Shown piece after piece: positions 1 to 64,000 of a stretch of DNA of 64,000 nucleotides. The DNA comes from Cytophagales bacterium (lineage in GTDB: Bacteria; Bacteroidota; Bacteroidia; Cytophagales; 172606-1). The notes beneath the pieces are model-generated. The model did no database searches and was not told where the DNA came from. It worked only from the letters and a program-made list of their open reading frames with translations. The DNA lies in assembly GCA_030448185.1 (NCBI GenBank), contig JAUJNL010000003.1:1-64000 (forward strand). Direction: 5' to 3'. The position numbers and the translations under genes were made by a program. Positions within the stretch are counted from its first letter, which is position 1. The number at the start of each line of letters is the position of its first letter.

Positions 1-2011
1 ACAAGGTCCACCACTTAGCCGGCGTGACATCGAGCCCCATTTCCAGGCCGATCCGCCGGGCCCGGCCCGCATTGGTGTAAATCCGGCTCAAAACGGTATC
101 CGCATAGACCTGGTTTACCCGGTTTACCGGATTTTTAATTCCCTGGTGGTAAAGCGTAAAAAACACGGAGCCGCTTTTAAAGGTGTGAATCAGCCCCAGT
201 TCTTCCAGATCAATAAATTCCGGTAATAAGTTGGGGTCGCCCTGTTCCAGGGTTTCGGAGTGTTCCCGTTCCGGCAGCGGGTTCAGTTCAAAATTATTGG
301 TGCGCTGTACCCGGCGGCTATACCCGGCTTTAGCCTTCCAGGCATCGGTAAAGGTGTAGAGCACGTTGGCCGACGGAAAAAGGTTGCTTAAGCGGAGCTT
401 GTAAGACTCAGGGGATTGCCGGATGGTTAGGGTACGGACGGCGTATTCGTAACGCAGGCCACCGGAATAGGCCAGCTTGTTTTTCTTGCCGGAATACTGC
501 GTATACACCGATTGAATCTGGTTCTGCAATTCCACATTTCCGCTGAACTCGGGGAAAAGGGTAAATTCGCTTTCGCCCCGGTTTTTTTCCTGATAACGGA
601 AATTGCCATCATCCCGGTGCGTTCTGAATTGATACCCAGCCTCCAGTTTGCCACCAGCGACGGTAGCGGCATAATCGAGTTTAAAGCGGTATCCCTGCAA
701 AGGACGGTCCGTGGTAGTTTCGGTATATTGTAGGGTGTCAGGCCTTTCCGGCGATGTCAGGTTCCGATTCCGGGTAAAACCCGATAGCTTATCACTTTCG
801 TACAGCCCCGAGAAAGTCAACGTAGACTTATTAGCGAATACATGGGTGTAATCAAGGTTGGCAATCGTAAAAGTGCCGTGTCTCCTGACCAGGTTGGAAT
901 TAAAATAATTAATGCGTCCGATGGTCTGGCCGGTAGTTAAGTCGGTGGTCGTATTGTTATAGGTGATATCAGCCAGGCGGTATTCGGTACGGGTCCCCCG
1001 GTAAAAGCCCGTGCTGATACTATTGCTTTTATTGACCTGATAAGAAACCGCTGCCCGCACCGAATAGTTGTATTTATCAAAGCTGCGTTCTCCTACGGAA
1101 GGAAAAGCGGTGAACCGATTGCCAATTGTGGTGCTTACCTCACCTACCCGGCGGCCCGCCAGATCATTGCGTAGATAGCTGCCCCCAACTGAAACATCCC
1201 ACTTATTCTGACGGTACGTAAGAGTCGCGTCGGCGCCATAACGTACGGGTTTCTCGGCATTGCCGTAATCCTCGACGCTGGGCAACCCATATTGGGCATT
1301 GGCCAGGACCGACCAACCATTGGTAGTCCCGGTTTTAGTGGTAATATTGATGATACCGGCCCGTCCGTCGGGGTCGTACTTAGCGGAGGGAGCCGTCACA
1401 ATTTCCACATTTTCAATGGCATTGGCCGGCAGTTGGCTTAGCACCTGGGCGGCATCCGTCACTACCGGTTTGCCGTTCAAATATACGGTAAACCCGGTAG
1501 CGCCCCGCATACTGATCTCGCCCTGGGCATTAACTGATACGGAAGGCATATTTTTCAATACATCGATTCCCGTACCACCGGTAGCAGACTGAAATTGGCC
1601 GGCTTTATATACTTGCTTATCAATCTGATGATATACAGTTGCTTTTTGACCGGTTACCTGGATTTCCTGCAACAAGGTCTGACTAGGAGCCAGTGAAATA
1701 GCTCCCACATTCAATTGCTGGTTTCGGGCGAGGTTTATCCCCGGTACTTTACGGGTCTGGTACCCAAGAAACTGGATTGACAGATAATAGTTACCGGCGG
1801 GCAGGTTAGCTACCAAAAATTTGCCTTTCGCATCCGAAAGTACGCCGTTTACCAGGGAGCTATCCGTTGCACGATGAACCGAAACGGTAGAAAACTCCAG
1901 GGGTGTTTGTTCACTTGTATCTACTATGAATCCTTCTACGGAGGCAGACTGCGCAAAAAGGCTGGGAAGAAGAAAGAGTGTACCAAGAATACTGCTGATA
2001 ATTTTTAGCAT
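1..2011 (-). CDS. TonB-dependent receptor-like outer membrane beta-barrel protein (3' end cut by window)
   Basis: Reading from ATG at 2011 toward position 1, the frame stays open to the window edge, so about 670 N-terminal residues are seen. It begins with a signal peptide ending near LFAQS. Next comes a carboxypeptidase-regulatory-like domain (VEGFIVDTSEQTPLEFSTVSV, about residues 23-105) and then a plug domain with the pattern IDVLKNMPSVSV and SMRGATGFTVYLNGKP. The plug leads into alternating aromatic/polar beta strands typical of the outer membrane beta-barrel family (OMP_b-brl_3). Such proteins span the outer membrane, but many lack a proven substrate. It lies 160 bases downstream of an AraC-type regulator on the same strand, so regulation by that protein is possible but inferred. 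The ligand is unknown. Confidence 0.85.
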   Translation of the reverse strand, partial: MLKIISSILGTLFLLPSLFAQSASVEGFIVDTSEQTPLEFSTVSVHRATDSSLVNGVLSDAKGKFLVANLPAGNYYLSIQFLGYQTRKVPGINLARNQQLNVGAISLAPSQTLLQEIQVTGQKATVYHQIDKQVYKAGQFQSATGGTGIDVLKNMPSVSVNAQGEISMRGATGFTVYLNGKPVVTDAAQVLSQLPANAIENVEIVTAPSAKYDPDGRAGIINITTKTGTTNGWSVLANAQYGLPSVEDYGNAEKPVRYGADATLTYRQNKWDVSVGGSYLRNDLAGRRVGEVSTTIGNRFTAFPSVGERSFDKYNYSVRAAVSYQVNKSNSISTGFYRGTRTEYRLADITYNNTTTDLTTGQTIGRINYFNSNLVRRHGTFTIANLDYTHVFANKSTLTFSGLYESDKLSGFTRNRNLTSPERPDTLQYTETTTDRPLQGYRFKLDYAATVAGGKLEAGYQFRTHRDDGNFRYQEKNRGESEFTLFPEFSGNVELQNQIQSVYTQYSGKKNKLAYSGGLRYEYAVRTLTIRQSPESYKLRLSNLFPSANVLYTFTDAWKAKAGYSRRVQRTNNFELNPLPEREHSETLEQGDPNLLPEFIDLEELGLIHTFKSGSVFFTLYHQGIKNPVNRVNQVYADTVLSRIYTNAGRARRIGLEMGLDVTPAKWWTL

Positions 2012-2171
2012 AAACTTCCGGAAAAATAGCGGAGTAGAATATGCCAAAGATAGGCAGGAAAGAAGCAAGCCGGAAATTCACCGGGGATACAAATGCCAAA
2101 TAGCTACTTTGTACCACTTTTGTATGGGAATGATTCAGATAAAGAAAGACGAACGGTAGCCTTCGGAAAAC

Positions 2172-2735
2172 TTAGATTGCGTCCAAAGGCCGGCGTTTGT
2201 TTTCCTTCAGCTTCTTGAAGTGGGAAGGGGTCAGCCCGGTAACTTTTTTGAATTGGTTGGAAAGATGCTGCACACTGCTGTAGCCAAGCGCATACGCAAT
2301 TTCGCTCAGGTTCATTTGGTCGTACACCAGCAGTTCTTTCACCCGTTCGATGCGCTGAAGAATCACGTATTTTTCAATTGTAATTCTCTCAGTAACCGAA
2401 AACAGGGAACTTAGATAAGCATAATCCATTCCGGTTTTTTCTTCAATCAGGTACGAGAAGTTGTAGGGAGAAGCGTCGTGGTAATGAACCAAGTCAATAA
2501 TGGTATTCTTGACTTTTTCAACAATCCAGGCTTTTTTATTCTCCAGTAACTCAAAGCCATGGGCCATCAGGACTTGCCTTACTTTTTCCCGGTCTACCTG
2601 ATTTTCCTCTTCCGTCAGCGTAACTTCCCCCAGCGCCACTACCTCCGGGTGCAACCCGAGTCCGGTCAGTTCGTTTCTTACCGTTTTGATACAACGGTTG
2701 CAAACCATGTTTTTAATTTGGAGGATACTGGCCAA
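2172..2735 (-). CDS. HMA-like domain fused to AraC-type HTH transcriptional regulator
   Basis: A 187-residue protein. Residues 1-65 resemble a heavy-metal-associated ferredoxin fold, with MVCNRC (Cys12 and Cys15) in the place of the GMTCxxC copper-binding loop. Residues about 85-183 are an AraC DNA-binding domain with two helix-turn-helix units: LSEIAYALGYSSVQHLSNQFKKVTG is the second helix pair and its recognition region. There is no cupin sensor as in classical AraC. The likely role is a metal-responsive transcription factor, copper being the obvious guess. The metal assignment is inference from the CxxC loop only. No copper ATPase or CusA-type efflux gene lies within the visible flanks. 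Confidence 0.8.
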   Translation of the reverse strand: MASILQIKNMVCNRCIKTVRNELTGLGLHPEVVALGEVTLTEEENQVDREKVRQVLMAHGFELLENKKAWIVEKVKNTIIDLVHYHDASPYNFSYLIEEKTGMDYAYLSSLFSVTERITIEKYVILQRIERVKELLVYDQMNLSEIAYALGYSSVQHLSNQFKKVTGLTPSHFKKLKENKRRPLDAI

Positions 2736-2802
2736 AACGGATGAGTTAAGTAATGTGGGTTATGAGTTAAAAACTGATTTTACGCAAGTTCTTTCAAAAT
2801 TT

Positions 2803-2831
2803 CACGCAAAGGCGCAAAGAAGAACGCAAAG
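2803..2831. repeat. CGCAAAG word repeat
   Basis: Three copies of CGCAAAG occur at 2805-2811, 2813-2819 and 2825-2831 in the leader between the AraC-type gene and the small gene downstream of it. Similar CGCAAAG strings are familiar in intergenic regions of Bacteroidota genomes. No function is visible. Confidence 0.5.
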
Positions 2832-2966
2832 ATTTGACCGGTTTGCGTAACATCACTTAAAAAATAAAAAAAGGAAAAGTGGTTTTAGCTTGCCTGCCCA
2901 AAATCCGCTTCCTGCATGTAGCTTTTTCTCTTCCCGGTTATTCTGTCGGGTCAATTAGGTGACCGG

Positions 2967-3143
2967 TTAAAACAGTCGCTTAAGAATCACAAAAAGAATC
3001 CCGAGTATAAACACAATGATTGAAATCTTATTAATACCGTGCATCATCCGTAAATTGAAGTTAGGACGGTTATTAGGGTCTTTCCGGCGGAAAAAATAAC
3101 CCAATACCGGCCCCAAATTGAAATATTCCCGTAATCTGCTCAT
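2967..3143 (-). CDS. Small conserved membrane protein (DUF6728-like)
   Basis: A 58-residue protein starting at ATG 3143 and ending with TAA at 2967-2969. The N-terminal half is basic and aromatic (GYFFRRKDPNNRPNF). It is followed by NLRMMHGINKISI and one C-terminal transmembrane helix (IIVFILGILFVILKRLF). The NFNLRMMHGINKIS segment matches a small Bacteroidota family that I recall as DUF6728, whose function is unknown. Topology is probably a cytoplasmic N-terminus with a single anchor. The reading frame is intact. Confidence 0.7.
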   Translation of the reverse strand: MSRLREYFNLGPVLGYFFRRKDPNNRPNFNLRMMHGINKISIIVFILGILFVILKRLF

Positions 3144-3477
3144 GAAGATAATTGGTTTAAGTGGATATAAGTAGATGTGCTAATTAGATGATGTGCCGAT
3201 ATGCTGATTATAAAAGAATCATTAAAAACTGGTTTTGATAATCAACTGGATTCGGACACTTAGCTAATTTAAAAACAGGCGGGAACCGAATATTGTTCAG
3301 CGGTCAAGCCCTATTTTGGAGATAATAAAGCCCAGTAAGGGTGAATGTTTTATGGGTATTAGGTTTATCCTGAATGATCTTTTTCCCAATGACTATTGAC
3401 TAATAAATAATTGAAACCAATACCCAGTACCCATGTCAATGTACCGGTGCCGTTTGCGTACCCGGTTCCAGGCACCT
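3144..3477. other. Intergenic region with a word-like repeat
   Basis: No coding frame of note. The segment 3384-3433 holds, on the minus strand, GGGTATTGG and TTAGTCAATAGTCATTGGG words that recur on the plus strand at 37081-37192. This marks a dispersed intergenic repeat of unknown role. Confidence 0.5.
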
Positions 3478-4815
3478 TCAGGAAAGGGTATAAAACCGGA
3501 TGGTCAGCAGCGCAGCCGATGCCGTGAGTCCGCCAGCAGCCCATACCAGATGCCCTTTACGCCCAGGCCCAGGGAAAAAGCCAGCCAGTAGCCCAAAGGA
3601 ATACAATGATCCAGTAGGCAAAAAGGGTAGCAATCGTGGGGACATTCACGTCCGACAAGGCCCGTAGATGCCCAGTCCCGCTACCTGTACCCCATCTGAA
3701 ATCTGGAAAATACCCGCAATGATCAGTAAAGGAGTAGCCAGGCCGATCACCTCCTGATCTTTCTGAATGTAAAGACTAATCAGGGGGCCATTGGCCAGCA
3801 CAAATAACAGGCAAGTCATGGTCGCAAAAGCAACGGCAATCAGCAGCGCAGCAGTGCCAGCCCGCACAATGGCGGCCGGCTGCCCTGACCAACGGCTACG
3901 CCAACCCGGATGGAGCCAGCCGCGGCATTTCCCGAGGCCACCATATAGGCCAGGGCGGCCAGGCTGATGGCTATTTCGTGAGCCGCCAGGGAAGCTGTGC
4001 CAATCCATCCTGCCATTACCGCCGAGCCCGAAAAGGCCCCTACTTCAAAGAAATACGCTGAAAGCCTCCCGGTAAGCCCAGCCGGATCACCCGGTTGATC
4101 AGGGGCGCAATGGAACCGGATACTCTTTGCCAGTAGGTACCGAATACGGGAGAGGTACGCAGGTAAAAATACATCGCACCGGCCATATATAACCGGGTCA
4201 GCAGTACGGCAATGCCCGCCCCTTTCACGCCCAGGGCGGCAGACCCAAATGCCGCTAAATCAGGGTCCAGTTCAGGAAAATATCAGCAGAAGACCCGTAA
4301 GCGTAATTACCATCGCCACCCCGTAAACGAAAGACCATCGGTATAGTATTTCAATCCCATAAACAGCATCATGGGAATAATAGAAACCGCCGTAATGGAT
4401 AAGTACGTCTGGGCCAGGGTGGTTACTTCCGGCGTTTGGCGGAAAACCGCGCAAGGCCGCCGCCAGTACCAGTATAACAACGGCTAGTGCTACCCCGATC
4501 CCGATCCCCAGCCGCAGGGTGGTTTGCAGCAGTTTGCGGCATTCGTCCATATCATTGCGTCCCCGGGCCGTAGCTACCTGCGGCCCGGTGACTACCGACA
4601 GGTACCCCATACCCAGTACGGCTATCAGGATAAAGATCGAATTACCAATTCCCACGAGGCAATGGCCACGCTTTGCCGAGTCTTCCTACCATCATATTGG
4701 CTGCTACGTTCATAAGCACGCTGCCAACCTGGGCAATCACTATTGGGTAACTTAAGCTGACTGTCGCCCCGATTTCACGGCGATAGAGACGCAGCACGGA
4801 AGGAGTAAGGGGCAT
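3478..4815 (-). pseudogene. MATE family efflux transporter, broken by several frame changes
   Basis: Fragments in successive frames join into one multidrug and toxic compound extrusion (MATE) protein of about 450 residues. It starts at MPLTPSVLRLYRREIG (4815), continues through VGSVLMNVAANMMVGRLG, GMGYLSVVTGPQVATARGR, GAGIAVLLTRLYMAG, LGLPGGF and VGVAVGQ-like pieces, and ends FYTLS-stop at 3478-3480. Family members export cationic drugs or metabolites by Na+ or H+ antiport across the inner membrane through 12 helices. At least six frame changes separate the pieces, more than in any other gene here. It is either a true pseudogene or a low-quality stretch; the intact amino-acid motifs between breaks favour recent breakage or sequencing error. 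Confidence 0.75.
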
Positions 4816-5048
4816 ACGAATAAATATTGCTCCGGCAAAGTACCTAAACCGGCGCATCCGGCAGGGTATTTTCCCGTACAGCCCCTATTTAAGCCTTTGG
4901 CTGAATCTTCTTTTGAATAATGCGGGTTCTTTGCCTAATTCGCAAAAGTATATTATAAGACCGGCTTTATCAGGTTTTTAATAGATGTATTGTATCGGCA
5001 CCTTAGCACATAAACTAATTGGCACATCTTCTTATAATAATTAGCGGT

Positions 5049-6348
5049 ATGCAGAGATATAGCCCAGGCATTCACAGTTTTTCCAGGAGCAGTTCGGAGC
5101 CGAGTCCATGCGCCGCGAGATGCAGCGGGCCGGTGTACTGGCTGCCTTATTTGCTTTCGGGTTTTTCTTTACCGGGGCCGTGATTCTCTGGTTGAACCCT
5201 GAACAGCTTGCCTTTCATAATGCCCGTACTCCCGCGATTCTGATCTCATTCATGGCGTTGATGACCTTGTATGAGTTAATGGTAGGCGGTCTGATGCGTT
5301 ACCGTTTCAACCGCGGCTTGTCTATCCTGAGTTTGCCAAATTCGGCAACGCAACCGCCGAAGTGGTGGCCCTAGCTTACGTATTATTTCTGCTTTCCGAT
5401 GGGTTCCGGGCACCAGTCGACGTGATGCTCTCTCCCATGGCGCTGGTATTTTTTCTTTATCATTCTTTCTACGCTGCGGCTTAATCCGGCGCTGTCTTTC
5501 TATACGGGACTTCTGTCGGGGTAGTGTATGTAGGCATGAGCTTGTATTTTCTGTCCCAGTCAGCGGATCATCAGCCGGGTAGTTTTATCTACCTGCCCTT
5601 TCTATACATAGCCAAAGGGGTTATTTTATCGATGGCCGGGGTAGCTGCCGGTTACGTAGCCCAGCAGATCCAAAAAAGCATCCGTACCTCCATTGCAGGC
5701 CTGGAAAGTCAGAATGAGATTATTACGTTGTTCGGGCAGCAGATTTCCCGGGAAATTGTGGAAGTGATGTTGCAGCAACATGGCGCCCTGGAGAGTAAAC
5801 TCATGCGGGTTTGCGTCATGTTCGTAGATATCCGGAACTTTACCGCTTTTGCCGAAAAAAAATCGCCGGAAGAGATTGTAGCCTACCAGAACGCTTTTTT
5901 CCAGATCATCGTGGATATCATCAACCGGCACCACGGCATTATTAATCAGTTTCTGGGGGATGGCTGTATGGTCACTTTCGGCGCTCCGCTGATGCTGGAC
6001 AATCCGTGTGAAAATGCAGTAAAGGCCGGCGGAGAAATTATTGAATCCGTTAAAAACGCCGTCAGTCTGGGGCTTTTACCGCCCACCCGGACCGGAATTG
6101 GCATTCACGTGGGAGACGCGGTTACGGGTAATATCGGTTCGGACATCCGGCAACAGTACTCCATTACGGGTAATGTCGTGATTCTGGCTTCCCGGCTGGA
6201 GCAACTCAACAAGGACTATGATTCCCAACTGCTGGTCTCGCAGGAAGTACTCGAATGCCTGCCGGAGCAGCCCGAAGGATGCCAGGCTATCGGATTGGTG
6301 CACGTAAAGGGCCGGGAAGAAGAGGTATTTGTGTATAAACTGGTATAG
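5049..6348 (+). CDS. Membrane-anchored class III adenylate/guanylate cyclase (frame-disrupted)
   Basis: The C-terminal 190 residues are a class III cyclase catalytic domain. The first metal Asp is in VMFVDIRNFTAF, the second in INQFLGDGCMVTFG, and the substrate-binding loop is TGNVVILASRLEQLN. The N-terminal half has about five hydrophobic helices (for example AGVLAALFAFGFFFTGAVIL) forming a membrane sensor module. A short region with ITLFGQQISREIVE links the two, as in many bacterial cyclases. The enzyme would make cAMP (or cGMP) from its nucleotide at the inner membrane. The start ATG is at 5049. Frame changes lie near 5085 (T run), 5330 (single C missing), about 5465, and 5520 (G run). Confidence 0.8.
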
Positions 6349-6489
6349 TCTAATCTTACCTATCATCAATACCTGCTCTTGTTAGATCTTTTGTTGGATA
6401 AGAACTACTATGTCAATCAGGCGATTTAAGCTGTAGAGCGCCTACTCAAATTATCTACTCTTCAAACTACAGCTACTTCCTGAAAGCAA

Positions 6490-7344
6490 TTACCGCTTAT
6501 TGCCCATCGGAATCTCCGTAAGCTGTACCGTTTCAGCAGATTGGTCATGCGTGCCGGCTTTATTATGAGTCAGCCCATCGGTGGGTTTGATTTGCAGGTT
6601 AGGCAGTACGGGCTTTACATTTTTAATGCTTTTGGGCGGAACACGGTAATGGGTGATCCGTTTCAGGCAGAAGAATTGCTGGTTGCTGGCCCGGCCCGTA
6701 GAGGCGGTAAATCCCCAGATAACTTCTGTATTGCCCTCAAATACGTCTTTAATTAAATTCCGTTTGCCCTGATAGACGATGTTTCCGTCCAGAGATACGG
6801 TGATGTCTTGTTTTTCGGGGTTCCAGCGAAAACGGAAATCATGGAGTTTATTATCCTCCAGGTCAAAATCCATCTTGTTGTTATTCCAGTACTTGGTGTG
6901 GTAGTTGCTGCCATTTTCCAGATAGGCTACGTGGTCACATTCCGGGTCATTCTGGTTGTAGTTATGATAAGTGTCAAATTCAATGGCAATGGAGGGAGAA
7001 ATAAAGTTGCCCGTAGCATACTCCCGGAGCCAGCGGCCATAGCCCATACATTCCCCCCAGGTGCCCATAGCCCGGAAGCCCCGGTGGTCATTATGCATGA
7101 CAAAGGTGATTCCATCGGCGCCCTCCTCCTTGTTACCCAGGTAAATATCGAACTCAATTTCGAAGTACTTACTCAGATCCAGCTTGGTTTTATTGTAAGC
7201 AATTCCCCGGGAATAAGGCGTATCAGGGGTAAGTTGGATACAACCGTTATCCAGGTTCAGGGCATCCTCCAGCAGCATGTACTGCCCAAAAACGGAAAGG
7301 GGCAGCAGGTTGAGTAAAAACAGAAAAATGGTAAATATTCGCAT
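6490..7344 (-). CDS. Secreted L-type (legume-like) lectin domain protein
   Basis: A 284-residue protein with a signal peptide (residues 1-20, ending SVFGQ) followed by one L-type lectin beta-sandwich to about residue 235. Diagnostic motifs are DGITFVMHND, the metal-site strand SIAIEFDTYHNYNQNDP, and DHVAYLENGS. The C-terminal ~45 residues are low-complexity and polar. Bacterial versions bind carbohydrate with Ca2+ through the Asp of FDTY and nearby Asn/Asp, and are often parts of larger secreted proteins. Here the domain stands alone, with no sorting domain or anchor seen. It probably acts in the periplasm or outside the cell as a glycan binder; the ligand is unknown. Confidence 0.8.
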   Translation of the reverse strand: MRIFTIFLFLLNLLPLSVFGQYMLLEDALNLDNGCIQLTPDTPYSRGIAYNKTKLDLSKYFEIEFDIYLGNKEEGADGITFVMHNDHRGFRAMGTWGECMGYGRWLREYATGNFISPSIAIEFDTYHNYNQNDPECDHVAYLENGSNYHTKYWNNNKMDFDLEDNKLHDFRFRWNPEKQDITVSLDGNIVYQGKRNLIKDVFEGNTEVIWGFTASTGRASNQQFFCLKRITHYRVPPKSIKNVKPVLPNLQIKPTDGLTHNKAGTHDQSAETVQLTEIPMGNKR

Positions 7345-7520
7345 AGCGGTACGGAGTGTAGTGGCAAATTGAATTTAGGAATACTTTGCCTGAAAATCAA
7401 CTCGTTCCGTAAGGAATTGTTGAATTACAGAAGGATTAAATTACAGAATAAAGAACGGCGGAATTGCTAAATGGTTAAGTAATTAAAAGAGATTATTCAG
7501 ACTAAAAACAATTCAACAAT

Positions 7521-8570
7521 TCATTCCTCCTCGTAGATCTGCACGTACTTCTCCCACTTTTCCAGCACAGCCGCAAAATCTTCAGGCAGTTCGCTGCTAA
7601 ACTGCAGCCATTCCTTGGTACGGGGGTGCACAAAACCGAGGGATTTGGCGTGCAGCGCCTGCCGGGGAATGATTTTAAAACAATTTTCGACAAACTGCCG
7701 GTACTTGGCAAAGGGGGTGCCTTTCAGGATCTTGTCGCCGCCGTAGGTTTCATCATTGAATAACGGATGGCCCAGGTACTGCATATGAGCCCGGATCTGG
7801 TGGGTACGTCCCGTTTCGAGATTGCATTGCACCAGCGACACGTAGCGCAAATATTTGAGCACCTTATAATGCGTAACAGCATGACGGCCAATATCGCCAT
7901 CCGGAAATACGGCCGTTACGCGGCGGTCTTTGAAACTACGACCCAGGTTGGCATTAATCGTTCCCGCCTCCTGCTTGGGTTCACCCCACACCAGCGCATA
8001 ATAGGTCCGTTCGATACTGTGGTCAAAAAATTGACGGGCCAGGTGAGCCATGGCCAGTTCCGTTTTGGCCACTACCATTAGTCCAGACGTATCTTTATCC
8101 AGCCGGTGCACCAATCCCGGACGGCCTTCCCCGTTCTGGCTGGTCGGCAATTGTTGAAAATGATACACCAGGGCATTGACTAAAGTTCCCGTCCAGTTCT
8201 GGTAGGCCGGGTGTACGACCATGCCCGCCGGTTTGTTAAGGACCAGTACTTCCTCATCCTCATACACAATATTCAAAGGAATATTTTCCGGAACCACATC
8301 AGTATCCCGCGGTGGTTCTGGCAGGGAAATAGTAATTACATCCTGTGGCTTAACTTTGTAACTAGCTTTTACGGGCTTGTCATTCACCTTCACTGACTCC
8401 GCATCGATGGCCTGCTGCATTTTGTTACGGGTAGCATTCTGAATCCGGTCCATCAGGAACCGGTCAATGCGGAGCAATGATTGCCCTTTGTCTACCACAA
8501 TGCGGTGATGTTCGTACAAATCACTGTCTTCTGACAGCTCCATATCATTCTGTTCAATATCTTCGTGCAT
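7521..8570 (-). CDS. rluD: RluD-family 23S rRNA pseudouridine synthase
   Basis: A 349-residue protein. Residues ~25-85 form an S4 RNA-binding domain (LRIDRFLMDRIQNATRNKMQQAI), followed by the RluA/RluD catalytic domain with the hallmark HRLDKDTSG, whose Asp is the catalytic nucleophile, and downstream TGRTHQIRAHM. It isomerises uridines in helix 69 of large-subunit rRNA in its best known member; assignment to the exact sites is by family. The start ATG overlaps the start ATG of the divergent neighbour in the tetranucleotide CATG at 8568-8571. An internal Met at residue 10 is an alternative start. Confidence 0.9.
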   Translation of the reverse strand: MHEDIEQNDMELSEDSDLYEHHRIVVDKGQSLLRIDRFLMDRIQNATRNKMQQAIDAESVKVNDKPVKASYKVKPQDVITISLPEPPRDTDVVPENIPLNIVYEDEEVLVLNKPAGMVVHPAYQNWTGTLVNALVYHFQQLPTSQNGEGRPGLVHRLDKDTSGLMVVAKTELAMAHLARQFFDHSIERTYYALVWGEPKQEAGTINANLGRSFKDRRVTAVFPDGDIGRHAVTHYKVLKYLRYVSLVQCNLETGRTHQIRAHMQYLGHPLFNDETYGGDKILKGTPFAKYRQFVENCFKIIPRQALHAKSLGFVHPRTKEWLQFSSELPEDFAAVLEKWEKYVQIYEEE

Positions 8571-9519
8571 GTCTGTTTCTGTTAATCCTTTTCCGATACA
8601 CCTGCTGCAGTCCTTCCCTCCTACTCCCCTGCAGCGAATCCGATGGGAGGCAGCAGACCGGGCTCAGATAGAGGTATATCTGAAAAGAGAGGATCGGATT
8701 CATCCACAAATATCCGGGAATAAGTGGAGAAAACTGAAATATAATCTGGTAGCCGCGAATAATCAGGGCCAACAGACCTTATTAACTTTTGGCGGAGCTT
8801 ATTCCAATCATATTTATGCATTGGCCGCGGCTGGCAGTACCTATGGATTCCGGACAATTGGTCTGATCCGGGGGGAGGAAGTGTTACCGCTTAACTCCAC
8901 CCTAACATTTGCCCGATCCTGCGGCATGCAATTGCACTACCTGAACCGCGAAGCGTACCGGCGGAAGGATAATGCTATTTTTTTACAGGATCTGAAAGAA
9001 CAATTTGGCTCTTTTTACCTGATACCGGAGGGTGGCAGTAATGCATTGGCTGTAAAAGGTGTAGCCGAACTGGTAGCTGAACTACATACACAATTACGCT
9101 GGGATTATCTGTGCTGCGCCGTAGGAACCGGTGGCACCTTGGCTGGCTTAGTACAAGGTGCCGGTGGCAAAGGTCAGATTATTGGTTTTTCGTCCCTGAA
9201 AGGAGGCGATTTTCTGCACCAGGAAGTAAGGAAGCTGTCAGAGGCATATGCTGGACTAACAAATCAGGGGCCCCAGCAATTCAATAACTGGCACATCCAG
9301 ACCAATTATCATTTTGGCGGGTACGCCAAAGTAACGCCTGAGCTCCTGCAATTCATCCGAAGATTTGAGCAGGAAAACCAAGTACTGATCGAACAGGTAT
9401 ATACGGGCAAAATGCTGTATGGCATAGAAAATTTGCTCCGGAAGGACTTTTTTAAACCCGGTACTTGTATTGTTGCCGTCCATACCGGCGGTTTGCAAGG
9501 AAGACTAGCCGGGTTGTAA
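8569..9519 (+). CDS. PLP-dependent D-cysteine desulfhydrase / ACC deaminase family protein
   Basis: A 316-residue fold-type II PLP enzyme. The PLP lysine is in ISGNKWRKLKYNL, the serine/asparagine loop in TFGGAYSNHIYALAAAG, and the phosphate-binding glycine loop in CAVGTGGTLAGL. Family members remove sulfide from D-cysteine or deaminate 1-aminocyclopropane-1-carboxylate. Sequence alone does not decide between these, and for non-plant-associated Bacteroidota desulfhydrase activity is more likely. It is cytoplasmic, with no signal peptide. The gene starts within the same CATG as rluD, so its promoter must lie inside rluD coding sequence, unless a downstream start is used. Confidence 0.85.
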   Translation: MSVSVNPFPIHLLQSFPPTPLQRIRWEAADRAQIEVYLKREDRIHPQISGNKWRKLKYNLVAANNQGQQTLLTFGGAYSNHIYALAAAGSTYGFRTIGLIRGEEVLPLNSTLTFARSCGMQLHYLNREAYRRKDNAIFLQDLKEQFGSFYLIPEGGSNALAVKGVAELVAELHTQLRWDYLCCAVGTGGTLAGLVQGAGGKGQIIGFSSLKGGDFLHQEVRKLSEAYAGLTNQGPQQFNNWHIQTNYHFGGYAKVTPELLQFIRRFEQENQVLIEQVYTGKMLYGIENLLRKDFFKPGTCIVAVHTGGLQGRLAGL

Positions 9520-9580
9520 GCGGATTTTGAAACGAAAAAATGGGTTTGCCGTAAGCAAATGACAAATCAATATCAATACA

Positions 9581-9844
9581 ATGAAACTTATCTGGAATAA
9601 TATCAGCAAAATAGCTTTCGCCGGATTATTGTTTTTCACCTTGGCCTGTGGAGATAATACCCGAACCGGGGACAACGCGGGTGAAGAAAACCGGGAAAAC
9701 CCTAATATGGAAAAGCAGGATGAAACTGGCGATTTGCCTACTAGTGAACGTAAAGATGGGTCACAGGATGCCGAACAAGGCGGAACTGGAGCGGACAGTA
9801 CCACTACGGACAGTACGCACATAACACCCCGGTCTAATAGTTAG
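9581..9844 (+). CDS. Small acidic lipoprotein
   Basis: An 87-residue protein with a signal sequence ending in a lipobox, FFTLACGDN, so the mature N-terminal Cys is at about residue 23. The mature part is Asp/Glu/Thr/Gly-rich, unstructured and without aromatic residues. Proteins of this composition are common, poorly conserved lipoproteins in Cytophagales; no function is assignable. It follows the PLP enzyme by 60 bases on the same strand, and a hairpin at 9885-9905 ends the unit. Confidence 0.75.
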   Translation: MKLIWNNISKIAFAGLLFFTLACGDNTRTGDNAGEENRENPNMEKQDETGDLPTSERKDGSQDAEQGGTGADSTTTDSTHITPRSNS

Positions 9845-9884
9845 TACTCAATTGAAAGGGTAGTCAAGCTACTATACAATAAAA

Positions 9885-9905
9885 AAAGGCAGGATAGCTG
9901 CCTTT
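9885..9905. terminator. Hairpin terminator between convergent genes
   Basis: Stem AAAGGCAG / CTGCCTTT with loop GATAG. It is preceded by an A-run (9881-9887), which gives a T-run to minus-strand transcripts. It sits between the lipoprotein gene ending 9844 and the convergent small lipoprotein gene ending 9966. Confidence 0.6.
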
Positions 9906-9965
9906 GGGAATAGGATAGCTAAGAGTGAATGGAGGGAGAACTCACTCTTAGTATACCCTTTTGTT

Positions 9966-10127
9966 TTATCGGTAAACCGTCCGGTTCTTGGGAGGTTTTA
10001 CTCCCCAGCTGATATGCTGCCCGGGATTTTTGGTGTTACGGCTCCAGTTACGGGGCGGGTTTGTTGTTTTACAAGCTGATAGTAGCAACCCAATCAGAAA
10101 AACCATTAAAAATACATAGCTGCGCAT
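9966..10127 (-). CDS. Very small lipoprotein (53 aa)
   Basis: ATG at 10127, TAA at 9966-9968. The N-terminal 18 residues are a hydrophobic signal sequence ending LLLSAC, a good lipobox with Cys19. The mature 35 residues are basic and Pro/Asn-rich (KTTNPPRNWSRNTKNPG). The gene is intact and lies just downstream of the receiver-domain fragment on the same strand. No function is known to me. Such micro-lipoproteins are easily missed by gene callers. Confidence 0.65.
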   Translation of the reverse strand: MRSYVFLMVFLIGLLLSACKTTNPPRNWSRNTKNPGQHISWGVKPPKNRTVYR

Positions 10128-10145
10128 AAGGATACTCGTTTTTAT

Positions 10146-10442
10146 TTATACTAAAGTCTGCTCGGGAGTTTGCTTCGTTCCGGATAGCAGGAATTCAATC
10201 TTCTCTTTGATTTCAGGGGCAGAAGCGGGTTTTACCATAAACTCATTGGCCCCGAGTTCCAGGTATTTGCGGCGTTCGGCAACGTGATGCACACCGGACA
10301 GTGCAATCAACACCAAGCCCCAATAGGGAGCCTTGGGAATTAGTACTGGTAATGTCTGAAAAGTAAAACATCTATCACGGGGTTGGCTGTACCTTCCGGG
10401 GGCTATTTTTAAAAATGATAAGCAGAAAAGGGCAACAGTCAA
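10146..10442 (-). pseudogene. C-terminal fragment of a response-regulator receiver domain
   Basis: The last ~60 residues read like the final strands and helix of a REC domain: LVLIALSGV gives beta4 with its conserved Ser/Thr position, followed by RKYLELGANEFMVKPAS, where Lys-Pro is the conserved beta5 signature, and a closing helix. The upstream part of the frame (residues 1-35) does not resemble the phosphoacceptor half, and no Asp-containing beta3 is found in any frame just upstream. This is probably a 5'-truncated remnant, or a gene badly damaged near 10330-10440. It is not expected to accept phosphate. Confidence 0.6.
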
Positions 10443-10577
10443 AAAGTATAAATTTGGCCTTCCGGAAAATCCATCTCTTCAAATATCCTGCAATCAGACT
10501 AAATAGGCCGTGATGAGGCAAAAACCACTAAAAAGCGCTTCAAAAAGTCAGGGTAATAAAAAATCAGCTTTGTACTA

Positions 10578-11309
10578 CTAAACCGTATCGCTTACCGAAG
10601 TGCGGCGCAGCCGGTTTGCCACGGAAAGCAGAATGTACAGAATAATAATCAGCGGCACGGCAGTAGCTTGCAGCAGCACCAGCAGCAGCAACGAGATTAG
10701 CAGGAAAATGTAGCGGATGGCATTGGGACGGAAGGCAAAGCTTTTGAACTTCTGGGCAAACAAAGGCAACTCAGCTACCAACAATAACGACATTACTACT
10801 GAGAGGGTAATCAACGTAGCGGGTTTTGTAATAAACGCGGACCATTCGGGGTGTTGCTGTAAAATCAGGGGGATGGAGGCAATCAATAGCGTATTGGCTG
10901 GCGTGGGTACTCCGATAAAGGAATCCGTTTGCCGGGTGTCAATATTGAACTTAGCTAACCTCAGAGCTGAGAACACGGGGATAATAAAGGCTACATGGGG
11001 CAATAGTATGGCAGTTCCCAGATCAGTAGCTGGGTCAAGATTCAGATAATTACTAAGCAGTTTAAAAACAATTATTCCTGGCAATACCCCGAAGGTGACC
11101 ATATCAGCGAGTGAATCCAGATCCTTGCCAATGGGAGAATACGCTTTAAGTAGCCGGGCAATGAAACCATCCAGAAAATCTAACACGGCTGCCAAACCTA
11201 TCAGGTAAGAACCCAGCACCAATTCATTGCGAAGTAGTACGGCAGCGATTCCGGCGCAGCCACACAGTAAATTGCCACAGGTAAGGGCATTGGGAATGTG
11301 TTTTTTCAA
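10578..11309 (-). CDS. pssA: CDP-diacylglycerol-serine O-phosphatidyltransferase
   Basis: A 243-residue polytopic protein of the CDP-alcohol phosphatidyltransferase family. The family signature DGxxAR(x8)Gx3Dx3D is visible as LDGFIARLLKAYSPIGKDLDS followed by LADMVTFG. It makes phosphatidylserine from CDP-diacylglycerol and serine at the inner membrane, the first step toward phosphatidylethanolamine. It starts MKKHIPNALTCGNLLCGC, a typical N-terminus for the Bacteroidota PssA subgroup. About seven hydrophobic segments are present. The gene is intact and not obviously in an operon. Confidence 0.9.
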   Translation of the reverse strand: MKKHIPNALTCGNLLCGCAGIAAVLLRNELVLGSYLIGLAAVLDFLDGFIARLLKAYSPIGKDLDSLADMVTFGVLPGIIVFKLLSNYLNLDPATDLGTAILLPHVAFIIPVFSALRLAKFNIDTRQTDSFIGVPTPANTLLIASIPLILQQHPEWSAFITKPATLITLSVVMSLLLVAELPLFAQKFKSFAFRPNAIRYIFLLISLLLLVLLQATAVPLIIILYILLSVANRLRRTSVSDTV

Positions 11310-11421
11310 GTCTTTTGGAGGTCAATGACAGTCCCGCAAATCAAACACAAAAAAACGGTACTTACTGCATCCACTGACCAAACAATCATAATCTTACGTC
11401 ACAACCGATCCTTTAAAGCAG

Positions 11422-11517
11422 CACCACAAGCACGGACATCACCACGACCATTGTGATCATCACCACGATAAACCCCACCATGATTGTGATGACCATTGTG
11501 ATGAGGACAATGATTGA
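11422..11517 (+). other. His/Asp/Cys-rich micro-frame of uncertain status
   Basis: The frame reads HHKHGHHHDHCDHHHDKPHHDCDDHCDEDND and stops with TGA at 11515-11517; given in shortened form, it is 13 His, 8 Asp and 3 Cys in 31 codons. It would be an extreme metal-binding tail. No start codon lies in frame after an upstream TAA, so a start would need a frame change or an unusual codon. An ATG frame from 11322 is one base out. The opposite strand gives a 27-residue all-hydrophobic frame (11496-11413), which is the automatic complement of His/Asp codons. A terminator follows at 11609-11644. Coding is possible but unproved. Confidence 0.35.
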
Positions 11518-11608
11518 TAACGACTAATGGGTGTAGTAGTCACCAATTGATCTGCCCTACCCACATTTTATCCCTCCGGGATCGTTTTGCACAGTATCAG
11601 TTGAATAG

Positions 11609-11644
11609 AAAAGAGTTCGTCCTTGCGGGGATGAACTCTTTTTT
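11609..11644. terminator. Hairpin terminator
   Basis: Stem AAAAGAGTTC / GAACTCTTTT with an inner GTCC...GGGAT loop, followed by T residues on the plus strand and by TTTT on the minus strand, so it can serve both directions. No annotated gene ends just before it on the plus strand. This hints that a transcript covers 11310-11608. Confidence 0.65.
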
Positions 11645-11815
11645 GGTTGCAGGCAGCAGGTATTTGTGATTCTTCTGATCCCGAAACGGTTGTCTTACGT
11701 CGTGGCCCTACAATCTTTCGCTTTTCTGCTTATTTGGCCGGAATCAGATGAATGGTTAATTCGCGGATGCTCCTCTTGGACCATGAAAAGGGCCTTCTCA
11801 TCAATTAAATATTAG

Positions 11816-13429
11816 TTATTTATCCTTCCACTCTCCTACCGGACTTTCCTTATAGCCATACCGGATGCCCTTGAATTTCAAAGTTTTGCCCTTTGGAATG
11901 GTAACTGGTTGGCAGTACAGAAGCCATCTCTTGTCTTCTCCAAGTTGATACCCCACCGAAGCTCCCTCCGTAGCACAAGCTAACTTTACCCTTGTTCCAG
12001 CCTCGGACTGTTCAGTCGTCACTTCCGGACTCGCCGTTACGGGTTGCTCCCCGTTGGACCACATTAGTTTTACCATCTCAGTTTCGGGGGTAAAACCGCG
12101 TTCATTTACCTCGATCATCCAATTATTTAAGGCATTACGAAGCTGTTGCAGCACGGGTTCCAATTCTTTTTTTCCGGCCAGATTGGTGAGTTCAAAAGGG
12201 TCTGTTGACAGGTCATAGAGTTCCTCGACGGGCTTGGGCCCAAACCACCGCTTGGTTATTTCCGGCAATTGTCCGGCATCGCGGAGTCGCAGAATTTCCT
12301 GCATCAAGTCCATCTGCTTCCGGTAAGCAAGGTCCTGATAGTAAGGTTTATCAGGCTGAAAATTGCGAACGTACTTATACTTTTTATTACGAACCACTCT
12401 CACCATATCATAATGTTCGTCCATGCGATCACGGGCTGCGTAGATATAGGTACGGGGCGTTTTAGCGGCTTTTTCCCCCAGAAAGGCTTGTCCCTGCAGG
12501 TGCTTGGGAATAGGAGTGCCAGTAAGAGAGAGCATGGTAGGAGCAAAATCTACGAAGCTGTGCAGCTCCGTATCGGTGGTAGCAGCGCCCTTTTTGCCGG
12601 GAAAACGCACAATCAGGGGTACGTGCAGGCCTCTATCGTAGAGTTCCCGCTTGTACCAGGGAAGACCCGCTCCGTGGTCACTAAAGAAAAAGACGATGGT
12701 GTTTTCCAAGAGGCCATCTTCTTCTAATTGCTGGAGGATACTGCCAGCAATGCTGTCCATGACCATAATGTTATCGTAGTAGCGGGCAATGTCCCTTCTG
12801 ATGACTTCCGTATCGGGATAGTAAGGTGGTACTTTTACTTTGGCCGGGTCCACCCGCAGGGGCTTGTCTTTGTGCATCCACACCTGCGACTCATGGGTAC
12901 GCATAATGTTAAACACCGAAAAGAAAGGCGTGCCCTTCGGACGATTCCGCCAGTGGGCTTTGTTGCTGTTCTCATCCCAGGCCGTAAAGGGATTGCCGAA
13001 CTGATAATCGGTCTTCTCATTATTGGTGCAGTAGTAGCCGTTGGCTCTCAGGTATTCGGGAAAGCATTTTACGTAGGATGGCGGAACGGCTTCGTAATTC
13101 GGAATATCTGACCGTTTAGTATAGCCGCTACCTGTACGCATGTGTTGGGTGCCGATACTATTGGAATACATTCCGGTAATAATGGCCGAACGACTCGGGG
13201 CGCACACGCCGGCTACCGAAAACATGCGGGTATACCGTACGCCTTCTTTGGCCAATCGATCAAGGGTTGGAGTGGCAACGGTATTGTCCCCGTACGAAGG
13301 CAGGTTGGCACTCATGTCTTCGCAGGTAATCCAGAGAATGTTGGGCCGGGAGGCGGTGTTTTGCGCCTTTACCAGTGATTTATTTGCGGCCAGCAACAGG
13401 AATATCAGTAGAAATGTAGTTTGTTTCAT
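11816..13429 (-). CDS. Secreted family S1 sulfatase
   Basis: A 537-residue formylglycine-dependent sulfatase. It has a signal peptide (1-22, ending VKAQ), metal residues in ITCEDMSANLPSYGD, and the FGly motif CAPSR, with Cys76 the residue oxidised to formylglycine. Further metal/sulfate residues are in FFFSDHGAGLPWYKRELYDRG. The C-terminal ~80 residues form a small extra beta domain (VTASPEVTTEQSEAGTRV). Proteins with ITCEDMS and the GTQHMRTG stretch group with heparan N-sulfatase-like S1 members in my recollection; substrate is not proven. It is the last gene of the locus that begins with the ECF sigma factor at 31017, and lies 35 bases downstream of the beta-propeller glycosidase gene. Confidence 0.9.
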   Translation of the reverse strand: MKQTTFLLIFLLLAANKSLVKAQNTASRPNILWITCEDMSANLPSYGDNTVATPTLDRLAKEGVRYTRMFSVAGVCAPSRSAIITGMYSNSIGTQHMRTGSGYTKRSDIPNYEAVPPSYVKCFPEYLRANGYYCTNNEKTDYQFGNPFTAWDENSNKAHWRNRPKGTPFFSVFNIMRTHESQVWMHKDKPLRVDPAKVKVPPYYPDTEVIRRDIARYYDNIMVMDSIAGSILQQLEEDGLLENTIVFFFSDHGAGLPWYKRELYDRGLHVPLIVRFPGKKGAATTDTELHSFVDFAPTMLSLTGTPIPKHLQGQAFLGEKAAKTPRTYIYAARDRMDEHYDMVRVVRNKKYKYVRNFQPDKPYYQDLAYRKQMDLMQEILRLRDAGQLPEITKRWFGPKPVEELYDLSTDPFELTNLAGKKELEPVLQQLRNALNNWMIEVNERGFTPETEMVKLMWSNGEQPVTASPEVTTEQSEAGTRVKLACATEGASVGYQLGEDKRWLLYCQPVTIPKGKTLKFKGIRYGYKESPVGEWKDK

Positions 13430-13464
13430 ATACTTTTAACTCATGCACTCAGTGACTCATATAC

Positions 13465-14589
13465 TTACTTTAAAGGAATAACCATATTCCAGGTCCGGGT
13501 CATTTTTTCAAATCCGCCAGGCCCGTCACCGGTTGCAAAGAAAATATGCGTGGGTTTGCCGTTCTGGATCAGCAGCTGCGGTCTTTCCAGGTGGCCTTGC
13601 ACGGTAGCTGTTCCATCCGTCCACCGGATATTCCGGGTATAGGCTTTCGCGGGTTTGGCGATTTCCCAATGCACGCCATCTTTGGCAGTAGCCAGAATAC
13701 CCGCGTGCTTCTCGCCGCTAATGCCCCCTTTCATATCCTTCATCACCATATGATACTGCCCATTTTCCCACCAGACATAGCCATCTTCTACGTGGTCGCC
13801 GGTTTTGTCAAAATTAAAAATAGACTCATCCGAAAGTCGTTCGAAGGGTTTTTCAAAATGCGGGGCTTTGGCTACGCCCATTCGAAGTAAATCGGCCTGG
13901 TTACCGGTTGATTTATACACCATCAAAATACTGCCGTCTTTTAGTACACAAGGCGCGGCATTGGTGGTCATCAGGGCATCCCATTTGCCCGGACGAGGCT
14001 CCAACACGGGTTTATCCAACCGTTTCCAGGGTCCTTTGATGGAACTCGCGGTTGCCATACCGATCCGTTGATTTTGCCGGGCCTGCTTGGCTTTAGCCGA
14101 ACCCCACTTTTCCGCATTATTTTCGGAGGGAATGTCTCCATCATACGTAGTGCCAGTATAGAACAGCAAATAGGTATCTTTATACTTATGGATCGTGGGG
14201 TTATGCGTCATTTTTCCGTCCCAGAAACCCTCTCCGCGGGCCGGTAATATAACTTCCTCAAATTTATAAGGCCCTTCGGGTTTATCGGCAGATGCCCGGA
14301 CCACTTCGGAATTAGTGAGCCAGTGCGGGGAAAAAGCCAGTTGTTTGGGCCACCGGGAGGAGAACATGTGGTAGCGGTTGTCTTCGCCCTTTATCACGGA
14401 GCCACACCAAACCCAGTATCCATCCATTGCAAATCCACCACCCACAGGGGCCAGTTGCAGTCGTTTAAAGAAAGCATTACCTTCCGCGGCGTACAGCCAG
14501 GATGGCGTTGCCGCTACGGCCAAACTCCCGGCGAGGAGTTGTTTCAGGGCCGTGCGCCGGGACAATTGAGGAGAAAAATGATTATTCAT
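13465..14589 (-). CDS. Five-bladed beta-propeller glycoside hydrolase-like protein (clan GH-F type)
   Basis: A 374-residue exported protein. The N-terminus carries a twin-arginine-like signal (LSRRTALKQLLAGSLAVAA). The rest shows propeller blades with repeated acidic/aromatic strands: YWVWCGSVIKGEDNRYHMF, THNPTIHKYKDTYLLFYTG, AAPCVLKDGSILMVYK, HVEDGYVWWENGQYHM. This pattern resembles GH43/GH117-like enzymes, where three carboxylates in separate blades form the catalytic site. I cannot name the exact CAZy family. Its position between a GH31 enzyme and a sulfatase suggests that it trims a sugar side chain or terminal residue of the same sulfated glycan. Confidence 0.7.
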   Translation of the reverse strand: MNNHFSPQLSRRTALKQLLAGSLAVAATPSWLYAAEGNAFFKRLQLAPVGGGFAMDGYWVWCGSVIKGEDNRYHMFSSRWPKQLAFSPHWLTNSEVVRASADKPEGPYKFEEVILPARGEGFWDGKMTHNPTIHKYKDTYLLFYTGTTYDGDIPSENNAEKWGSAKAKQARQNQRIGMATASSIKGPWKRLDKPVLEPRPGKWDALMTTNAAPCVLKDGSILMVYKSTGNQADLLRMGVAKAPHFEKPFERLSDESIFNFDKTGDHVEDGYVWWENGQYHMVMKDMKGGISGEKHAGILATAKDGVHWEIAKPAKAYTRNIRWTDGTATVQGHLERPQLLIQNGKPTHIFFATGDGPGGFEKMTRTWNMVIPLK

Positions 14590-14911
14590 AGGTATAAGTT
14601 AAGCAGCTTTTCGTAATTGAAATTTTCTGTCTTTTATGGCAACTGTTGGCTGGGCGTAGTCTTCAGACTACGTTCGGTTTACGTGCCACCACGCAGTAGC
14701 AACGAAGTTAATCTTTAGATTGGCGAGTTGGGTGACCTTAAATTTTGTAAACAACTGAAATATAATTCCATAAAGCCATGTCTCTACCTAAACTATCCGC
14801 CAATCTGAAGATTGGCGCGAGCCTACGGCGTAGTCTTCAGACTACACCGAACAAACATATTTAGTATTCTAAATGTTTCCAAGAACTATCCAAATGCTAT
14901 TGCCCCTCTCT
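14590..14911. repeat. Intergenic palindromic element
   Basis: There is no gene here. Two copies of CGTAGTC-TTCA-GACTAC lie at 14655-14672 and 14829-14845. Between them are AATCTTTAGATTGGCGAG (14710-14727) and the perfect palindrome CGCCAATCT-GA-AGATTGGCG (14798-14817). The set looks like a mobile-type REP cluster bounded by like hairpins. Confidence 0.6.
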
Positions 14912-17900
14912 TTAGAGCAGGTCAATAGACAGGCTTACCATTCTACCTCTACGGACTGCCTGATTCCGTAGGGAAGCCTTACAATCACTCTCTGCTGCCC
15001 GTCCTGATACCAACCCGGCGGCAAAGTAATCCAGTTCTTTCTCCGTAAGTTTATTTAACACCGCACCGTTGGCTTTTACCTGACTGACTGCATGTACGCC
15101 GTACACAATCAGGTAATGGATTGGTTTATTCTCCACCGTTAGAGAAAACCCTTTTTAGCTGTCGGTTTAGTAGCTATGGTAGCGAAACTTTCCTCGGATT
15201 GGTAGCATTTGGTCTGCGTATCTTCATCCGGAGGGGTTACCATCACGGCTCCACGCTGCCAGCCGTGAGGCTTTCGCCCCATTGCAGGGATGGGGCCAGA
15301 CGTACCGGCAGGATAGCTCCGGCTTTCAGGTAAACGGGAATTGTATCGGCAGCAACCGACTGGGAAGTTGGGTTTGCGTATGTCTGGTTGGTCCATAGGT
15401 TCACCCATTTCCCGGCTGGAAAGCTAAGGTTACTTTTGCTTCGTCGGTATGGGCCGGAGCTACCAGCAAATCATTACCCAATAGATATTGTTCTCCCTGA
15501 TTGGCTAAACGGGCCTGTTTCGGGAAGGCAATAGCCATACTTCGCATCATGGGCAAACCGGTTTGATGGGAAACCACGGCGCTGCTGTACAGATAATCGA
15601 GCAGGCTTTCGCGTACCCAGGCATACTGCCGGTAATTCCGGACGGCCTCTTCACCGTATTCCCAGGGTTCGCGGGGCTCGGTACCGTGAAAACGCATCAG
15701 TGGGGTAAAGCAGCTGAACTGCACCCAGCGGTTATAGAGTTGCGGACTAGGCAAGCCAAAGAATCCGCCGGTATCGCTGCCCCAGATAGAAAATCCGCAC
15801 GAACCTAAATTTAAGGCACCGTAAATGGCCGCCCGCAGACCCGTAAAATTGGCCCGGTGGTCGCCGGCAAACTGTCCCATCCAGCGCTGACTGCCCGCCG
15901 ATCCGGCCCGGCCAAACAGGATATAATCGTCGGCCCGGCGTTCACTGAAAGCCTGCGCAAACAGGCGGTGGTAGTCGTAGGCGTAGAAGTTGTGCATTTC
16001 GCTGCCCGTACGTCCATCGTGGAAAACGGTGGTCTCGGGTACTTCATCCCCAAAATCAATCATACCGGCAATGCCCAGGTCGAGCCGCCTTTTCCAGAAA
16101 CCGCGGACTACCTCTTCCGCCTTTGGATGGCTGAAATCTACGTACTCCCGGTGCTTGGAGATAAAAGCCTTACCACCCGGGTACCGCAGGGCCGGTAGCT
16201 GGTCGGTTGGAACATCCGCCAGCAGTTTCTGTTGCTGATTGAGTGCAATGGAAGAGTTCATCCAGGAAAATACCCGGATTCCCAATGGGGCCAGGGCCGT
16301 ATGCACTTTCGGGTCATCGCAGGCAGAACCTTCGGCGTAGGTAGCTGAGTGCGGAATGTCCAGTTTAGCAAATTCGGTTGCTACCCGGATGACTTCCGTA
16401 CCGGGATCACCTTTGGCTTGCCAGCGGAGATGCGTTCCGCCCATCCAGGGCTCAAATGCCCAGCGGGGCGGCAGCACGGGCTTACCGGTCAGGTTGGTGT
16501 ATTGTTCGATTGCTTTTGCTGGCTCTTCAGCGTACACAAACAGGTCGAAAATGGGTCCGTGCATCGTAATGCGGTATTGATCGGACTGCGTTTGTCCCAG
16601 ATCGACCCGCATGCGGTAGGATGTATTAAAGAACAAGCTGTAGCCAGCGGTAGTATGGAAAAACGGGACGGGCTTATACGTTTGATTCCGCAGGCAGACA
16701 ATCATGCCCAGGTAATCATCCATTCCCCACAGGGTCAGCGCCTTTCCGTTTAGGTTGGCCGCGTCATACCGTTCTCCGAAGCCATACAGCACCTCATCTT
16801 TACGCAACGCATGGCTAAAATCAACGGCCGCTATTTTCCCTTCCGGGGAAAAACGGAACCGGAGATTATTCGTTCGCAAGTTGAAGACCGACTGACCTTC
16901 TTTTTGTACGCTGACCGTATAGCCCTCCCCTTCGCGAATCTGCACCGTGTATTGCTTGCTTTTTACCATATATCCTTTGGAAATTTTCTCAGCCGAGAGG
17001 TTTTCTAACCCCGTTGGCGCGAAAAAACCGCCTTTCCCGCCAACCATCCGGATTCCTCCTTCGTTAGGGAAACTGATTGCCAAGGCATAACCTCCCTTAT
17101 TCTCAATTTCGCCTCGCAGCACTACCTGATTTCCCTGGGGTTCAATGGCCTGTACCCTGAATGAATGCCACTGATCTGCCCGGATATTACCGGCCGATTC
17201 GTCGGCGTACCAGTTGCGGGAGGCCATATTCAGTTTACTCAGATAAGCATCCAGGGAATCACAAGCAGCGTTTACCTGACCCTTCCGCAGCATCGAATTT
17301 ATGTTCCGGCGAAACAGGTGAGGCAGCAAACTTTCGGCCATGGGCGTACCGGCTTCCTTCCGGAAATTAAAGCCTTCCAGCAGCAGCAGGTCAATCCAAC
17401 GCTGGGTCAGACCAATCCGGCTGGCAAGATTGCTCTCAGTAGTTGGCTGCTTCAGGCTCTGCTGCATTTCCCAGATGGCCTTTTTCTCGGCTACGGATGG
17501 ATAGACTAACTGAGCCGGCCATTCCCAGCGCAGCACCCCGGAAGGTAGGCGGACTAACATCGCTTTCGAAACCCTGGCGGCGGGACTTTTGCCGAATATA
17601 GTCTCCATGAAAAGATCCAATGCCGGTTTGTCGTCGAAATCCAGGGCTACCGGACTTAGTCTTTCGGAGTCCCGCCAGCGGGTGCGGTTGAGCCCGATGC
17701 CAAAAGGTTCGGTTGGCTTTCCTCCCAATACTTGCCAGGGAATGCGGAACAGCGCTTTCCAGGCTCCAGTTTCCTTACGAACGGTTACCTCGTACCCCTG
17801 GGTAATAGGCCTTGAGGTTTTATCCTTTTGCACTACCCCGCCGGCTTCCAGGTTGCTTACTTTGGTGAGATCTCCCCGGACTACGCCGCCAAAATCGCCC

Positions 17901-18346
17901 TGCAACGTGGTTGAAAACTGGTAGTACACGTTTTCCTGCCAGTCGGGGCGGTAAAACATGTCAACCCGGTCGGGAAAATAGGTATCAATCAGGTAAGCGT
18001 TCTCGATGTTGTCCTGCAGTTTTAGGTCACGGTGGTGGGCTGGATACGCTAGGTTGGGTTCCTGACATATAAACAGTATATATAGCGCATTATTATCCCA
18101 GGCAATGCGGGATTGGGAAGGTGTGCTTTTGCCTGTTTCGCCCCCTGCCTTAAAAAAACGGTCCATTACCGGTGAAGAACTCCATTTACTAAGGGGCGTA
18201 TCTATTGTTGGAGGGGTACTTACGGGTTTACCCAGGGTAATAGCTGATATTCCCCACGGTAGCGACGGGCTTTTACCTCCCTGTCCGGATACATTCAGGG
18301 ATAGTAACAGGAACAGGCAGAGAACCGGAAAACTATATTTATTCAT
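14912..18346 (-). CDS. GH31 family glycosidase with N-terminal CBM9-like domain (frame-disrupted 3' end)
   Basis: Signal peptide (1-22) is followed by a DOMON/CBM9-like sandwich at about 30-250 (PPTIDTPLSKWSSSP, IAWDNNALYILFICQE). A GH31 beta-sandwich and (beta/alpha)8 barrel follow. The catalytic nucleophile is Asp764 in GMIDFGDEVP and the acid/base is Asp829 in QFAGDHRANF, the same layout as YicI-type alpha-xylosidases. LTGKPVLPPRWAFEPWMGG is the usual barrel entry. The frame stops early at 15401 (PGNG), but homologous sequence continues in other frames through AADTIPVYLKAGAILP, TPPDEDTQTKCY and LTVENKPIHYLIVYG to a stop at 14912. At least two frame changes are needed, and full length is about 1145 residues. 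It acts in the periplasm or at the surface on alpha-linked sugars of the PUL glycan. Confidence 0.85.
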
Positions 18347-18768
18347 TTAAGTAATCGAACAGGGTTAACTAGAAATTTTGTATTTAAACCTCAGCTCCTT
18401 CCCATTGAGGGTTAGGATTAGGACACAACTTGCATCCCTCAACTGACTTTTGTGTTTACCCTTACATTCTTCTTAGGAGGCATGTTACTTTCTTTGTCAT
18501 TGCTACAAAGAAAGTAACCAATTCAACATCTAGGCATAAAAACGCTTCCCCGCTATGGGCTCACGCTCACCCCGCTTTTGCCGAAACAGGCGAACTCCGC
18601 TTCGCTACGGTTCTGCCGGGCCTTTCCGCTCATGGAATTTTGTTTTTTTATTTTTCCATCTTGTGTTCTACTCGTAGACCCATTGAGGGAGAGGAGTAGG
18701 AATTGCGGTATTTCAAAGTCCCTCTTTGGAGGAGAGGGGTTGGGGACGAGGTTTGATCACCAAACCCC
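18347..18768. other. Intergenic gap with strong hairpin
   Basis: A 422-base gap between sulfatase and GH31 genes. It contains a perfect 14-base stem, GTTACTTTCTTTGT / ACAAAGAAAGTAAC at 18484-18497 and 18505-18518, with a 7-base loop. The downstream text CGCTATGGGCTCACGCTCACCCCG and TTCGCTACGGTTCTGCCGGGCC resembles dispersed Bacteroidota intergenic sequence. Open frames here have no protein-like content. Confidence 0.5.
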
Positions 18769-20601
18769 CTACTTGCCAGCAGTCGTGATCCGTTTGACAT
18801 AGACGTAAAAAGCCCCCGTTTTCGCGTCTTTCTCGTCGGTAAACCAGGCTTGCAGACTGGTTTTTCCCTCGGGTAATTGTACCCGAAAAGTAGTCACCTC
18901 ATCCGCTGGCGAAATGTTCTTCTCCTGTGTAACGGTAGCTATGCTCAGATTAGCCTTCTTCCAGTTAAATGCTTTTCCGGCCGGATAGGGAGTCCCTCCC
19001 GGAATAGGCCCACTAGCCGGCGCTGATCCTGAATTGGGCAACTTCGCTTCCTGCGGCCACCGTCGCAGGGTAATTTCATATTGTCCGGCTTTTTCCACCT
19101 CTACCATCCACTTGCCCATGGAGGCGATATCACCTTTCCGAACCATTTCCTGGTGCCAGGCGGGCATTTCTTTCGTATCGGTGTGAACGTCATGACAAGT
19201 CAGCGTGACCGGGTTTTCCTTGCCACCCAGATGAATCCGCACGTATTCATCTTTTCGATGTGCGATGTCCTGCCACCACTTCTCGCAACGCTCCCGCAGC
19301 ACTTTCACCGTGTCGGGTAGGTCCTGGGCAATATTCCGGGTCTGTCCCGGGTCGTGCGGCATATCATACAATTCATTGCCATTGATCAGCCGCCAGCGGT
19401 CCGTCATCACGGCGGATTGCTTCCATTTTTCCATAAAGTCTTCCCGTTGGGTATCGACAATAATAGTACGGGCCGGGCCCTTGACGGAAGGATTCTGGAG
19501 CAGCGGCACTACACTTGTACCATCGAAACGAATAGTTGCACCGGGCTGGATGCCGCACAATTCGAGAAGCGTGGGCATTACATCCATGCAGGAAGTAAGC
19601 GAGGTTACGTCTTTTCCTCCGCCAAGCTTACCGGCTGGGTAACGAATGAAAAACGGCGTCCGGTGGCCTCCATCGTAAGGGGAACTTTTTACACCCCTCA
19701 TTCCGGCGTTGAATCCTTTTCCGGCCAGCATACCGTCTTTACCCACCTGCGCCCCGGCTCCGTGCGAGGTGCCGTTGTCCGTCGTAAAAATCAGGATGGT
19801 ATTTTCGGCTAATCCCCACTGCTGCAGTTTCTGCATTAAAAGTCCTACGTTATCATCCAGGTTGGTGATCATGCCGTAGAAATTGGGGTTGAACACCTCT
19901 GGTTGCCCGGCGTACATTTCCCGGTACTTATCAGGCACGTGAAAGGGATGGTGGGCTGCGTTGGTGGGCAGGTAACAGAAGAAAGGTTCCTTCTGATGAC
20001 CTTCGATGAACTTCAAGGCTTCGGAAAACCAGACATCCGTACAATAGCCCTTGTAGGCTTGGGGCTTGCCGTTATGAAAGTACGTATCGTCGAAATAGTC
20101 ATTGTTCCAGTAGTCAGGCGTTTGCCCTACCCCTCCCCCACCATGGATCAGTACTTCGTTAAATCCCCGGTCCTGCGGACGAAATGGATAGTTGTCTCCC
20201 AGGTGCCATTTGCCAAAAATAGCCGTCTGGTAACCGTTTTGCTTCAGTACCTCGGGCAGGGTGGTTTCCCCTTCGCGGAGGATGGAGCGGCCCATAACCG
20301 TATGCCAGACGCCTACCCGGTTGAAGTGCTGCCCGGTCATAAGGCTGGCACGGGTGGGCGAACAGGTGGTCCCGGTATGGTAATTGGTCAGACGAAGGCT
20401 CTGGCTGTAGAGTTGGTCAAGGTTGGGCGTTTTAATCCACGGATTGCCATGACAAGCCAGATCGCCGTAGCCTTGGTCATCAGACATAATCAGAATAATA
20501 TTGGGACGGCGGTTCTGGGATAGTGCCACCTGCAGGAGTAGTGTTGTCAAAAACCCTGCTGTAAAAAATGCTTTCCATCCGCTGCTTATGGGGTAGTTCA
20601 T
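18769..20601 (-). CDS. Secreted arylsulfatase-type S1 sulfatase
   Basis: A 610-residue sulfatase with a signal peptide ending VALSQN, metal residues in IMSDDQGYGD, and the FGly motif CSPTR with Cys80. Other active-site parts are IFGKWHLGD and FTTDNGTSHG. Its C-terminal ~150 residues (after the sulfatase core at about 460) form a beta-rich extension (GKWMVEVEKAGQYEITLRRW), which resembles a carbohydrate-binding sandwich. FGly formation requires a maturase (anaerobic radical SAM type or FGE), and none is present in this window. It removes ester sulfate from a glycan; the position attacked is unknown. Confidence 0.9.
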   Translation of the reverse strand: MNYPISSGWKAFFTAGFLTTLLLQVALSQNRRPNIILIMSDDQGYGDLACHGNPWIKTPNLDQLYSQSLRLTNYHTGTTCSPTRASLMTGQHFNRVGVWHTVMGRSILREGETTLPEVLKQNGYQTAIFGKWHLGDNYPFRPQDRGFNEVLIHGGGGVGQTPDYWNNDYFDDTYFHNGKPQAYKGYCTDVWFSEALKFIEGHQKEPFFCYLPTNAAHHPFHVPDKYREMYAGQPEVFNPNFYGMITNLDDNVGLLMQKLQQWGLAENTILIFTTDNGTSHGAGAQVGKDGMLAGKGFNAGMRGVKSSPYDGGHRTPFFIRYPAGKLGGGKDVTSLTSCMDVMPTLLELCGIQPGATIRFDGTSVVPLLQNPSVKGPARTIIVDTQREDFMEKWKQSAVMTDRWRLINGNELYDMPHDPGQTRNIAQDLPDTVKVLRERCEKWWQDIAHRKDEYVRIHLGGKENPVTLTCHDVHTDTKEMPAWHQEMVRKGDIASMGKWMVEVEKAGQYEITLRRWPQEAKLPNSGSAPASGPIPGGTPYPAGKAFNWKKANLSIATVTQEKNISPADEVTTFRVQLPEGKTSLQAWFTDEKDAKTGAFYVYVKRITTAGK

Positions 20602-20669
20602 TAGAGTATGAGGCTTAAGTGGTTAATATTGGATCACTACATGAGCACATCAGTAATCAGTGATGTCTG

Positions 20670-22109
20670 CTACTTTTTCATCCCGTAATATTCGTACTGA
20701 TCAAACAGGTGCCCGTTACCCGTCAGGTACGGATCTTCGGTTTGTTGTCGCCACTGCCCTAGCTGGGTCTGGAGCTGTTTTAGGGCAGACGCATAGTTGG
20801 GATCGGAGGCCACGTTATGCAACTGGTGGGGATCTTTACTAAGATCGTATAATTCCTCTGCCGGCCGTTTTTCGAGGCTCCAGGCAACTAATTGCTTCAG
20901 TTCGGGCTTCTCCTGGTTCTGCACCAGATACATTTTGGACGGGCCGCCATCAATGTCCCCAAAGGGCCCCGGCGGGGTGAATACATCGGGGTCACCAGCC
21001 GGCCAGCGGTCAGGCTCCAGGTTCTGAATGTAGAGATACGCTTTGGTGCGCACCGCCCGGATGGGATAGCCCAGATTATCTTTACGGATATTGGCGTGAC
21101 GCTGCCGTTCCAGAAAAACGGCCTCAAAACGTTTATCTGACTGCCCTTTGGTCAGCAAGGGCAACAGACTTTTCCCGGTCATTTCTTTAGGAACGGCTAC
21201 TCCAGCCGCATGTAAAATCGTGGGTGCCATGTCTACCAGACTTACCAGTTCGGTCAGCCGTTTTCCCTTAGGCAACTGGGCTCCCCAGCGGACAATCAAC
21301 GGGACATTGGAACCAGCATCGTACACGTTGGCTTTAGCCCTGGGGAAAGGCATACCGTTGTCGCCACTCACGATAATCAGGGTATTTTCCAGTAATCCTT
21401 TCCCCTGCAACAGAGCCACTGCCTCCGCAATGGTCTGGTCAAACCGCTTTATTTCAGCATAGTAGTCCAGCAGATCACCTTTCGTCTGCGCATTATCTGC
21501 TAACCAGGCAGGTACTTTAAGTGCCGATTCGTTTAACTCCGCCGTTGCTTTTAGATTTGGGGAATAGGGCCGGTGCGGATCACTGCTGCCAATCCAGAAG
21601 CAGAACGGCTTTTGGGCCGGCAAGTCATTCACGAATTTTGCGAAACTTTCAAAAGCGGGACCGGCTGGGTTATGTTCATAGCCACCCGCCTGGTGGTCAC
21701 CTGGTCCCCAGCCTTTACCTTGCAGGCCGATTGCATACCCGGCCTTTTCCAAAAGGAGGGCATAATTAGAATAATTACTTGGCAAGGTTCCCCAAAGATT
21801 AGCGCCTTCTTTCAACTGGTGCGGAAAGCGGCCCGTCAGCATCGAAGCCCTAGAAGGCGAACAGGAAGGCGCCGTACAAAAAGCCTTCTCAAACAAAACG
21901 CCTTCTTTAGCCAACTGGTCAATGGCCGGCGTGGAAACCACTTTATCTCCGTAAGCTCCGGCATGTAGTGACCAGTCGTCAGCCATAATCACCAGGATGT
22001 TGGGTCGGGAAGCCGGGGCAGCGGGTTCTTTTTCCGGAAAAGCACTGGTACAGACAGTTAGTAAACCAGCTACTACACAGGACAGTAAAATGGAAAGGTA
22101 TCGGTTCAT
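20670..22109 (-). CDS. S1 sulfatase, N-sulfoglucosamine sulfohydrolase-like
   Basis: A 479-residue protein when started at MNRYLSILLSCVVAG (22109). The frame opens 16 codons earlier, but that extension lacks signal-peptide logic. The signal ends near VCTSAF, possibly a weak lipobox. The FGly motif is CSPSR with Cys83, the first metal Asp pair is in IMADDWSLHAGAYGD, and another part is VSGDNGMPFPRAKANVYD. The ADDWSLHAG and QGKGWGPGDHQAGG motifs recall heparan N-sulfatase (SGSH)-like members. It is periplasmic or surface-anchored. A remnant of another sulfatase lies directly upstream. Confidence 0.88.
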   Translation of the reverse strand: MNRYLSILLSCVVAGLLTVCTSAFPEKEPAAPASRPNILVIMADDWSLHAGAYGDKVVSTPAIDQLAKEGVLFEKAFCTAPSCSPSRASMLTGRFPHQLKEGANLWGTLPSNYSNYALLLEKAGYAIGLQGKGWGPGDHQAGGYEHNPAGPAFESFAKFVNDLPAQKPFCFWIGSSDPHRPYSPNLKATAELNESALKVPAWLADNAQTKGDLLDYYAEIKRFDQTIAEAVALLQGKGLLENTLIIVSGDNGMPFPRAKANVYDAGSNVPLIVRWGAQLPKGKRLTELVSLVDMAPTILHAAGVAVPKEMTGKSLLPLLTKGQSDKRFEAVFLERQRHANIRKDNLGYPIRAVRTKAYLYIQNLEPDRWPAGDPDVFTPPGPFGDIDGGPSKMYLVQNQEKPELKQLVAWSLEKRPAEELYDLSKDPHQLHNVASDPNYASALKQLQTQLGQWRQQTEDPYLTGNGHLFDQYEYYGMKK

Positions 22110-22126
22110 AGGTTTGCAAAAGGTCA

Positions 22127-22290
22127 AGCATAGGATTATTCGCAGACGGGAGCACAAACAGCCGGTTCGTTGCTGCCCATAATATATGTATCGTGAAAAT
22201 TGTGCTATGGGCCATCAGCTTATCCAGGTTGGGCCTTTTCAACTCCGTGGTTCCCAAGGAATGAGCCGCTATGCAGATGACTACTAACAC
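22127..22290 (-). pseudogene. Relic of a fifth sulfatase N-terminus
   Basis: In the gap between two sulfatase genes the minus strand reads AHSLGTTELKRPNLDKLM, the usual substrate-binding entry of S1 sulfatases (TPNLDRLA). It continues, one frame over, with TYIMGSNEPAVCAP, matching the stretch that leads to the CxPSR active site. The motif is then lost: a frame slip gives CAPSANNPML in place of CAPSRAML. No upstream signal peptide or downstream body survives. This is a short fossil of a tandem sulfatase, not a working gene. Confidence 0.6.
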
Positions 22291-22308
22291 TGCCTCTGCC
22301 ACTAGGTC

Positions 22309-23628
22309 TTACCTTACCTTCTTAGCCATTGGTAGCTGACCCAGTGATTGTTCAAACTCCTTCATCCGATCCTGCATCTGGACGACTTTGTCCGGATGCT
22401 TTTCGTGCAGATTGGTTTTTTCACCAGGATCTTTGCTCAGGTCAACCAATAACAGGGGGTGTGGATCAACGGCTTTCATTCCTTTATTGCCCTTATTACC
22501 AGCATAAGGCAGCTTAATCTTCCAGTTACCGGAACGGTATGCCTGTATGCTTACCATCCATATAATAAAACATTTCTTCCCCATCCCGTTTGCCGGTGCC
22601 CAGTAATACGCCAGTGATATCTTTACCATCAATAGGCCGGTCAGTAGGTACGGTTCCGCCGGTGAGTTTGGCAAAAGTCGGAAACCAGTCCATCATATTG
22701 GCTACCTGGCTGTGAGTGGAGTTTGCTTTAATTTTACCCTTCCAGTAGGCAATAGCCGGCACCCGCATACCGCCCTCAAAAGTAGTTTGCTTTCTTCCCG
22801 AAGCACTCCTGCGGTACCGGCATCGGCTCCTTTCACCAGCCAGGGGCCGTTGTCGCTGCTGAATACGACCAGTGTGTTTTCCTCCAGCTTCAGCTCTTTC
22901 AGCTTCTTGAGTACCTGGCCCACACTCCAATCCAGTTCTTCGACCACATCGCCGTACAAACCGCCTTTAGATTTGTCCTTAAAGGCCGGTGAGGCATAAA
23001 TGGGAATGTGGGGCATGCTATGCGGCAGGTACAGAAAAAAAGGAGCATTCTTATTTTTTTCGATAAACCCTAAGGCTTCCTGGGTATAGCGAATAGTCGT
23101 TGAGTCCTGGTTGACTTTAGCGACCACTTCCTGTCCGTTGCGCAAATACGGCGTGGGCACCATATCATTGCTGTACGGAATGCCGAAATAATAATCGAAG
23201 CCGTGCCGGGTTGGCAGGAACTCTGGTTGGTGCCCCAGGTGCCACTTACCCACGCAAGCAGTTGTATAGCCCTGCCCCTTGAGCATTTCCGGGATAGTTA
23301 CTTCACTTGCATCGATGCCGGTATGACTTTCCGGGAAAAATACGGTGTTAATGCCCATCCGGATCGGGTAACGTCCGGTCATCAGGGCAGCTCTTGAGGG
23401 GCTGCAAACGGGAGAAGCCGAATAAAAGTCGGTAAACTTCATGCCCTGGGCGGCCATCCGGTCGAGGTTTGGCGTCTTAATCATCTTGTTGCCATAGCAC
23501 CCCAGGTCTCCGTACCCCAGATCGTCGGCAAAAATGAAAACAATATTGGGTTTAGCACCAGGGTTCTGAGCCCTGCTATCAGTCATGAAGGCAACAAACA
23601 GTAAAAGAACAATACAGATCCGGTGCAT
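22309..23628 (-). CDS. Secreted S1 sulfatase, arylsulfatase A-like (frame-disrupted)
   Basis: Signal peptide 1-20 (DSRAQ), metal residues in IFADDLGYGDLGC, FGly motif CSPSR with Cys75, then CVGKWHLGHQPEFLPTRHGFD and SSDNGPWL. The first frame runs off near 22790 after GTAGVLREE. Homology resumes in another frame with TTFEGGMRVPAIAYWKG, MDWFPTFAKLTGG and RPIDGKDITGVL. It changes again near 22550 to give YRSGNWKIKLPY and LVDLSKDPGEKTNLHEKHPD. Joined, it is about 440 residues, normal for the arylsulfatase A-like group. It is the first sulfatase gene after susD in the direction of transcription. Confidence 0.85.
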
Positions 23629-24036
23629 AGCTCGATGTTGGTTACTCGTTGTTTGTTATTGGTTGTTAGATGTTCGTAATAACTTGTAGTATAGCTGATT
23701 ACTAAAGATAAAAGGTTCTTGGAGACATTTAGGGAAACTGTTGCGCGTTTAGCTTCGCTGAGATAGTTATAACGCATCACGCTTGGCATCGCGTCTGTGA
23801 CGCGAAAGAGTAGGAAGTATTTTTTCGTAAATCTCTCCCCGGGAACCTCTTTTTGCTTAAATACCGTTGGCGTTCAACCGGTCACGGCGACACCAACGGT
23901 AAGTCCTACATCCTTCAAAAAATCACGTTTAATCTAATCTTAAAAGGTTTCGGGTTTTCAGTTTACCGTTCCGGATTAATAATTTCTGCTTTAGCAACCG
24001 GAAACTACCAACTGAGAACTTGAAACCGTTTTTATA
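23629..24036. other. Gap between sulfatase and susD with REP-like hairpin
   Basis: A 408-base gap. At 23742-23779 is GCGTT-TAGCTTCGCTGAGATAGTTAT-AACGC, a hairpin of the same family as the arms at 50233 and 50307. ACCGTTGGCG / CGACACCAACGGT-like arms lie near 23862-23900. No gene is seen. Confidence 0.5.
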
Positions 24037-25554
24037 CTACCAACCCGGATTCTGTTTCACATTCGGGTTGTTGATCAGTTCTCCATTTACAATCGGGAAA
24101 AGATAACCTTTTGGATAAGCAGCGAATTCTCCGGTTTCTTTTTCAAGCAGCTGTCTCCGCTTCAGATCGTACCAGCGGTCACCTTCAAAGCATAATTCTA
24201 GCCAACGTTGTAGCATTATTTCATCTATTGAAATGGGTCTGACCCCAATACCGGCCCGTTGAGTAACCTCATTTAGTGCTATTTGTGCATCGCCTGTTCT
24301 TCCTAACTCAAACAAAGCCTCTGCCTTTAACAAAATCACATCGGCTAACCGCAGAAAGATAATGTTGCTATCGCCGAAACGGACATTCGCTATGATATTG
24401 CCGGGGTACTTTTTAACGTAGTGATTCGGATAGATCTGTCTAGTGCCCCCCGGTGGCGATGGATTTCTTAAATCGGGAACCGTTCTGCCGACATTAACCG
24501 CTTCCCAACCATCAGTTCTCCGTACTTCAGCCATTGCTGCATTGAACCGTACATTGTCGTTCATAGATTTGAAAGCCATAATCAGCTTTTCACTTGGCAT
24601 CAGTTGGAAGGCTCCTCCAGTCGGGGGATCATTTTTGCGGGGCAGAAACAGATTCGTCAAGTCATTAGTTGGATTGGGACCTGCGATCGTTGCATCGTAT
24701 ACCAATTCAAAAATGGATTCGCTAGTTCCGTTCTGCGTAAAGATGGTTTCGTAACTCTGAGCGGGTACCAGTGAGTATAATGATGTGTTGCTGAGTACTA
24801 AGTCTGCATAATTAACGGCTTTCTCCCATTGCGGGGGGCCCACCTTCAGGCGTTGCTGGGCGTAGGGAGAACTGATATAGACGTAGTATTTTGCCAGGAG
24901 TGCATGCGCTGCTCCACGTGTAGCCCGGCCCCGGTTACTTTGCGGATAATCTGGAGGCAATAATTGAGCAGCCTGCAACAAATCGGCTTCAATTTGCTTG
25001 AGTACATCTGCCGGATCTGCCTGTTTACCTTCAAAATCGCTGCTGGCATCTTTAATAGGCTCCGTGCGCAAAACTACATTTTCCCATACCCGTACCAAGT
25101 TAAAATAAATAAACGCCCGCAGAAAGTAAGCTTCACCAAACAGCCTGTCTTTCTCTTTAGGAGTTGAGAATTTGTCATCCGTAATTTTGCTGCCGTAAAA
25201 CAATAGGTTATTAATATATTGTAGCGAGGCATAGTAATTCTGCCAGTTAGCCCAGGGCCAGGTATTGTCAAAATTGCCTTCCTTGGCAGGCTTATACCCT
25301 GAAGTTACAGACATGTAGCTGTCCGAGCGGTATTCTCCGTTGTAAAGATACCGCAACGGCATTTCGTTCGGTGCTCCCGTAGATTCTAAAGCCAGTTGAT
25401 GGTAAACACCTATAACTGCCCCCCTTACGTCTGCTTCGTTTTCAAACGCCTTATCTAAGGTAATGTTGCTGACAGGATCTTGTTCTAATACATTGCAGGA
25501 CGTTACCAGGCCAAAGTACAGAAGGTATAAAAAAAGATATCGAATAGATTTCAT
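24037..25554 (-). CDS. susD-like: SusD/RagB family starch-binding-like outer membrane lipoprotein
   Basis: A 505-residue protein with lipobox YFGLVTSC (Cys20), then TPR-based SusD fold. Markers are LEQDPVSNITLDKAF at the start of the mature chain, FLRAFIYFNLVRVW, RGRATRGAAHALLAKYYVY, and the C-terminal block IDEIMLQRWLELCFEGDRWYDLKRR. It sits as a lid over its SusC partner on the cell surface and captures oligosaccharide. The gene follows susC by 48 bases, as is standard. The glycan is inferred to be sulfated because four sulfatase genes follow. Confidence 0.93.
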   Translation of the reverse strand: MKSIRYLFLYLLYFGLVTSCNVLEQDPVSNITLDKAFENEADVRGAVIGVYHQLALESTGAPNEMPLRYLYNGEYRSDSYMSVTSGYKPAKEGNFDNTWPWANWQNYYASLQYINNLLFYGSKITDDKFSTPKEKDRLFGEAYFLRAFIYFNLVRVWENVVLRTEPIKDASSDFEGKQADPADVLKQIEADLLQAAQLLPPDYPQSNRGRATRGAAHALLAKYYVYISSPYAQQRLKVGPPQWEKAVNYADLVLSNTSLYSLVPAQSYETIFTQNGTSESIFELVYDATIAGPNPTNDLTNLFLPRKNDPPTGGAFQLMPSEKLIMAFKSMNDNVRFNAAMAEVRRTDGWEAVNVGRTVPDLRNPSPPGGTRQIYPNHYVKKYPGNIIANVRFGDSNIIFLRLADVILLKAEALFELGRTGDAQIALNEVTQRAGIGVRPISIDEIMLQRWLELCFEGDRWYDLKRRQLLEKETGEFAAYPKGYLFPIVNGELINNPNVKQNPGW

Positions 25555-25602
25555 TGTTCAAAAAGTTTAGGAATCTCTACTTATAGTTATTTGCGATTGT
25601 TT

Positions 25603-28600
25603 TTAGAGACCTAACGTGAGGCCAACCGTGAATGTACGGGCACGGGGATACGCACCAAAGTCAGTGCCATAGTGGCCCTCGCGAGTGAAAGAGCGCACAT
25701 CCGGATCTATACCGCTGTATTTGGTAAACAGCGCTAAATTATTGGCGGTGATAAATGCTCGGATGTTCTGGAACTTCAGGCGTTCTACTAGAGTCTGGGG
25801 TAATTCATAGCCTAGGGTTACATTGCTCAGACGCAGGTACGATCCATCTTCCAGAAAGCGGGTTGAGGTAAAGTTGTAGTTCGCGGTACCTCCAACACCT
25901 GAAACGGCTCTGGGTATATCCGTTATATCTCCCTGTTGCTTCCATCGGTTGCGAACGCTACTCAGGTAATTACGCCCCGGAGTGCTCATAGCGGTTAGGG
26001 CCTGACGGGTGGCATTGTAGACCTGGTTACCGTACGACCAGTTCATGAAAATGTCGAGGGATAAGCCTTTGTAAGCAAAGGTATTTGTAATTCCGCCTGT
26101 GTGAAGCGGCTGCGTACGCCCATAGGTTACCCGATCTTGAGGTTCAATAACCCCATTGCCATCCTGGTCTACATAACGCACATCTCCCCCCCCAAATAAA
26201 TGGCCGGTTGCACTCGAGGCTCTTAATCCGGTTGTGTTGTCTTCATCACGGGCATAAATACCATCCGCTACATAGCCATAAAGAACCCCTACCGGGTTAC
26301 CTGGCTTTAAAGCACTCTCTACACCTGTGCCAAAGACGCGGGTTTCTGTGAATACAAAAATCAGATCATCATCACTGCCGTAAAGCGATAATATTTTGTT
26401 ACGGTTAAAGGCCACATTCAGATTAGTCGTCCATTTGAGGGCACCCGCTAAATTACGGGTAGTCAGGTTAAACTCCAACCCTTTGTTTTGCATTTTCCCC
26501 AGATTAACCGTTACGGAACCTGTTCCTGCGGATTGGGGGCACGGCCTGGTCAATTAACAGGTCTTGCGTTTTTTTTTCAGATAGGCTTCGGCAGTGAAGA
26601 CAATGCGCTCCTCTAAAATGCCTACGTCAACACCGACATTGTATTGGGTAGTAGACTCCCATTGCAGGTTGTAATTAGGTAATTGCCCCGGCTGAATTCC
26701 TGGTAAGCCCGCATAATCATTGCCTGTATTATAGAGGCCACGTGCGGTATAATTACCCAACCCGCCTTGATTGCCTACTTGTCCGGCGCTTCCTCTTAGT
26801 TTTAGGAAGTTGATGAACGGAAGCCCTTTTAGAAATGATTCATCCCCTATATTCCAGGCTACCGAAGCCGACGGAAAAACCCCATACCGGTTGTTAAGGC
26901 CAAACCTGGATGAACCATCCCGGCGGACAGTACCCGTTAGAATGTATTTATCTTTATAACTGTACTGCATTCTTCCGATGAATGACTCTAATCCGTAAGC
27001 TTGCTGTTCTGAACTGACATTATCAATCTTTGCTGCTGCATTCAGGGTAGTTACTTTATCACTAGGGAACTGGCTAGCATTAGCAGAAGAATTATTATCG
27101 GTAAACTCCTGTTGCTCATACACTACTAGAGCTGTAATATCATGTACATCAGCAAATTTTTTGTGATACGTCAAGGTATTGGTATTGATCCATTGGCGAT
27201 CATCCGAGTTGGTAAACGTGCCTCTCGTCTCGCGGTCCTGATTGGACGTAGAGCGGTTGAATGTATTGTTGCGTGCGGAACGGTAGTCCAGACCCCAACT
27301 CGTGCGGAACGTTAACTCAGGAAAAATTTGTATTCGGCAAAGACGTTCCCAAAAATCCGGTTATTCCGGTTGTTTCTATCTACTTCATACAGTGCAGCTA
27401 ACGGGTTGGCTGTTGATCCACCAGTAATCCTCCACAAAATTGTACCGCCCTGAAGCGTTGTAGATAGGGGTGAATGGATTTTTCACTAAGGCACTTAGAT
27501 AGACTCCCGCATTGGTATTGCCATTTTCAGGAATACTTTGAGGCTTGGTATGAGCAATAGATAAATTACTGCCAAACTTTAATTTTTTTCGATACTTCCA
27601 CATCTAGATTGAGTCGGCCCGTTACGCGGTTAAATCCTGATTTTTCGATAATTCCTTCCTGACCAAAGTAGTTAATAGAAGTCAGGTAGCCGACTTTACC
27701 CTCCTTTCCGCTAACGGATAAATCAACCGTACGGATGGGCGCATTATTCCGTAAAATTTCATCTGTCCAGTTTACATTGACAGCACTATCCAATCTGAAA
27801 AAGAAAGGGTCAAGAGCCAGCCCAGCATTTGTATAAATTTCCGTCATTACCGGTAACAATTCCGGGGCTTCCAGTACCTCTAGTTTTTTAGCAATGTTCT
27901 GGATGCCATAGGTTGTATTTAAGGTAACTTTAGTGCGCCCCTTTCCGCGCTTTGTAGTGATGAGTACGACGCCATTTGCGGCCCGGGCTCCGTAGATAGC
28001 TATAGCTGATGCATCTTTCAGAATATCAATGCTTTCAATATCGTTGGGGTTGATATCAGCCAAATTGCCCAGAATCGGCACTTCATCGACTACGTACAGC
28101 GGATCGTTGCCAGCCCGCAACGAAGAAATTCCCCGGATTCTGATGGAAGCGCCTGCACCTGGGGCACCATTATTCTGAATTACCTGCACTCCAGGAGCAC
28201 GGCCTTGCAGCAAACTTCCCAGGTTGGCATTGGGAATATTTTGTATTTCAGCAGCCTTTACGGTAGAAATCGAACTGGAAAGGGTTTTACGTTGCCCAGT
28301 ACCGTATCCAATAACTACTACTTCACTCAACGCCTTAATGTCTGGCGCCAGAGTTATATTTAAGGTAGTCTGGTTTCCAACCGGCACTTCTTCGGGCGTA
28401 TAGCCGATAAAACTGAATACCAGGGTGGCATTTCCATCGGGTACGGTCAGTTTAAAAGTACCATCCGCATCGGTAGTGGTTCCGGTGGTGCTTCCTTTTA
28501 CGGTCACACTTACTCCGGGCAGCCCTTCGCCGGTATCGGCTGCTTTTACAACGCCAGTGACAGCAACTTCGGCTATATGCGCCAGTTTAATGGCATTACC

Positions 28601-29032
28601 CGAAATCAGCGACAGGGGGGTAATTTCGGTAAGAGGAGTCTCATCAGTTGATGAAGTCTGACGGCGGTCTATCCGGGTTACTTCTTTTTTTACTCTCTTT
28701 TTAATCGCGTAGTTACCCTGATTAAGCCGCTCAAACTGCAGATTTACCTGGTTTAACAGTGACTGCAGCAACTCTTCAGGGTTAGCCGGATAAGTGCCAG
28801 GCTCAAATACCTGCTTGCCTTCCAAAGCCTTGGTATTATAGACGAAAAAGATTCCGTACTTTTTTTCCAATCGTTTCAATACTTCAGTGAGGGGCTTTTG
28901 GGCCTCCTTCTGAATCACACTTTCGGGAGTACTATTCAGGGCAACTGGTGATAATTCCGGCTCCTGAGCAAATCCTCCGCTGCCCAACAGGCAAAAAGCA
29001 AGCAAAAAGGAGGCCTTTAAAGTAGTTTTCAT
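25603..29032 (-). CDS. susC-like: SusC/RagA TonB-linked outer membrane transporter with STN domain (frame-disrupted)
   Basis: Starting MKTTLKASFLLAFCLLGSGG (signal peptide), then a secretin/TonB short N-terminal (STN) domain at about 45-115 (EVLKRLEKKYGIFFVYN), a carboxypeptidase-regulatory domain at about 158-235 (GVSVTVKGSTTGTTTDADG), the SusC motif SEVVVIGYGTGQRK, the plug (LLQGRAPGVQVIQN, DILKDASAIAIYGARAANGV), and the barrel ending FTVGLTLGL. The STN domain is the part that signals to FecR. Frame changes occur near 27580, 27400, 27330 and 26555; joined length is about 1140 residues. It imports the PUL oligosaccharide using TonB energy. Its conserved motifs argue that the breaks are sequence errors. 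Confidence 0.88.
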
Positions 29033-29072
29033 ACTTTATAAATGGATTGAGTTAAGAAAAAGTGAGTATTTG

Positions 29073-30137
29073 TTATTCTTTGCGGCGCAGTATAATTTGT
29101 TTCTGGTTTTGTTCAACGTCAAGGTCAGCCGTAGCCGATAATGCTCTTAACATAGTGCCCAGGTTGTCCGACAAGACGGTACCTGTCAGTCGCTGGTCAA
29201 GCAGAGCCGGATCTTGCACGGTCACTTGCACCCCGTAATTATTTTCCAGCATGGTCACTATTTCCCGAAGCGTTGTATTCTGAAAAATATACTTCCGGTT
29301 GGTCCAGGCACTATATACTACCGGGTTAATTTGTTTGCGGGTAAATTGTTTCTTAGCCGCTGAGTAGGCTACTAACTGCCCGGGAACAAGGGTGATTTCA
29401 CTATTTTCTGCTGCAACTTTGCCACCCATTTTGTTTTTTGGCAACTGTACTTTTACTTTTCCTTCATTGAGGGAAACTTTTGTTTCCTCTTCCCGGTGCT
29501 GCACATTAAACCGCGTTCCCAGTACCTGTACCTCCAGGTCCTGAGTATGCACCGTAAATTTTACCGGTACCTTGCCGGAAGGAAGGGTAGCATGCTGTTT
29601 GGTGACTGAGAAAAAGGCCTCTCCTTCCAACCATACTTCACGGTTCTCTTTGTCTGACCATTCTTTGTCGTACCGCAGACTTGAGTTGGCATTGAGGGTT
29701 ACCTGTGAGCCATCGGGCAGTGTTATCTTCTGAATCTCTCCATAAGCCGTACGATATTCCTGCGTCCCTGTAAAGGCAACATATAAAGCGGCACAAACGA
29801 ACAATAGGGTGAGGGCAGCGGCTACCTGGTATACCAGACTTCCATTCCGCCAGATTGCGTTAAATAGATTGCGTTTGCCAGTAATTTGCTGGCTACGATA
29901 TAAAGTGGATAACTCAATCTTACGCCACACGTCCAGTTGCTCCTGAGCGGATAACTCATCCCGGAAATCAATACTGAGGATAATCCGCCGTGCTTCTTCT
30001 ACATCTCTTACCTTTTCCGGATGGGCTGCCAACCATTTTTCCCAGAAGGCATGTTTTTGGGAAGATGCGTTTTGCACCCAGTCACGAAAGGCCTCATCCA
30101 GAACCAGATCCTCAACTCCAAAGTTTTCGTAATTCAT
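29073..30137 (-). CDS. FecR family anti-sigma factor
   Basis: A 354-residue single-pass inner membrane protein. The cytoplasmic N-terminal ~95 residues are the sigma-binding part. A helix at about 100-120 (YQVAAALTLLFVCAALYVAF) crosses the membrane. The periplasmic FecR domain follows (GEIQKITLPDGSQVTLNANSSL, EVWLEGEAFFSV), then a C-terminal DUF4974-type domain (TTLREIVTMLENNYGVQVTV), which contacts the STN domain of the SusC partner. Ligand binding by SusC is relayed through this protein to the sigma factor. Spacing to susC is 40 bases, so the two are likely co-transcribed. Confidence 0.92.
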   Translation of the reverse strand: MNYENFGVEDLVLDEAFRDWVQNASSQKHAFWEKWLAAHPEKVRDVEEARRIILSIDFRDELSAQEQLDVWRKIELSTLYRSQQITGKRNLFNAIWRNGSLVYQVAAALTLLFVCAALYVAFTGTQEYRTAYGEIQKITLPDGSQVTLNANSSLRYDKEWSDKENREVWLEGEAFFSVTKQHATLPSGKVPVKFTVHTQDLEVQVLGTRFNVQHREEETKVSLNEGKVKVQLPKNKMGGKVAAENSEITLVPGQLVAYSAAKKQFTRKQINPVVYSAWTNRKYIFQNTTLREIVTMLENNYGVQVTVQDPALLDQRLTGTVLSDNLGTMLRALSATADLDVEQNQKQIILRRKE

Positions 30138-30381
30138 TGGATAAAAATTATGCTATAAATTCCTGACGGATTCTCATTTATACTAATAGAGAGCGAAAGT
30201 CTTTCCGTTTGTAACCGCCATCACTACTTTTTTCCGAAAAAAACTACAGGGAACAGTCACGTCTTTGCCTTAAGAGTGTATCCTTGATCATAATACGTTC
30301 GCATTTCGGAAGTAAATCCGGACGAATAGAAGTAGAATGTATCTTCGTGTACCGGTAAAACCTCTATCTAATAGCAGAGAA

Positions 30382-31017
30382 TCAGAAGCCCATCAGATTT
30401 AACAGGCCAAGCAGGATAAAAAGCTCTATGTGGCCGGCTAGCTTGGTCCGGAGATTTTTAATGGCTTTATAGATCAGGTTGCGGACCACCTGATACTCAA
30501 CAGCCATGATCGCCGTTACCTCTTCGTAGCTTAAGCCCTGATAATAGCGCAGGTAAATAGCTTCCTTCTGACGCCGGGGCAGGTTTTCAATTTCACGCCA
30601 TACCTGATCATTGCGAAGCATATCGGTCTGACGCTGAATGTAGTCGGATTCGGGTGAACGTTCCGCCGCAAAACTCCCGGTTTCGTCGTCCAGGTTATCC
30701 AGGCCAAACAGGTTAGGTGCCGATGCCTGTTTTTTAAAAAGCAGCCGGCGCAGGGAAATCAGCAGATAAAACCGAACCGACTGCACATCAGAGAGATTGG
30801 CCCGCCGGTTCCATAGCTCAACGAATAACTCCTGCAGGCCGTCTTTTACCCGTTCCCGGTCCCGCACCAGGGTCATTCCATACTTAAATAAAGCGTTATT
30901 AAACAACTTATAGAGTTGGGAAAAAGCTTCCTGGTCGCCCTCCTTAAATCGCTTCCAAAGCAGAGACTCCTCCGCAGGTCGGGTAGGATGGCTATAGGAG
31001 TCTGAAGGTTTGGACAT
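30382..31017 (-). CDS. ECF sigma-70 factor of the sulfatase PUL
   Basis: A 211-residue extracytoplasmic-function sigma factor. Region 2 is seen in FSQLYKLFNNALFKYGMTLV and LQELFVELWNRR; region 4 in NLPRRQKEAIYLRYYQGLSYEEVTAIM, with its helix-turn-helix. The C-terminal 15 residues are hydrophobic (ELFILLGLLNLMGF), seen in some Bacteroidota ECF factors. It is the first gene of the co-oriented PUL, 244 bases ahead of fecR, and should direct transcription of susC and the genes behind it when released. The gap to fecR suggests a separate promoter. Confidence 0.92.
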   Translation of the reverse strand: MSKPSDSYSHPTRPAEESLLWKRFKEGDQEAFSQLYKLFNNALFKYGMTLVRDRERVKDGLQELFVELWNRRANLSDVQSVRFYLLISLRRLLFKKQASAPNLFGLDNLDDETGSFAAERSPESDYIQRQTDMLRNDQVWREIENLPRRQKEAIYLRYYQGLSYEEVTAIMAVEYQVVRNLIYKAIKNLRTKLAGHIELFILLGLLNLMGF

Positions 31018-31236
31018 ACTGAGCTAAAAGCAGTGAAGGCAAAAAATTCCACCAAATATGTTAAGTAATTGTGTAAATTATATAATATAAATAATAAATC
31101 CTATAAAAAGCCGCCTCGAATTTAATTGAGCGCTACTTGGCACCAGTAGCTGACAGTTTATTCTTTCTTAAGAAAATGAACCCCTACCTATTTGGAATAA
31201 CTCCACACAGTATTTGAAAAGGAAATTGAAGAGACG

Positions 31237-32259
31237 GTGATGCATCGCCAGTTTTTTGCCGACAAGATTACCAATCACCCTCTGCCCGTGGATGTACTGA
31301 TGGAGCAGGTACGGAAAGCCTATCCGGACCGTAAAATTGGCGGTTTCGAAATAGACCAGGATTCCCGTAAAAACTACCGCTTTAGGGTAGAAGATCCCCG
31401 AACCTCTGTTTTTATCAATCCTTATACTGGGCAGATTCAGGGAACCTTGGAGCATGACAAACGCTTCTTTACCACTACCCTCAAACTGCACCGTTACCTG
31501 CTGGCCGGGGAAATGGGAAAAACGATCACTGGAATATCGTGCGTCATTTTCATTATTCTGCTCCTGTCGGGAATTATCATCTGGACTCCCAAAAACTGGG
31601 CATTCATCCGGGAAAAGTTGACTATCCGCTGGTCGGCCAAGTGGCGCAAAGTCAACTACGACCTGCATAGCGTAGGCGGATTTTATGCATCCCTGCTGCT
31701 GCTGGTAACGGCTTCTACCGGACTGGTATGGGCATTCAAACCGGTTAATAATGCTATTTTCTGGGTAGCAGATGGCAAACCTCAGGATAAAACCAAACCG
31801 CAGTCGGTTGATTTCGGACAGGTGGCTGGCGACTCCTTCTATCAGCAGTTGGTGAGTGAAACCAACAAACAGTTTACTTTTCCCGGCAACCTCCGGGTTA
31901 ATCTGACATCTAATGATAGTGCAGCCATTTCTGTTTCTAAGGAAGACCTTTCTGCCGCAGTGCCTAATGTGGTCAGCGCTCTATATTTTGACCAGTTCTC
32001 AGGTAAGTTGGTAAAGGCGGAACCGTATGAATCTATCAGCCGGGGCACGAAAATCCGCCGGATTGTGTACCCGATCCACACGGGTAGTATCGGAGGTTTG
32101 CCTACCCGTATACTGGCATTAATAGCCAGTCTGTTTGCGGCCAGCCTGCCCGTAACTGGTTTTCTGATCTGGCGGAGCAAACGTAAAAATAAAAAAGGGG
32201 GTAAACGGCAACAGGATACTTTACTCAAAAAATCATCCGCTAAAGAATTAAGTTATTAG
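31237..32259 (+). CDS. PepSY-associated TM protein, apparently lacking its first helix
   Basis: A 340-residue protein with GTG at 31237 or ATG at 31240. It has three clear helices: ISCVIFIILLLSGIIIW, YASLLLLVTASTGLVWAF and ILALIASLFAASLPVTGFLIW, plus PepSY-like segments (VYPIHTGSIGG, INPYTGQIQG). The normal family begins with a helix and TG(x)LYVFEKEIE. Here the in-frame text just upstream of the start reads TVFEKEIEET, right after an in-frame TAA, so the first helix is missing or shifted out of frame. Members are often linked with iron-siderophore uptake or reductase function at the inner membrane; no such partner lies beside it. Confidence 0.75.
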   Translation: MMHRQFFADKITNHPLPVDVLMEQVRKAYPDRKIGGFEIDQDSRKNYRFRVEDPRTSVFINPYTGQIQGTLEHDKRFFTTTLKLHRYLLAGEMGKTITGISCVIFIILLLSGIIIWTPKNWAFIREKLTIRWSAKWRKVNYDLHSVGGFYASLLLLVTASTGLVWAFKPVNNAIFWVADGKPQDKTKPQSVDFGQVAGDSFYQQLVSETNKQFTFPGNLRVNLTSNDSAAISVSKEDLSAAVPNVVSALYFDQFSGKLVKAEPYESISRGTKIRRIVYPIHTGSIGGLPTRILALIASLFAASLPVTGFLIWRSKRKNKKGGKRQQDTLLKKSSAKELSY

Positions 32260-32385
32260 GCAGTATTAACCAGATGGTAGTTAACGGCTACACCAGTATC
32301 TAAGATAAGTTTTCCGTCCACTTGCTCTTCCGTATCTTTGAGCCAGTGCTGGGCCAGCAACTTTTGCTTCCCATCGAAAACAATT

Positions 32386-33090
32386 ATGCTCGAAAGGTAT
32401 TCCTTTGCGTTGCCCAAAGGCAAAATTATCCGGCGATACGGGGTTAAAGTCCTACAAATGCCCGAGTTAAACTATAATATATCTCCGGGGAATCTCATTC
32501 CTGCAATCCGGGATGTGGCCTCTCATAGGTTGGAGCTGATCAGGTGGGGGATGGATTTGAAAAAGAATAAACTGGGCCGGGCTAACAGACCCGTTTCCGT
32601 AATAAATGCCTCCGTTATCAGTAACGCGGACAAACCGGCCTCCCTGCTACTTACCCAGCGGTGCCTGATTCCGGCCGATGCCTTTTATTGCTGGCGGCGC
32701 CTCTCCCGGAAAAGTTATGTTCCTTTTAGAATTTCCCTGAAGTGGAACCTGCCGTTTGCCTTTGCCGGCGTATGGCAGACCGAAGCCGATGAGTCAGGAA
32801 ACGAAACAATTACCTGCGCCCTGATTACGACTACTGCTAATACCCTGCTTGCCCCCCTCGCTGCAACCATGCCCGTAATTCTGCCACTGGAAGAAGAAAA
32901 AAACTGGCTGGCCCCGCAAGAAGGCCCTTTTGCAGTAAAATACCTGTTCTCCTCCTACCCTTCCGATCAAATGAAGCTGTTTCCAGTATCTTCAAAGATC
33001 CATGACCTGTCATTTAATTCACCCTTGCTCACCCAACCCGCCCAACCTGTAGACCAACACGGCAATTATGTACTGTTTGGAGAACAATAA
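32386..33090 (+). CDS. SRAP (YedK/HMCES) family protein with altered active site
   Basis: The SRAP fold is recognised from ERYSFALP, YNISPGNLIPAI, LELIRWGM, INASVIS, RCLIPADAFYCW, FAFAGVWQTE and TMPVILP. True SRAP enzymes start Met-Cys and use Cys2 to crosslink abasic sites in single-stranded DNA, helped by Glu in FYEW and His in HxRMPVI. Here the second residue is Leu (ATG CTC), FYEW is FYCW, and the His position reads LAATMPVIL. The gene therefore looks like a paralogue with no normal catalysis. The start at 32386 gives 234 residues and matches the family; the frame opens 16 codons earlier. Its 3' part is duplicated downstream. Confidence 0.75.
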   Translation: MLERYSFALPKGKIIRRYGVKVLQMPELNYNISPGNLIPAIRDVASHRLELIRWGMDLKKNKLGRANRPVSVINASVISNADKPASLLLTQRCLIPADAFYCWRRLSRKSYVPFRISLKWNLPFAFAGVWQTEADESGNETITCALITTTANTLLAPLAATMPVILPLEEEKNWLAPQEGPFAVKYLFSSYPSDQMKLFPVSSKIHDLSFNSPLLTQPAQPVDQHGNYVLFGEQ

Positions 33091-33552
33091 ACAAGTAGCC
33101 ATTGGAAAACTGCAACCATGCCCGGCTGGAAGAAGAAAAAAACCGAAGCCGATGAGTCAAATGGAAACGAAACAATTACCTGCGCCCTGATTGGAATCGA
33201 CTACTGCTAATACTCCCTGTTTCTTCTTGCCCCCCTCGCTGCAACCATGCCCGTAATTCTGCCAAAATAATATCGATGGAAGAAGAAGAATGGTTTTCTC
33301 AAAACTGGACTGGCATCGAGCCGATGCGCAAGAAGGCCCTTTTGCAGTAAAATACCGTGTTCTCCTCCTTTATACCGCCTCCGATCAAATGAAGCTGCCT
33401 TTCCAGTATCTTCAAAGATCGCGATGGGTCTTTTCTTGACCTGTCATTTAATTCACTTTGAGAATCCTTGCTCACCCAACCCGCCCCAACCTGTAGACCA
33501 ACACGGCAATTATGTACTGTTTGGAGAACAATAAACAAGTAGCCATTGGAAA
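33091..33552 (+). repeat. Interleaved duplicate of the SRAP gene 3' end
   Basis: From 33143 the sequence repeats 32780-33108 almost base for base but with many short extra pieces inserted, so that 329 bases become about 410. Substitutions are nearly absent. Matching blocks include CGAAACAATTACCTGCGCCC, GACCTGTCATTTAATTCAC and GACCAACACGGCAATTATG. A mosaic of the same region stands at 33103-33140. No intact frame remains. The pattern is unlike natural decay and points to a consensus or assembly artefact. Confidence 0.75.
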
Positions 33553-33600
33553 AATGGAATCAGGAGCATTTTCTCATAATCAATGTGCGAAACCGTTGAA

Positions 33601-33632
33601 AAGAAAGACCCGCTTTTAGGCGGATCTTTCTT
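33601..33632. terminator. Hairpin terminator
   Basis: Stem AAGAAAGACCCGC / GCGGATCTTTCTT with a loop of TTTTAG and one mismatch. T-rich flank on the plus strand. It would end plus-strand transcripts from the SRAP region. Confidence 0.6.
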
Positions 33633-33783
33633 AAGTAAAATCGAAATGAATGTTCTTCCGAAAGGTAACCTAGATTTACAAAAAAATTATTGTTTTTAAT
33701 CGTTTATCCGCATCAACCGTATAAGGCCGTTACCAAAAGCAAACTTAAAACACCCTGCTTTTATGAAAGTTAATGAAAAAATT

Positions 33784-33814
33784 AAACGGCAGCATTCAGA
33801 GAACACTGCCGTTT
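33784..33814 (-). terminator. Terminator of the small lipoprotein gene
   Basis: Perfect stem AAACGGCAG / CTGCCGTTT with a 13-base loop. On the minus strand it is followed by AATTTTTTC. It lies 24 bases after the stop of the lipoprotein gene at 33838. Confidence 0.7.
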
Positions 33815-33837
33815 AGAAGGTACAATTAGGTAATTAC

Positions 33838-34053
33838 TTACTTCTTAAGGGTATCTTCACCTTCGCCAGCCCCAACTTGACGGGTAGTAGTATCAGACTC
33901 AACTACTGTTTCTGTTACAGTGGTATCAGTTTCTACTATAGTGTCGCGGTCTACTACGCTTTCGTCATTCTCAGTATTAGTGGTTTTGCTTTCGCAGGCG
34001 GTGAATGCAATTGTTCCCAAAGCGATCATACAGGCAAAAAACATCTTTTTCAT
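33838..34053 (-). CDS. Small Thr/Asp-rich lipoprotein
   Basis: A 71-residue protein: signal sequence MKKMFFACMIALGTIAFTAC with lipobox FTAC (Cys20), followed by a mature chain dominated by Thr, Glu, Asp and Val (VVDRDTIVETDTTVTETVV). This looks like a flexible acidic spacer with no fold. It is divergent from the ECF sigma gene at 34181 and ends in a good terminator, so it is a monocistronic unit. Function unknown. Confidence 0.75.
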   Translation of the reverse strand: MKKMFFACMIALGTIAFTACESKTTNTENDESVVDRDTIVETDTTVTETVVESDTTTRQVGAGEGEDTLKK

Positions 34054-34112
34054 AACGAGCTGAAATTAAGTTTAAGGTTAAAATTCAACCTATATACCAC
34101 CACTTAGAGAAG

Positions 34113-34149
34113 GTAACCCAAATAAATTAAATTTTTTTCATCGGGTTAC
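34113..34149. promoter_or_regulatory. Inverted repeat ahead of ECF sigma gene
   Basis: GTAACCC at 34113-34119 and GGGTTAC at 34143-34149 flank an AT-rich 23-base spacer in the divergent promoter region, ending 32 bases before the sigma ATG. It could be an operator or an mRNA hairpin; there is no direct evidence. Confidence 0.35.
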
Positions 34150-34180
34150 TTACGCAACTTTGAGGTATAAAAAAGCGGCT

Positions 34181-34763
34181 ATGCAGATGAGCAAAGTAGT
34201 ATACCTGAACGATGAGGAACTTTCACCGCCCTTCGCAGCGGGAGCGAGCAGGCGTTGGGAGCTGTCTATAAAAATTATTTTCCGATGATCCTGCATTTTA
34301 TTACACAGAATAGCGGAACGGAACAGGAAGCGAAAGATGTTTATCAGGGAAGCAATGATCGTGCTCTACGAACATCTGAAAGACGGGGATTTTGCTCTTT
34401 CATGCAAAATAAAAACCTATATCTACTCGGTTTGCCGCCGGCTTTGGCTGAAAAAACTGGCTGAAAAAACAGAAAAGCCGGTTCGTCGGTAAAATAGAAG
34501 ACTTTGAAACATTCATTCCCTTTGCCAGAGACGAAGGGGAATCCGAAGAACGGGACGATCAGTTTAAAGCTATGCAGGAATCAATGGCTGATCTGGGCGA
34601 ACCCTGCCGTACTATATTGGAGGACTTCTTTATCCGGGGCTATAGTATGCAACAGATTACCGATAAAATGGGCTATACCAATGCAGACAATGCCAAAAAC
34701 CAGAAGTACAAGTGTCTGCTGAGACTGAAAAAGATTTTCTTTACCCGATATAAAGCCATTTAA
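34181..34763 (+). CDS. ECF sigma-70 factor paired with protease-type anti-sigma (frame-disrupted)
   Basis: Joined frames give about 193 residues: MQMSKVVYLNDEELS, then ALRSGSEQALGAVYKNYFPMI (region 2 start), EQEAKDVYQEAMIVLYEHL (region 2 core), IKTYIYSVCRRLWLKKL, and the region 4 helix-turn-helix LEDFFIRGYSMQQITDKMGYTNADNAKNQKYKCL. Frame changes lie near 34232 (one base missing after CACC), near 34349 (extra G in GGGAAG) and near 34465. The stop at 34761-34763 is 12 bases before the membrane protease gene, so both are one unit. By family it recruits RNA polymerase to a small regulon under control of its membrane partner. Confidence 0.8.
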
Positions 34764-34775
34764 GGCAATAAAGAG

Positions 34776-35879
34776 ATGACGCAAGAATCATATGAGCAGA
34801 TTGAAAAGTTTCTTTCCGGGGAGATGACCCTTCCGGAAAAAATCGCTTTCGAACAACTCATCAGGCACAATGCTCAACTGGCTGAAGAAGTCCGTCAGCA
34901 TCAGCTCCTGCTGGAGGGCATGCAACTGCTGGGGCGACGCACCCAGTTGAAAAAGCAGATGGACGTTTTCCATCAACAGATGGAAGAAGAAGGCATTTCA
35001 CGTCACATGCAGGTGAGTCGGTACGGATTGCGTCAAATGTGGAAAAAATACATGCCTACAATAGCGGTAGCGGCTTCCGTTGCCATTATTACAGCTATCA
35101 GTACACTGTCTACCTTAACGCACCTACGCTCTCTCGACAACCGGCAGACAACGTATTACCGGGAATTGAAACGCGAGTTTGATAAGTTCCGGATTCAGCA
35201 AAGCCGCTCCGGGACTGCACCCAATACCCAACCGGTTGTCAAACCTGCTCAGTACAGCGCCACGGGCTTTATGATTTCGCCTAATGGCTACGTAGTTACT
35301 AATTACCACGTAGTAAAAGAAGCGGACTCGGTTTATATTGAAAGTATTGCCTACCCGTCACAAAGCTATAAGGTAAAAGTAATTTACCGGGACCCTTCCG
35401 TGGATTTGGCCTTGCTCAAAATTGAGGACAGTGCTTTTCAGCCACTTAAACGATTACCTTTCGCGTTGCGTACCGAAGAAGCCGATCTGGCAGAACCCGT
35501 TTATACGCTTGGTTACCCTGGCGATGACCTGGTGTATAATGATGGTTCAATCAGTGCGCATACCGGTTTTGACGGTGATACCTCAGCCTACCGGATCTCG
35601 ATTCCCGTAAACCCTGGCAATAGTGGCGGTCCGCTACTCGATGAACGGGGGAATTTATTGGGTATTATCAGCGGCAAGAATGAAGCGGCTGAAGGAGCTG
35701 CCTTTGCCATCAAATCCAAACATCTGCTGCGAATGATTGAGCAGGTTTCCCCTGATTCCCTATCAGACCCGCTTTCACTGTCCTGGAAGAATTATGTAAA
35801 AGATATGAAACGTCCTGAACAAATTAAAAAACTGCAGGCGTTTGTATTTAATGTAAAGGTCTTTAAGTCAGGTATGTAA
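34776..35879 (+). CDS. Membrane protein: anti-sigma-like N-terminus fused to trypsin-like (S1C/DegP-type) protease
   Basis: A 367-residue protein. Residues 1-90 are helical and charged (SYEQIEKFLSGEMTLPEKIAFE), like the cytoplasmic N-terminus of Bacteroidota anti-sigma factors. One membrane helix lies at about 93-113 (PTIAVAASVAIITAISTL). A short coiled linker follows, then a periplasmic trypsin-like domain at about 157-325 with all three catalytic residues: His178 in VVTNYHVV, Asp210 in DPSVDLALLK and Ser283 in PGNSGGPL. There is no PDZ domain. It directly follows an ECF sigma gene, so a sensor role with a protease as its periplasmic input module is inferred. A long hairpin ends the unit. 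Confidence 0.85.
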   Translation: MTQESYEQIEKFLSGEMTLPEKIAFEQLIRHNAQLAEEVRQHQLLLEGMQLLGRRTQLKKQMDVFHQQMEEEGISRHMQVSRYGLRQMWKKYMPTIAVAASVAIITAISTLSTLTHLRSLDNRQTTYYRELKREFDKFRIQQSRSGTAPNTQPVVKPAQYSATGFMISPNGYVVTNYHVVKEADSVYIESIAYPSQSYKVKVIYRDPSVDLALLKIEDSAFQPLKRLPFALRTEEADLAEPVYTLGYPGDDLVYNDGSISAHTGFDGDTSAYRISIPVNPGNSGGPLLDERGNLLGIISGKNEAAEGAAFAIKSKHLLRMIEQVSPDSLSDPLSLSWKNYVKDMKRPEQIKKLQAFVFNVKVFKSGM

Positions 35880-35911
35880 TTATTACCTTTATAATAGTAT
35901 CTGCTTTTTAG

Positions 35912-35967
35912 TAAAAGAAAACCAGCCGGCTAGAATTTAGAAATTCTAGCCGGCTGGTTTTCTTTTA
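35912..35967. terminator. Very long perfect hairpin between convergent genes
   Basis: A 27-base perfect inverted repeat with only a 2-base centre (AG). The arms read TAAAAGAAAACCAGCCGGCT... and its complement. A-run before and T-run after serve both directions. It separates the protease gene from the convergent HERIH gene. Confidence 0.8.
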
Positions 35968-35986
35968 TAATTATTTAGTAGCATAA

Positions 35987-36301
35987 TCACAGATACTTAA
36001 GAAAACCTCCCCATCTTCTTCGCTTTAAATAGAGCAGATCGTGTTCATTCGCATAGGCCTCTCGTTCAAAACTAATCCGCATATAAGCGCTATAATGCCT
36101 TAATCCTTTAAACCGGTACCAGATGTATTCCATAAGATACCAGATATAAAAAGGGAGAACTAAAAGCTCAAGTTGCTGCCGCAGGTGAATCCGTTCGTGA
36201 TGAAGCAACTCCTTGTCAGTGCGGTCATTGGGATCTCTTACCAGAATAAAGGGAAATAGTGCCATACCTCTTGCAGGAAGAAAGGGAACGTGCAAAATCA
36301 T
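35987..36301 (-). CDS. Small protein with HExxH-type motif (putative mini-zincin)
   Basis: A 104-residue protein. It contains HHERIHLRQQLELLV, which fits HExxH, and 35 residues later REAYANEHDLL with Glu residues that could be the third zinc ligand. A central hydrophobic stretch (LLVLPFYIWYLMEYIWY) lies between and probably touches the membrane. The fold recalls the core of M56/M48-like membrane metallopeptidases but is far shorter. It occurs as a conserved unknown in this phylum in my recollection. Peptidase activity is inference from the motif alone. The frame is intact. Confidence 0.6.
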   Translation of the reverse strand: MILHVPFLPARGMALFPFILVRDPNDRTDKELLHHERIHLRQQLELLVLPFYIWYLMEYIWYRFKGLRHYSAYMRISFEREAYANEHDLLYLKRRRWGGFLKYL

Positions 36302-36517
36302 ACACTAGTAGCTGAAATAATTACTAATTAATATACTTACTATCTCATTAATGGAAAGAAAATGACAACACAAAAGTTTCCTGGACGCATATAAATGCGT
36401 AACCGCTTTGAACGCAGGATATTTCTGCAGAGATACCAGAACCTTCCCAATATCTGCGCTGGCATAACCCTCCCCCAATACTTGCGTACATAACCTTATA
36501 TACTAATTCAAACAGTT

Positions 36518-37069
36518 ATGATCATTGAAAATAAAATCAGGAGAAATATTCTTAGTAAAGTTGCTGCATTGGCTATTAGTACTACCCTTTTAATGGCATC
36601 CTGCTCAAGTGACAAGGGAGAAGCACGTCGGGCTATTGGTACGGGCAGTGGAGATTATGAACTAACGGAAGGAAATGATTCTACTCCTTCGGGTAGCGCA
36701 GTTACGGGGGCCTCTAAGGCTACAAAAGCAGCCCAGCCGGAGGTAAATGCGAATGTAAGCGAAAAAATGGATACCTCTGAAGCATATAGTTCTGTTAATG
36801 GACGGACCAGCACCAGCAATACAGGCTCCAGTGTCAGCAATGGCAATACGCCTGGAGGTTCGGGAGGCATGAATAGCGGCAAACAAACAAATGCAACTCC
36901 AGCTGAGGGCAGTAACCAAACGGCTACCGGACAGAAGGTACCGACTGTGAAAAATGCGGATCCTCAAAGTGTAGAAGAAACCCGCAATAGAGGTGCAGAA
37001 AGCCCTAGCGGACAGACACAAACAGAAGCTGACCGTTCGGCGCAGCCCCGGACAAATCGCCGGCAGTAA
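36518..37069 (+). CDS. Ser/Thr/Asn-rich lipoprotein
   Basis: A 183-residue protein. The signal region is ALAISTTLLMASC, with lipobox Cys at about residue 28. The mature chain is low-complexity and polar, with no aromatic core (GSSVSNGNTPGGSGGMNSG), and is likely disordered. It resembles the acidic lipoproteins at 9581 and 33838 in style but not sequence. It may act as an envelope spacer; function is unknown. It stands alone, with a 216-base upstream gap. Confidence 0.7.
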   Translation: MIIENKIRRNILSKVAALAISTTLLMASCSSDKGEARRAIGTGSGDYELTEGNDSTPSGSAVTGASKATKAAQPEVNANVSEKMDTSEAYSSVNGRTSTSNTGSSVSNGNTPGGSGGMNSGKQTNATPAEGSNQTATGQKVPTVKNADPQSVEETRNRGAESPSGQTQTEADRSAQPRTNRRQ

Positions 37070-37080
37070 TTAATCTCTAA

Positions 37081-37222
37081 TTGGTCAATAGTCAGTAGGA
37101 AAAGAAAAAAGGCCTATTGGGTATTAGTCAATAGTCATTGGAGAAAAGGTATTTGGTATTGAGGTATTGGGTATTAGTGTGTGGTCATTGGTTAAAAAGC
37201 TCATCCATTGTAAAACTAATAC
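37081..37222. repeat. TATTGGGTATTAGT word repeat
   Basis: The words TATTGGGTATTAGT (twice), GTCAATAGTCA and GTCATTGG recur in tandem-like order, and AATACCTAATACC at the end is inverted. The same words occur on the opposite strand at 3384-3433. Purely intergenic. Confidence 0.6.
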
Positions 37223-37237
37223 CTAATACCTATTTTT

Positions 37238-37639
37238 TTAAGTCTCAACAACTTTTGTTTTTAGACCGGCCCATTTTCCATCTGCCTTTTTGCCAGTGAT
37301 ATAAGCATCTATCTCCACTTCTCCTAAGCGGTACACTCTCGGGTCGGATAGTTCTTTCTCTATTGTTTGCTTCAGTACAATATACTGTTGCACTGAAGCC
37401 TTTTCTTCCTCTCCGTACCAGTCTTTTATTTCGGTCACATTTTTAAAAAAATCATCCAGCGTCTTAACGGATACAGGCGTGTTTTGGGATGCCTTCGTTG
37501 CTTTCCGAACTGTATTTTCATCCAAGATTGTATCGGGTGGAAGGTCCCATTCAAAATACTCGAAGGGATAATCTGACTCACTAGGGTAAAGTAACCCTTT
37601 TGAAAGCTCAGTCAGAGTCAGTTGCAGTTTATTTTCCAT
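37238..37639 (-). CDS. Nuclease A inhibitor (NuiA)-like protein
   Basis: A 133-residue protein with start chosen at MENKLQLTLTELSKGLL (37639); an upstream in-frame Met at 37705 gives a non-conserved extension. The sequence follows the NuiA family (PF07924) closely: GLLYPSESDYPFEYFEW, SVKTLDDFF, DWYGEEEKASVQQY, RVYRLGEVEIDAYITG and the end AGLKTKVVET. In Anabaena, NuiA blocks the secreted non-specific nuclease NucA. No NucA homologue is present in the window. Other NuiA-like proteins may have different partners. It follows dapB on the same strand. Confidence 0.8.
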   Translation of the reverse strand: MENKLQLTLTELSKGLLYPSESDYPFEYFEWDLPPDTILDENTVRKATKASQNTPVSVKTLDDFFKNVTEIKDWYGEEEKASVQQYIVLKQTIEKELSDPRVYRLGEVEIDAYITGKKADGKWAGLKTKVVET

Positions 37640-37715
37640 GCCAGAAGATAAGAGTAAAGGCAGAATGTACGGGGAAAAAGCAGGAAGTACGGATGTGGCT
37701 CCCACTGTAATTTAA

Positions 37716-38432
37716 TTAACCAGCCATCATGTCTTCCATACCAAAAACTCCTCGCTTTCCCGTTAGCCATTGGGCAGCCAATACGGCACCCACCGCAAAA
37801 CCTTCCCGACTGTGAGCTGTGTGTTTAATCTCGATACTATCTACGGGAGAGTTATAATTAACGACGTGAGTACCAGGTACATTTGCTATCCGGTGAGAAA
37901 TAATAGCCAGTTCGGACGCATTCTTCGCAGAATTGTTTACCCAGTTGGTCTTCCGTTCTATTTCACTCAGAATATCACCGGCTAATGTGAGGGCAGTACC
38001 ACTGGGTGCATCTTTCTTTTCAGTGTGGTGGGTTTCTTCCATAGAAATATCATAATCCGGATATCGGTTCATGAGCCGGGCCAGGATTTTGTTCAAATGG
38101 AAGAAAAGATTTACTCCTAAACTATAATTGGAAGCGTAGAAGAATGCTCCCCCTTTCTGCATGCAGTAGTTTTCTATCTCCGTACGGCGTTCCAGCCACC
38201 CGGTTGTGCCGCAGACTACCGGTATATGATGATCAAAGCAGAAAAAGAGATTACCCACCGCTGCTTCAGGCTGACTGAACTCGATAGCTACATCTACCTG
38301 ACCTGGTTGTAATTGCACCAATTCATGACGGTTGTTCACATCAATCTTATTGATGATTTGGTGACCGCGGCCCAATGCGATCTGCTCGATGGTTTTTCCC
38401 ATCTTTCCGTAGCCCAGCAGCAGAATATTCAT
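37716..38432 (-). CDS. dapB: 4-hydroxy-tetrahydrodipicolinate reductase
   Basis: A 238-residue enzyme of lysine and peptidoglycan precursor synthesis. The N-terminal nucleotide-binding glycine motif is LLLGYGKMGKTIEQIA. The catalytic signature is ETHHTEKKDAPSGTALT, with catalytic His and Lys. It reduces the dipicolinate ring with NAD(P)H in the cytoplasm. It sits at the end of the parA-parB-DUF5683-dapB order that is common in Bacteroidota. The gene is intact. Confidence 0.93.
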   Translation of the reverse strand: MNILLLGYGKMGKTIEQIALGRGHQIINKIDVNNRHELVQLQPGQVDVAIEFSQPEAAVGNLFFCFDHHIPVVCGTTGWLERRTEIENYCMQKGGAFFYASNYSLGVNLFFHLNKILARLMNRYPDYDISMEETHHTEKKDAPSGTALTLAGDILSEIERKTNWVNNSAKNASELAIISHRIANVPGTHVVNYNSPVDSIEIKHTAHSREGFAVGAVLAAQWLTGKRGVFGMEDMMAG

Positions 38433-38516
38433 AGTTTAATGTTATTCGGGTAAGAACACAATAATACAGTCCCGCAAATTACGCCCTACTGCGAATAACT
38501 AACAACAAACAGCAGA

Positions 38517-39157
38517 TTATTTGAGTGTGAGCCGCAGGAAAGCCCAACGCCGGGCTGGTTGGCAGAGGAGCTAGGAACCAGACTTAAATCATTGTCTCCC
38601 AATTGAAAATTCTTCAAATGGGCATCCACATTGGCATCGACAATATTGAGTGCGTACAGAACGCCTGAGAGGATAATACAAAATTCAAAATTGCGTCGAT
38701 TATAATCACGATAACGCCTCATTATGTCAAGTTGATCTTGCCTGGATCTGCTATAAAGCGCTTGGTATTCAGGTGCTTCTTTATCTAAAATAAAAGCGCC
38801 TGAAGGGCCATTCAGAGCAATAAAAGCGTCGCCACTTAATATAATTCTTATTATTCCACTGGATAAAAATCCCAGTACCCCTGCTCCGGCATAAATAATG
38901 GGTATTTTCCAGTACTTTTTATTGTAGGCCTGACCAGCGCCGGGTACTATGGCCGACAACATCAAGGCACGGCGCGGAGAGTGACGCTGCGGGATAATGG
39001 TAAGTGTATCAGCAGGGGCATTGGTAACTCTGACAGAGTCATTGCTTGTACCGAGTGTATCGGTTTGGGCTTGTAGCTGCGTTGCGCTAAAAAGAGTAAA
39101 AAAACTAATCAGGAAGCCCCATTTGGCAAAAGATCTCCGTAGTTCCATTTGGTCCAT
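38517..39157 (-). CDS. DUF5683 domain membrane protein (frame change near the 3' end)
   Basis: About 213 residues. Signal-like N-terminus (WGFLISFFTLFSATQLQAQ), then the DUF5683 block PRRALMLSAIVPGAGQAYNKKYWKIPIIYAGAG, and a second hydrophobic part (FEFCIILSGVLYALNIVDANVDAHL). The annotated frame ends with a long odd tail. Moving one frame near 38550 gives RRWAFLRLTLK-stop at 38517, the expected C-terminus for this family. The function is unknown, and it is conserved beside parB in this phylum. A role at the envelope is likely. Confidence 0.85.
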
Positions 39158-39184
39158 TCTTTTAGGAGCTTATATTCGCAAATA

Positions 39185-40111
39185 TCATGCAAAGTTAAGC
39201 AACTCCAGAATGCGGTTAAGGTCTTCCTCCGAAGTGAAGGGAATTTTGATCTCGCCCTTATTCCCTTCATCACACTTCAGATTCACTTTGGTACCGAAGT
39301 GAGAAGACAGTTTATACTGAAGCTGGGTGAATTCATACTTCATGGAATGCTTATCTTTTCGTTTATTCGGAACAGCATCATTGTTGGCCAGATCACGAAC
39401 AATTTCTTCTACCCGCCGCACCGATAAATCCTCGTCTACTATTCTGCGGAACACAGCCAGCTTCGTTTCGATATTATCAATATTGATCAATGCCCGGGCA
39501 TGCCCCATAGTAATCCGGTTGTCGCGCAGAGCTACCTGAATGTCCGGTGGTAATTTAAGGAGACGGATATAATTATTAACCGTAGTCCGGTTTTTGCCCA
39601 CACGATCTCCTAATTCTTCCTGTTTAAGGCTGCATTCCGTGATAAGACGCTGGTAGCTGAGGGCAATTTCAATGGAGTTAAGATTTTCCCGCTGAATATT
39701 CTCAATTAATGCCAGTTCCAGCATCTGCTGGTCATTAGCCGTCCGGACGTAAGCAGGAATAGTCTGTAAACCGGCTAATTTGGACGCCTGTAAGCGCCGT
39801 TCGCCGGATATGAGCTGATAATGGTTGCGGTCAAGTTGCCGTACCGTGATTGGTTGAATGATACCTTGTACCCGGATTGACTCCGCTAGTTCTTTGAGTG
39901 CTTCGGCATCAAAATAAGTCCGGGGCTGAAAAGGATTTACTTCAATAGCGTCCACATCTATTTCCGACATGGTATTGAATACCTCCAGATTCAACTGGCT
40001 TTCATTACCGCTCCGGTTGTCGTTTACTACCTCCGAATCCTGCAACAAAGCACCCAAACCTCTTCCCAAGGCATTTCTTTTCTTTGTGGCTTTACCGCTA
40101 TTCGTAATCAT
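39185..40111 (-). CDS. parB: ParB/Spo0J chromosome partition protein
   Basis: A 308-residue protein. The N-terminal motif RNALGRGLGALL is typical for ParB. The CTP-binding/ParB-N domain has VNPFQPRTYFD and GERRLQASKLAG. The helix-turn-helix that reads parS is LKQEELGDRVGKNRTTVNNYIRLL, and the C-terminal dimer domain ends in LNRILELLNFA. It loads at parS sites and forms a sliding clamp for segregation. No canonical parS palindrome was noticed in this window. Downstream of parA by about 200 bases. Confidence 0.93.
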   Translation of the reverse strand: MITNSGKATKKRNALGRGLGALLQDSEVVNDNRSGNESQLNLEVFNTMSEIDVDAIEVNPFQPRTYFDAEALKELAESIRVQGIIQPITVRQLDRNHYQLISGERRLQASKLAGLQTIPAYVRTANDQQMLELALIENIQRENLNSIEIALSYQRLITECSLKQEELGDRVGKNRTTVNNYIRLLKLPPDIQVALRDNRITMGHARALINIDNIETKLAVFRRIVDEDLSVRRVEEIVRDLANNDAVPNKRKDKHSMKYEFTQLQYKLSSHFGTKVNLKCDEGNKGEIKIPFTSEEDLNRILELLNFA

Positions 40112-40308
40112 ATTTTCCTAAAATCAGTGAGAATTTTTGGTTCTGCAGAAGGGTTTACCAGACGAACCAGATGTAAATTTAAAGTATTCAAGTTAAATGT
40201 TCTAAGGCAGAAGACAAAGTTTCCCCGCCTAAATATAACGTAACCTGATTAGTAGTACGTTATCATCAGATCCTCTTTAAAGAAAGTTAATGCACGTACT
40301 GTTTCCTG

Positions 40309-41088
40309 TCAACTGGCTTGAGTCAGGCCATTTTTAACCAAAATTTCGCGGGCCAAGTTCAGATAACTCACTGCTCCTTTGCTGTCGGCATCATGGGCAA
40401 TAGCCGGTACGCCAAAACTGGGAGATTCACTCAGACGAATATTGCGCGGAATAATGGTACTGAAAACCATTTGTTGAAAGTGGGAATTGACCTCATCCAC
40501 TACCTGATTGGAAAGCCGTACCCGCAAATCGTACATAGTCAGCAAGATGCCTTCAATCTCCAGATTAGGATTTAACCTTGACTGTATAATTTTGATAGTA
40601 TTTAACAGCTTGCCTAATCCTTCCAGAGCAAAATACTCGCACTGAACCGGGATAATTACTGAATCAGCCGCCGTTAAACTGTTGATCGTAATCAGGCCCA
40701 AAGAGGGAGAGCAGTCAATAACAATAAAATCGTAATCATTTTTTATATCTCTCAATGCCTCTTTCATCTTCTCCTCCCGGTTCTTGAGATTGATCATTTC
40801 CACTTCGGCCCCGACTAGGTCAATGTGAGAAGGCAGTAAGTCCAGATAAGCCAGATCAGAATGAATAATAATATCTTTGGCATTCACGCCACCTACCATA
40901 CATTCATAAATACTATTTTCTATTTCTTTCGGATTGAACCCCAATCCGGAGGTAGAGTTAGCCTGTGGATCAGCATCCACAATTAAGGTTTTATACTCAA
41001 GAGCAGCAAGGCTGGCTGCCAGATTAATCGTAGTGGTTGTCTTACCCACACCCCCTTTTTGATTGGCAATCGCAATGATTTTACCCAT
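40309..41088 (-). CDS. parA: ParA/Soj family partition ATPase
   Basis: About 259 residues with start at [13 protein letters not shown]; the frame allows four more codons. The deviant Walker A is [10 protein letters not shown], Walker A' is [12 protein letters not shown], and Walker B is [12 protein letters not shown]. It is an ATP-dependent DNA-binding switch that works with ParB. First gene of the parA-parB-DUF5683-dapB block, with an 890-base gene-free stretch upstream. Confidence 0.93.
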
Positions 41089-41978
41089 ACTGTTAGTCAA
41101 GAAACAATAAGAAATGCAGAGTCAATTGGATGGACTTGCTAATGCTCAACAAATATAAGCTTTATTTCATGTTCCTGTTCGGAGATGCCATCAGTTTGCT
41201 TACTCTTTAGAAGCATTTTTCCCGGTCAATCCAGAAACAGAGGTAGTTGTATTTGTTTTTCAACAATTTAGATATTAGAGTTTTGCACCTCCCATAATTC
41301 TTCTTGATAAGAAGAAGGAGCTTGAATAGTCAAACCGCTGATCATTCGTAAGTCAATAACCAATAAGTTTGATGAATTGATTTCGGATTGACCACTATTT
41401 CTGGATGATAAGTTTTCAACTTTACCCTATACATACGGTTATATCGTTCCTCTCCATACTGAACTGTCCATAAGTTCTGCAACCAGATTAGAAGGCAGTT
41501 GATACTATATAAAAAATTATCCGCTCAGCAATAAACTTACACTTACCATTAAGCTGGTGATTATAAGACAATTGACCTACTTATTGATTCCTATAACTGG
41601 TAAGTAGCCTCTAAAGATGAAGAATAAAGCCTATTTTTAAAGGTAACCCACAATGTATTGTTTCTGGTAATTTTATTTCTCAGCTCTTTCTAGCCAGCAA
41701 TTTAGCTCATACAGCAAGGAGGAATCTTTTTCTTGTTACCTAAGAAGCAGGAACAATGGTTTTGCCCGGATGCCAGTAGTTATAGTTTTAAATTCATCTA
41801 AGACATTCATTATCAGATACTATACACCTTTTAGCCTTCTAAACAGGGGTTCGGAAAGTTACCCAAGCTAACCTGCGTATGATATCCAGGCCCATTCAAT
41901 TTTTTGCCCATGTTTTTTCTTCAATCTTTAAACCCAAATCTGACAAGGTTAAAAGATTCAAAGAAAAACACAGTCACA
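41089..41978. other. Long AT-rich gap without a recognisable gene
   Basis: An 890-base divergent gap between parA and the OppA-like gene, richer in A+T than the rest. A small hairpin, CTTCTTGATAAGAAG, is at about 41300. No frame over 60 codons has protein-like content on either strand, and no tRNA fold was seen. It may hold two promoters and perhaps an unrecognised RNA. Confidence 0.5.
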
Positions 41979-43676
41979 ATGATGGTAAAACGATTTACGT
42001 ACTTAGTGGCAGCGCTCTCACTCCTGTTTGCTTGCGGGAAAAAGACAACTGAAAATGAGAACAGCGCAGCTAAAAAAATCTTCAGGTACAATCAAGCCGA
42101 GGGCCTTTCCTCTCTAGATCCCGCTTTTGCCCGTGACCAGGCCAATACCTGGGCGGTAAATCAGGTGTATAATGGTCTTTACGAAATGGATAAGGAGCTA
42201 AGTGTAGTACCTGCATTAGTAGAAACCTGGAACATTTCCGAAGATGGCAAAACGTACACTTTCAATATCCGGAAAGGAGTAAATTTCCATGATGACCCGG
42301 CTTTTGCTGGTGGTAAAGGTCGCGAAGTAACAGCTGACGATTTTATATACAGCTTCAAGCGCATTCTGGATCCAAAAACGGCTAGTCCCGGAGCCTGGAT
42401 TTTCAATGATAAGATATTGGCTAACACTGACGGAAGCATTTCTGATACTTGCTTCAAAAAGAATGATGATTATTCTTTTAATGTGTATCTGCGTAAGCCA
42501 TTCCCTCCGTTTCTGCACATCCTGGCTATGCCTTATGCCTATGTAGTGCCTAAAGAAGCCGTTGAGAAGTATGGTAAGGATTTTGGCCGCAAGGCTGCTA
42601 TTGGAACTGGTCCTTTCACGTTAAAGCAGTGGTCAGCCAATGAAAGTATGACCCTGTTAAAGAACCAGAATTACTGGCGCCGCGATGCCGCGGATAAGCC
42701 ATTGCCGTATTTGGATGCTATTCAGGTAACATTCATCCCTGACAAAAACCAGGCATTCCGTACGTTTCAACAAGGTAAACTAGAGATGCTTTCTGGTATT
42801 GAAGAAGGTTCACGTGACCTGATCCTTAACCGTGACGGATCACTGCGGAAGGAATTTACGGCTCAGTTTCAGGTAGAAAGAGTACCTTATCTGAATACTG
42901 AATATCTCGCTTTCCAGCTAGATCCCAGCGTTTATTCTGACAAAAAACATCCTTTCCTTGACAAACGTGTTCGTCAGGCATTAAGCTATGCAATCAATCG
43001 TGATGAACTGGTTTCGTTCCTGCGGAATAAACTGGGAGCTCCGGGAGTATCTGGTATGGTTCCAGTAGCGATGCCTTCTTTCGACAGTACCAAAGTTCGC
43101 GGCTATGAATTCAACATTGAGAAGGCTCAGAAGCTTCTAAGAGAAGCGGGTTATTCTAAAGGTAAAGCATTCCCCGAGATTACTCTGTATTGCAATCCAT
43201 TACATAATGAATTAATGCAATATTTGCAGAAACAGTGGGCTAATGTTGGGGTAAATGTCAAGATTGAAATTACTAATCAGGCTACACTGCAGGAAATGGC
43301 TGATGGCGGTAAAGTGCAGTTCTGGAGAGCTTCCTGGATTGGAGATTATCCCGACGCTGAAAATTATCTGGCTACTTTCTACAGCAAAAATGCGGCTCCC
43401 GTTGGTCCTAATAAAACCAGGTTCAAGAACGCAACTTTTGATCAGCTGTACGAGAAAGCGCAACTGGAGAATGACCCATTTGAACGGTACGAAATGTATC
43501 AGTTGATGGACCAGATTATTATGACTGAATGTCCGGTAATTGTATTGTTCTACGATGAAGGATTGCAATTAAAGCAAAACTATGTTGCAGGCCTGGAAGC
43601 TAATCCAATGAACAATCTAAGTCTGGAGAGAGTAGACTTTAAGGAAGTTTCTAACGTAAAGATTACTGCTCAGTAA
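41979..43676 (+). CDS. OppA-type ABC transporter substrate-binding lipoprotein
   Basis: The start at ATG 41979 gives 565 residues with signal MMVKRFTYLVAALSLLFAC (lipobox LFAC). The earlier in-frame ATG lacks signal logic. SBP_bac_5 markers are FRYNQAEGLSSLDPAFA, VNQVYNGLYEMD, DFIYSFKRILDPKT, IGTGPFTLKQW, VRQALSYAINRDELV and YPDAENYLATFYS. It binds peptides or similar solutes for an inner membrane permease. No permease gene adjoins, which is usual for this group in Bacteroidota. A strong terminator follows directly. Confidence 0.9.
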   Translation: MMVKRFTYLVAALSLLFACGKKTTENENSAAKKIFRYNQAEGLSSLDPAFARDQANTWAVNQVYNGLYEMDKELSVVPALVETWNISEDGKTYTFNIRKGVNFHDDPAFAGGKGREVTADDFIYSFKRILDPKTASPGAWIFNDKILANTDGSISDTCFKKNDDYSFNVYLRKPFPPFLHILAMPYAYVVPKEAVEKYGKDFGRKAAIGTGPFTLKQWSANESMTLLKNQNYWRRDAADKPLPYLDAIQVTFIPDKNQAFRTFQQGKLEMLSGIEEGSRDLILNRDGSLRKEFTAQFQVERVPYLNTEYLAFQLDPSVYSDKKHPFLDKRVRQALSYAINRDELVSFLRNKLGAPGVSGMVPVAMPSFDSTKVRGYEFNIEKAQKLLREAGYSKGKAFPEITLYCNPLHNELMQYLQKQWANVGVNVKIEITNQATLQEMADGGKVQFWRASWIGDYPDAENYLATFYSKNAAPVGPNKTRFKNATFDQLYEKAQLENDPFERYEMYQLMDQIIMTECPVIVLFYDEGLQLKQNYVAGLEANPMNNLSLERVDFKEVSNVKITAQ

Positions 43677-43680
43677 TTTC

Positions 43681-43736
43681 GAATATTCAATAAAAAAAGG
43701 ACGGCGTATCTCGCCGTCCTTTTTTATTGAATATTC
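43681..43736 (+). terminator. Strong bidirectional-looking terminator
   Basis: Arms GAATATTCAATAAAAAA(A)GG ACGGCG and complement CGCCGTCC TTTTTTATTGAATATTC with loop TATCT and one bulged A. It begins 5 bases after the OppA-like stop. Confidence 0.85.
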
Positions 43737-44149
43737 ATTAGATAGAAACTAGTAATATGGTAGCACTACTGAGTTATATTTAACTTAAAAAAGACGCTTC
43801 TTCATTATTCTGATATTGTGGGCAACTATTAAGAAAAAGATTGATTTTCCCGGAATAATCCTTACTTTAGCTGAACGTTTTAAGGGGTATAGGGCGTTAT
43901 AAAAATCAAAAAACTACCTTGGTGTTAATTCTCCTACGTCTGTAGTCTTGAAGAAGGATTGCTAAATAAACTAAATAAAGAAGTTATCTAAAGCTAATTT
44001 CTAATCGCATTAGCTCGATTTTTGGGTACTTTTATCTCTCAGTCTTGGTTGAGAAAGACAAATGTATAAATTGCACTAATAACCCGGGCCTGCTTTTTTA
44101 AGGGCTTTTATATTTGACATATTCTCTACTATCTCTATATAGAATTAAA
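43737..44149. other. Leader region of the siroheme reductase operon
   Basis: A 413-base AT-rich gap with no gene. It must carry the promoter of the reductase operon. No riboswitch core was recognised. Confidence 0.4.
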
Positions 44150-46263
44150 ATGCAAAGCTTCAGAACAGAACTCGAAAATCCAGTTATCGAAAAAGATATT
44201 CTTGATTTGGATAAGAAGATCCGGATGTACCGGGAAGGAAAGATTACTGACGAGAAATTTCGTAGTCTGAGGTTAGTACGCGGTGTATATGGCCAGCGGC
44301 AACTGGGGTACAAATGGTCCGGATTAAACTACCCTTTGGTAAACTTTCCGTGAAGCAATTGCTACGTCTGGCTGACCTAACTGATGAGTACGCCACGGGT
44401 AATCTGCACCTGACTACCCGGCAAGATATTCAGTTACACTTTGTGAGCCTGGAGCGTACCCCGGAGCTGTGGTCAAAACTGGCTCAGGATGAACTTACGA
44501 TCCGTGAAGCTTGCGGTAACACCGTCCGGAATATTACTGCTTCTCCTACTGCCGGAATTGACCCAAAGGAGCCTTTTGACGTTTCTCCCTACGCCCATGA
44601 AATGTTTCAATATTTCTTGCGTAACCCTATTTGCCAAGACATGGGCCGGAAATTCAAGATTGCTTTCTCTTCCAGTGATGATGATACAGCCTTCAGCTTC
44701 ATGCACGACCTTGGTTTCATCCCTAAAGTAAAGGTAGAAAATGGAGCAGAAGTACGCGGATTTAAAGTGATGCTGGCTGGAGGTTTGGGTGCGCAGCCTT
44801 ATCTGGCACATCTGGCCTATGAGTTTCTGGAAGAAGACCAGTTAATTCCTTTCTCGGAAGCAGTGATCCGGGTTTTTGACCGCTATGGAGAGCGAAACCG
44901 CCGCCATAAGGCCCGGATGAAATTCTTGCTGGAAGATGTAGGACTGGAAGAATTTATGCGAATGGTAGAAATTGAACGCGTTGCCCTGAAGTCTAAAACT
45001 TATCCGATCAACCGCAATATTTTACCCAATCCGGTTCCTTCAATACTGGGTGAGATTCCCACCATTGAAATTACCAACCCATCCAAATATGATGCTTGGC
45101 TGAAAACCAACGTATTTGAGCAAAAACAAAAAGGCTGGTTTGCCGTGCAGCTCAAAATACAATTAGGTGATATCAAATCAAACAAGGCTCGGGAACTAGC
45201 TCCTATCGTGCAGAAGTACGCAGCAGCTAATGATATGCGGGTAACTGCCAATCAGGGACTGTTGCTAAAATATGTCCGTCCTGAATACCTACCTGCGTTG
45301 TTTACCGAACTGGATGCCATTGGCCTGGGAGAGCCTGGCTTTGACAGCACGGCTGATATCACTGCCTGCCCTGGTACTGACACCTGTAACTTGGGTATTT
45401 CGGATAGTACGCATATTTCGGTGGAACTGGAACGAGTCATGAAGGAAGAATATCCGGACCTGATCTATAACACCGACATCAAAATCAAGATCAGTGGCTG
45501 TATCAATGCCTGCGGTCAGCACGGTGCGGCCCAGATTGGTTTTCATGGCAGCTCTTCCAAAAAAGGCGGTTCCGTATTGCCCGCCCTGCAAGTACTGCTC
45601 GGTGGCGGTATTGAAGGCAACGGGGTAGGCCGGGTAGGAGATAAAATTATTAAAGTCCCTAGTCGCCGCGGACCCGATGTACTGCGGTATATTTTTGATG
45701 ATTACGAGAAAAACAGCCAGGAAGGCGAATACTTTAATCAGTACTACGACCGTCAGGGCAAAGATTATTTCTACCAGTTGCTGAAACCCCTGGCCAGCCT
45801 CGATACTCTGACCCCAATGGATTTCATTGACTGGGGTCAGGAAGGTCCGTTCTCAACGGCCATTGGAGTAGGTGAATGCGCCGGGGTGCAAATAGATCTG
45901 ATTGCTACGCTGTTGTTTGAAGCCGAGGAAAAGATAAGCTGGGCGCAGGAAGCTTTGGAGAATAACGCTTACGCTGATTCAATCTACAATAGTTACAGCG
46001 TTTTTGTTCATACCGCCAAGGCGTTTCTGTTATCGCAGGATATTGCCTGCAATACCCAGAACGGCATTATCAATGACTTTGACAAGCACTTTGTGCAGAC
46101 CGGAGTCGTATCTCTGCCAACAGATTTTAGAACACTGGTACTGCAGATTAACCAGAACGAGCCGGACAAGTCGTTTGCCACGTCTTATCTGGCTGAAGCA
46201 CTTGCCTTCCATCAGCAGGTGTCTGCCATCCGTACCCAAATGCAACAACAGGAACATGCCTGA
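44150..46263 (+). CDS. Siroheme-dependent nitrite/sulfite reductase with C-terminal helical (HEPN-like) domain (one frame change)
   Basis: About 704 residues starting MQSFRTELENPVIEKDI. The first half-domain is QMVRIKLPFGKLSVKQLLRLADL and TTRQDIQLHFV. The [4Fe-4S]-siroheme Cys ligands are in TACPGTDTCNLG and SGCINACGQHG. After about residue 540 a separate helical domain follows (FEAEEKISWAQEALENNAYADS), like the HEPN module seen on this Bacteroidota subgroup. The start and body are in different frames: a single G missing from the run at about 44304 separates QRQLG from VQMVRIK. It catalyses six-electron reduction of sulfite or nitrite. Siroheme genes follow directly, overlapping by 8 bases. 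Confidence 0.85.
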
Positions 46264-47026
46264 AATGATTAATCCTAAACTAACCCTGGTAGGAGCTGGC
46301 CCCGGTGATCCTGAACTGATTACGCTGAAAGGGATTAAAGCCTTACGGGAAGCTGACGTGGTACTCTATGATGCGTTGGTAAGTAAAGAACTGCTGGATT
46401 ACGTGCCGGAAGACGTGCCCACTATTTACGTGGGAAAAAGAGCCGGACAGCATGAGCTTTTGCAGGAGCAGATCAACGAACTTATTGTTCATTCGGCGTT
46501 TACCTATGGACACGTGGTTCGACTGAAAGGCGGGGATCCGTTTGTGTTTGGCCGGGGTCACGAAGAAATGGGGTATGCTCAAGCCAACGGAATCGAGGTT
46601 TCACTAGTACCGGGTATTTCCAGCTCCATTGCCGTGCCTGAGTTACAGCACATTCCCTTGACCCGGCGCGGGGTGAGTGAAAGCTTTTGGGTGCTTACGG
46701 GAACTACCCGCAAAGGAGAAGTATCAAAAGATATTGAGTTGGCCGCTCAGTCCGAAGCCACCGCTATTATACTGATGGGCGTTCACAAAATAGCTCAAAT
46801 CGCTGCTGTTTATCAGCAATTTGGCCGTGGCCAGCTACCGGTAGCCATTATTCAGAACGGAACGATGCCTAATGAACGGATGGTGATCGGTGAAATTGAC
46901 ACCATTACTAATCTGGTTGAGCGTGACAAAATAAAGGCCCCAGCTATTATTGTCATTGGCGAAGTCGTACGGGAACATCCGGCAGCAAAGCTTTCGGAGA
47001 TAGTCCGGGTGGAAATAGCTGCTTAG
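46256..47026 (+). CDS. cobA: Uroporphyrinogen-III C-methyltransferase
   Basis: The start at ATG 46256 (MPEMINPKLTLVGAGPGDPEL) gives 256 residues and overlaps the reductase stop; a much earlier in-frame start lies inside the reductase and is rejected. SUMT signatures are LVGAGPGDPELITLKG, the SAM-binding VRLKGGDPFVFGRGHEE and VVPG-like VPGISSSIAVP, and PLTRRGVS. It uses two SAM molecules to convert uroporphyrinogen III to precorrin-2, the first step of siroheme synthesis. Translational coupling to the reductase is likely. Confidence 0.92.
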   Translation: MPEMINPKLTLVGAGPGDPELITLKGIKALREADVVLYDALVSKELLDYVPEDVPTIYVGKRAGQHELLQEQINELIVHSAFTYGHVVRLKGGDPFVFGRGHEEMGYAQANGIEVSLVPGISSSIAVPELQHIPLTRRGVSESFWVLTGTTRKGEVSKDIELAAQSEATAIILMGVHKIAQIAAVYQQFGRGQLPVAIIQNGTMPNERMVIGEIDTITNLVERDKIKAPAIIVIGEVVREHPAAKLSEIVRVEIAA

Positions 47027-47090
47027 TTTTGTTGGGCATTAGCCTAATTTTTCGGAACCCAATTCAACGATTCATTGGCCCCAATTAATT

Positions 47091-47696
47091 ATGAAAGCTT
47101 CGACCGAAAGAAATGAAAGAGAAGGAAATCTTTTGTTTCCAGTCTTCCTGAAGCTGGAAGAACTGAAGTTACTTATTGTGGGCGGGGGAAACGTGGGCCA
47201 TGAGAAGTTAAGCGCGGTACTGCGCAACAGCCCGGCCACTCAGATTACCCTGGTAAGTAAAACCATTTCGGAGGAAATCAAAGAGTTAGCCTTGCCCTAC
47301 CCGAATGTTACGCTCTACCAACGGCCATTTGCTCCCGAAGACCTGGATGGCAAGGATATTGTCATTGCCGCTACCAATGATCGCCCGTTAAATGAACAGA
47401 TTAAGGTTGAGGCAAAAGTCCGGAAGGTATTGGCTAATGTAGCCGATACTCCGGACCTTTGTGATTTTTACTTAGGCTCGGTGGTGAAAAAGGGAGACCT
47501 TAAAATTGCCATCTCCACCAACGGAAAATCACCGACCTTAGCCAAGCGGATCCGCGAGTTTCTGGAAGCCAGCCTGCCGGATACTACTCAGGAATTACTC
47601 GATAATTTAACCCAGATCCGTTCCAGGATCCAGGGCGACTTCCAGGCCAAGTTGAAAGCACTGAATGAAGTAACTTCGGGTTTCCTAAAGTCATAG
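47091..47696 (+). CDS. Precorrin-2 dehydrogenase / sirohydrochlorin ferrochelatase family (Met8/CysG-N)
   Basis: A 201-residue protein. The NAD-binding motif is LLIVGGGNVGHEKL, and the family block DIVIAATNDRPLNEQIK and VANVADTPDLCDFYLGSVVKKGDLKIAISTNGKSP contains the Asp and Ser-Pro used in catalysis. It oxidises precorrin-2 and, in bifunctional members, inserts iron to give siroheme for the reductase two genes upstream. It lies 64 bases after cobA and ends in a terminator, closing the operon. Confidence 0.9.
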   Translation: MKASTERNEREGNLLFPVFLKLEELKLLIVGGGNVGHEKLSAVLRNSPATQITLVSKTISEEIKELALPYPNVTLYQRPFAPEDLDGKDIVIAATNDRPLNEQIKVEAKVRKVLANVADTPDLCDFYLGSVVKKGDLKIAISTNGKSPTLAKRIREFLEASLPDTTQELLDNLTQIRSRIQGDFQAKLKALNEVTSGFLKS

Positions 47697-47729
47697 TTTA
47701 AGAACTACTATTCAAATCATATTTGAGGA

Positions 47730-47757
47730 GCCATCCCTGACCGGATGGCTTTTTTTT
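47730..47757 (+). terminator. Rho-independent terminator of siroheme operon
   Basis: Stem GCCATCC / GGATGGC with loop CTGACC followed by eight T residues. Confidence 0.85.
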
Positions 47758-47857
47758 ATTGCTTAACCCAGCTAGAAGATGAGCTTAGTAATCCATCACG
47801 TAAATCCTTCCGGAACAAAACCCGTAAATAGAGGTAGATTATAGTACAACCAAAGAC

Positions 47858-48389
47858 ATGAAAACATCTGCATTCAATTCTTCATATAACACCGGTTCAG
47901 TCGTCTCTTGCTTCTCCGGGGGCCACATCCGCCGGAAAGTCAATCCCTCAACTGCAATGGCTGGAACAAGTCAGCCGGATTATGGACAACGCCTTCCAGA
48001 TCCCTGGCACCAATATCCGTTTCGGACTCGACCCAATTATCGGCTTGATTCCTGGTTTCGGGGAACTGGTAACCTTTGGAATATCGGGAGCCCTGCTGCT
48101 GACGATGGCCCGGTATGGGGTAAGCCGTAAAGTACTGCTGATGATGGCCGGCAATATATTACTGGATAGTACCCTAGGCGCCATTCCTTTAGTGGGTGAC
48201 CTGTTCGACTTTGGATACAAGGCTAACCAGCGAAATCTGAATCTACTCCGGAGGCACTACCAGGAAGGCAAACATCAGGGCAGTGGCAAAGGACTTATCA
48301 TAGCTGTAGGCGTATTAGTGCTTGCCTTGGCCGGTCTGCTGGTATTTGCTATTTGGAAACTGGTTGCCTATTTAGTTGGTTTGTTCTAA
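47858..48389 (+). CDS. DUF4112 membrane protein (frame change near the start)
   Basis: The conserved body reads IPQLQWLEQVSRIMDNAFQIPGTNIRFGLDPIIGLIPGFGE, then ARYGVSRKVLLMMAGNILLD and ALGA-like IPLVGDLFDFGYKANQRNLNLL, the hallmark of DUF4112. A C-terminal helix (GLIIAVGVLVLALAGLLVFAIWKLV) anchors it. The body frame has no start codon upstream, whereas an ATG at 47858 in the neighbouring frame gives MKTSAFNSSYNTGSVVS. One base change in the GGGGG run near 47920 would join them. About 177 residues; function unknown. Confidence 0.75.
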
Positions 48390-48416
48390 AAAACTGGATT
48401 ATTTGCGGAGCCCTTG

Positions 48417-48548
48417 ACGATGCACGGCGTATGAAGTAGGAAGAAAGAGGTAAGAAGGGGTTCTCACAGCTGAGATCACACATTATCACGGATAAATTTT
48501 ATCCTACTTCCTATCTCCTACTTCCGACATACGTCGAACATCGCACAT
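48417..48548. repeat. GAAGTAGGA-type inverted word repeat
   Basis: The left arm has GGCGTATGAAGTAGGAAG and GAGGTAAGAAGG. The right arm, inverted, has CCTACTTCCTATCTCCTACTTCCGACATACGTCG. The words recur around 63321-63550. No gene is seen here. Confidence 0.5.
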
Positions 48549-48561
48549 CCAAACATAATCT

Positions 48562-49497
48562 ATGCCTCGCATTGTTTTCCTGGACACCAGTACGCTGGGC
48601 TCTGCTTCCATAGATCCGCTCCGCTCTTTCGGAGAACTTATTACCTATCCGGTTACCCGGCCTGAACAAGTAATTGAACGCATCCGGGAGGCCGACATTG
48701 TAATCAGCAATAAAGTAGTGATTGACCGGAACGCCATACAGGCAGCCCCCAATCTCCGGCTGATCTGCGTGGCAGCTACCGGCACCAATAATATTGACCT
48801 GGAAGCGGCCAAAGAAAAAGGGATCCCCGTTAAAAACGCAGTCGGTTATTCAACGCAAAGTGTTGCCCAGCATACCTTTGCCATGTTGCTGTACCTGCTG
48901 GAGCAGTTAAACTATTTTGACCGGTATGTAAAATCGGGGGGCTACACCAGGAGTGAAATTTTCACCCATTTCGGCCACGAATATTGGCAACTGGCCGGCA
49001 AGCAAATGGGTATTATCGGTCTGGGCGCTATTGGCCGCGAAGTTGCCAAGATTGCTACCGCTTTTGGCAGTGAAGTAGTCTATTACTCAGCATCGGGCAA
49101 AGCCTACCCTTCCGAATACAAACGGGTTGACTTGGAAGAGTTGTTGCAAACTTCCGATGTAGTGTCTATTCACGCCCCATTGAATGAGCATACCCGCGAA
49201 CTGATTGGGTATGAGCAGCTGCGGCAGATGAAGCAAACCGGTATTCTGATTAACGTGGGAAGGGGTGGAATTGTAAAAGAGGAAGATTTAAAGAGGGCAT
49301 TGGACGAAGAAAAGCTATTTGCCGCCGGGCTCGATGTATTACAAACCGAACCCATGCAGCCTGGTCATCCTTTGCTCTCGGTCAAGCATCCGGACCGTTT
49401 GCTGATTACCCCGCATATTGCCTGGGCCAGTCAGGAAGCCCGAAACACTCTGCTCGAACAAGTGGGTAATCACATCAAAGCATTTTTGGGGCAATAG
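48562..49497 (+). CDS. D-2-hydroxyacid dehydrogenase, NAD-dependent
   Basis: A 311-residue Rossmann enzyme. The nucleotide-binding motif is MGIIGLGAIGREVAKIATAFG. The catalytic Arg is in INVGRGGIV, the Glu in DVLQTEPM, and the His in LLITPHIAWAS. Members reduce hydroxypyruvate, glyoxylate or similar 2-oxo acids. Closest in feel to glycerate dehydrogenase/hydroxypyruvate reductase, but the substrate cannot be read from sequence. Single gene, intact. Confidence 0.88.
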   Translation: MPRIVFLDTSTLGSASIDPLRSFGELITYPVTRPEQVIERIREADIVISNKVVIDRNAIQAAPNLRLICVAATGTNNIDLEAAKEKGIPVKNAVGYSTQSVAQHTFAMLLYLLEQLNYFDRYVKSGGYTRSEIFTHFGHEYWQLAGKQMGIIGLGAIGREVAKIATAFGSEVVYYSASGKAYPSEYKRVDLEELLQTSDVVSIHAPLNEHTRELIGYEQLRQMKQTGILINVGRGGIVKEEDLKRALDEEKLFAAGLDVLQTEPMQPGHPLLSVKHPDRLLITPHIAWASQEARNTLLEQVGNHIKAFLGQ

Positions 49498-49625
49498 AAA
49501 AAGTTTCGTACTGACTAGGCCCTATAAAACCAGGCCGGCGATTCTTTCAGTTCTATAGGAAAGTAATCAAGCAGAATGTAAGCGCAGCTTTGGGGCTACG
49601 CTTTTCAGAATATTCCGTAAGAAGA

Positions 49626-50186
49626 TTAGAATAGCTTTTCAGCGGGTGGCTTCACGCCTTTCATCCGAAGGTAGATGGTAGCCTGGCCGCGGTGATGCGT
49701 CTGGTGTTCAAATACTTTGTTGAAGCCTGCTTCCCGGGTGATTTCGTGGTTAAAAACAGTAACCTTCTCTCCAAACTGTGCCTCTTTCATGCCTTGCAGG
49801 GTGTTGATTACGTAATCATAGCTTTCCATCACCACCTTGGTCAAGGCAGCCTTATTCTTGTATTCTTCCATCTTCTCCAGGTTCTTACCCTCATACGGGT
49901 TAGCCTTGCCAGATGCTTTAGAAACAATCATAAAATTGCCTCCCGCCAGGTGCAGCATCTGCTCGGCAAAACTCCGGACATCAGCAGCAGGTTTGTAATT
50001 CAAGCCATCTTCCGGCATGGCATCCAGGTATTCTTTAGTAAACTCTTTGGCCCGCTGCCAATCAGCTACCATTTGGCTGATGGCTAAGGGGTTGGAGGTT
50101 GCCGGGGAAGTAGTGCCAATACTACATACAAGCACTAAGCCTAGAAACAGGGCATGGTACAGGAGTGTAAATTTAAAGGGTTGCAT
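49626..50186 (-). CDS. DinB-like four-helix metal-binding protein with signal peptide
   Basis: 186 residues with start at MQPFKFTLLYHALFLG (50186); an in-frame Met ten codons upstream is part of the repeat flank. Signal-like N-terminus to about residue 27. The DinB fold metal ligands are in QMLHLAGGN and in KVFEHQTHHRGQATIYLR, the usual three-His site. Family members include damage-inducible and thiol S-transferase proteins, but exported ones are uncharacterised. Located periplasmically by inference. Confidence 0.8.
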   Translation of the reverse strand: MQPFKFTLLYHALFLGLVLVCSIGTTSPATSNPLAISQMVADWQRAKEFTKEYLDAMPEDGLNYKPAADVRSFAEQMLHLAGGNFMIVSKASGKANPYEGKNLEKMEEYKNKAALTKVVMESYDYVINTLQGMKEAQFGEKVTVFNHEITREAGFNKVFEHQTHHRGQATIYLRMKGVKPPAEKLF

Positions 50187-50203
50187 AAGGGTATAAGGGT
50201 AAG

Positions 50204-50392
50204 GGGTGTACGACAAAATGCAGAGCGTTCATCCGCATTTAGCTTCGCTGAGAATGTTGCAATGCGGATGTGTATAGCCGGGCATTTGAAATGCCCTTTT
50301 CTCAGTTCCGCATTGCAACTATTCTCAGCGAAGCTAAATGCGGAACAACACGAACAAAGTTTAATGGTTGATCTGCAATTTGTCGTACACCC
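50204..50392. repeat. Nested palindromic element (189 bases)
   Basis: The outer arms are GGGTGTACGACAAAATGCAG (50204-50223) and its near-complement (50373-50392). The inner arms, 50233-50268 and 50307-50343, are inverted copies of CCGCATT-TAGCTTCGCTGAGAA...-AATGCGG, each itself a hairpin. A centre stem GGGCATTT/AAATGCCC lies at 50280-50296. The related single unit is at 23742. Confidence 0.75.
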
Positions 50393-50562
50393 AGGGTAAG
50401 GTTTGCAGTAACTGCGGAGGAAATTTACCACTAATCTCAGCTCTTCCAAATTACCCAATTCTCATCCTGCGATTTTTCGTTGCGCATTTCTGAATAGAGT
50501 AAAGCTTTGTCCGAAAAATCCGTATTAGCTTTGAATCTACATCTTTAAAGCAGCATTTCTTC

Positions 50563-51645
50563 GTGAAAGAACCCGATATCCCTCATTCTTCTACCCCCAT
50601 ACCGGCCGAATCTACCATTTCGGGTAATACCTGGACCGTAGGCAAACTACGGGCACTGGCGGCTTGGCTGGATTCGACGATTTCCTGCTGGCCCTGATCG
50701 GGATGATTTTTCTGGCTTGGCTGTGGCCCGCTCCGGGCATTGGAAAAGGTCCCTTCTCCCTTTCGAATCTCGCTAATTATGGGGTTTCCGTAATTTTCTT
50801 TTTCTATGGACTAAAACTCAGTCCGCAGAAACTGCAAGCGGGTCTAAGCAACTGGCGGCTTCACCTGGTGGTGCAACTGGCTACATTTGTCTTGTTTCCG
50901 GCAGTCGTTTTGCTCGGCCGGTATTTTTTTCATCACGAAAGAAAGCGAACTGCTTTGGCTGGGAGCCTTTTACCTGGCTGCGTTGCCCTCTACCGTATCC
51001 TCATCAGTAGTAATGGTATCGATTGCGGGTGGTAACTCTACCCGCTGCTATTTTCAATGCCAGTATTTCCAGTCTGGTCGGTGTGTTTATCACGCCTCTC
51101 TGGATGGGCCTGTTCTTTCCGGAAGTGCGGGCACCTACGATCTGAGCAGTGTTATTGCCAAACTCATGCTCCAAGTATTGGCGCCGGTCTTGCTGGGGAT
51201 ACTATTGCATGCAAGGTGGGGAGCTTTTGCCGAACGGTACCGCAGGGAACTGCGGTATTTTGACCAGGCCATTATCCTGATGATTGTCTATACTTCCTTC
51301 TGCGAATCATTTGCCCGGCAAATGTTTAAAGGGGTTGGCTTATTAGACATTGTCCGGCTCGGTTTACTGATGATTGGATTATTTTTCCTGGTTTACGGTA
51401 TCATTCATTTCATCGGCAGGCTCATGAACTTCAGCCGGGAAGACCGGATCACATCCTTGTTTTGCGGCTCCAAAAAATCATTGGTGCAAGGCACCGTAAT
51501 GGCTAAAGTACTGTTTCCCGGGGTGCAGGCCATCGGCATTATTCTGCTACCCATTATGCTCTACCACGCCCTCCAATTGGTAGCCGTGAGTGTAATTGCC
51601 CAACAGATGGCCAATCGCCACAAACAAAAAACGACATTTAAATAA
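50563..51645 (+). CDS. SBF-like (bile acid:Na+ symporter family) transporter (frame-disrupted)
   Basis: Joined frames make about 360 residues and nine to ten helices: LRALAAW, FDDFLLALIGMIFLAWLWPAPGIG, VIFFFYGLKLSPQKLQAGL, LLWLGAFYLAALPSTVSSSVVMVSIAGGN, AIFNASISSLVGVFITPLWMGL, LMLQVLAPVLLGILLHARWG and CGSKKSLVQGTVMAKVLF. The last two motifs are typical of the SBF-like subgroup (PF13593, relatives of yeast Rch1 / plant BASS). GTG at 50563 is the likely start. Frame changes lie near 50655, 50935, 51030 and 51130. The solute is unknown; co-transport with Na+ is inferred. Confidence 0.78.
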
Positions 51646-51727
51646 TTCGATTTTAAACAAGAATTTCACAAATAAGTGATTCAGCAGTATTATTGAACCA
51701 TCATTTATTCCAACTCTTTTCCCAAAT

Positions 51728-52376
51728 ATGCGAACCCTAAACAACCTTTTTTTTGCAAACAACTGGAAGTGGGCCGAACAAATAGAAATCAAACACCCGT
51801 GATTTTTTCAGAAACTAGCCAAACAGCAAGCCCCCGAATATTTGTGAATTGGCTGCGCCGACAGCAGAGTACCAGCCAGCGAAATTGTAGATCTGTTACC
51901 AGGAGAAATTTTGTTCATCGCACCGTAGCTAATGTAGTCGTCCACACCGATTTGAACTGTCTCTCCGTGATTCAGTTCGCCGTGGAAACACTTAAAGTAA
52001 AGCATATTATTGTGTGCGGACATTACGGCTGCGGTGGCGTAAAAGCAGCCTTCGAAAACAGCAAACTGGGCCTCATCGACAACTGGTTCCGTCACATTCA
52101 GGACGTAAAGGAAAATACGAATCTTCTCTGACCAGTATGGAAGACCCGAAGAAACAACTGGATAAACTCTGCGAACTGAATGTAATCGAACAGGCGGCCA
52201 ATGTTTGCCAGACTACTGTGCAAAGTGCCTGGGAACGAGGCCAGGAATTATCGGTTCATGCGTGGATTTACAGCATTGACGACGGGCTCTTACGTGACCT
52301 GTCTTTCTGCGTAACCAATCAGGACGACTTCAGCCAAGTCTACCGGACTTTTGTGAATAATAACCTGAAAAAATAA
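51728..52376 (+). CDS. can: Beta-class carbonic anhydrase (frame-disrupted)
   Basis: About 215 residues. The N-terminus is [19 protein letters not shown]. The zinc ligands lie in [11 protein letters not shown] (a Cys and the Asp-Arg dyad, in a shifted frame), and [16 protein letters not shown] (His and Cys). The C-terminal part is [40 protein letters not shown]. It hydrates CO2 to bicarbonate in the cytoplasm. Frame changes lie near 51800, 51845 and 52110. The full set of active-site residues is present once joined. Confidence 0.82.
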
Positions 52377-52390
52377 AACAGGCTTTTTAA

Positions 52391-52575
52391 CGTCATTGCG
52401 AGGAACGAAGCAATCTATGGCCCACTGTATCCAGTCTCCTTCGAAGCTACTGAAAAGACTACGTAGTCGATTCAATCGAGATTAGCTATGCTGAACTAAA
52501 GTTTGCTTCGTCTTACGCACAAAGCTGACCCATGCTATACTTCTATAGTATGTCCCTCCTCGCAATGACGCTTTT
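52391..52575. repeat. CGTCATTGCGAGG palindromic element, copy 1
   Basis: It begins CGTCATTGCGAGGAACGAAG and ends CCTCGCAATGACG as inverted termini around a 150-base body with GATTAGCTATGCTGAACT. A second copy with the same termini is at 58916. Resembles a REP/MITE-like element. Confidence 0.7.
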
Positions 52576-52714
52576 CAGAAGCACTACTTGCCGCCATGCC
52601 CCCTCAACTAGCTGCCTAAAACCTTTCGCGTTTTTCATAATTGTCTCGTTCACCAACCATTACCGCTGTTTTTCGTAAGCAGTTATAGCATTCACCCGCA
52701 ATTGATTAACGATC

Positions 52715-52943
52715 ATGGAACTGGAAGGATTTGCTTACGGATTTGGACTATTCTCCCTCTTATTGGGACTGGCTGGACTGGTGTTATATATCTGGAGTAT
52801 CATCTGGGTATACCGGGATGCGGAAAGCCGCGGTAAGTCAGGCCTTGCAGTGGCTTTGTTGGTGGCCTTGCTTTTCCTGGCCACTCAGCCTGCTGCTTTG
52901 GATGATCTTCAGACCCCAGAACAAAATTAGTTCGCCTGCTTAG
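52715..52943 (+). CDS. Small two-helix membrane protein, phospholipase-D N-terminal-like (frame change)
   Basis: MELEGFAYGFGLFSLLLGLAGLVLYIWSIIWVYRDAESRGKSGLAVALL continues in the next frame as FSWPLSLLLWMIFRPQ. Together this is two membrane helices separated by the conserved YRDAESRGKSG loop and ended by WMIFRP, as in the PLDc_N / short PspC-like membrane families. One base change near 52870 joins the two. About 75 residues; role unknown. Confidence 0.65.
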
Positions 52944-53008
52944 GATAGAGAATAGTAGCAGTAACAATATTTTAAAATAAGGGGTATCTAAAGTATATAT
53001 TACTGCTA

Positions 53009-54054
53009 TCAGACAACTTCAATCAGAGGCTTCCCGGCTAAAGGCTCTCTCAATTGGCCGAAAGATTCAAGTTCGTATCCATGCTTCTTAGCCAATAATT
53101 CAAATTTTTCTGCCGATTCTACCTGAACGGCAATCAGTAAACCGCCACTGGTTTGGGGGTCCGCGAGGATGGCTTGCTGATATTCCGTAACTATTCCTAT
53201 TTATGCCCGTAACTATCCCAGTTTCGACGGGTACCACCGGGAATGGATTTTTGGGCCAGGTAGGCATCTAATACAGCTATCCTGGGTACTCTGTCAAACT
53301 CCACTACCGCCTGCAGGCCGCTTCCCTCGCACATCTCCGAAAGGTGCCCCAGCAAACCGAATCCAGTTACGTCGGTAAGGGCCTTCACGTAAGGTAATTT
53401 TCCCAATACAGCCCCTAACTTGTTAAGCTTGACCATCGATTCCGGAGCAATGCTCTGGTGTTCGGGTTGAAGAATACCTTTCTTCTGGGCCGTGGTCAGG
53501 ATACCTACCCCCAATGGCTTGCTTAAATACAGGCGACATTCGGGTATGGCGGTGCTGTTCTGTTTCAGATGTTGCGTCTTTACTTTCCCGGTTACAGCAA
53601 GTCCGAAAATAGGTTCGGGACTATCAATGCTATGTCCGCCTGCTAAGGGAATACCTGCCTCAGCGCATACAGCCCGGCTGCCTTCCAGCATTTGCTGGGC
53701 TACTTCCGGGGGTAGTTTATCAATGGGAAAGCCTAGTATGGCAATTGCCATCAATGGTTCACCCCCCATAGCGTATACATCGCTGATGGCGTTGGCCGAA
53801 GCAATGCGGCCAAAATCAAAGGCATCATCCACGATGGGCATAAAGAAATCGGTGGTACTGATAATAGCCTCCCCGTTACCCATATCCAGCACGGCGGCAT
53901 CATCACGGGTATCATTACCCACCAGCAAATCCGGGTAGTGAATTTTAGCCAGGTGGGTTTTTAGGATATTATCCAGAACTTTCGGCGATATTTTGCAACC
54001 GCAGCCAGCGCCGTGACTGTACTGAGTAAGCTTCACTGAATGGACATCAAACAT
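53009..54054 (-). CDS. selD: Selenide, water dikinase (selenophosphate synthase), frame change near the 3' end
   Basis: The joined protein is about 348 residues. The catalytic Cys/Lys site is [12 protein letters not shown], with Cys (not selenocysteine) at the reactive position. ATP/metal motifs are [28 protein letters not shown] and [18 protein letters not shown]. The first frame stops at DSYGHK (53197). The next frame continues [25 protein letters not shown] to GKPLIEVV-stop at 53009, as in full SelD. It makes selenophosphate from selenide and ATP. No selA, selB or 2-selenouridine synthase gene is in the window. Confidence 0.88.
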
Positions 54055-54486
54055 AGGTTTACCGAATAATATTTTGCTTTTTCCGCACTTTATAAGATCC
54101 CTCTTACTTTTATATAGGATACTTTTACAGAATTCAAACGAATTGGGGTAAACATTTCTTTAAATTTTGGCCTATCAGTTAGCGAATATTTAATAATTTA
54201 GAGCCTCCGTTACCTCTGTAATCATTATAGATTTGCATGTAATGTTGAAGGTAATGCTCTGTAAATCCGCACAGTGCTTTTTGGTTTCCGGCATAAGTAT
54301 ACTTCTACTTTCTATTCCCGCCTCTGCCGGAAAGCAATTATGGATTTTTATTCAATCGTCTTGGTCCTTTCCGGCCATCCTTCGGCTAAAGGCGTACGCT
54401 TTCAAACTACCCCTCCGACAATGGGGGCAATTTAATTAAACCATACCATGATTCAACTTAAATACTCAATCTCAAACCAAACCTTT
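54055..54486. other. Divergent promoter region
   Basis: A 432-base AT-rich gap between selD and the TonB receptor. A 68-codon frame at 54233-54439 has a signal-like stretch but no family resemblance and is not called as a gene. Confidence 0.4.
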
Positions 54487-57400
54487 ATGTTAAAGAGAAG
54501 TTTACTAAACTGGATTATTGTAATACTCCTGACCGCCCTGTCCACGCAGGTAATGGGGCAAGGTGTTACTACTGCTTCAATGAGTGGCAGAATTACCGGC
54601 GGTGATGGCGAAGGTCTTCCGGGAGCAACAGTGGTAGCCGTGCATACGCCTTCCGGTACGCAGTTCGCTACTGGGACTCGGGAAGATGGACGATTCAATT
54701 TTCCAAACCTACGGGTAGGCGGTCCCTATGAAGTTACGGTAACCTTCATTGGGTTTCAGGAACAGAAACGAGGCGGCATTAATCTGTCACTTGGTCAGAA
54801 TTTTACCCTTGATCTTAGCTTGCAGGAAAGTAATGTACAATTAGGAGAAGTTACTGTTACGGCTGAACGTGACGACATAATGAACGCTGACCGGACTGGG
54901 GCAGCCACTAATATTTCCAATGAACAAATAAATGCGTTACCAACCGTTGGCAGAAATCTTACTGACTTTACCAGACTGACTCCACAGGCGGTTGTTACAC
55001 CTAATGGAGGAATTTCATTGGCAGGTGCCAATAACCGTTTTAACTCTATTTTTATTGACGGTGCGGTTAATAACGATGTATTTGGCTTATCAGAAACCGG
55101 TACGAATGGCGGTCAAGCCAACAGCATTTCCCCTATCAGTATTGATGCCATTGAAGAGTTTCAGGTTGTACTGGCTCCCTTCGATGTAAGGTTAGGCGGA
55201 TTTGCCGGCGGGGGTATCAACGCGGTTACCCGTAGCGGCAGTAATACCTTTTCTGGTTCCCTGTATGGATTTTACCGCAATCAGGACCTTGCCGGAAAAA
55301 CCCCTACTGATAATCCAGCTATAGAACGGACAAAGCTGTCAGAATTCAATGCATACACTACTGGCTTTCGGCTAGGCGGCCCAATTCTTAAAAACAAATT
55401 ATTCTTTTTCGTTAACCTGGAAATTCAACGCGAGAAAACACCTCAGCCTTTTGACATTAATACTTACCAGAGTGCTTCCAAATTGGATGATATTAACAAC
55501 CTGGTAAACTTTGTTAGAAATACCTATCAATACGATCCTGGCTCCTTCCTCAATAATCCGCAGGAAACCAAAGCCAATCGGGGTATTGTTCGCTTGGATT
55601 GGAATATCAACCAGCAACATAAGTTAACGCTGCGGCATAGTTACACCAAAGGCGAAGCTTACAAACGTACCCGGTCTTCTACCTCAACCATCAATTTTGG
55701 TAACAATAGCGAGTTTTTCCCCAGTACTACCAATTCCAGCGCTTTGGAATTAAAGAGTTCATTTGGAAGCAGTCTTTCCAATGACCTTATCCTGGGCTTC
55801 ACCAGGGTAGTGGATGACCGTGATGCCATCGGCGCAGACTTTCCAAGAGTTACGATTAATGACGGTACCGGAAGAATTATTTTTGGCACAGAGCCTTTCT
55901 CAACAGGTAACCAGTTAAAAACCACTACGTTTACCTTAACTGATAATGTGAGCCTGTACAAAGGAAGGCATACCATTCTGGGTACGCACAACGAGTTCTA
56001 TTCCGTATATAACTTGTTTATCGGCAATAACTACGGAGCCTATACTTTTGCTAACCTGAATAGCTTCCTTACCGGAGGTAATTCTACTGATTTCGAATAC
56101 AGCTATTCCCTGCTAGATGACAAAACAGGAGATGGCTCTAAAGCTGCTGCTGATTTTGATGCTATGCAACTAGGTTTTTATGCCCAGGATGAATTCAATA
56201 TAACGGACCGGTTAAAACTTACTGGCGGCATCCGCGCTGATATTCCGTTTTTCCTGAACAAACCGATTGCGGATGAAAACTTTAACAATGTAGTAGTGCC
56301 TCAGATTGAGGCGGCTGGCTATGATCTGGAAGGCGCAAGAGTAGGTAAAATGCCTACCGCCAAAGTAATGCTTTCGCCTCGTTTAGGGTTCAACTATGAT
56401 GTAAAAGGTGACCGTTCCACCCAGCTTCGTGGCGGAGTGGGTATTTTCACCAGCCGGGTTCCTTTTGTGTGGCCGGGAGCTTCGTATAACAACAACGGCT
56501 TGCTAATTGGCGCTGTTCCGAGTGCGCTAAATCCTAAAATTCCTTTAAATCCTGATCCATACAACCAGCCAGAGGCAACTGCATTAGGATCGACTACGTC
56601 GGTCCCATCCGGTGATATTAACGTTTTCGCCCCTGATTTTAAATTCCCACAAATTGCCAGAGCGACTTTAGCAATTGATCAGCGGCTACCCTGGAATTTG
56701 ATTGGAACACTGGAGGGCATCTATACCAAAACATTGAATAATGTCACTTATTACAATTTTAATGTTCCTCAGCCAACTGCCACTTTAGCCGGTCAAGATA
56801 ATCGGCCGCGGTATGATCGTTCTAAGCCGATATCTTCTACTTACCGTCATATTTTGCTCGGAACTAATACGAATAAAGGGTATAGTTATAACCTGACGGC
56901 TCAGCTGCAGAAGAGTTTTGAGAAAGGATTTACTGCTAATGTTTCCTATACTTTTGGGCGTTCCAAGGTGATTAACGAAGGGACCTCTTCCCAAAACTCT
57001 TCTCAGTGGCGCTTCAATGAAAACGTTCGCGGTAAGAATGACCTTGATTTAACGTATTCAGATTTTGACTTAGGCTCCCGCATCGTGGCGGCTATCTCTT
57101 ACCGTAAAGAGTATCTGAAACACTTTGCCACTACGCTATCCTTATTTTACACTGGCCAGTCAGGAAACCGTTTCTCTTATATTTATCAAGGTTCTCTGTC
57201 TAATGACGATCCCCAGGGAGGATTTACAGACTCTGATTTGCTGTATGTTCCGCGTAATTATGCAACTTACTCAGAAGCTCTCGATCAGGGAGAGATCAGA
57301 TTCACCCCAATCAACAATAGCAGCGGGGCTGTGGTTGTAACGCCTGAGCAGCAGTGGTTAGACCTGAATACGTTTATTGCAAATGATGAATATCTAAACA

Positions 57401-57747
57401 GCCGCCGGGGTCAGTATGCCGAACGTAACGGTTCCCGTTTGCCATTCACGAACGTAATAGATTTAAGACTTCTCCAGGACTTCTTCCTAGAAACTAATGG
57501 CACGAAGCATACCTTACAGCTTAGCCTGGATGTATTCAACTTCACTAACTTATTGAATAAAGATTGGGGACGGCAATATTTTCTAACCAATGATAACTAT
57601 CGCTTAATTCAATATGTAAACTTGGGTAATGATAACAGGCCTAACTTCCAGTTTAATAAACCTAGTGGTAATATTTATAATATTGATGACTCCGGTTTCA
57701 ATAGTTCCCGCTGGCAGGCTCAGGTTGGAGTCCGGTACTCCTTCTAA
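54487..57747 (+). CDS. Large TonB-dependent receptor with carboxypeptidase-regulatory domain (Oar-like)
   Basis: Start at [19 protein letters not shown] (54487) gives 1086 residues; an earlier in-frame Met is less likely. Signal to VMGQG, then a carboxypeptidase-regulatory domain at about 25-110 ([19 protein letters not shown]). The plug follows ([61 protein letters not shown]). The long barrel ends with [13 protein letters not shown], with the terminal aromatic residue needed for Bam insertion. It resembles Oar-type receptors; the ligand is unknown. No SusD partner adjoins. Intact frame and a terminator just behind. Confidence 0.9.
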   Translation: [1086 protein letters not shown]

Positions 57748-57798
57748 TTCTTATTTCGCTCCGGTATATCTTTAACTAACTTCAATAATCCTTATGGT

Positions 57799-57836
57799 AA
57801 ACCCCTTGGCCAGCATCGGTCAAGGGTTTTTTTTAT
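57799..57836 (+). terminator. Terminator of the TonB receptor gene
   Basis: Stem AACCCCTTGGCC / GGTCAAGGGTT with small mismatches, followed by eight T residues. Confidence 0.75.
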
Positions 57837-57946
57837 TGCTCCTGCTTACATAAGTATTCACCTGATGGTATGGAAAGATAAATAGAAGGCTGAAACCCTT
57901 CGACGTCAGAGTTCGATATATAACAATGGACACCTGATTGGCAAGT

Positions 57947-58285
57947 ATGCCTCTCTTTATTCACCGGTATGGGTTACCAGTGCAGTCTGCTGTAGATCCA
58001 AACTGCCTCTCGGACGTTGAAATCGCCGATCTGAATAACGAAATCGCCGATCTGAATAACGAAATCGCCGATCTGAATAACGAAATCGCCGATCTGAACA
58101 TTGAATTCGCAGAATTCAATGTTCAGGTTGTAGAAAATGGTCTTTACACCAGCGGAACGGAGAAGCAGACCAGCACAGCAAATCTTTCATTGGGCGCTTT
58201 AAGCAGTCGTTTAGGAAACATAATTTCCGGGGAATCTCTTTTTACCCCTTTTGCTTTACCCTTAAAAAAGGTAGCTTTAGGTTAA
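57947..58285 (+). CDS. Hypothetical protein with EIADLNN heptad repeats
   Basis: 112 residues from ATG 57947. After a non-descript N-terminus the heptad E-I-A-D-L-N-N is repeated four times (last copy altered), giving hydrophobic Ile and Leu at a/d-like positions, a short coiled coil. The tail (TSTANLSLGALSSRLGNIISGESLF) has no known domain. The repeat is 21 bases and exact, in frame. It ends 10 bases before the next lipoprotein gene, so they could be co-transcribed. Whether it is translated is uncertain. Confidence 0.5.
   Translation: MPLFIHRYGLPVQSAVDPNCLSDVEIADLNNEIADLNNEIADLNNEIADLNIEFAEFNVQVVENGLYTSGTEKQTSTANLSLGALSSRLGNIISGESLFTPFALPLKKVALG
58019..58099 (+). repeat. 21-base tandem repeat, about four copies, next to a palindrome
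   Basis: The unit GAAATCGCCGATCTGAATAAC repeats exactly at 58019, 58040 and 58061, with a partial copy at 58082. It is followed by the perfect 15-base palindrome CTGAACATTGAATTC-GCA-GAATTCAATGTTCAG at 58094-58126. Confidence 0.9.
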
Positions 58286-58295
58286 ACCATTTACA

Positions 58296-58829
58296 ATGAA
58301 ACCGTTTATTTCAATAAAAGGGCTGGTCTTTATTCTTACAAGTTTATTACCGGTTAGCTCCTGCTCCCGTAGTAGCTCAGCATCAGGGAATGGAGACAAT
58401 TGGCAAAATCCGGTCATTTCTTGCCAGTTAAAACCACAGGAAGATCCCATCAGACAGTACCCCACCGGAACTTCTGCTCCTGCCGACGGGATGCAAGACT
58501 TTTGCCGGCGTATGCAAGACCGGTTCAGCCATTCAGGCCTCTCTCCTACCGAAGCTGCGGGTGTGTATGAGATTCTCCTCAAAAATCGTATCATTAATGA
58601 TGCTTCCTACGGGATGCCTGGTCCCGGTGCCGGGCCATCGAAGTCGTTGGACCTGACCGCGTATGAGCAAAGAATCGCCATCCGGAAAATGGCAGAGAAT
58701 AGTTATGAATTATTCTATTCCTATACCAACTGCGGTACCAACTACGAACATATAAAAATCACCCTGGAAGGCGAAAAAGTGAAGACGCAGGAACGAATAG
58801 AAGCCTGGAGTGGTTCATTTCCCTGCTAA
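58296..58829 (+). CDS. Hypothetical lipoprotein
   Basis: A 177-residue protein with signal KGLVFILTSLLPVSSC (lipobox VSSC, Cys23). The mature part has Cys at several sites (ISCQL, FCRRM, NCGTNY, FPC) that could form disulfides. A beta-like stretch ENSYELFYSYTNCGTNYEHIKITLEGEKVKTQERI resembles a compact periplasmic domain. No family was recognised. Intact. Confidence 0.65.
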   Translation: MKPFISIKGLVFILTSLLPVSSCSRSSSASGNGDNWQNPVISCQLKPQEDPIRQYPTGTSAPADGMQDFCRRMQDRFSHSGLSPTEAAGVYEILLKNRIINDASYGMPGPGAGPSKSLDLTAYEQRIAIRKMAENSYELFYSYTNCGTNYEHIKITLEGEKVKTQERIEAWSGSFPC

Positions 58830-58915
58830 ACGGCCTACATGCTAAATTATATCTAAGTCAATATCAATCATGCTAAATGAAAAGAACATAGATATTTTCT
58901 GATATCCAATGTCTT

Positions 58916-59117
58916 AAAAAAACCGTCATTGCGAACGAGGAACGAGTGAAGCAACCTCGAAGAGCTCAGCGAAGCTAATCTGTTTCGGAGCTACCGGAAA
59001 GATTACCTGTGTTATGCCCGTCTCGATTAGCTTTGCTGAGAACTATTGTCTTCGACGAGCCTTCGGGTTCTCACCGTAGGTAATAGTTGCTTCGTACCTC
59101 GCAATGACGGTTTTTTA
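58916..59117. repeat. CGTCATTGCGA palindromic element, copy 2
   Basis: It begins AAACCGTCATTGCGAACGAG and ends CCTCGCAATGACGGTTTTTT as inverted termini. Inside, AGCTCAGCGAAGCTAAT and its inverse ATTAGCTTTGCTGAGAA form a second stem with the same core as the unit at 50233. Shares its terminal words with copy 1 at 52391. Confidence 0.75.
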
Positions 59118-59239
59118 ATTATGCAAGTTGATTACTTTGTTTTATCACCGCTCCTTATCAGTATTTTACATCCATTCCATTGAGCATTTAATATTCAAAA
59201 TTTACCATTACCTCAGTCCGTTGCCTCGTTTGCCCATCA

Positions 59240-62200
59240 ATGTATCTATCTCATTCTGTTTTCCCAGTGAATCGCAAATACGTATCATTACTTATACTTC
59301 TTACCGTTATTCTGGAATCTGGCCGGGTACTAGCGCAATCCCCCGCGGGACGGCTCACCAATACGGGTGCTTTACGGGCAAAAGCTGCTCAATGGAAGAC
59401 AGAGTACGCTGTCAACCGGGAAAAAGCCTTGCAACTAGCCCGGAAACGAGGCTGGCCGGTCAAGCAACTATTGCCGGATGGTACAATAGTGAGTCTGGAG
59501 GGGCTTGATGAAAACGGGCAACCCGTGTATTATACTACGGACAATAACGTTCGGGCAGCCGCTACCACCCGCACCAATGGACTCTGGGCTGGCGGCTCCT
59601 TAGGCTTACACCTGAGTGGCAGCAGCGCGGCCCTGTCGGGAAAAATGGGTATCTGGGACGGAGGTCCGGTAAGGGCTACGCACCGCGAACTGACCGGAAG
59701 GCTCATTCAGCGGGATGCCGGAGCCGTAGTAGATCCCGGTACTGGTTCCAATCACGCGACCCACGTAGCCGGAACGCTGATTGCTAAAGGAGTAAATCCA
59801 CTGGCAAAAGGGATGGCCCATAATGCCACCAATCTGCAAGCGTATGACTTCAGCAATGATTTGTCGGAAATGGCTGCCGCCGCTTCCGGCTTGCTCCTTT
59901 CCAATCATTCTTACGGAACCCTGGCTGGTTGGCGCTTAAACGCAAGCCGGGCCGGCACCGCAACTGACCCGCAATGGGAATGGCTGGGCGACGTGGCAGT
60001 TAGTGATAAGGAAGACTGGCATTTTGGTTTTTATAACAATGATGCCCGTAGATGGGACGAAATTGCTTTTAATGCCCCCTATTACCTGCCCGTCAAATCG
60101 TCGGGTAATAACCGGAATTCGAACGGTCCGGCAATAGGGCAGCCCTATTGGCGACTCAAAAGCGGAGGCGGGTACGAACTGATTGCTTCCCGTTCGGAAA
60201 ATGTTAGTTCGAATAACACCTACGACATTATTTCTACCTATGGCAATGCCAAAAATATTCTGACGGTTGGGGCGGTTGATCCCATTCCCGGTGGGTCCAA
60301 TCAAGCCGAAGACATCCGGATCTCGTCTTTCAGCAGTTGGGGACCCACCGACGACGGACGGATTAAACCGGATATCGTAGCAAACGGGATAGCTGTTACT
60401 TCTTCAGGCAGTAACTCCGACGATACCTACGTAACCCTCAATGGCACGTCTATGGCGGCTCCCAACGTAACGGGTACCCTGCTGCTGTTGCAGGAACATT
60501 ACGCCAACCATCGGGAGGGCGTTTTTATGCGGGCCGCCACCCTCAAAGGATTGGCCATTCACACGGCTGATGAAGCCGGAAGCAGTCCCGGACCCGATTA
60601 CCAGTATGGCTGGGGCCTGCTCAACGCCGAAAAAGCCGCTAAAGTAATCACTAACGCGGATAGTACGCACTTACTGGCTGAAAGGAGCCTCGCGCAAGGA
60701 GAAACATACACCCTGCCGGTAACCGCTTCCGGTAAAGGTCCACTGGTGGTCACTATTTCCTGGACCGACCCACCGGGAACCGTGCTTTCTGCTACTACTG
60801 CCAACCTCAATAACCGTACGCCCCGCCTGGTTAATGATCTTGACGTCCGGCTTTGGGAAGCCAATAACACCTTTTTGCCCTGGACCTTAAATCCGGTAGT
60901 ACCTGATGCCGCCGCTACCACCGGCGACAATATCCGCGACAATGTCGAACAAATATTGGTTGCCAACCCGATTCCCGGTAAAGTGTATACCATCCGGATT
61001 GCGCACAAGAATACCCTGCAAAACGCTTCGCAGGCTTATTCTCTTTTAGTAAGCGGAATTGGCGGCAAACCCTACTGCGCACCAGCCTCCCTTCCCGGCA
61101 CGGGCAGCCGCATTGAGAAAGTAACCTTCGGGGAGATTAATAACTCATCCGCTACTGAATGCCAAACCTTTACTGACTTCACCCGCTTCTCGGCTACAGC
61201 CGCTACCGGACAAATAGTACCGGTAACGATTACTGTAGGTTCCTGCGGCAGTGCGGGCAGCAGTATCACCAAAGTATATGCCGACTGGAATGGCAATGGT
61301 ACTTTCACGGATGCCAACGAACAACTAGCTGTTTCGGAAGTGTTGGCGGGCAATGCCACCTTTACAACCAATATTACCGTTCCGATGGGCATAACCGCTG
61401 GTAATGCTACCCGGCTCCGGGTGGTAACTGCGGCTACTACGGATGCCTCAAAAGTAAATCCTTGCGGGAGTGGTGCTCCGGGTGAAACTGAAGAGTATAC
61501 GCTGCGTTTTGTCCGCCCGGCCAATGATGTGGGTGCCGTTACGCTGATCGCTCCGGACCTTTCGCTGTGCGCCGGACCAGTGCCGAATGTTACCGTTACG
61601 ATCCGGAACCTGGGTTCTGCCACGCAAACTACCATACCCGTCGCAGTCACGATCCGTAATGGGCAAGGCCAGGAGCTAGGTGTACTGAGAGGAATTTTTA
61701 CCGGCATCCTACTGCCTTTCGGGGAAGGGAAAGTAACGCTGCCCGGAAATTTTAATGCAGCAGCGGGGGACCAGCTTACCTTCACGATCCGCACTAACTT
61801 GACTAACGACCAGGACTCAGGCAATAATACTGTACAGGAAACGAGGTTCGTCAGCAGCACCCCTCCCCCATCAGCCGCTTCGGCTACCATCTGCGCGGGT
61901 GATTCGGTGCAGTTGCAAGCTACCGGAGATGGTACGCCGTTCTGGTACGATTCACCCGACAGCCAGACTCCGATTGCCACGGGTAAGCAGACTCGCACCG
62001 CCGTAAAACCCGCTGCTCAAACGTATTATGTAGCCCTTAATGATTGGAATGGCAGCATTGGCCCAGTCTCTAAAAATACCTTTGGCGGCGGTACCTACGG
62101 CGGCAATTTCGGTCCGCAGCCGCTGATTACCACCCAGGTTCCGCTGGTGCTGGAAAGTGCCCGGTTGTATATCGGAAACCCCGGCCGGATTACTTTTACC

Positions 62201-63325
62201 GTGGAAACGCCTACCGGAATCGCCATCACCAGCACTACCCTGGACGTAGCTGCCACCCGTAACCCTGCGGTACCAGCCGGCAATGTATCCGGGCAGCTGG
62301 CCGATGACCCCAACGACCAAGGGGCTGTTTATCCACTTAATTTAACCATTCCAACTCCTGGCTCCTACCGGATCAGTATTGCTTACGAAAATGGGGCGTC
62401 TATCTTCCGCAGCAATGCCGGCGTAAGTGGCTACCCGTTTCAAATTCCCCACGTACTTTCTATAGGTGGCGCATTCTTTACTGGCAATACCATTACCAAT
62501 TCGTGGTACTACTTTTATGACCTCAAGGTAAAATCACCCGGTTGCGCCAGTGCCCGAACGCCGGTGAATGCTACCCTGATCGCCGCTCCGCCTCCTACGG
62601 CAGTCCTTAGTGGAGGAGCTAGTATTTGCGAAGGAATAGATACGACCCTTACCGTTACGCTAATCGGTACGCCGCCCTGGAACCTGACCTATGCCCGGGA
62701 TACGATTCTAAAGACTATTACGGGCATTACGGCTTCGCCTTACCGCTTCCGGGTCTCTGAAGCGGGTACGTATCGATTGATCAGCCTGACTGATGCCCGG
62801 AGTTGCCCGGTTTCCCGGCTCAATGGCAATGCCGTGATTACGCTACATCCTACCCCACCCCTACTATTACCGTTTCTGGTTTTACCCTAACTGCCAGCAG
62901 AGGGGCCCGGTACCAGTGGTATCTGGATGGGGTTGCCTTAAACCAGAATATAGGCAATCAGATCACGGCTTTCCGGCCGGGTAAGTATGCGGTAGAAGTC
63001 ACCAATGACAGCGGCTGCCGGTCTCGTTCCCCGGAAGTAACGGTGCTGGATACGGGTCAACGTACGATTAGTCAGGCAGCGTTGGTTCTTTTTCCCAACC
63101 CGGCTGCGGATGTTTTCCGGATTAAGTTTTCCCAGCCGCCGGCTCCGGTTGAAAAAATCATCCTGACTGATATGGCAGGCAGAGAGATCAACCGCTGGAA
63201 CCAACCCTCCGTTGACCCTTACGGTGAGATGCAGTTTGATTGCCCGGCCTATTCCAGCCGGATATTATATAGTATGGATTCATACCGGAGACCAGAAGTT
63301 GACCCTACGATTGGTAAAACAGTAG
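59240..63325 (+). CDS. Secreted multidomain subtilisin (S8) with type IX secretion sorting domain (two frame changes)
   Basis: Signal peptide (1-33, ending RVLAQ), then an S8 peptidase with the triad Asp140 (GIWDGGPVR), His175 (NHATHVAGT) and Ser404 (NGTSMAAP). Next come a P-domain-like sandwich (about 490-610), a GEVED domain (VYADWNGNGTFTDANEQL, GETEEYTLRF), a CARDB-like module (NDVGAVTLIAPDLSLC) and Ig-like parts. The frame breaks near 62855 (C run) after TLHP. It resumes with YPTPTITVSGFTLTASRG and leads to the type A sorting domain LVLFPNPAADVFRIKF. A second break near 63238 restores the true end GYYIVWIHTGDQKLTLRLVKQ-stop at 63323-63325. Exported by T9SS as a surface or extracellular protease. 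Confidence 0.88.
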
Positions 63326-63328
63326 GAG

Positions 63329-63543
63329 GTAAGAAGGAGGAAAAAGGAGTAGCAGTGGCAGCAGCAGTTGGCAGTCGCAGAATGCTCTTCTGTTCCCCGG
63401 TTAAATAGGAGGCAATAGTTAATGGATATTTCTTACTACACTTCAGACATTACGCATAACGTCTCTACTTCTTACTTCTGTCTTCTCACTCCTATTTCCT
63501 GCCGCTGCTGCTGCCACTGCTACTCCTTTTTCCTCCTTCTTAC
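63329..63543. repeat. 39-base inverted repeat flanking a purine/pyrimidine-rich loop
   Basis: The left arm (63329-63367, GTAAGAAGGAGGAAAAAGGA...) is an exact inverse of the right arm (63505-63543). The 137-base loop has further GGAGGCAAT and CTTACTTCTG words. It follows the subtilisin stop by three bases and may also end its transcript. Confidence 0.8.
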
Positions 63544-63584
63544 CTCTTACTTCCGAAATCCGCCATCCACCTTCCGATATTCTT

Positions 63585-64000
63585 TCAGTCTTCATCCATC
63601 CCTTTGGCGATGAGTTCAGAGGCTTCCTGTTTGTCGCCTTTGTCGGCGTGCAGGCTATCCTGCTTCGCTTTGCCTTCGGGCTGGTATACCAGCTCAATTA
63701 ATATCGGGAAATGGTCGGACCCATATTTAGGTAACCGCTCCAGCCGGGCCAGCCGGAACCGGGGATCGTAAAAGACATGATCAAGCGGGTAGCGGAAGAT
63801 GGGTACGAATACGCTGTACGTGTTGTAAAATCCCCTTCCCTTGCGGGGGTCCAGCAATCCGCTGATGCGTTGAAAAAGATTGGTGGTGTGCGACCATCCG
63901 ACATCATTCAGGTCCCCGGCCACAATACTGGCTAAGGGGGATGCCTTAGCCATTTTTCCCACCATCAGCAATTCGGCTTCCCGTTCGTCGGTGTGCTTCA
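63585..64000 (-). CDS. Endonuclease/exonuclease/phosphatase family protein (5' end beyond window)
   Basis: The frame is open to base 64000, so only the C-terminal ~138 residues are seen. EEP fold markers are IVAGDLNDVGWSH (Asp and Asn of the active site), YPLDHVFYDPRF, and the final GSDHFPILIELV with the catalytic Asp-His pair. Members cut DNA, phosphoinositides or other phosphodiesters; this subgroup in Bacteroidota is usually membrane-tethered at its N-terminus, which is not visible here. The C-terminal 40 residues are charged and probably flexible. Confidence 0.82.
   Translation of the reverse strand, partial: KHTDEREAELLMVGKMAKASPLASIVAGDLNDVGWSHTTNLFQRISGLLDPRKGRGFYNTYSVFVPIFRYPLDHVFYDPRFRLARLERLPKYGSDHFPILIELVYQPEGKAKQDSLHADKGDKQEASELIAKGMDED

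Follow-up and report, generated by a model that had tools for sequence, protein, structure and literature searches.

A SRAP gene of a Cytophagales bacterium and a conserved clade of very probably non-catalytic 'pseudo-SRAPs'

A SRAP gene that lacks the three catalytic residues of its family was analysed in the window, that is, the whole stretch of 64,000 nucleotides studied here (contig JAUJNL010000003.1, positions 1 to 64,000 of the forward strand; assembly GCA_030448185.1). By sequence comparison, the gene appears to belong to an old, functional Cytophagales clade that has lost the covalent abasic-site chemistry ('pseudo-SRAPs'), and we are highly confident that a conserved non-catalytic SRAP clade exists. 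The main functional reading, a SRAP that is tethered to the sliding clamp and acts non-covalently, is given a probability of about 0.45-0.5 as a whole; any mechanism beyond the loss of the crosslink is put forward as a hypothesis. The features of the gene are as follows:

32386..33090, + strand: non-catalytic SRAP gene, 234 aa, intact frame (Pfam PF02586; AlphaFold2 model)
32389..32394, + strand: codons 2-3, Leu2 Glu3, replacing Cys2 Gly3 (alignment)
32689..32691, + strand: codon 102, Cys (FYCW), replacing the catalytic Glu (YedK Glu105; alignment)
32860..32862, + strand: codon 159, Ala (AATMPVI), replacing the catalytic His (YedK His160) of HxRMP (alignment)
33052..33078, + strand: C-terminal tail DQHGNYVLF, the last five residues of which (NYVLF) resemble a β-clamp-binding pentapeptide (alignment)

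Experimental Section

Searches and sampling were carried out at three levels. A search of contigs with the single window protein as query returned zero relatives; with the family alignment 454 relatives were obtained, and the best 80 were used. At the level of the order, a family profile gave matches in 273 of the 390 genomes drawn. Sequences were taken from only part of these 273 genomes, the selection being guided by rank, copy number and family; the frequencies given below hold for this sample only. At the level of the phylum, matches were found in 216 of the 395 genomes drawn.

The alignment comprised 217 distinct SRAPs after identical proteins had been collapsed and two short matches (L103, L156) left out. 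Trees were built after removal of columns 2, 3, 102 and 159. The first tree was computed from 132 of the 217 rows, namely the rows with the tail pattern described below, the rows in which Glu and His are missing, and a selection of outgroups. Mixture-model trees were computed from 68 rows, a subset of the 132, and from 76 rows, consisting of 58 earlier rows and 18 of 21 new phylum loci; the three loci that were dropped did not start with M[CS][GD]R[YF], and the 76-row tree therefore favours such starts.

Results

Reading frame, fold and active site

The reading frame opens with ATG CTC at 32386, closes with the stop codon at 33088-33090 and has zero internal stops. ATG 32386 is the likely start, since the six family homologues have their own start, M-[CY]-[DE]-R, aligned with it; a longer frame with a TTG start was considered and is unnecessary, as the starts of the homologues fit this ATG. 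The translated protein scored 122 bits against the Pfam SRAP family (PF02586; cut-off 27.1) over residues 1-206, which places it in the family. Its AlphaFold2 model (mean pLDDT 83.5, built from 27 sequences) was aligned with the BT_1218, YedK and HMCES structures with Z values of 23.9-26.7 and rmsd values of 2.2-2.9 (VIA-align), and the top structural matches of the model were 2f20, 6kbz, 6kcq, 8d2m and 5ko9, in keeping with a predicted SRAP fold. The clear SRAP fold proposed by an earlier, sequence-only reading is thus supported by profile and predicted model alike, and the translation confirmed Leu2, FYCW and AATMPVI as that reading had described them.

The equivalents of Cys2, Glu105 and His160 are all absent from the window protein. 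For the Asn of the INA motif the alignments disagree, with V72 at this place in one and N74 in another.

Window genome and irregularities of the assembly

The window genome amounts to 6.4 Mb in 207 contigs and is 75% complete. Directly behind the gene lies a damaged repeat of its 3' half:

33142..33553, + strand: second copy of 32779-33109 (SRAP 3' half), with two in-frame stops; probable assembly artefact

Gap-friendly scoring aligns this copy with 330 matches and not a single mismatch, with 21 insertions that add up to 82 nt and with 1 deletion; ordinary scoring gives 329 matches, 2 mismatches and 19 gaps. Since natural decay would bring more substitutions, the copy is probably an uncorrected or mis-joined piece of the assembly. 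A further long copy of the SRAP 3' half was not found in the window genome. The neighbouring gene at 34187-34757 looks by eye like one for an ECF-type sigma factor; compared with two genomes of the same family (G001, G002), it is broken by a frameshift. Given this doubtful assembly quality, Leu2 and Cys102, taken alone, could include base errors.

Three observations elsewhere in the window are recorded in their own right. A 35-base sequence at 33566-33600 is found again, at 97% identity, on three further contigs of this assembly; a perfect 21-base tandem repeat of 3.8 copies occupies 58019-58098; and an open reading frame at 27566-29032, by eye a SusC/TonB-type receptor, comprises only 488 aa and is perhaps cut by a frameshift.

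The family of the window genome

The window genome carries a separate canonical SRAP (L001; MCGRYS, FYEW, HDRMP). In its family (f1), the Rhodocytophaga/Xanthocytophaga group, seven of eight genomes have one canonical and one non-catalytic SRAP each, and the remaining genome (G007, 72% complete) has zero SRAPs; a non-catalytic SRAP in seven of eight genomes of one family is beyond chance. Among the best 80 of the 454 relatives, those with names were Cytophagales bacterium YX1bin7, Xanthocytophaga flavus, Rhodocytophaga aerolata and AVDCRST_MAG56, with 43-48% identity; these four are already within the seven family genomes (G001, G002, G003, G006) and add none to the count.

Across the seven family members, residue 2 is Cys in four, Tyr in two and Leu in one, and residue 3 is Asp in four and Glu in three. 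Residue 102 is Leu in four and Ile, Ala and Cys in one each; residue 159 is Ala, Gln or Ser in two each and Gly in one. Several pocket positions beyond these catalytic ones are also altered in this family. On this alignment, only the window sequence has Leu2 and FYCW, and the loss of Glu and His belongs to the whole group. A conserved subgroup, for which the sequence-only reading had asked, exists in so far as its active site is degenerate; Leu2 and FYCW are not common among the seven family members, and the 'new Cys' of FYCW, which had been singled out as notable, turned out to be particular to the window sequence.

A Cytophagales clade without Glu and His

In the 132-row tree, the proteins with the C-terminal tail form a lineage of 99 rows (SH-aLRT 100), which divides into a catalytic branch of 51 rows (support 99), the named members of which are mostly Cyclobacteriaceae, and a non-catalytic branch of 48 (support 93). 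The mixture-model trees supported the non-catalytic clade with 88/82 (68 rows) and 97/93 (76 rows). Long branches meet in the 132-row tree. Judged from these trees, support for a single origin of the clade is good but not decisive. The window protein falls within this tail-marked lineage, apart from the canonical SRAP of its own genome; a recent duplicate of that protein is thus ruled out by the trees, and the paralogue suggested by the sequence-only reading is not a recent one.

In the catalytic sister group, Cys2, Gly3 and Glu are present in 51 of 51 rows and His in 50. All three catalytic residues are in place in 156 of the 217 aligned SRAPs, 143 of which have Gly at residue 3. In the clade, Cys2 is kept by 4 of the 47 members in which residue 2 could be read (row L176 has no N-terminus), and 30 of the 47 have a bulky residue there (I, L, Y, Q or F). 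Residue 3 is Asp in 19, Glu in 14 and Asn in 6 members, others making up the rest, and is acidic in 33 of 48. Glu102 remains in a single member (L185); the position otherwise holds A (14), F (12), L (7), V (4), G (3), C (2) and others. His159 is found in none of the 48, its place being taken by T (26), S (13), Q (4), A (2) and others, so that 47 of 48 members lack both residues. Since these absences (Glu in 47/48, His in 48/48) are common to the whole clade, they are not due to assembly errors, and sequencing error as the sole cause is ruled out. One further protein without Glu and His, L160, lies outside the clade in a poor, partial alignment.

The clade comprises 7 members from the family of the window genome, 26 from family f19 together with Marinoscillum, and 15 from family f7, the genomes of which are small (1.0-1.6 Mb). 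Family f19 is inferred to be Cyclobacteriaceae-like from the named rows next to its own. Among 34 hand-picked genomes, the clade member is the only SRAP in 21, comprising 14 f19 genomes, 99-100% complete, and 7 f7 genomes, 61-93% complete. A single SRAP is present in each of 15 f7 genomes, which had been picked as profile matches, and in an unselected listing three of three f7 genomes carry a clade member. Viral contigs contributed 10 relatives, none of which combines the clade residues with the clade tail.

Genomic locus

Neighbouring genes were clustered by BLAST and named from the Pfam and NCBIfam matches of the neighbours of L050 and L252. In six catalytic Cyclobacteriaceae-type loci (L049-L052, L056, L059), the SRAP gene follows genes for HslV, PDH-E2 and an α/β hydrolase, the NCBIfam match of the last falling under its cut-off, and FabH is found within 5 kb (<=5 kb) downstream of it. 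Parts of this arrangement recur around non-catalytic genes. In f7 (G031, G013), PDH-E2 and FabH flank the gene and HslV lies farther out; in Marinoscillum, the gene comes behind HslV, PDH-E2 and the hydrolase; and in G025, G252 and G285, it comes behind the hydrolase. As the locus is common in part to six catalytic loci and six non-catalytic loci outside the family of the window genome, the two forms look like orthologues, and these six clade members look like orthologues that lost the chemistry.

In the family of the window genome, the gene has moved, its neighbours vary and the HslV/PDH-E2/FabH locus is not kept. The window genome (G000), G001 and G002 have downstream genes in common, and a PepSY_TM gene lies 126 bases upstream of the window SRAP, with a counterpart that adjoins the gene in G001 (60% identity). 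A partner gene conserved across this family was not found; the remaining family genomes have different neighbours. No mutasome proteins were found among the four window neighbours that were scanned.

C-terminal tail

The tail of the lineage follows the pattern [DN]QxG[NS]x[TS]LF, with I, V, M or F at the T/S position in a few proteins. It is present in all 47 clade members that were picked for missing Glu and His with the tail disregarded; its presence in 51 of 51 catalytic relatives is circular, these rows having been selected by the tail pattern. In the AlphaFold2 model of the window protein, the tail has low confidence (mean pLDDT 58 for residues 221-230 and 45 after).

The consensus for binding the β clamp is a QL[SD]LF-like motif located in a flexible part of the protein. 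Tail-lineage proteins have Asn at the place of the consensus Gln (NYTLF, NLTLF), and Gln occurs there in 0 of 99. In 59 of the 118 SRAPs that do not belong to the tail lineage, LF occurs within the last 6 residues, compared with a rate of 1.4% among internal 6-mers; 8 of the 118 have Q[LMI]xLF as their final residues (e.g., QLSLF, QMDLF), the textbook β-clamp motif. These LF-ending tails may point to a general docking of bacterial SRAPs on the sliding clamp. For comparison, 20 Y-family polymerases from 12 related genomes were inspected by eye: 14 carry a Q[LI]-type motif among their 60 C-terminal residues, including QLSFPF, QLPLPF (the window genome's own), QLTLKF, QLSLEF, GNYQIKLF, GNYQINLF, GNHQISLF and others. 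The other six, both f7 polymerases among them, have no such motif within that stretch, and the local clamp motif is therefore not fixed. From the LF-ending SRAP tails and the motif-bearing polymerases, the tail is plausibly read as a docking site, and on sequence grounds it is somewhat more likely than not to bind the DnaN clamp.

Constraint

For 8 of 13 close non-catalytic pairs, dN/dS values of 0.023-0.13 were obtained, three of these pairs overlapping in members and several dS values being close to saturation; the other five pairs yielded no ratio. Six catalytic pairs gave 0.009-0.076, and the four of them that belong to the tail lineage gave 0.009-0.031, below the non-catalytic values. Invariant in all 48 clade members are N31, P34, W54, G55, R92, P163, W174, Q224, G226, L230 and F231. 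The lone pseudogene that the sequence-only reading had named as its refutation is excluded by these ratios, by retention in seven of eight family genomes and by the other clade members.

Some residues linked to DNA binding are less well kept. Position 74 (the Arg/Lys of the NAR motif), which is R or K in 51 of 51 catalytic tail proteins, holds Lys in 2 of the 7 members of the window's family and is R or K in none of the 15 f7 members. Arg161 is missing from all 7 members of the window's family and remains in 2 of the 15 f7 members and in 21 of the other 26 members of the clade. DNA binding by the known mode may thus be weak in the window's family and in f7. On average, members of the window's family carry a net charge of +4.9 and f7 members one of +9.5; the other clade members average -4.3.

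Separate losses elsewhere in Bacteroidota

Six of the 21 phylum loci that were read (L282, L290, L294, L296, L299, L300), all from one genus (g207, family f43), have MSDR[FY], GFYKW and V[GD][DN][RK]MP, that is, Ser for Cys, Asp for Gly3, Lys for Glu and Gly or Asp for His. In the 76-row tree, these six group together (100/100) at a distance from the Cytophagales clade; on this placement, their loss arose separately. An acidic residue 3 recurs in both groups. The Lys in place of Glu could be a new nucleophile. A further protein, L020 (G038), lacks Cys2, Glu and His (VIQRYTI, FYVW, TKRMP), lies outside the clade and is the sole SRAP found in its genome.

Discussion

Probable loss of the covalent chemistry

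In the extracts of PMC9436759 that bear on mechanism, crosslinking by YedK was severely slowed in E105A and E105Q, E105Q showed zero exchange within 24 h, H160A and H160Q lowered the rate about 10-fold, and the first nucleophile is given as the N-terminal amine of residue 2. By analogy with these mutants, the loss of the crosslink is a strong inference: without Glu and His, opening of the ring, formation of the Schiff base and reversal of the crosslink would not be expected to proceed efficiently. Four members of the window's family keep Cys2, so slow residual chemistry is possible. By the rule for Met aminopeptidase, a bulky residue 2 should block removal of Met1; with such a residue, the window protein is expected to keep Met1.

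Proposed model and alternatives

In the proposed model, the SRAP tail would dock on the DnaN sliding clamp, the tethered protein would ride at replication forks, and there it would bind single-stranded or abasic DNA without forming a covalent bond, serving as a reversible shield, sensor or scaffold. It would work alongside the canonical SRAP in the window's family; in many f19 and f7 relatives, it is the only SRAP found.

A regulatory role, in which a dead partner binds or competes with the canonical SRAP, is suggested by the pairing of one canonical with one non-catalytic SRAP in all seven gene-bearing family genomes, and inactive partners that control active enzymes have been described in other families, as far as the extracts consulted go. 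The two SRAPs of the window genome come from different lineages, though, and regulation cannot be the general role, as a clade member is so often the only SRAP among the picked genomes; we consider it unlikely. Similarly unlikely is a new enzymatic role, in which a rebuilt active site with other pocket residues (Cys102 or a leftover Cys2) reacts with abasic or other aldehydes. The Cys2 kept in 4 of 47 members, the Cys at residue 102 in 2 of 48 and, in the separate bacteroidote group, the change of Glu to Lys in 6 of 6 rows (FYKW), which could form Schiff bases, speak for such a role; against it, residues 102 and 159 vary widely in the clade, unlike a new active site, and residue 2 is mostly bulky.

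Decay, with constraint relaxed, the fold kept by inertia and the window copy a pseudogene in the making, would account for dN/dS values above those of the catalytic tail-lineage pairs, for the long branches and for the damaged 3' copy beside the gene. It is judged very improbable, because zero stops were seen inside clade members among the matches listed, the gene is kept in all three small f7 genomes of the unselected listing, the tail residues are intact in 48 of 48 members, and the dN/dS values, at 0.13 or below, are low. The remaining alternative concerns history: the tail lineage may have lost the residues more than once, each time independently. This would fit the meeting of long branches in the quick tree and the separate losses elsewhere (the MSDRF/FYKW group, L020), but all three trees, built without the trait columns, recovered the clade with the supports given above, and multiple losses seem unlikely. 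Among these readings, the clamp-tethered, non-covalent SRAP is preferred.

Tentatively, this model may be extended to the phylum: Bacteroidota SRAPs may have dropped the crosslink at least twice, in the Cytophagales tail clade and in the MSDRF/FYKW group, may take the place of the crosslinker in many Cytophagales genomes, and might now protect damaged single-stranded DNA at the fork non-covalently while tethered to the clamp, a picture that we regard as possible but rather doubtful. If it is true, selection keeps the clamp docking of SRAP function and not the covalent bond.

Significance

A conserved group without the covalent chemistry, often the sole SRAP and present in genomes of 1.0-1.6 Mb, implies a non-covalent SRAP function. 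The family is defined in print by its Cys, which the relevant passages of PMC3765255 call absolutely conserved, and is explained by its covalent chemistry in those of PMC9436759. Among the matches listed, the open-licence literature held no report of an inactive SRAP clade and none of a link between bacterial SRAPs and the clamp. From the C-terminal LF tail comes a concrete hypothesis on the way in which bacterial SRAPs arrive at replication forks.

Comparison with known systems

With the SRAP domain of YedK and HMCES, the window protein has in common the whole fold and the fold-core residues N31, P34, W54, G55, R92, P163 and W174; it differs in the missing equivalents of Cys2, Glu105 and His160, and crosslinking by the known mechanism is not expected. 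The catalytic tail SRAPs of Cyclobacteriaceae (Algoriphagus, Aquiflexum, Mongoliibacter) are 31-34% identical to the window protein, end in a DQxGNYTLF tail and have a locus partly common with that of clade members outside the window's family, but they keep Cys2, Gly3 and Glu (51/51) and His (50/51). In eukaryotes, the counterpart of a clamp-docked SRAP would be human HMCES with its PCNA-interacting (PIP) motif; the bacterial tail differs in lying at the extreme C-terminus and in resembling a DnaN motif rather than a PIP box. ImuB and ImuA, non-catalytic paralogues that take part in the mutasome, are inactive DNA-damage proteins retained for other functions in the relevant passages of PMC3765255, and ImuB is predicted to work through the β clamp (PMC11791113). 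The likeness to the window protein lies in a catalytically inactive DNA-damage protein that is kept, whereas the folds are unrelated.
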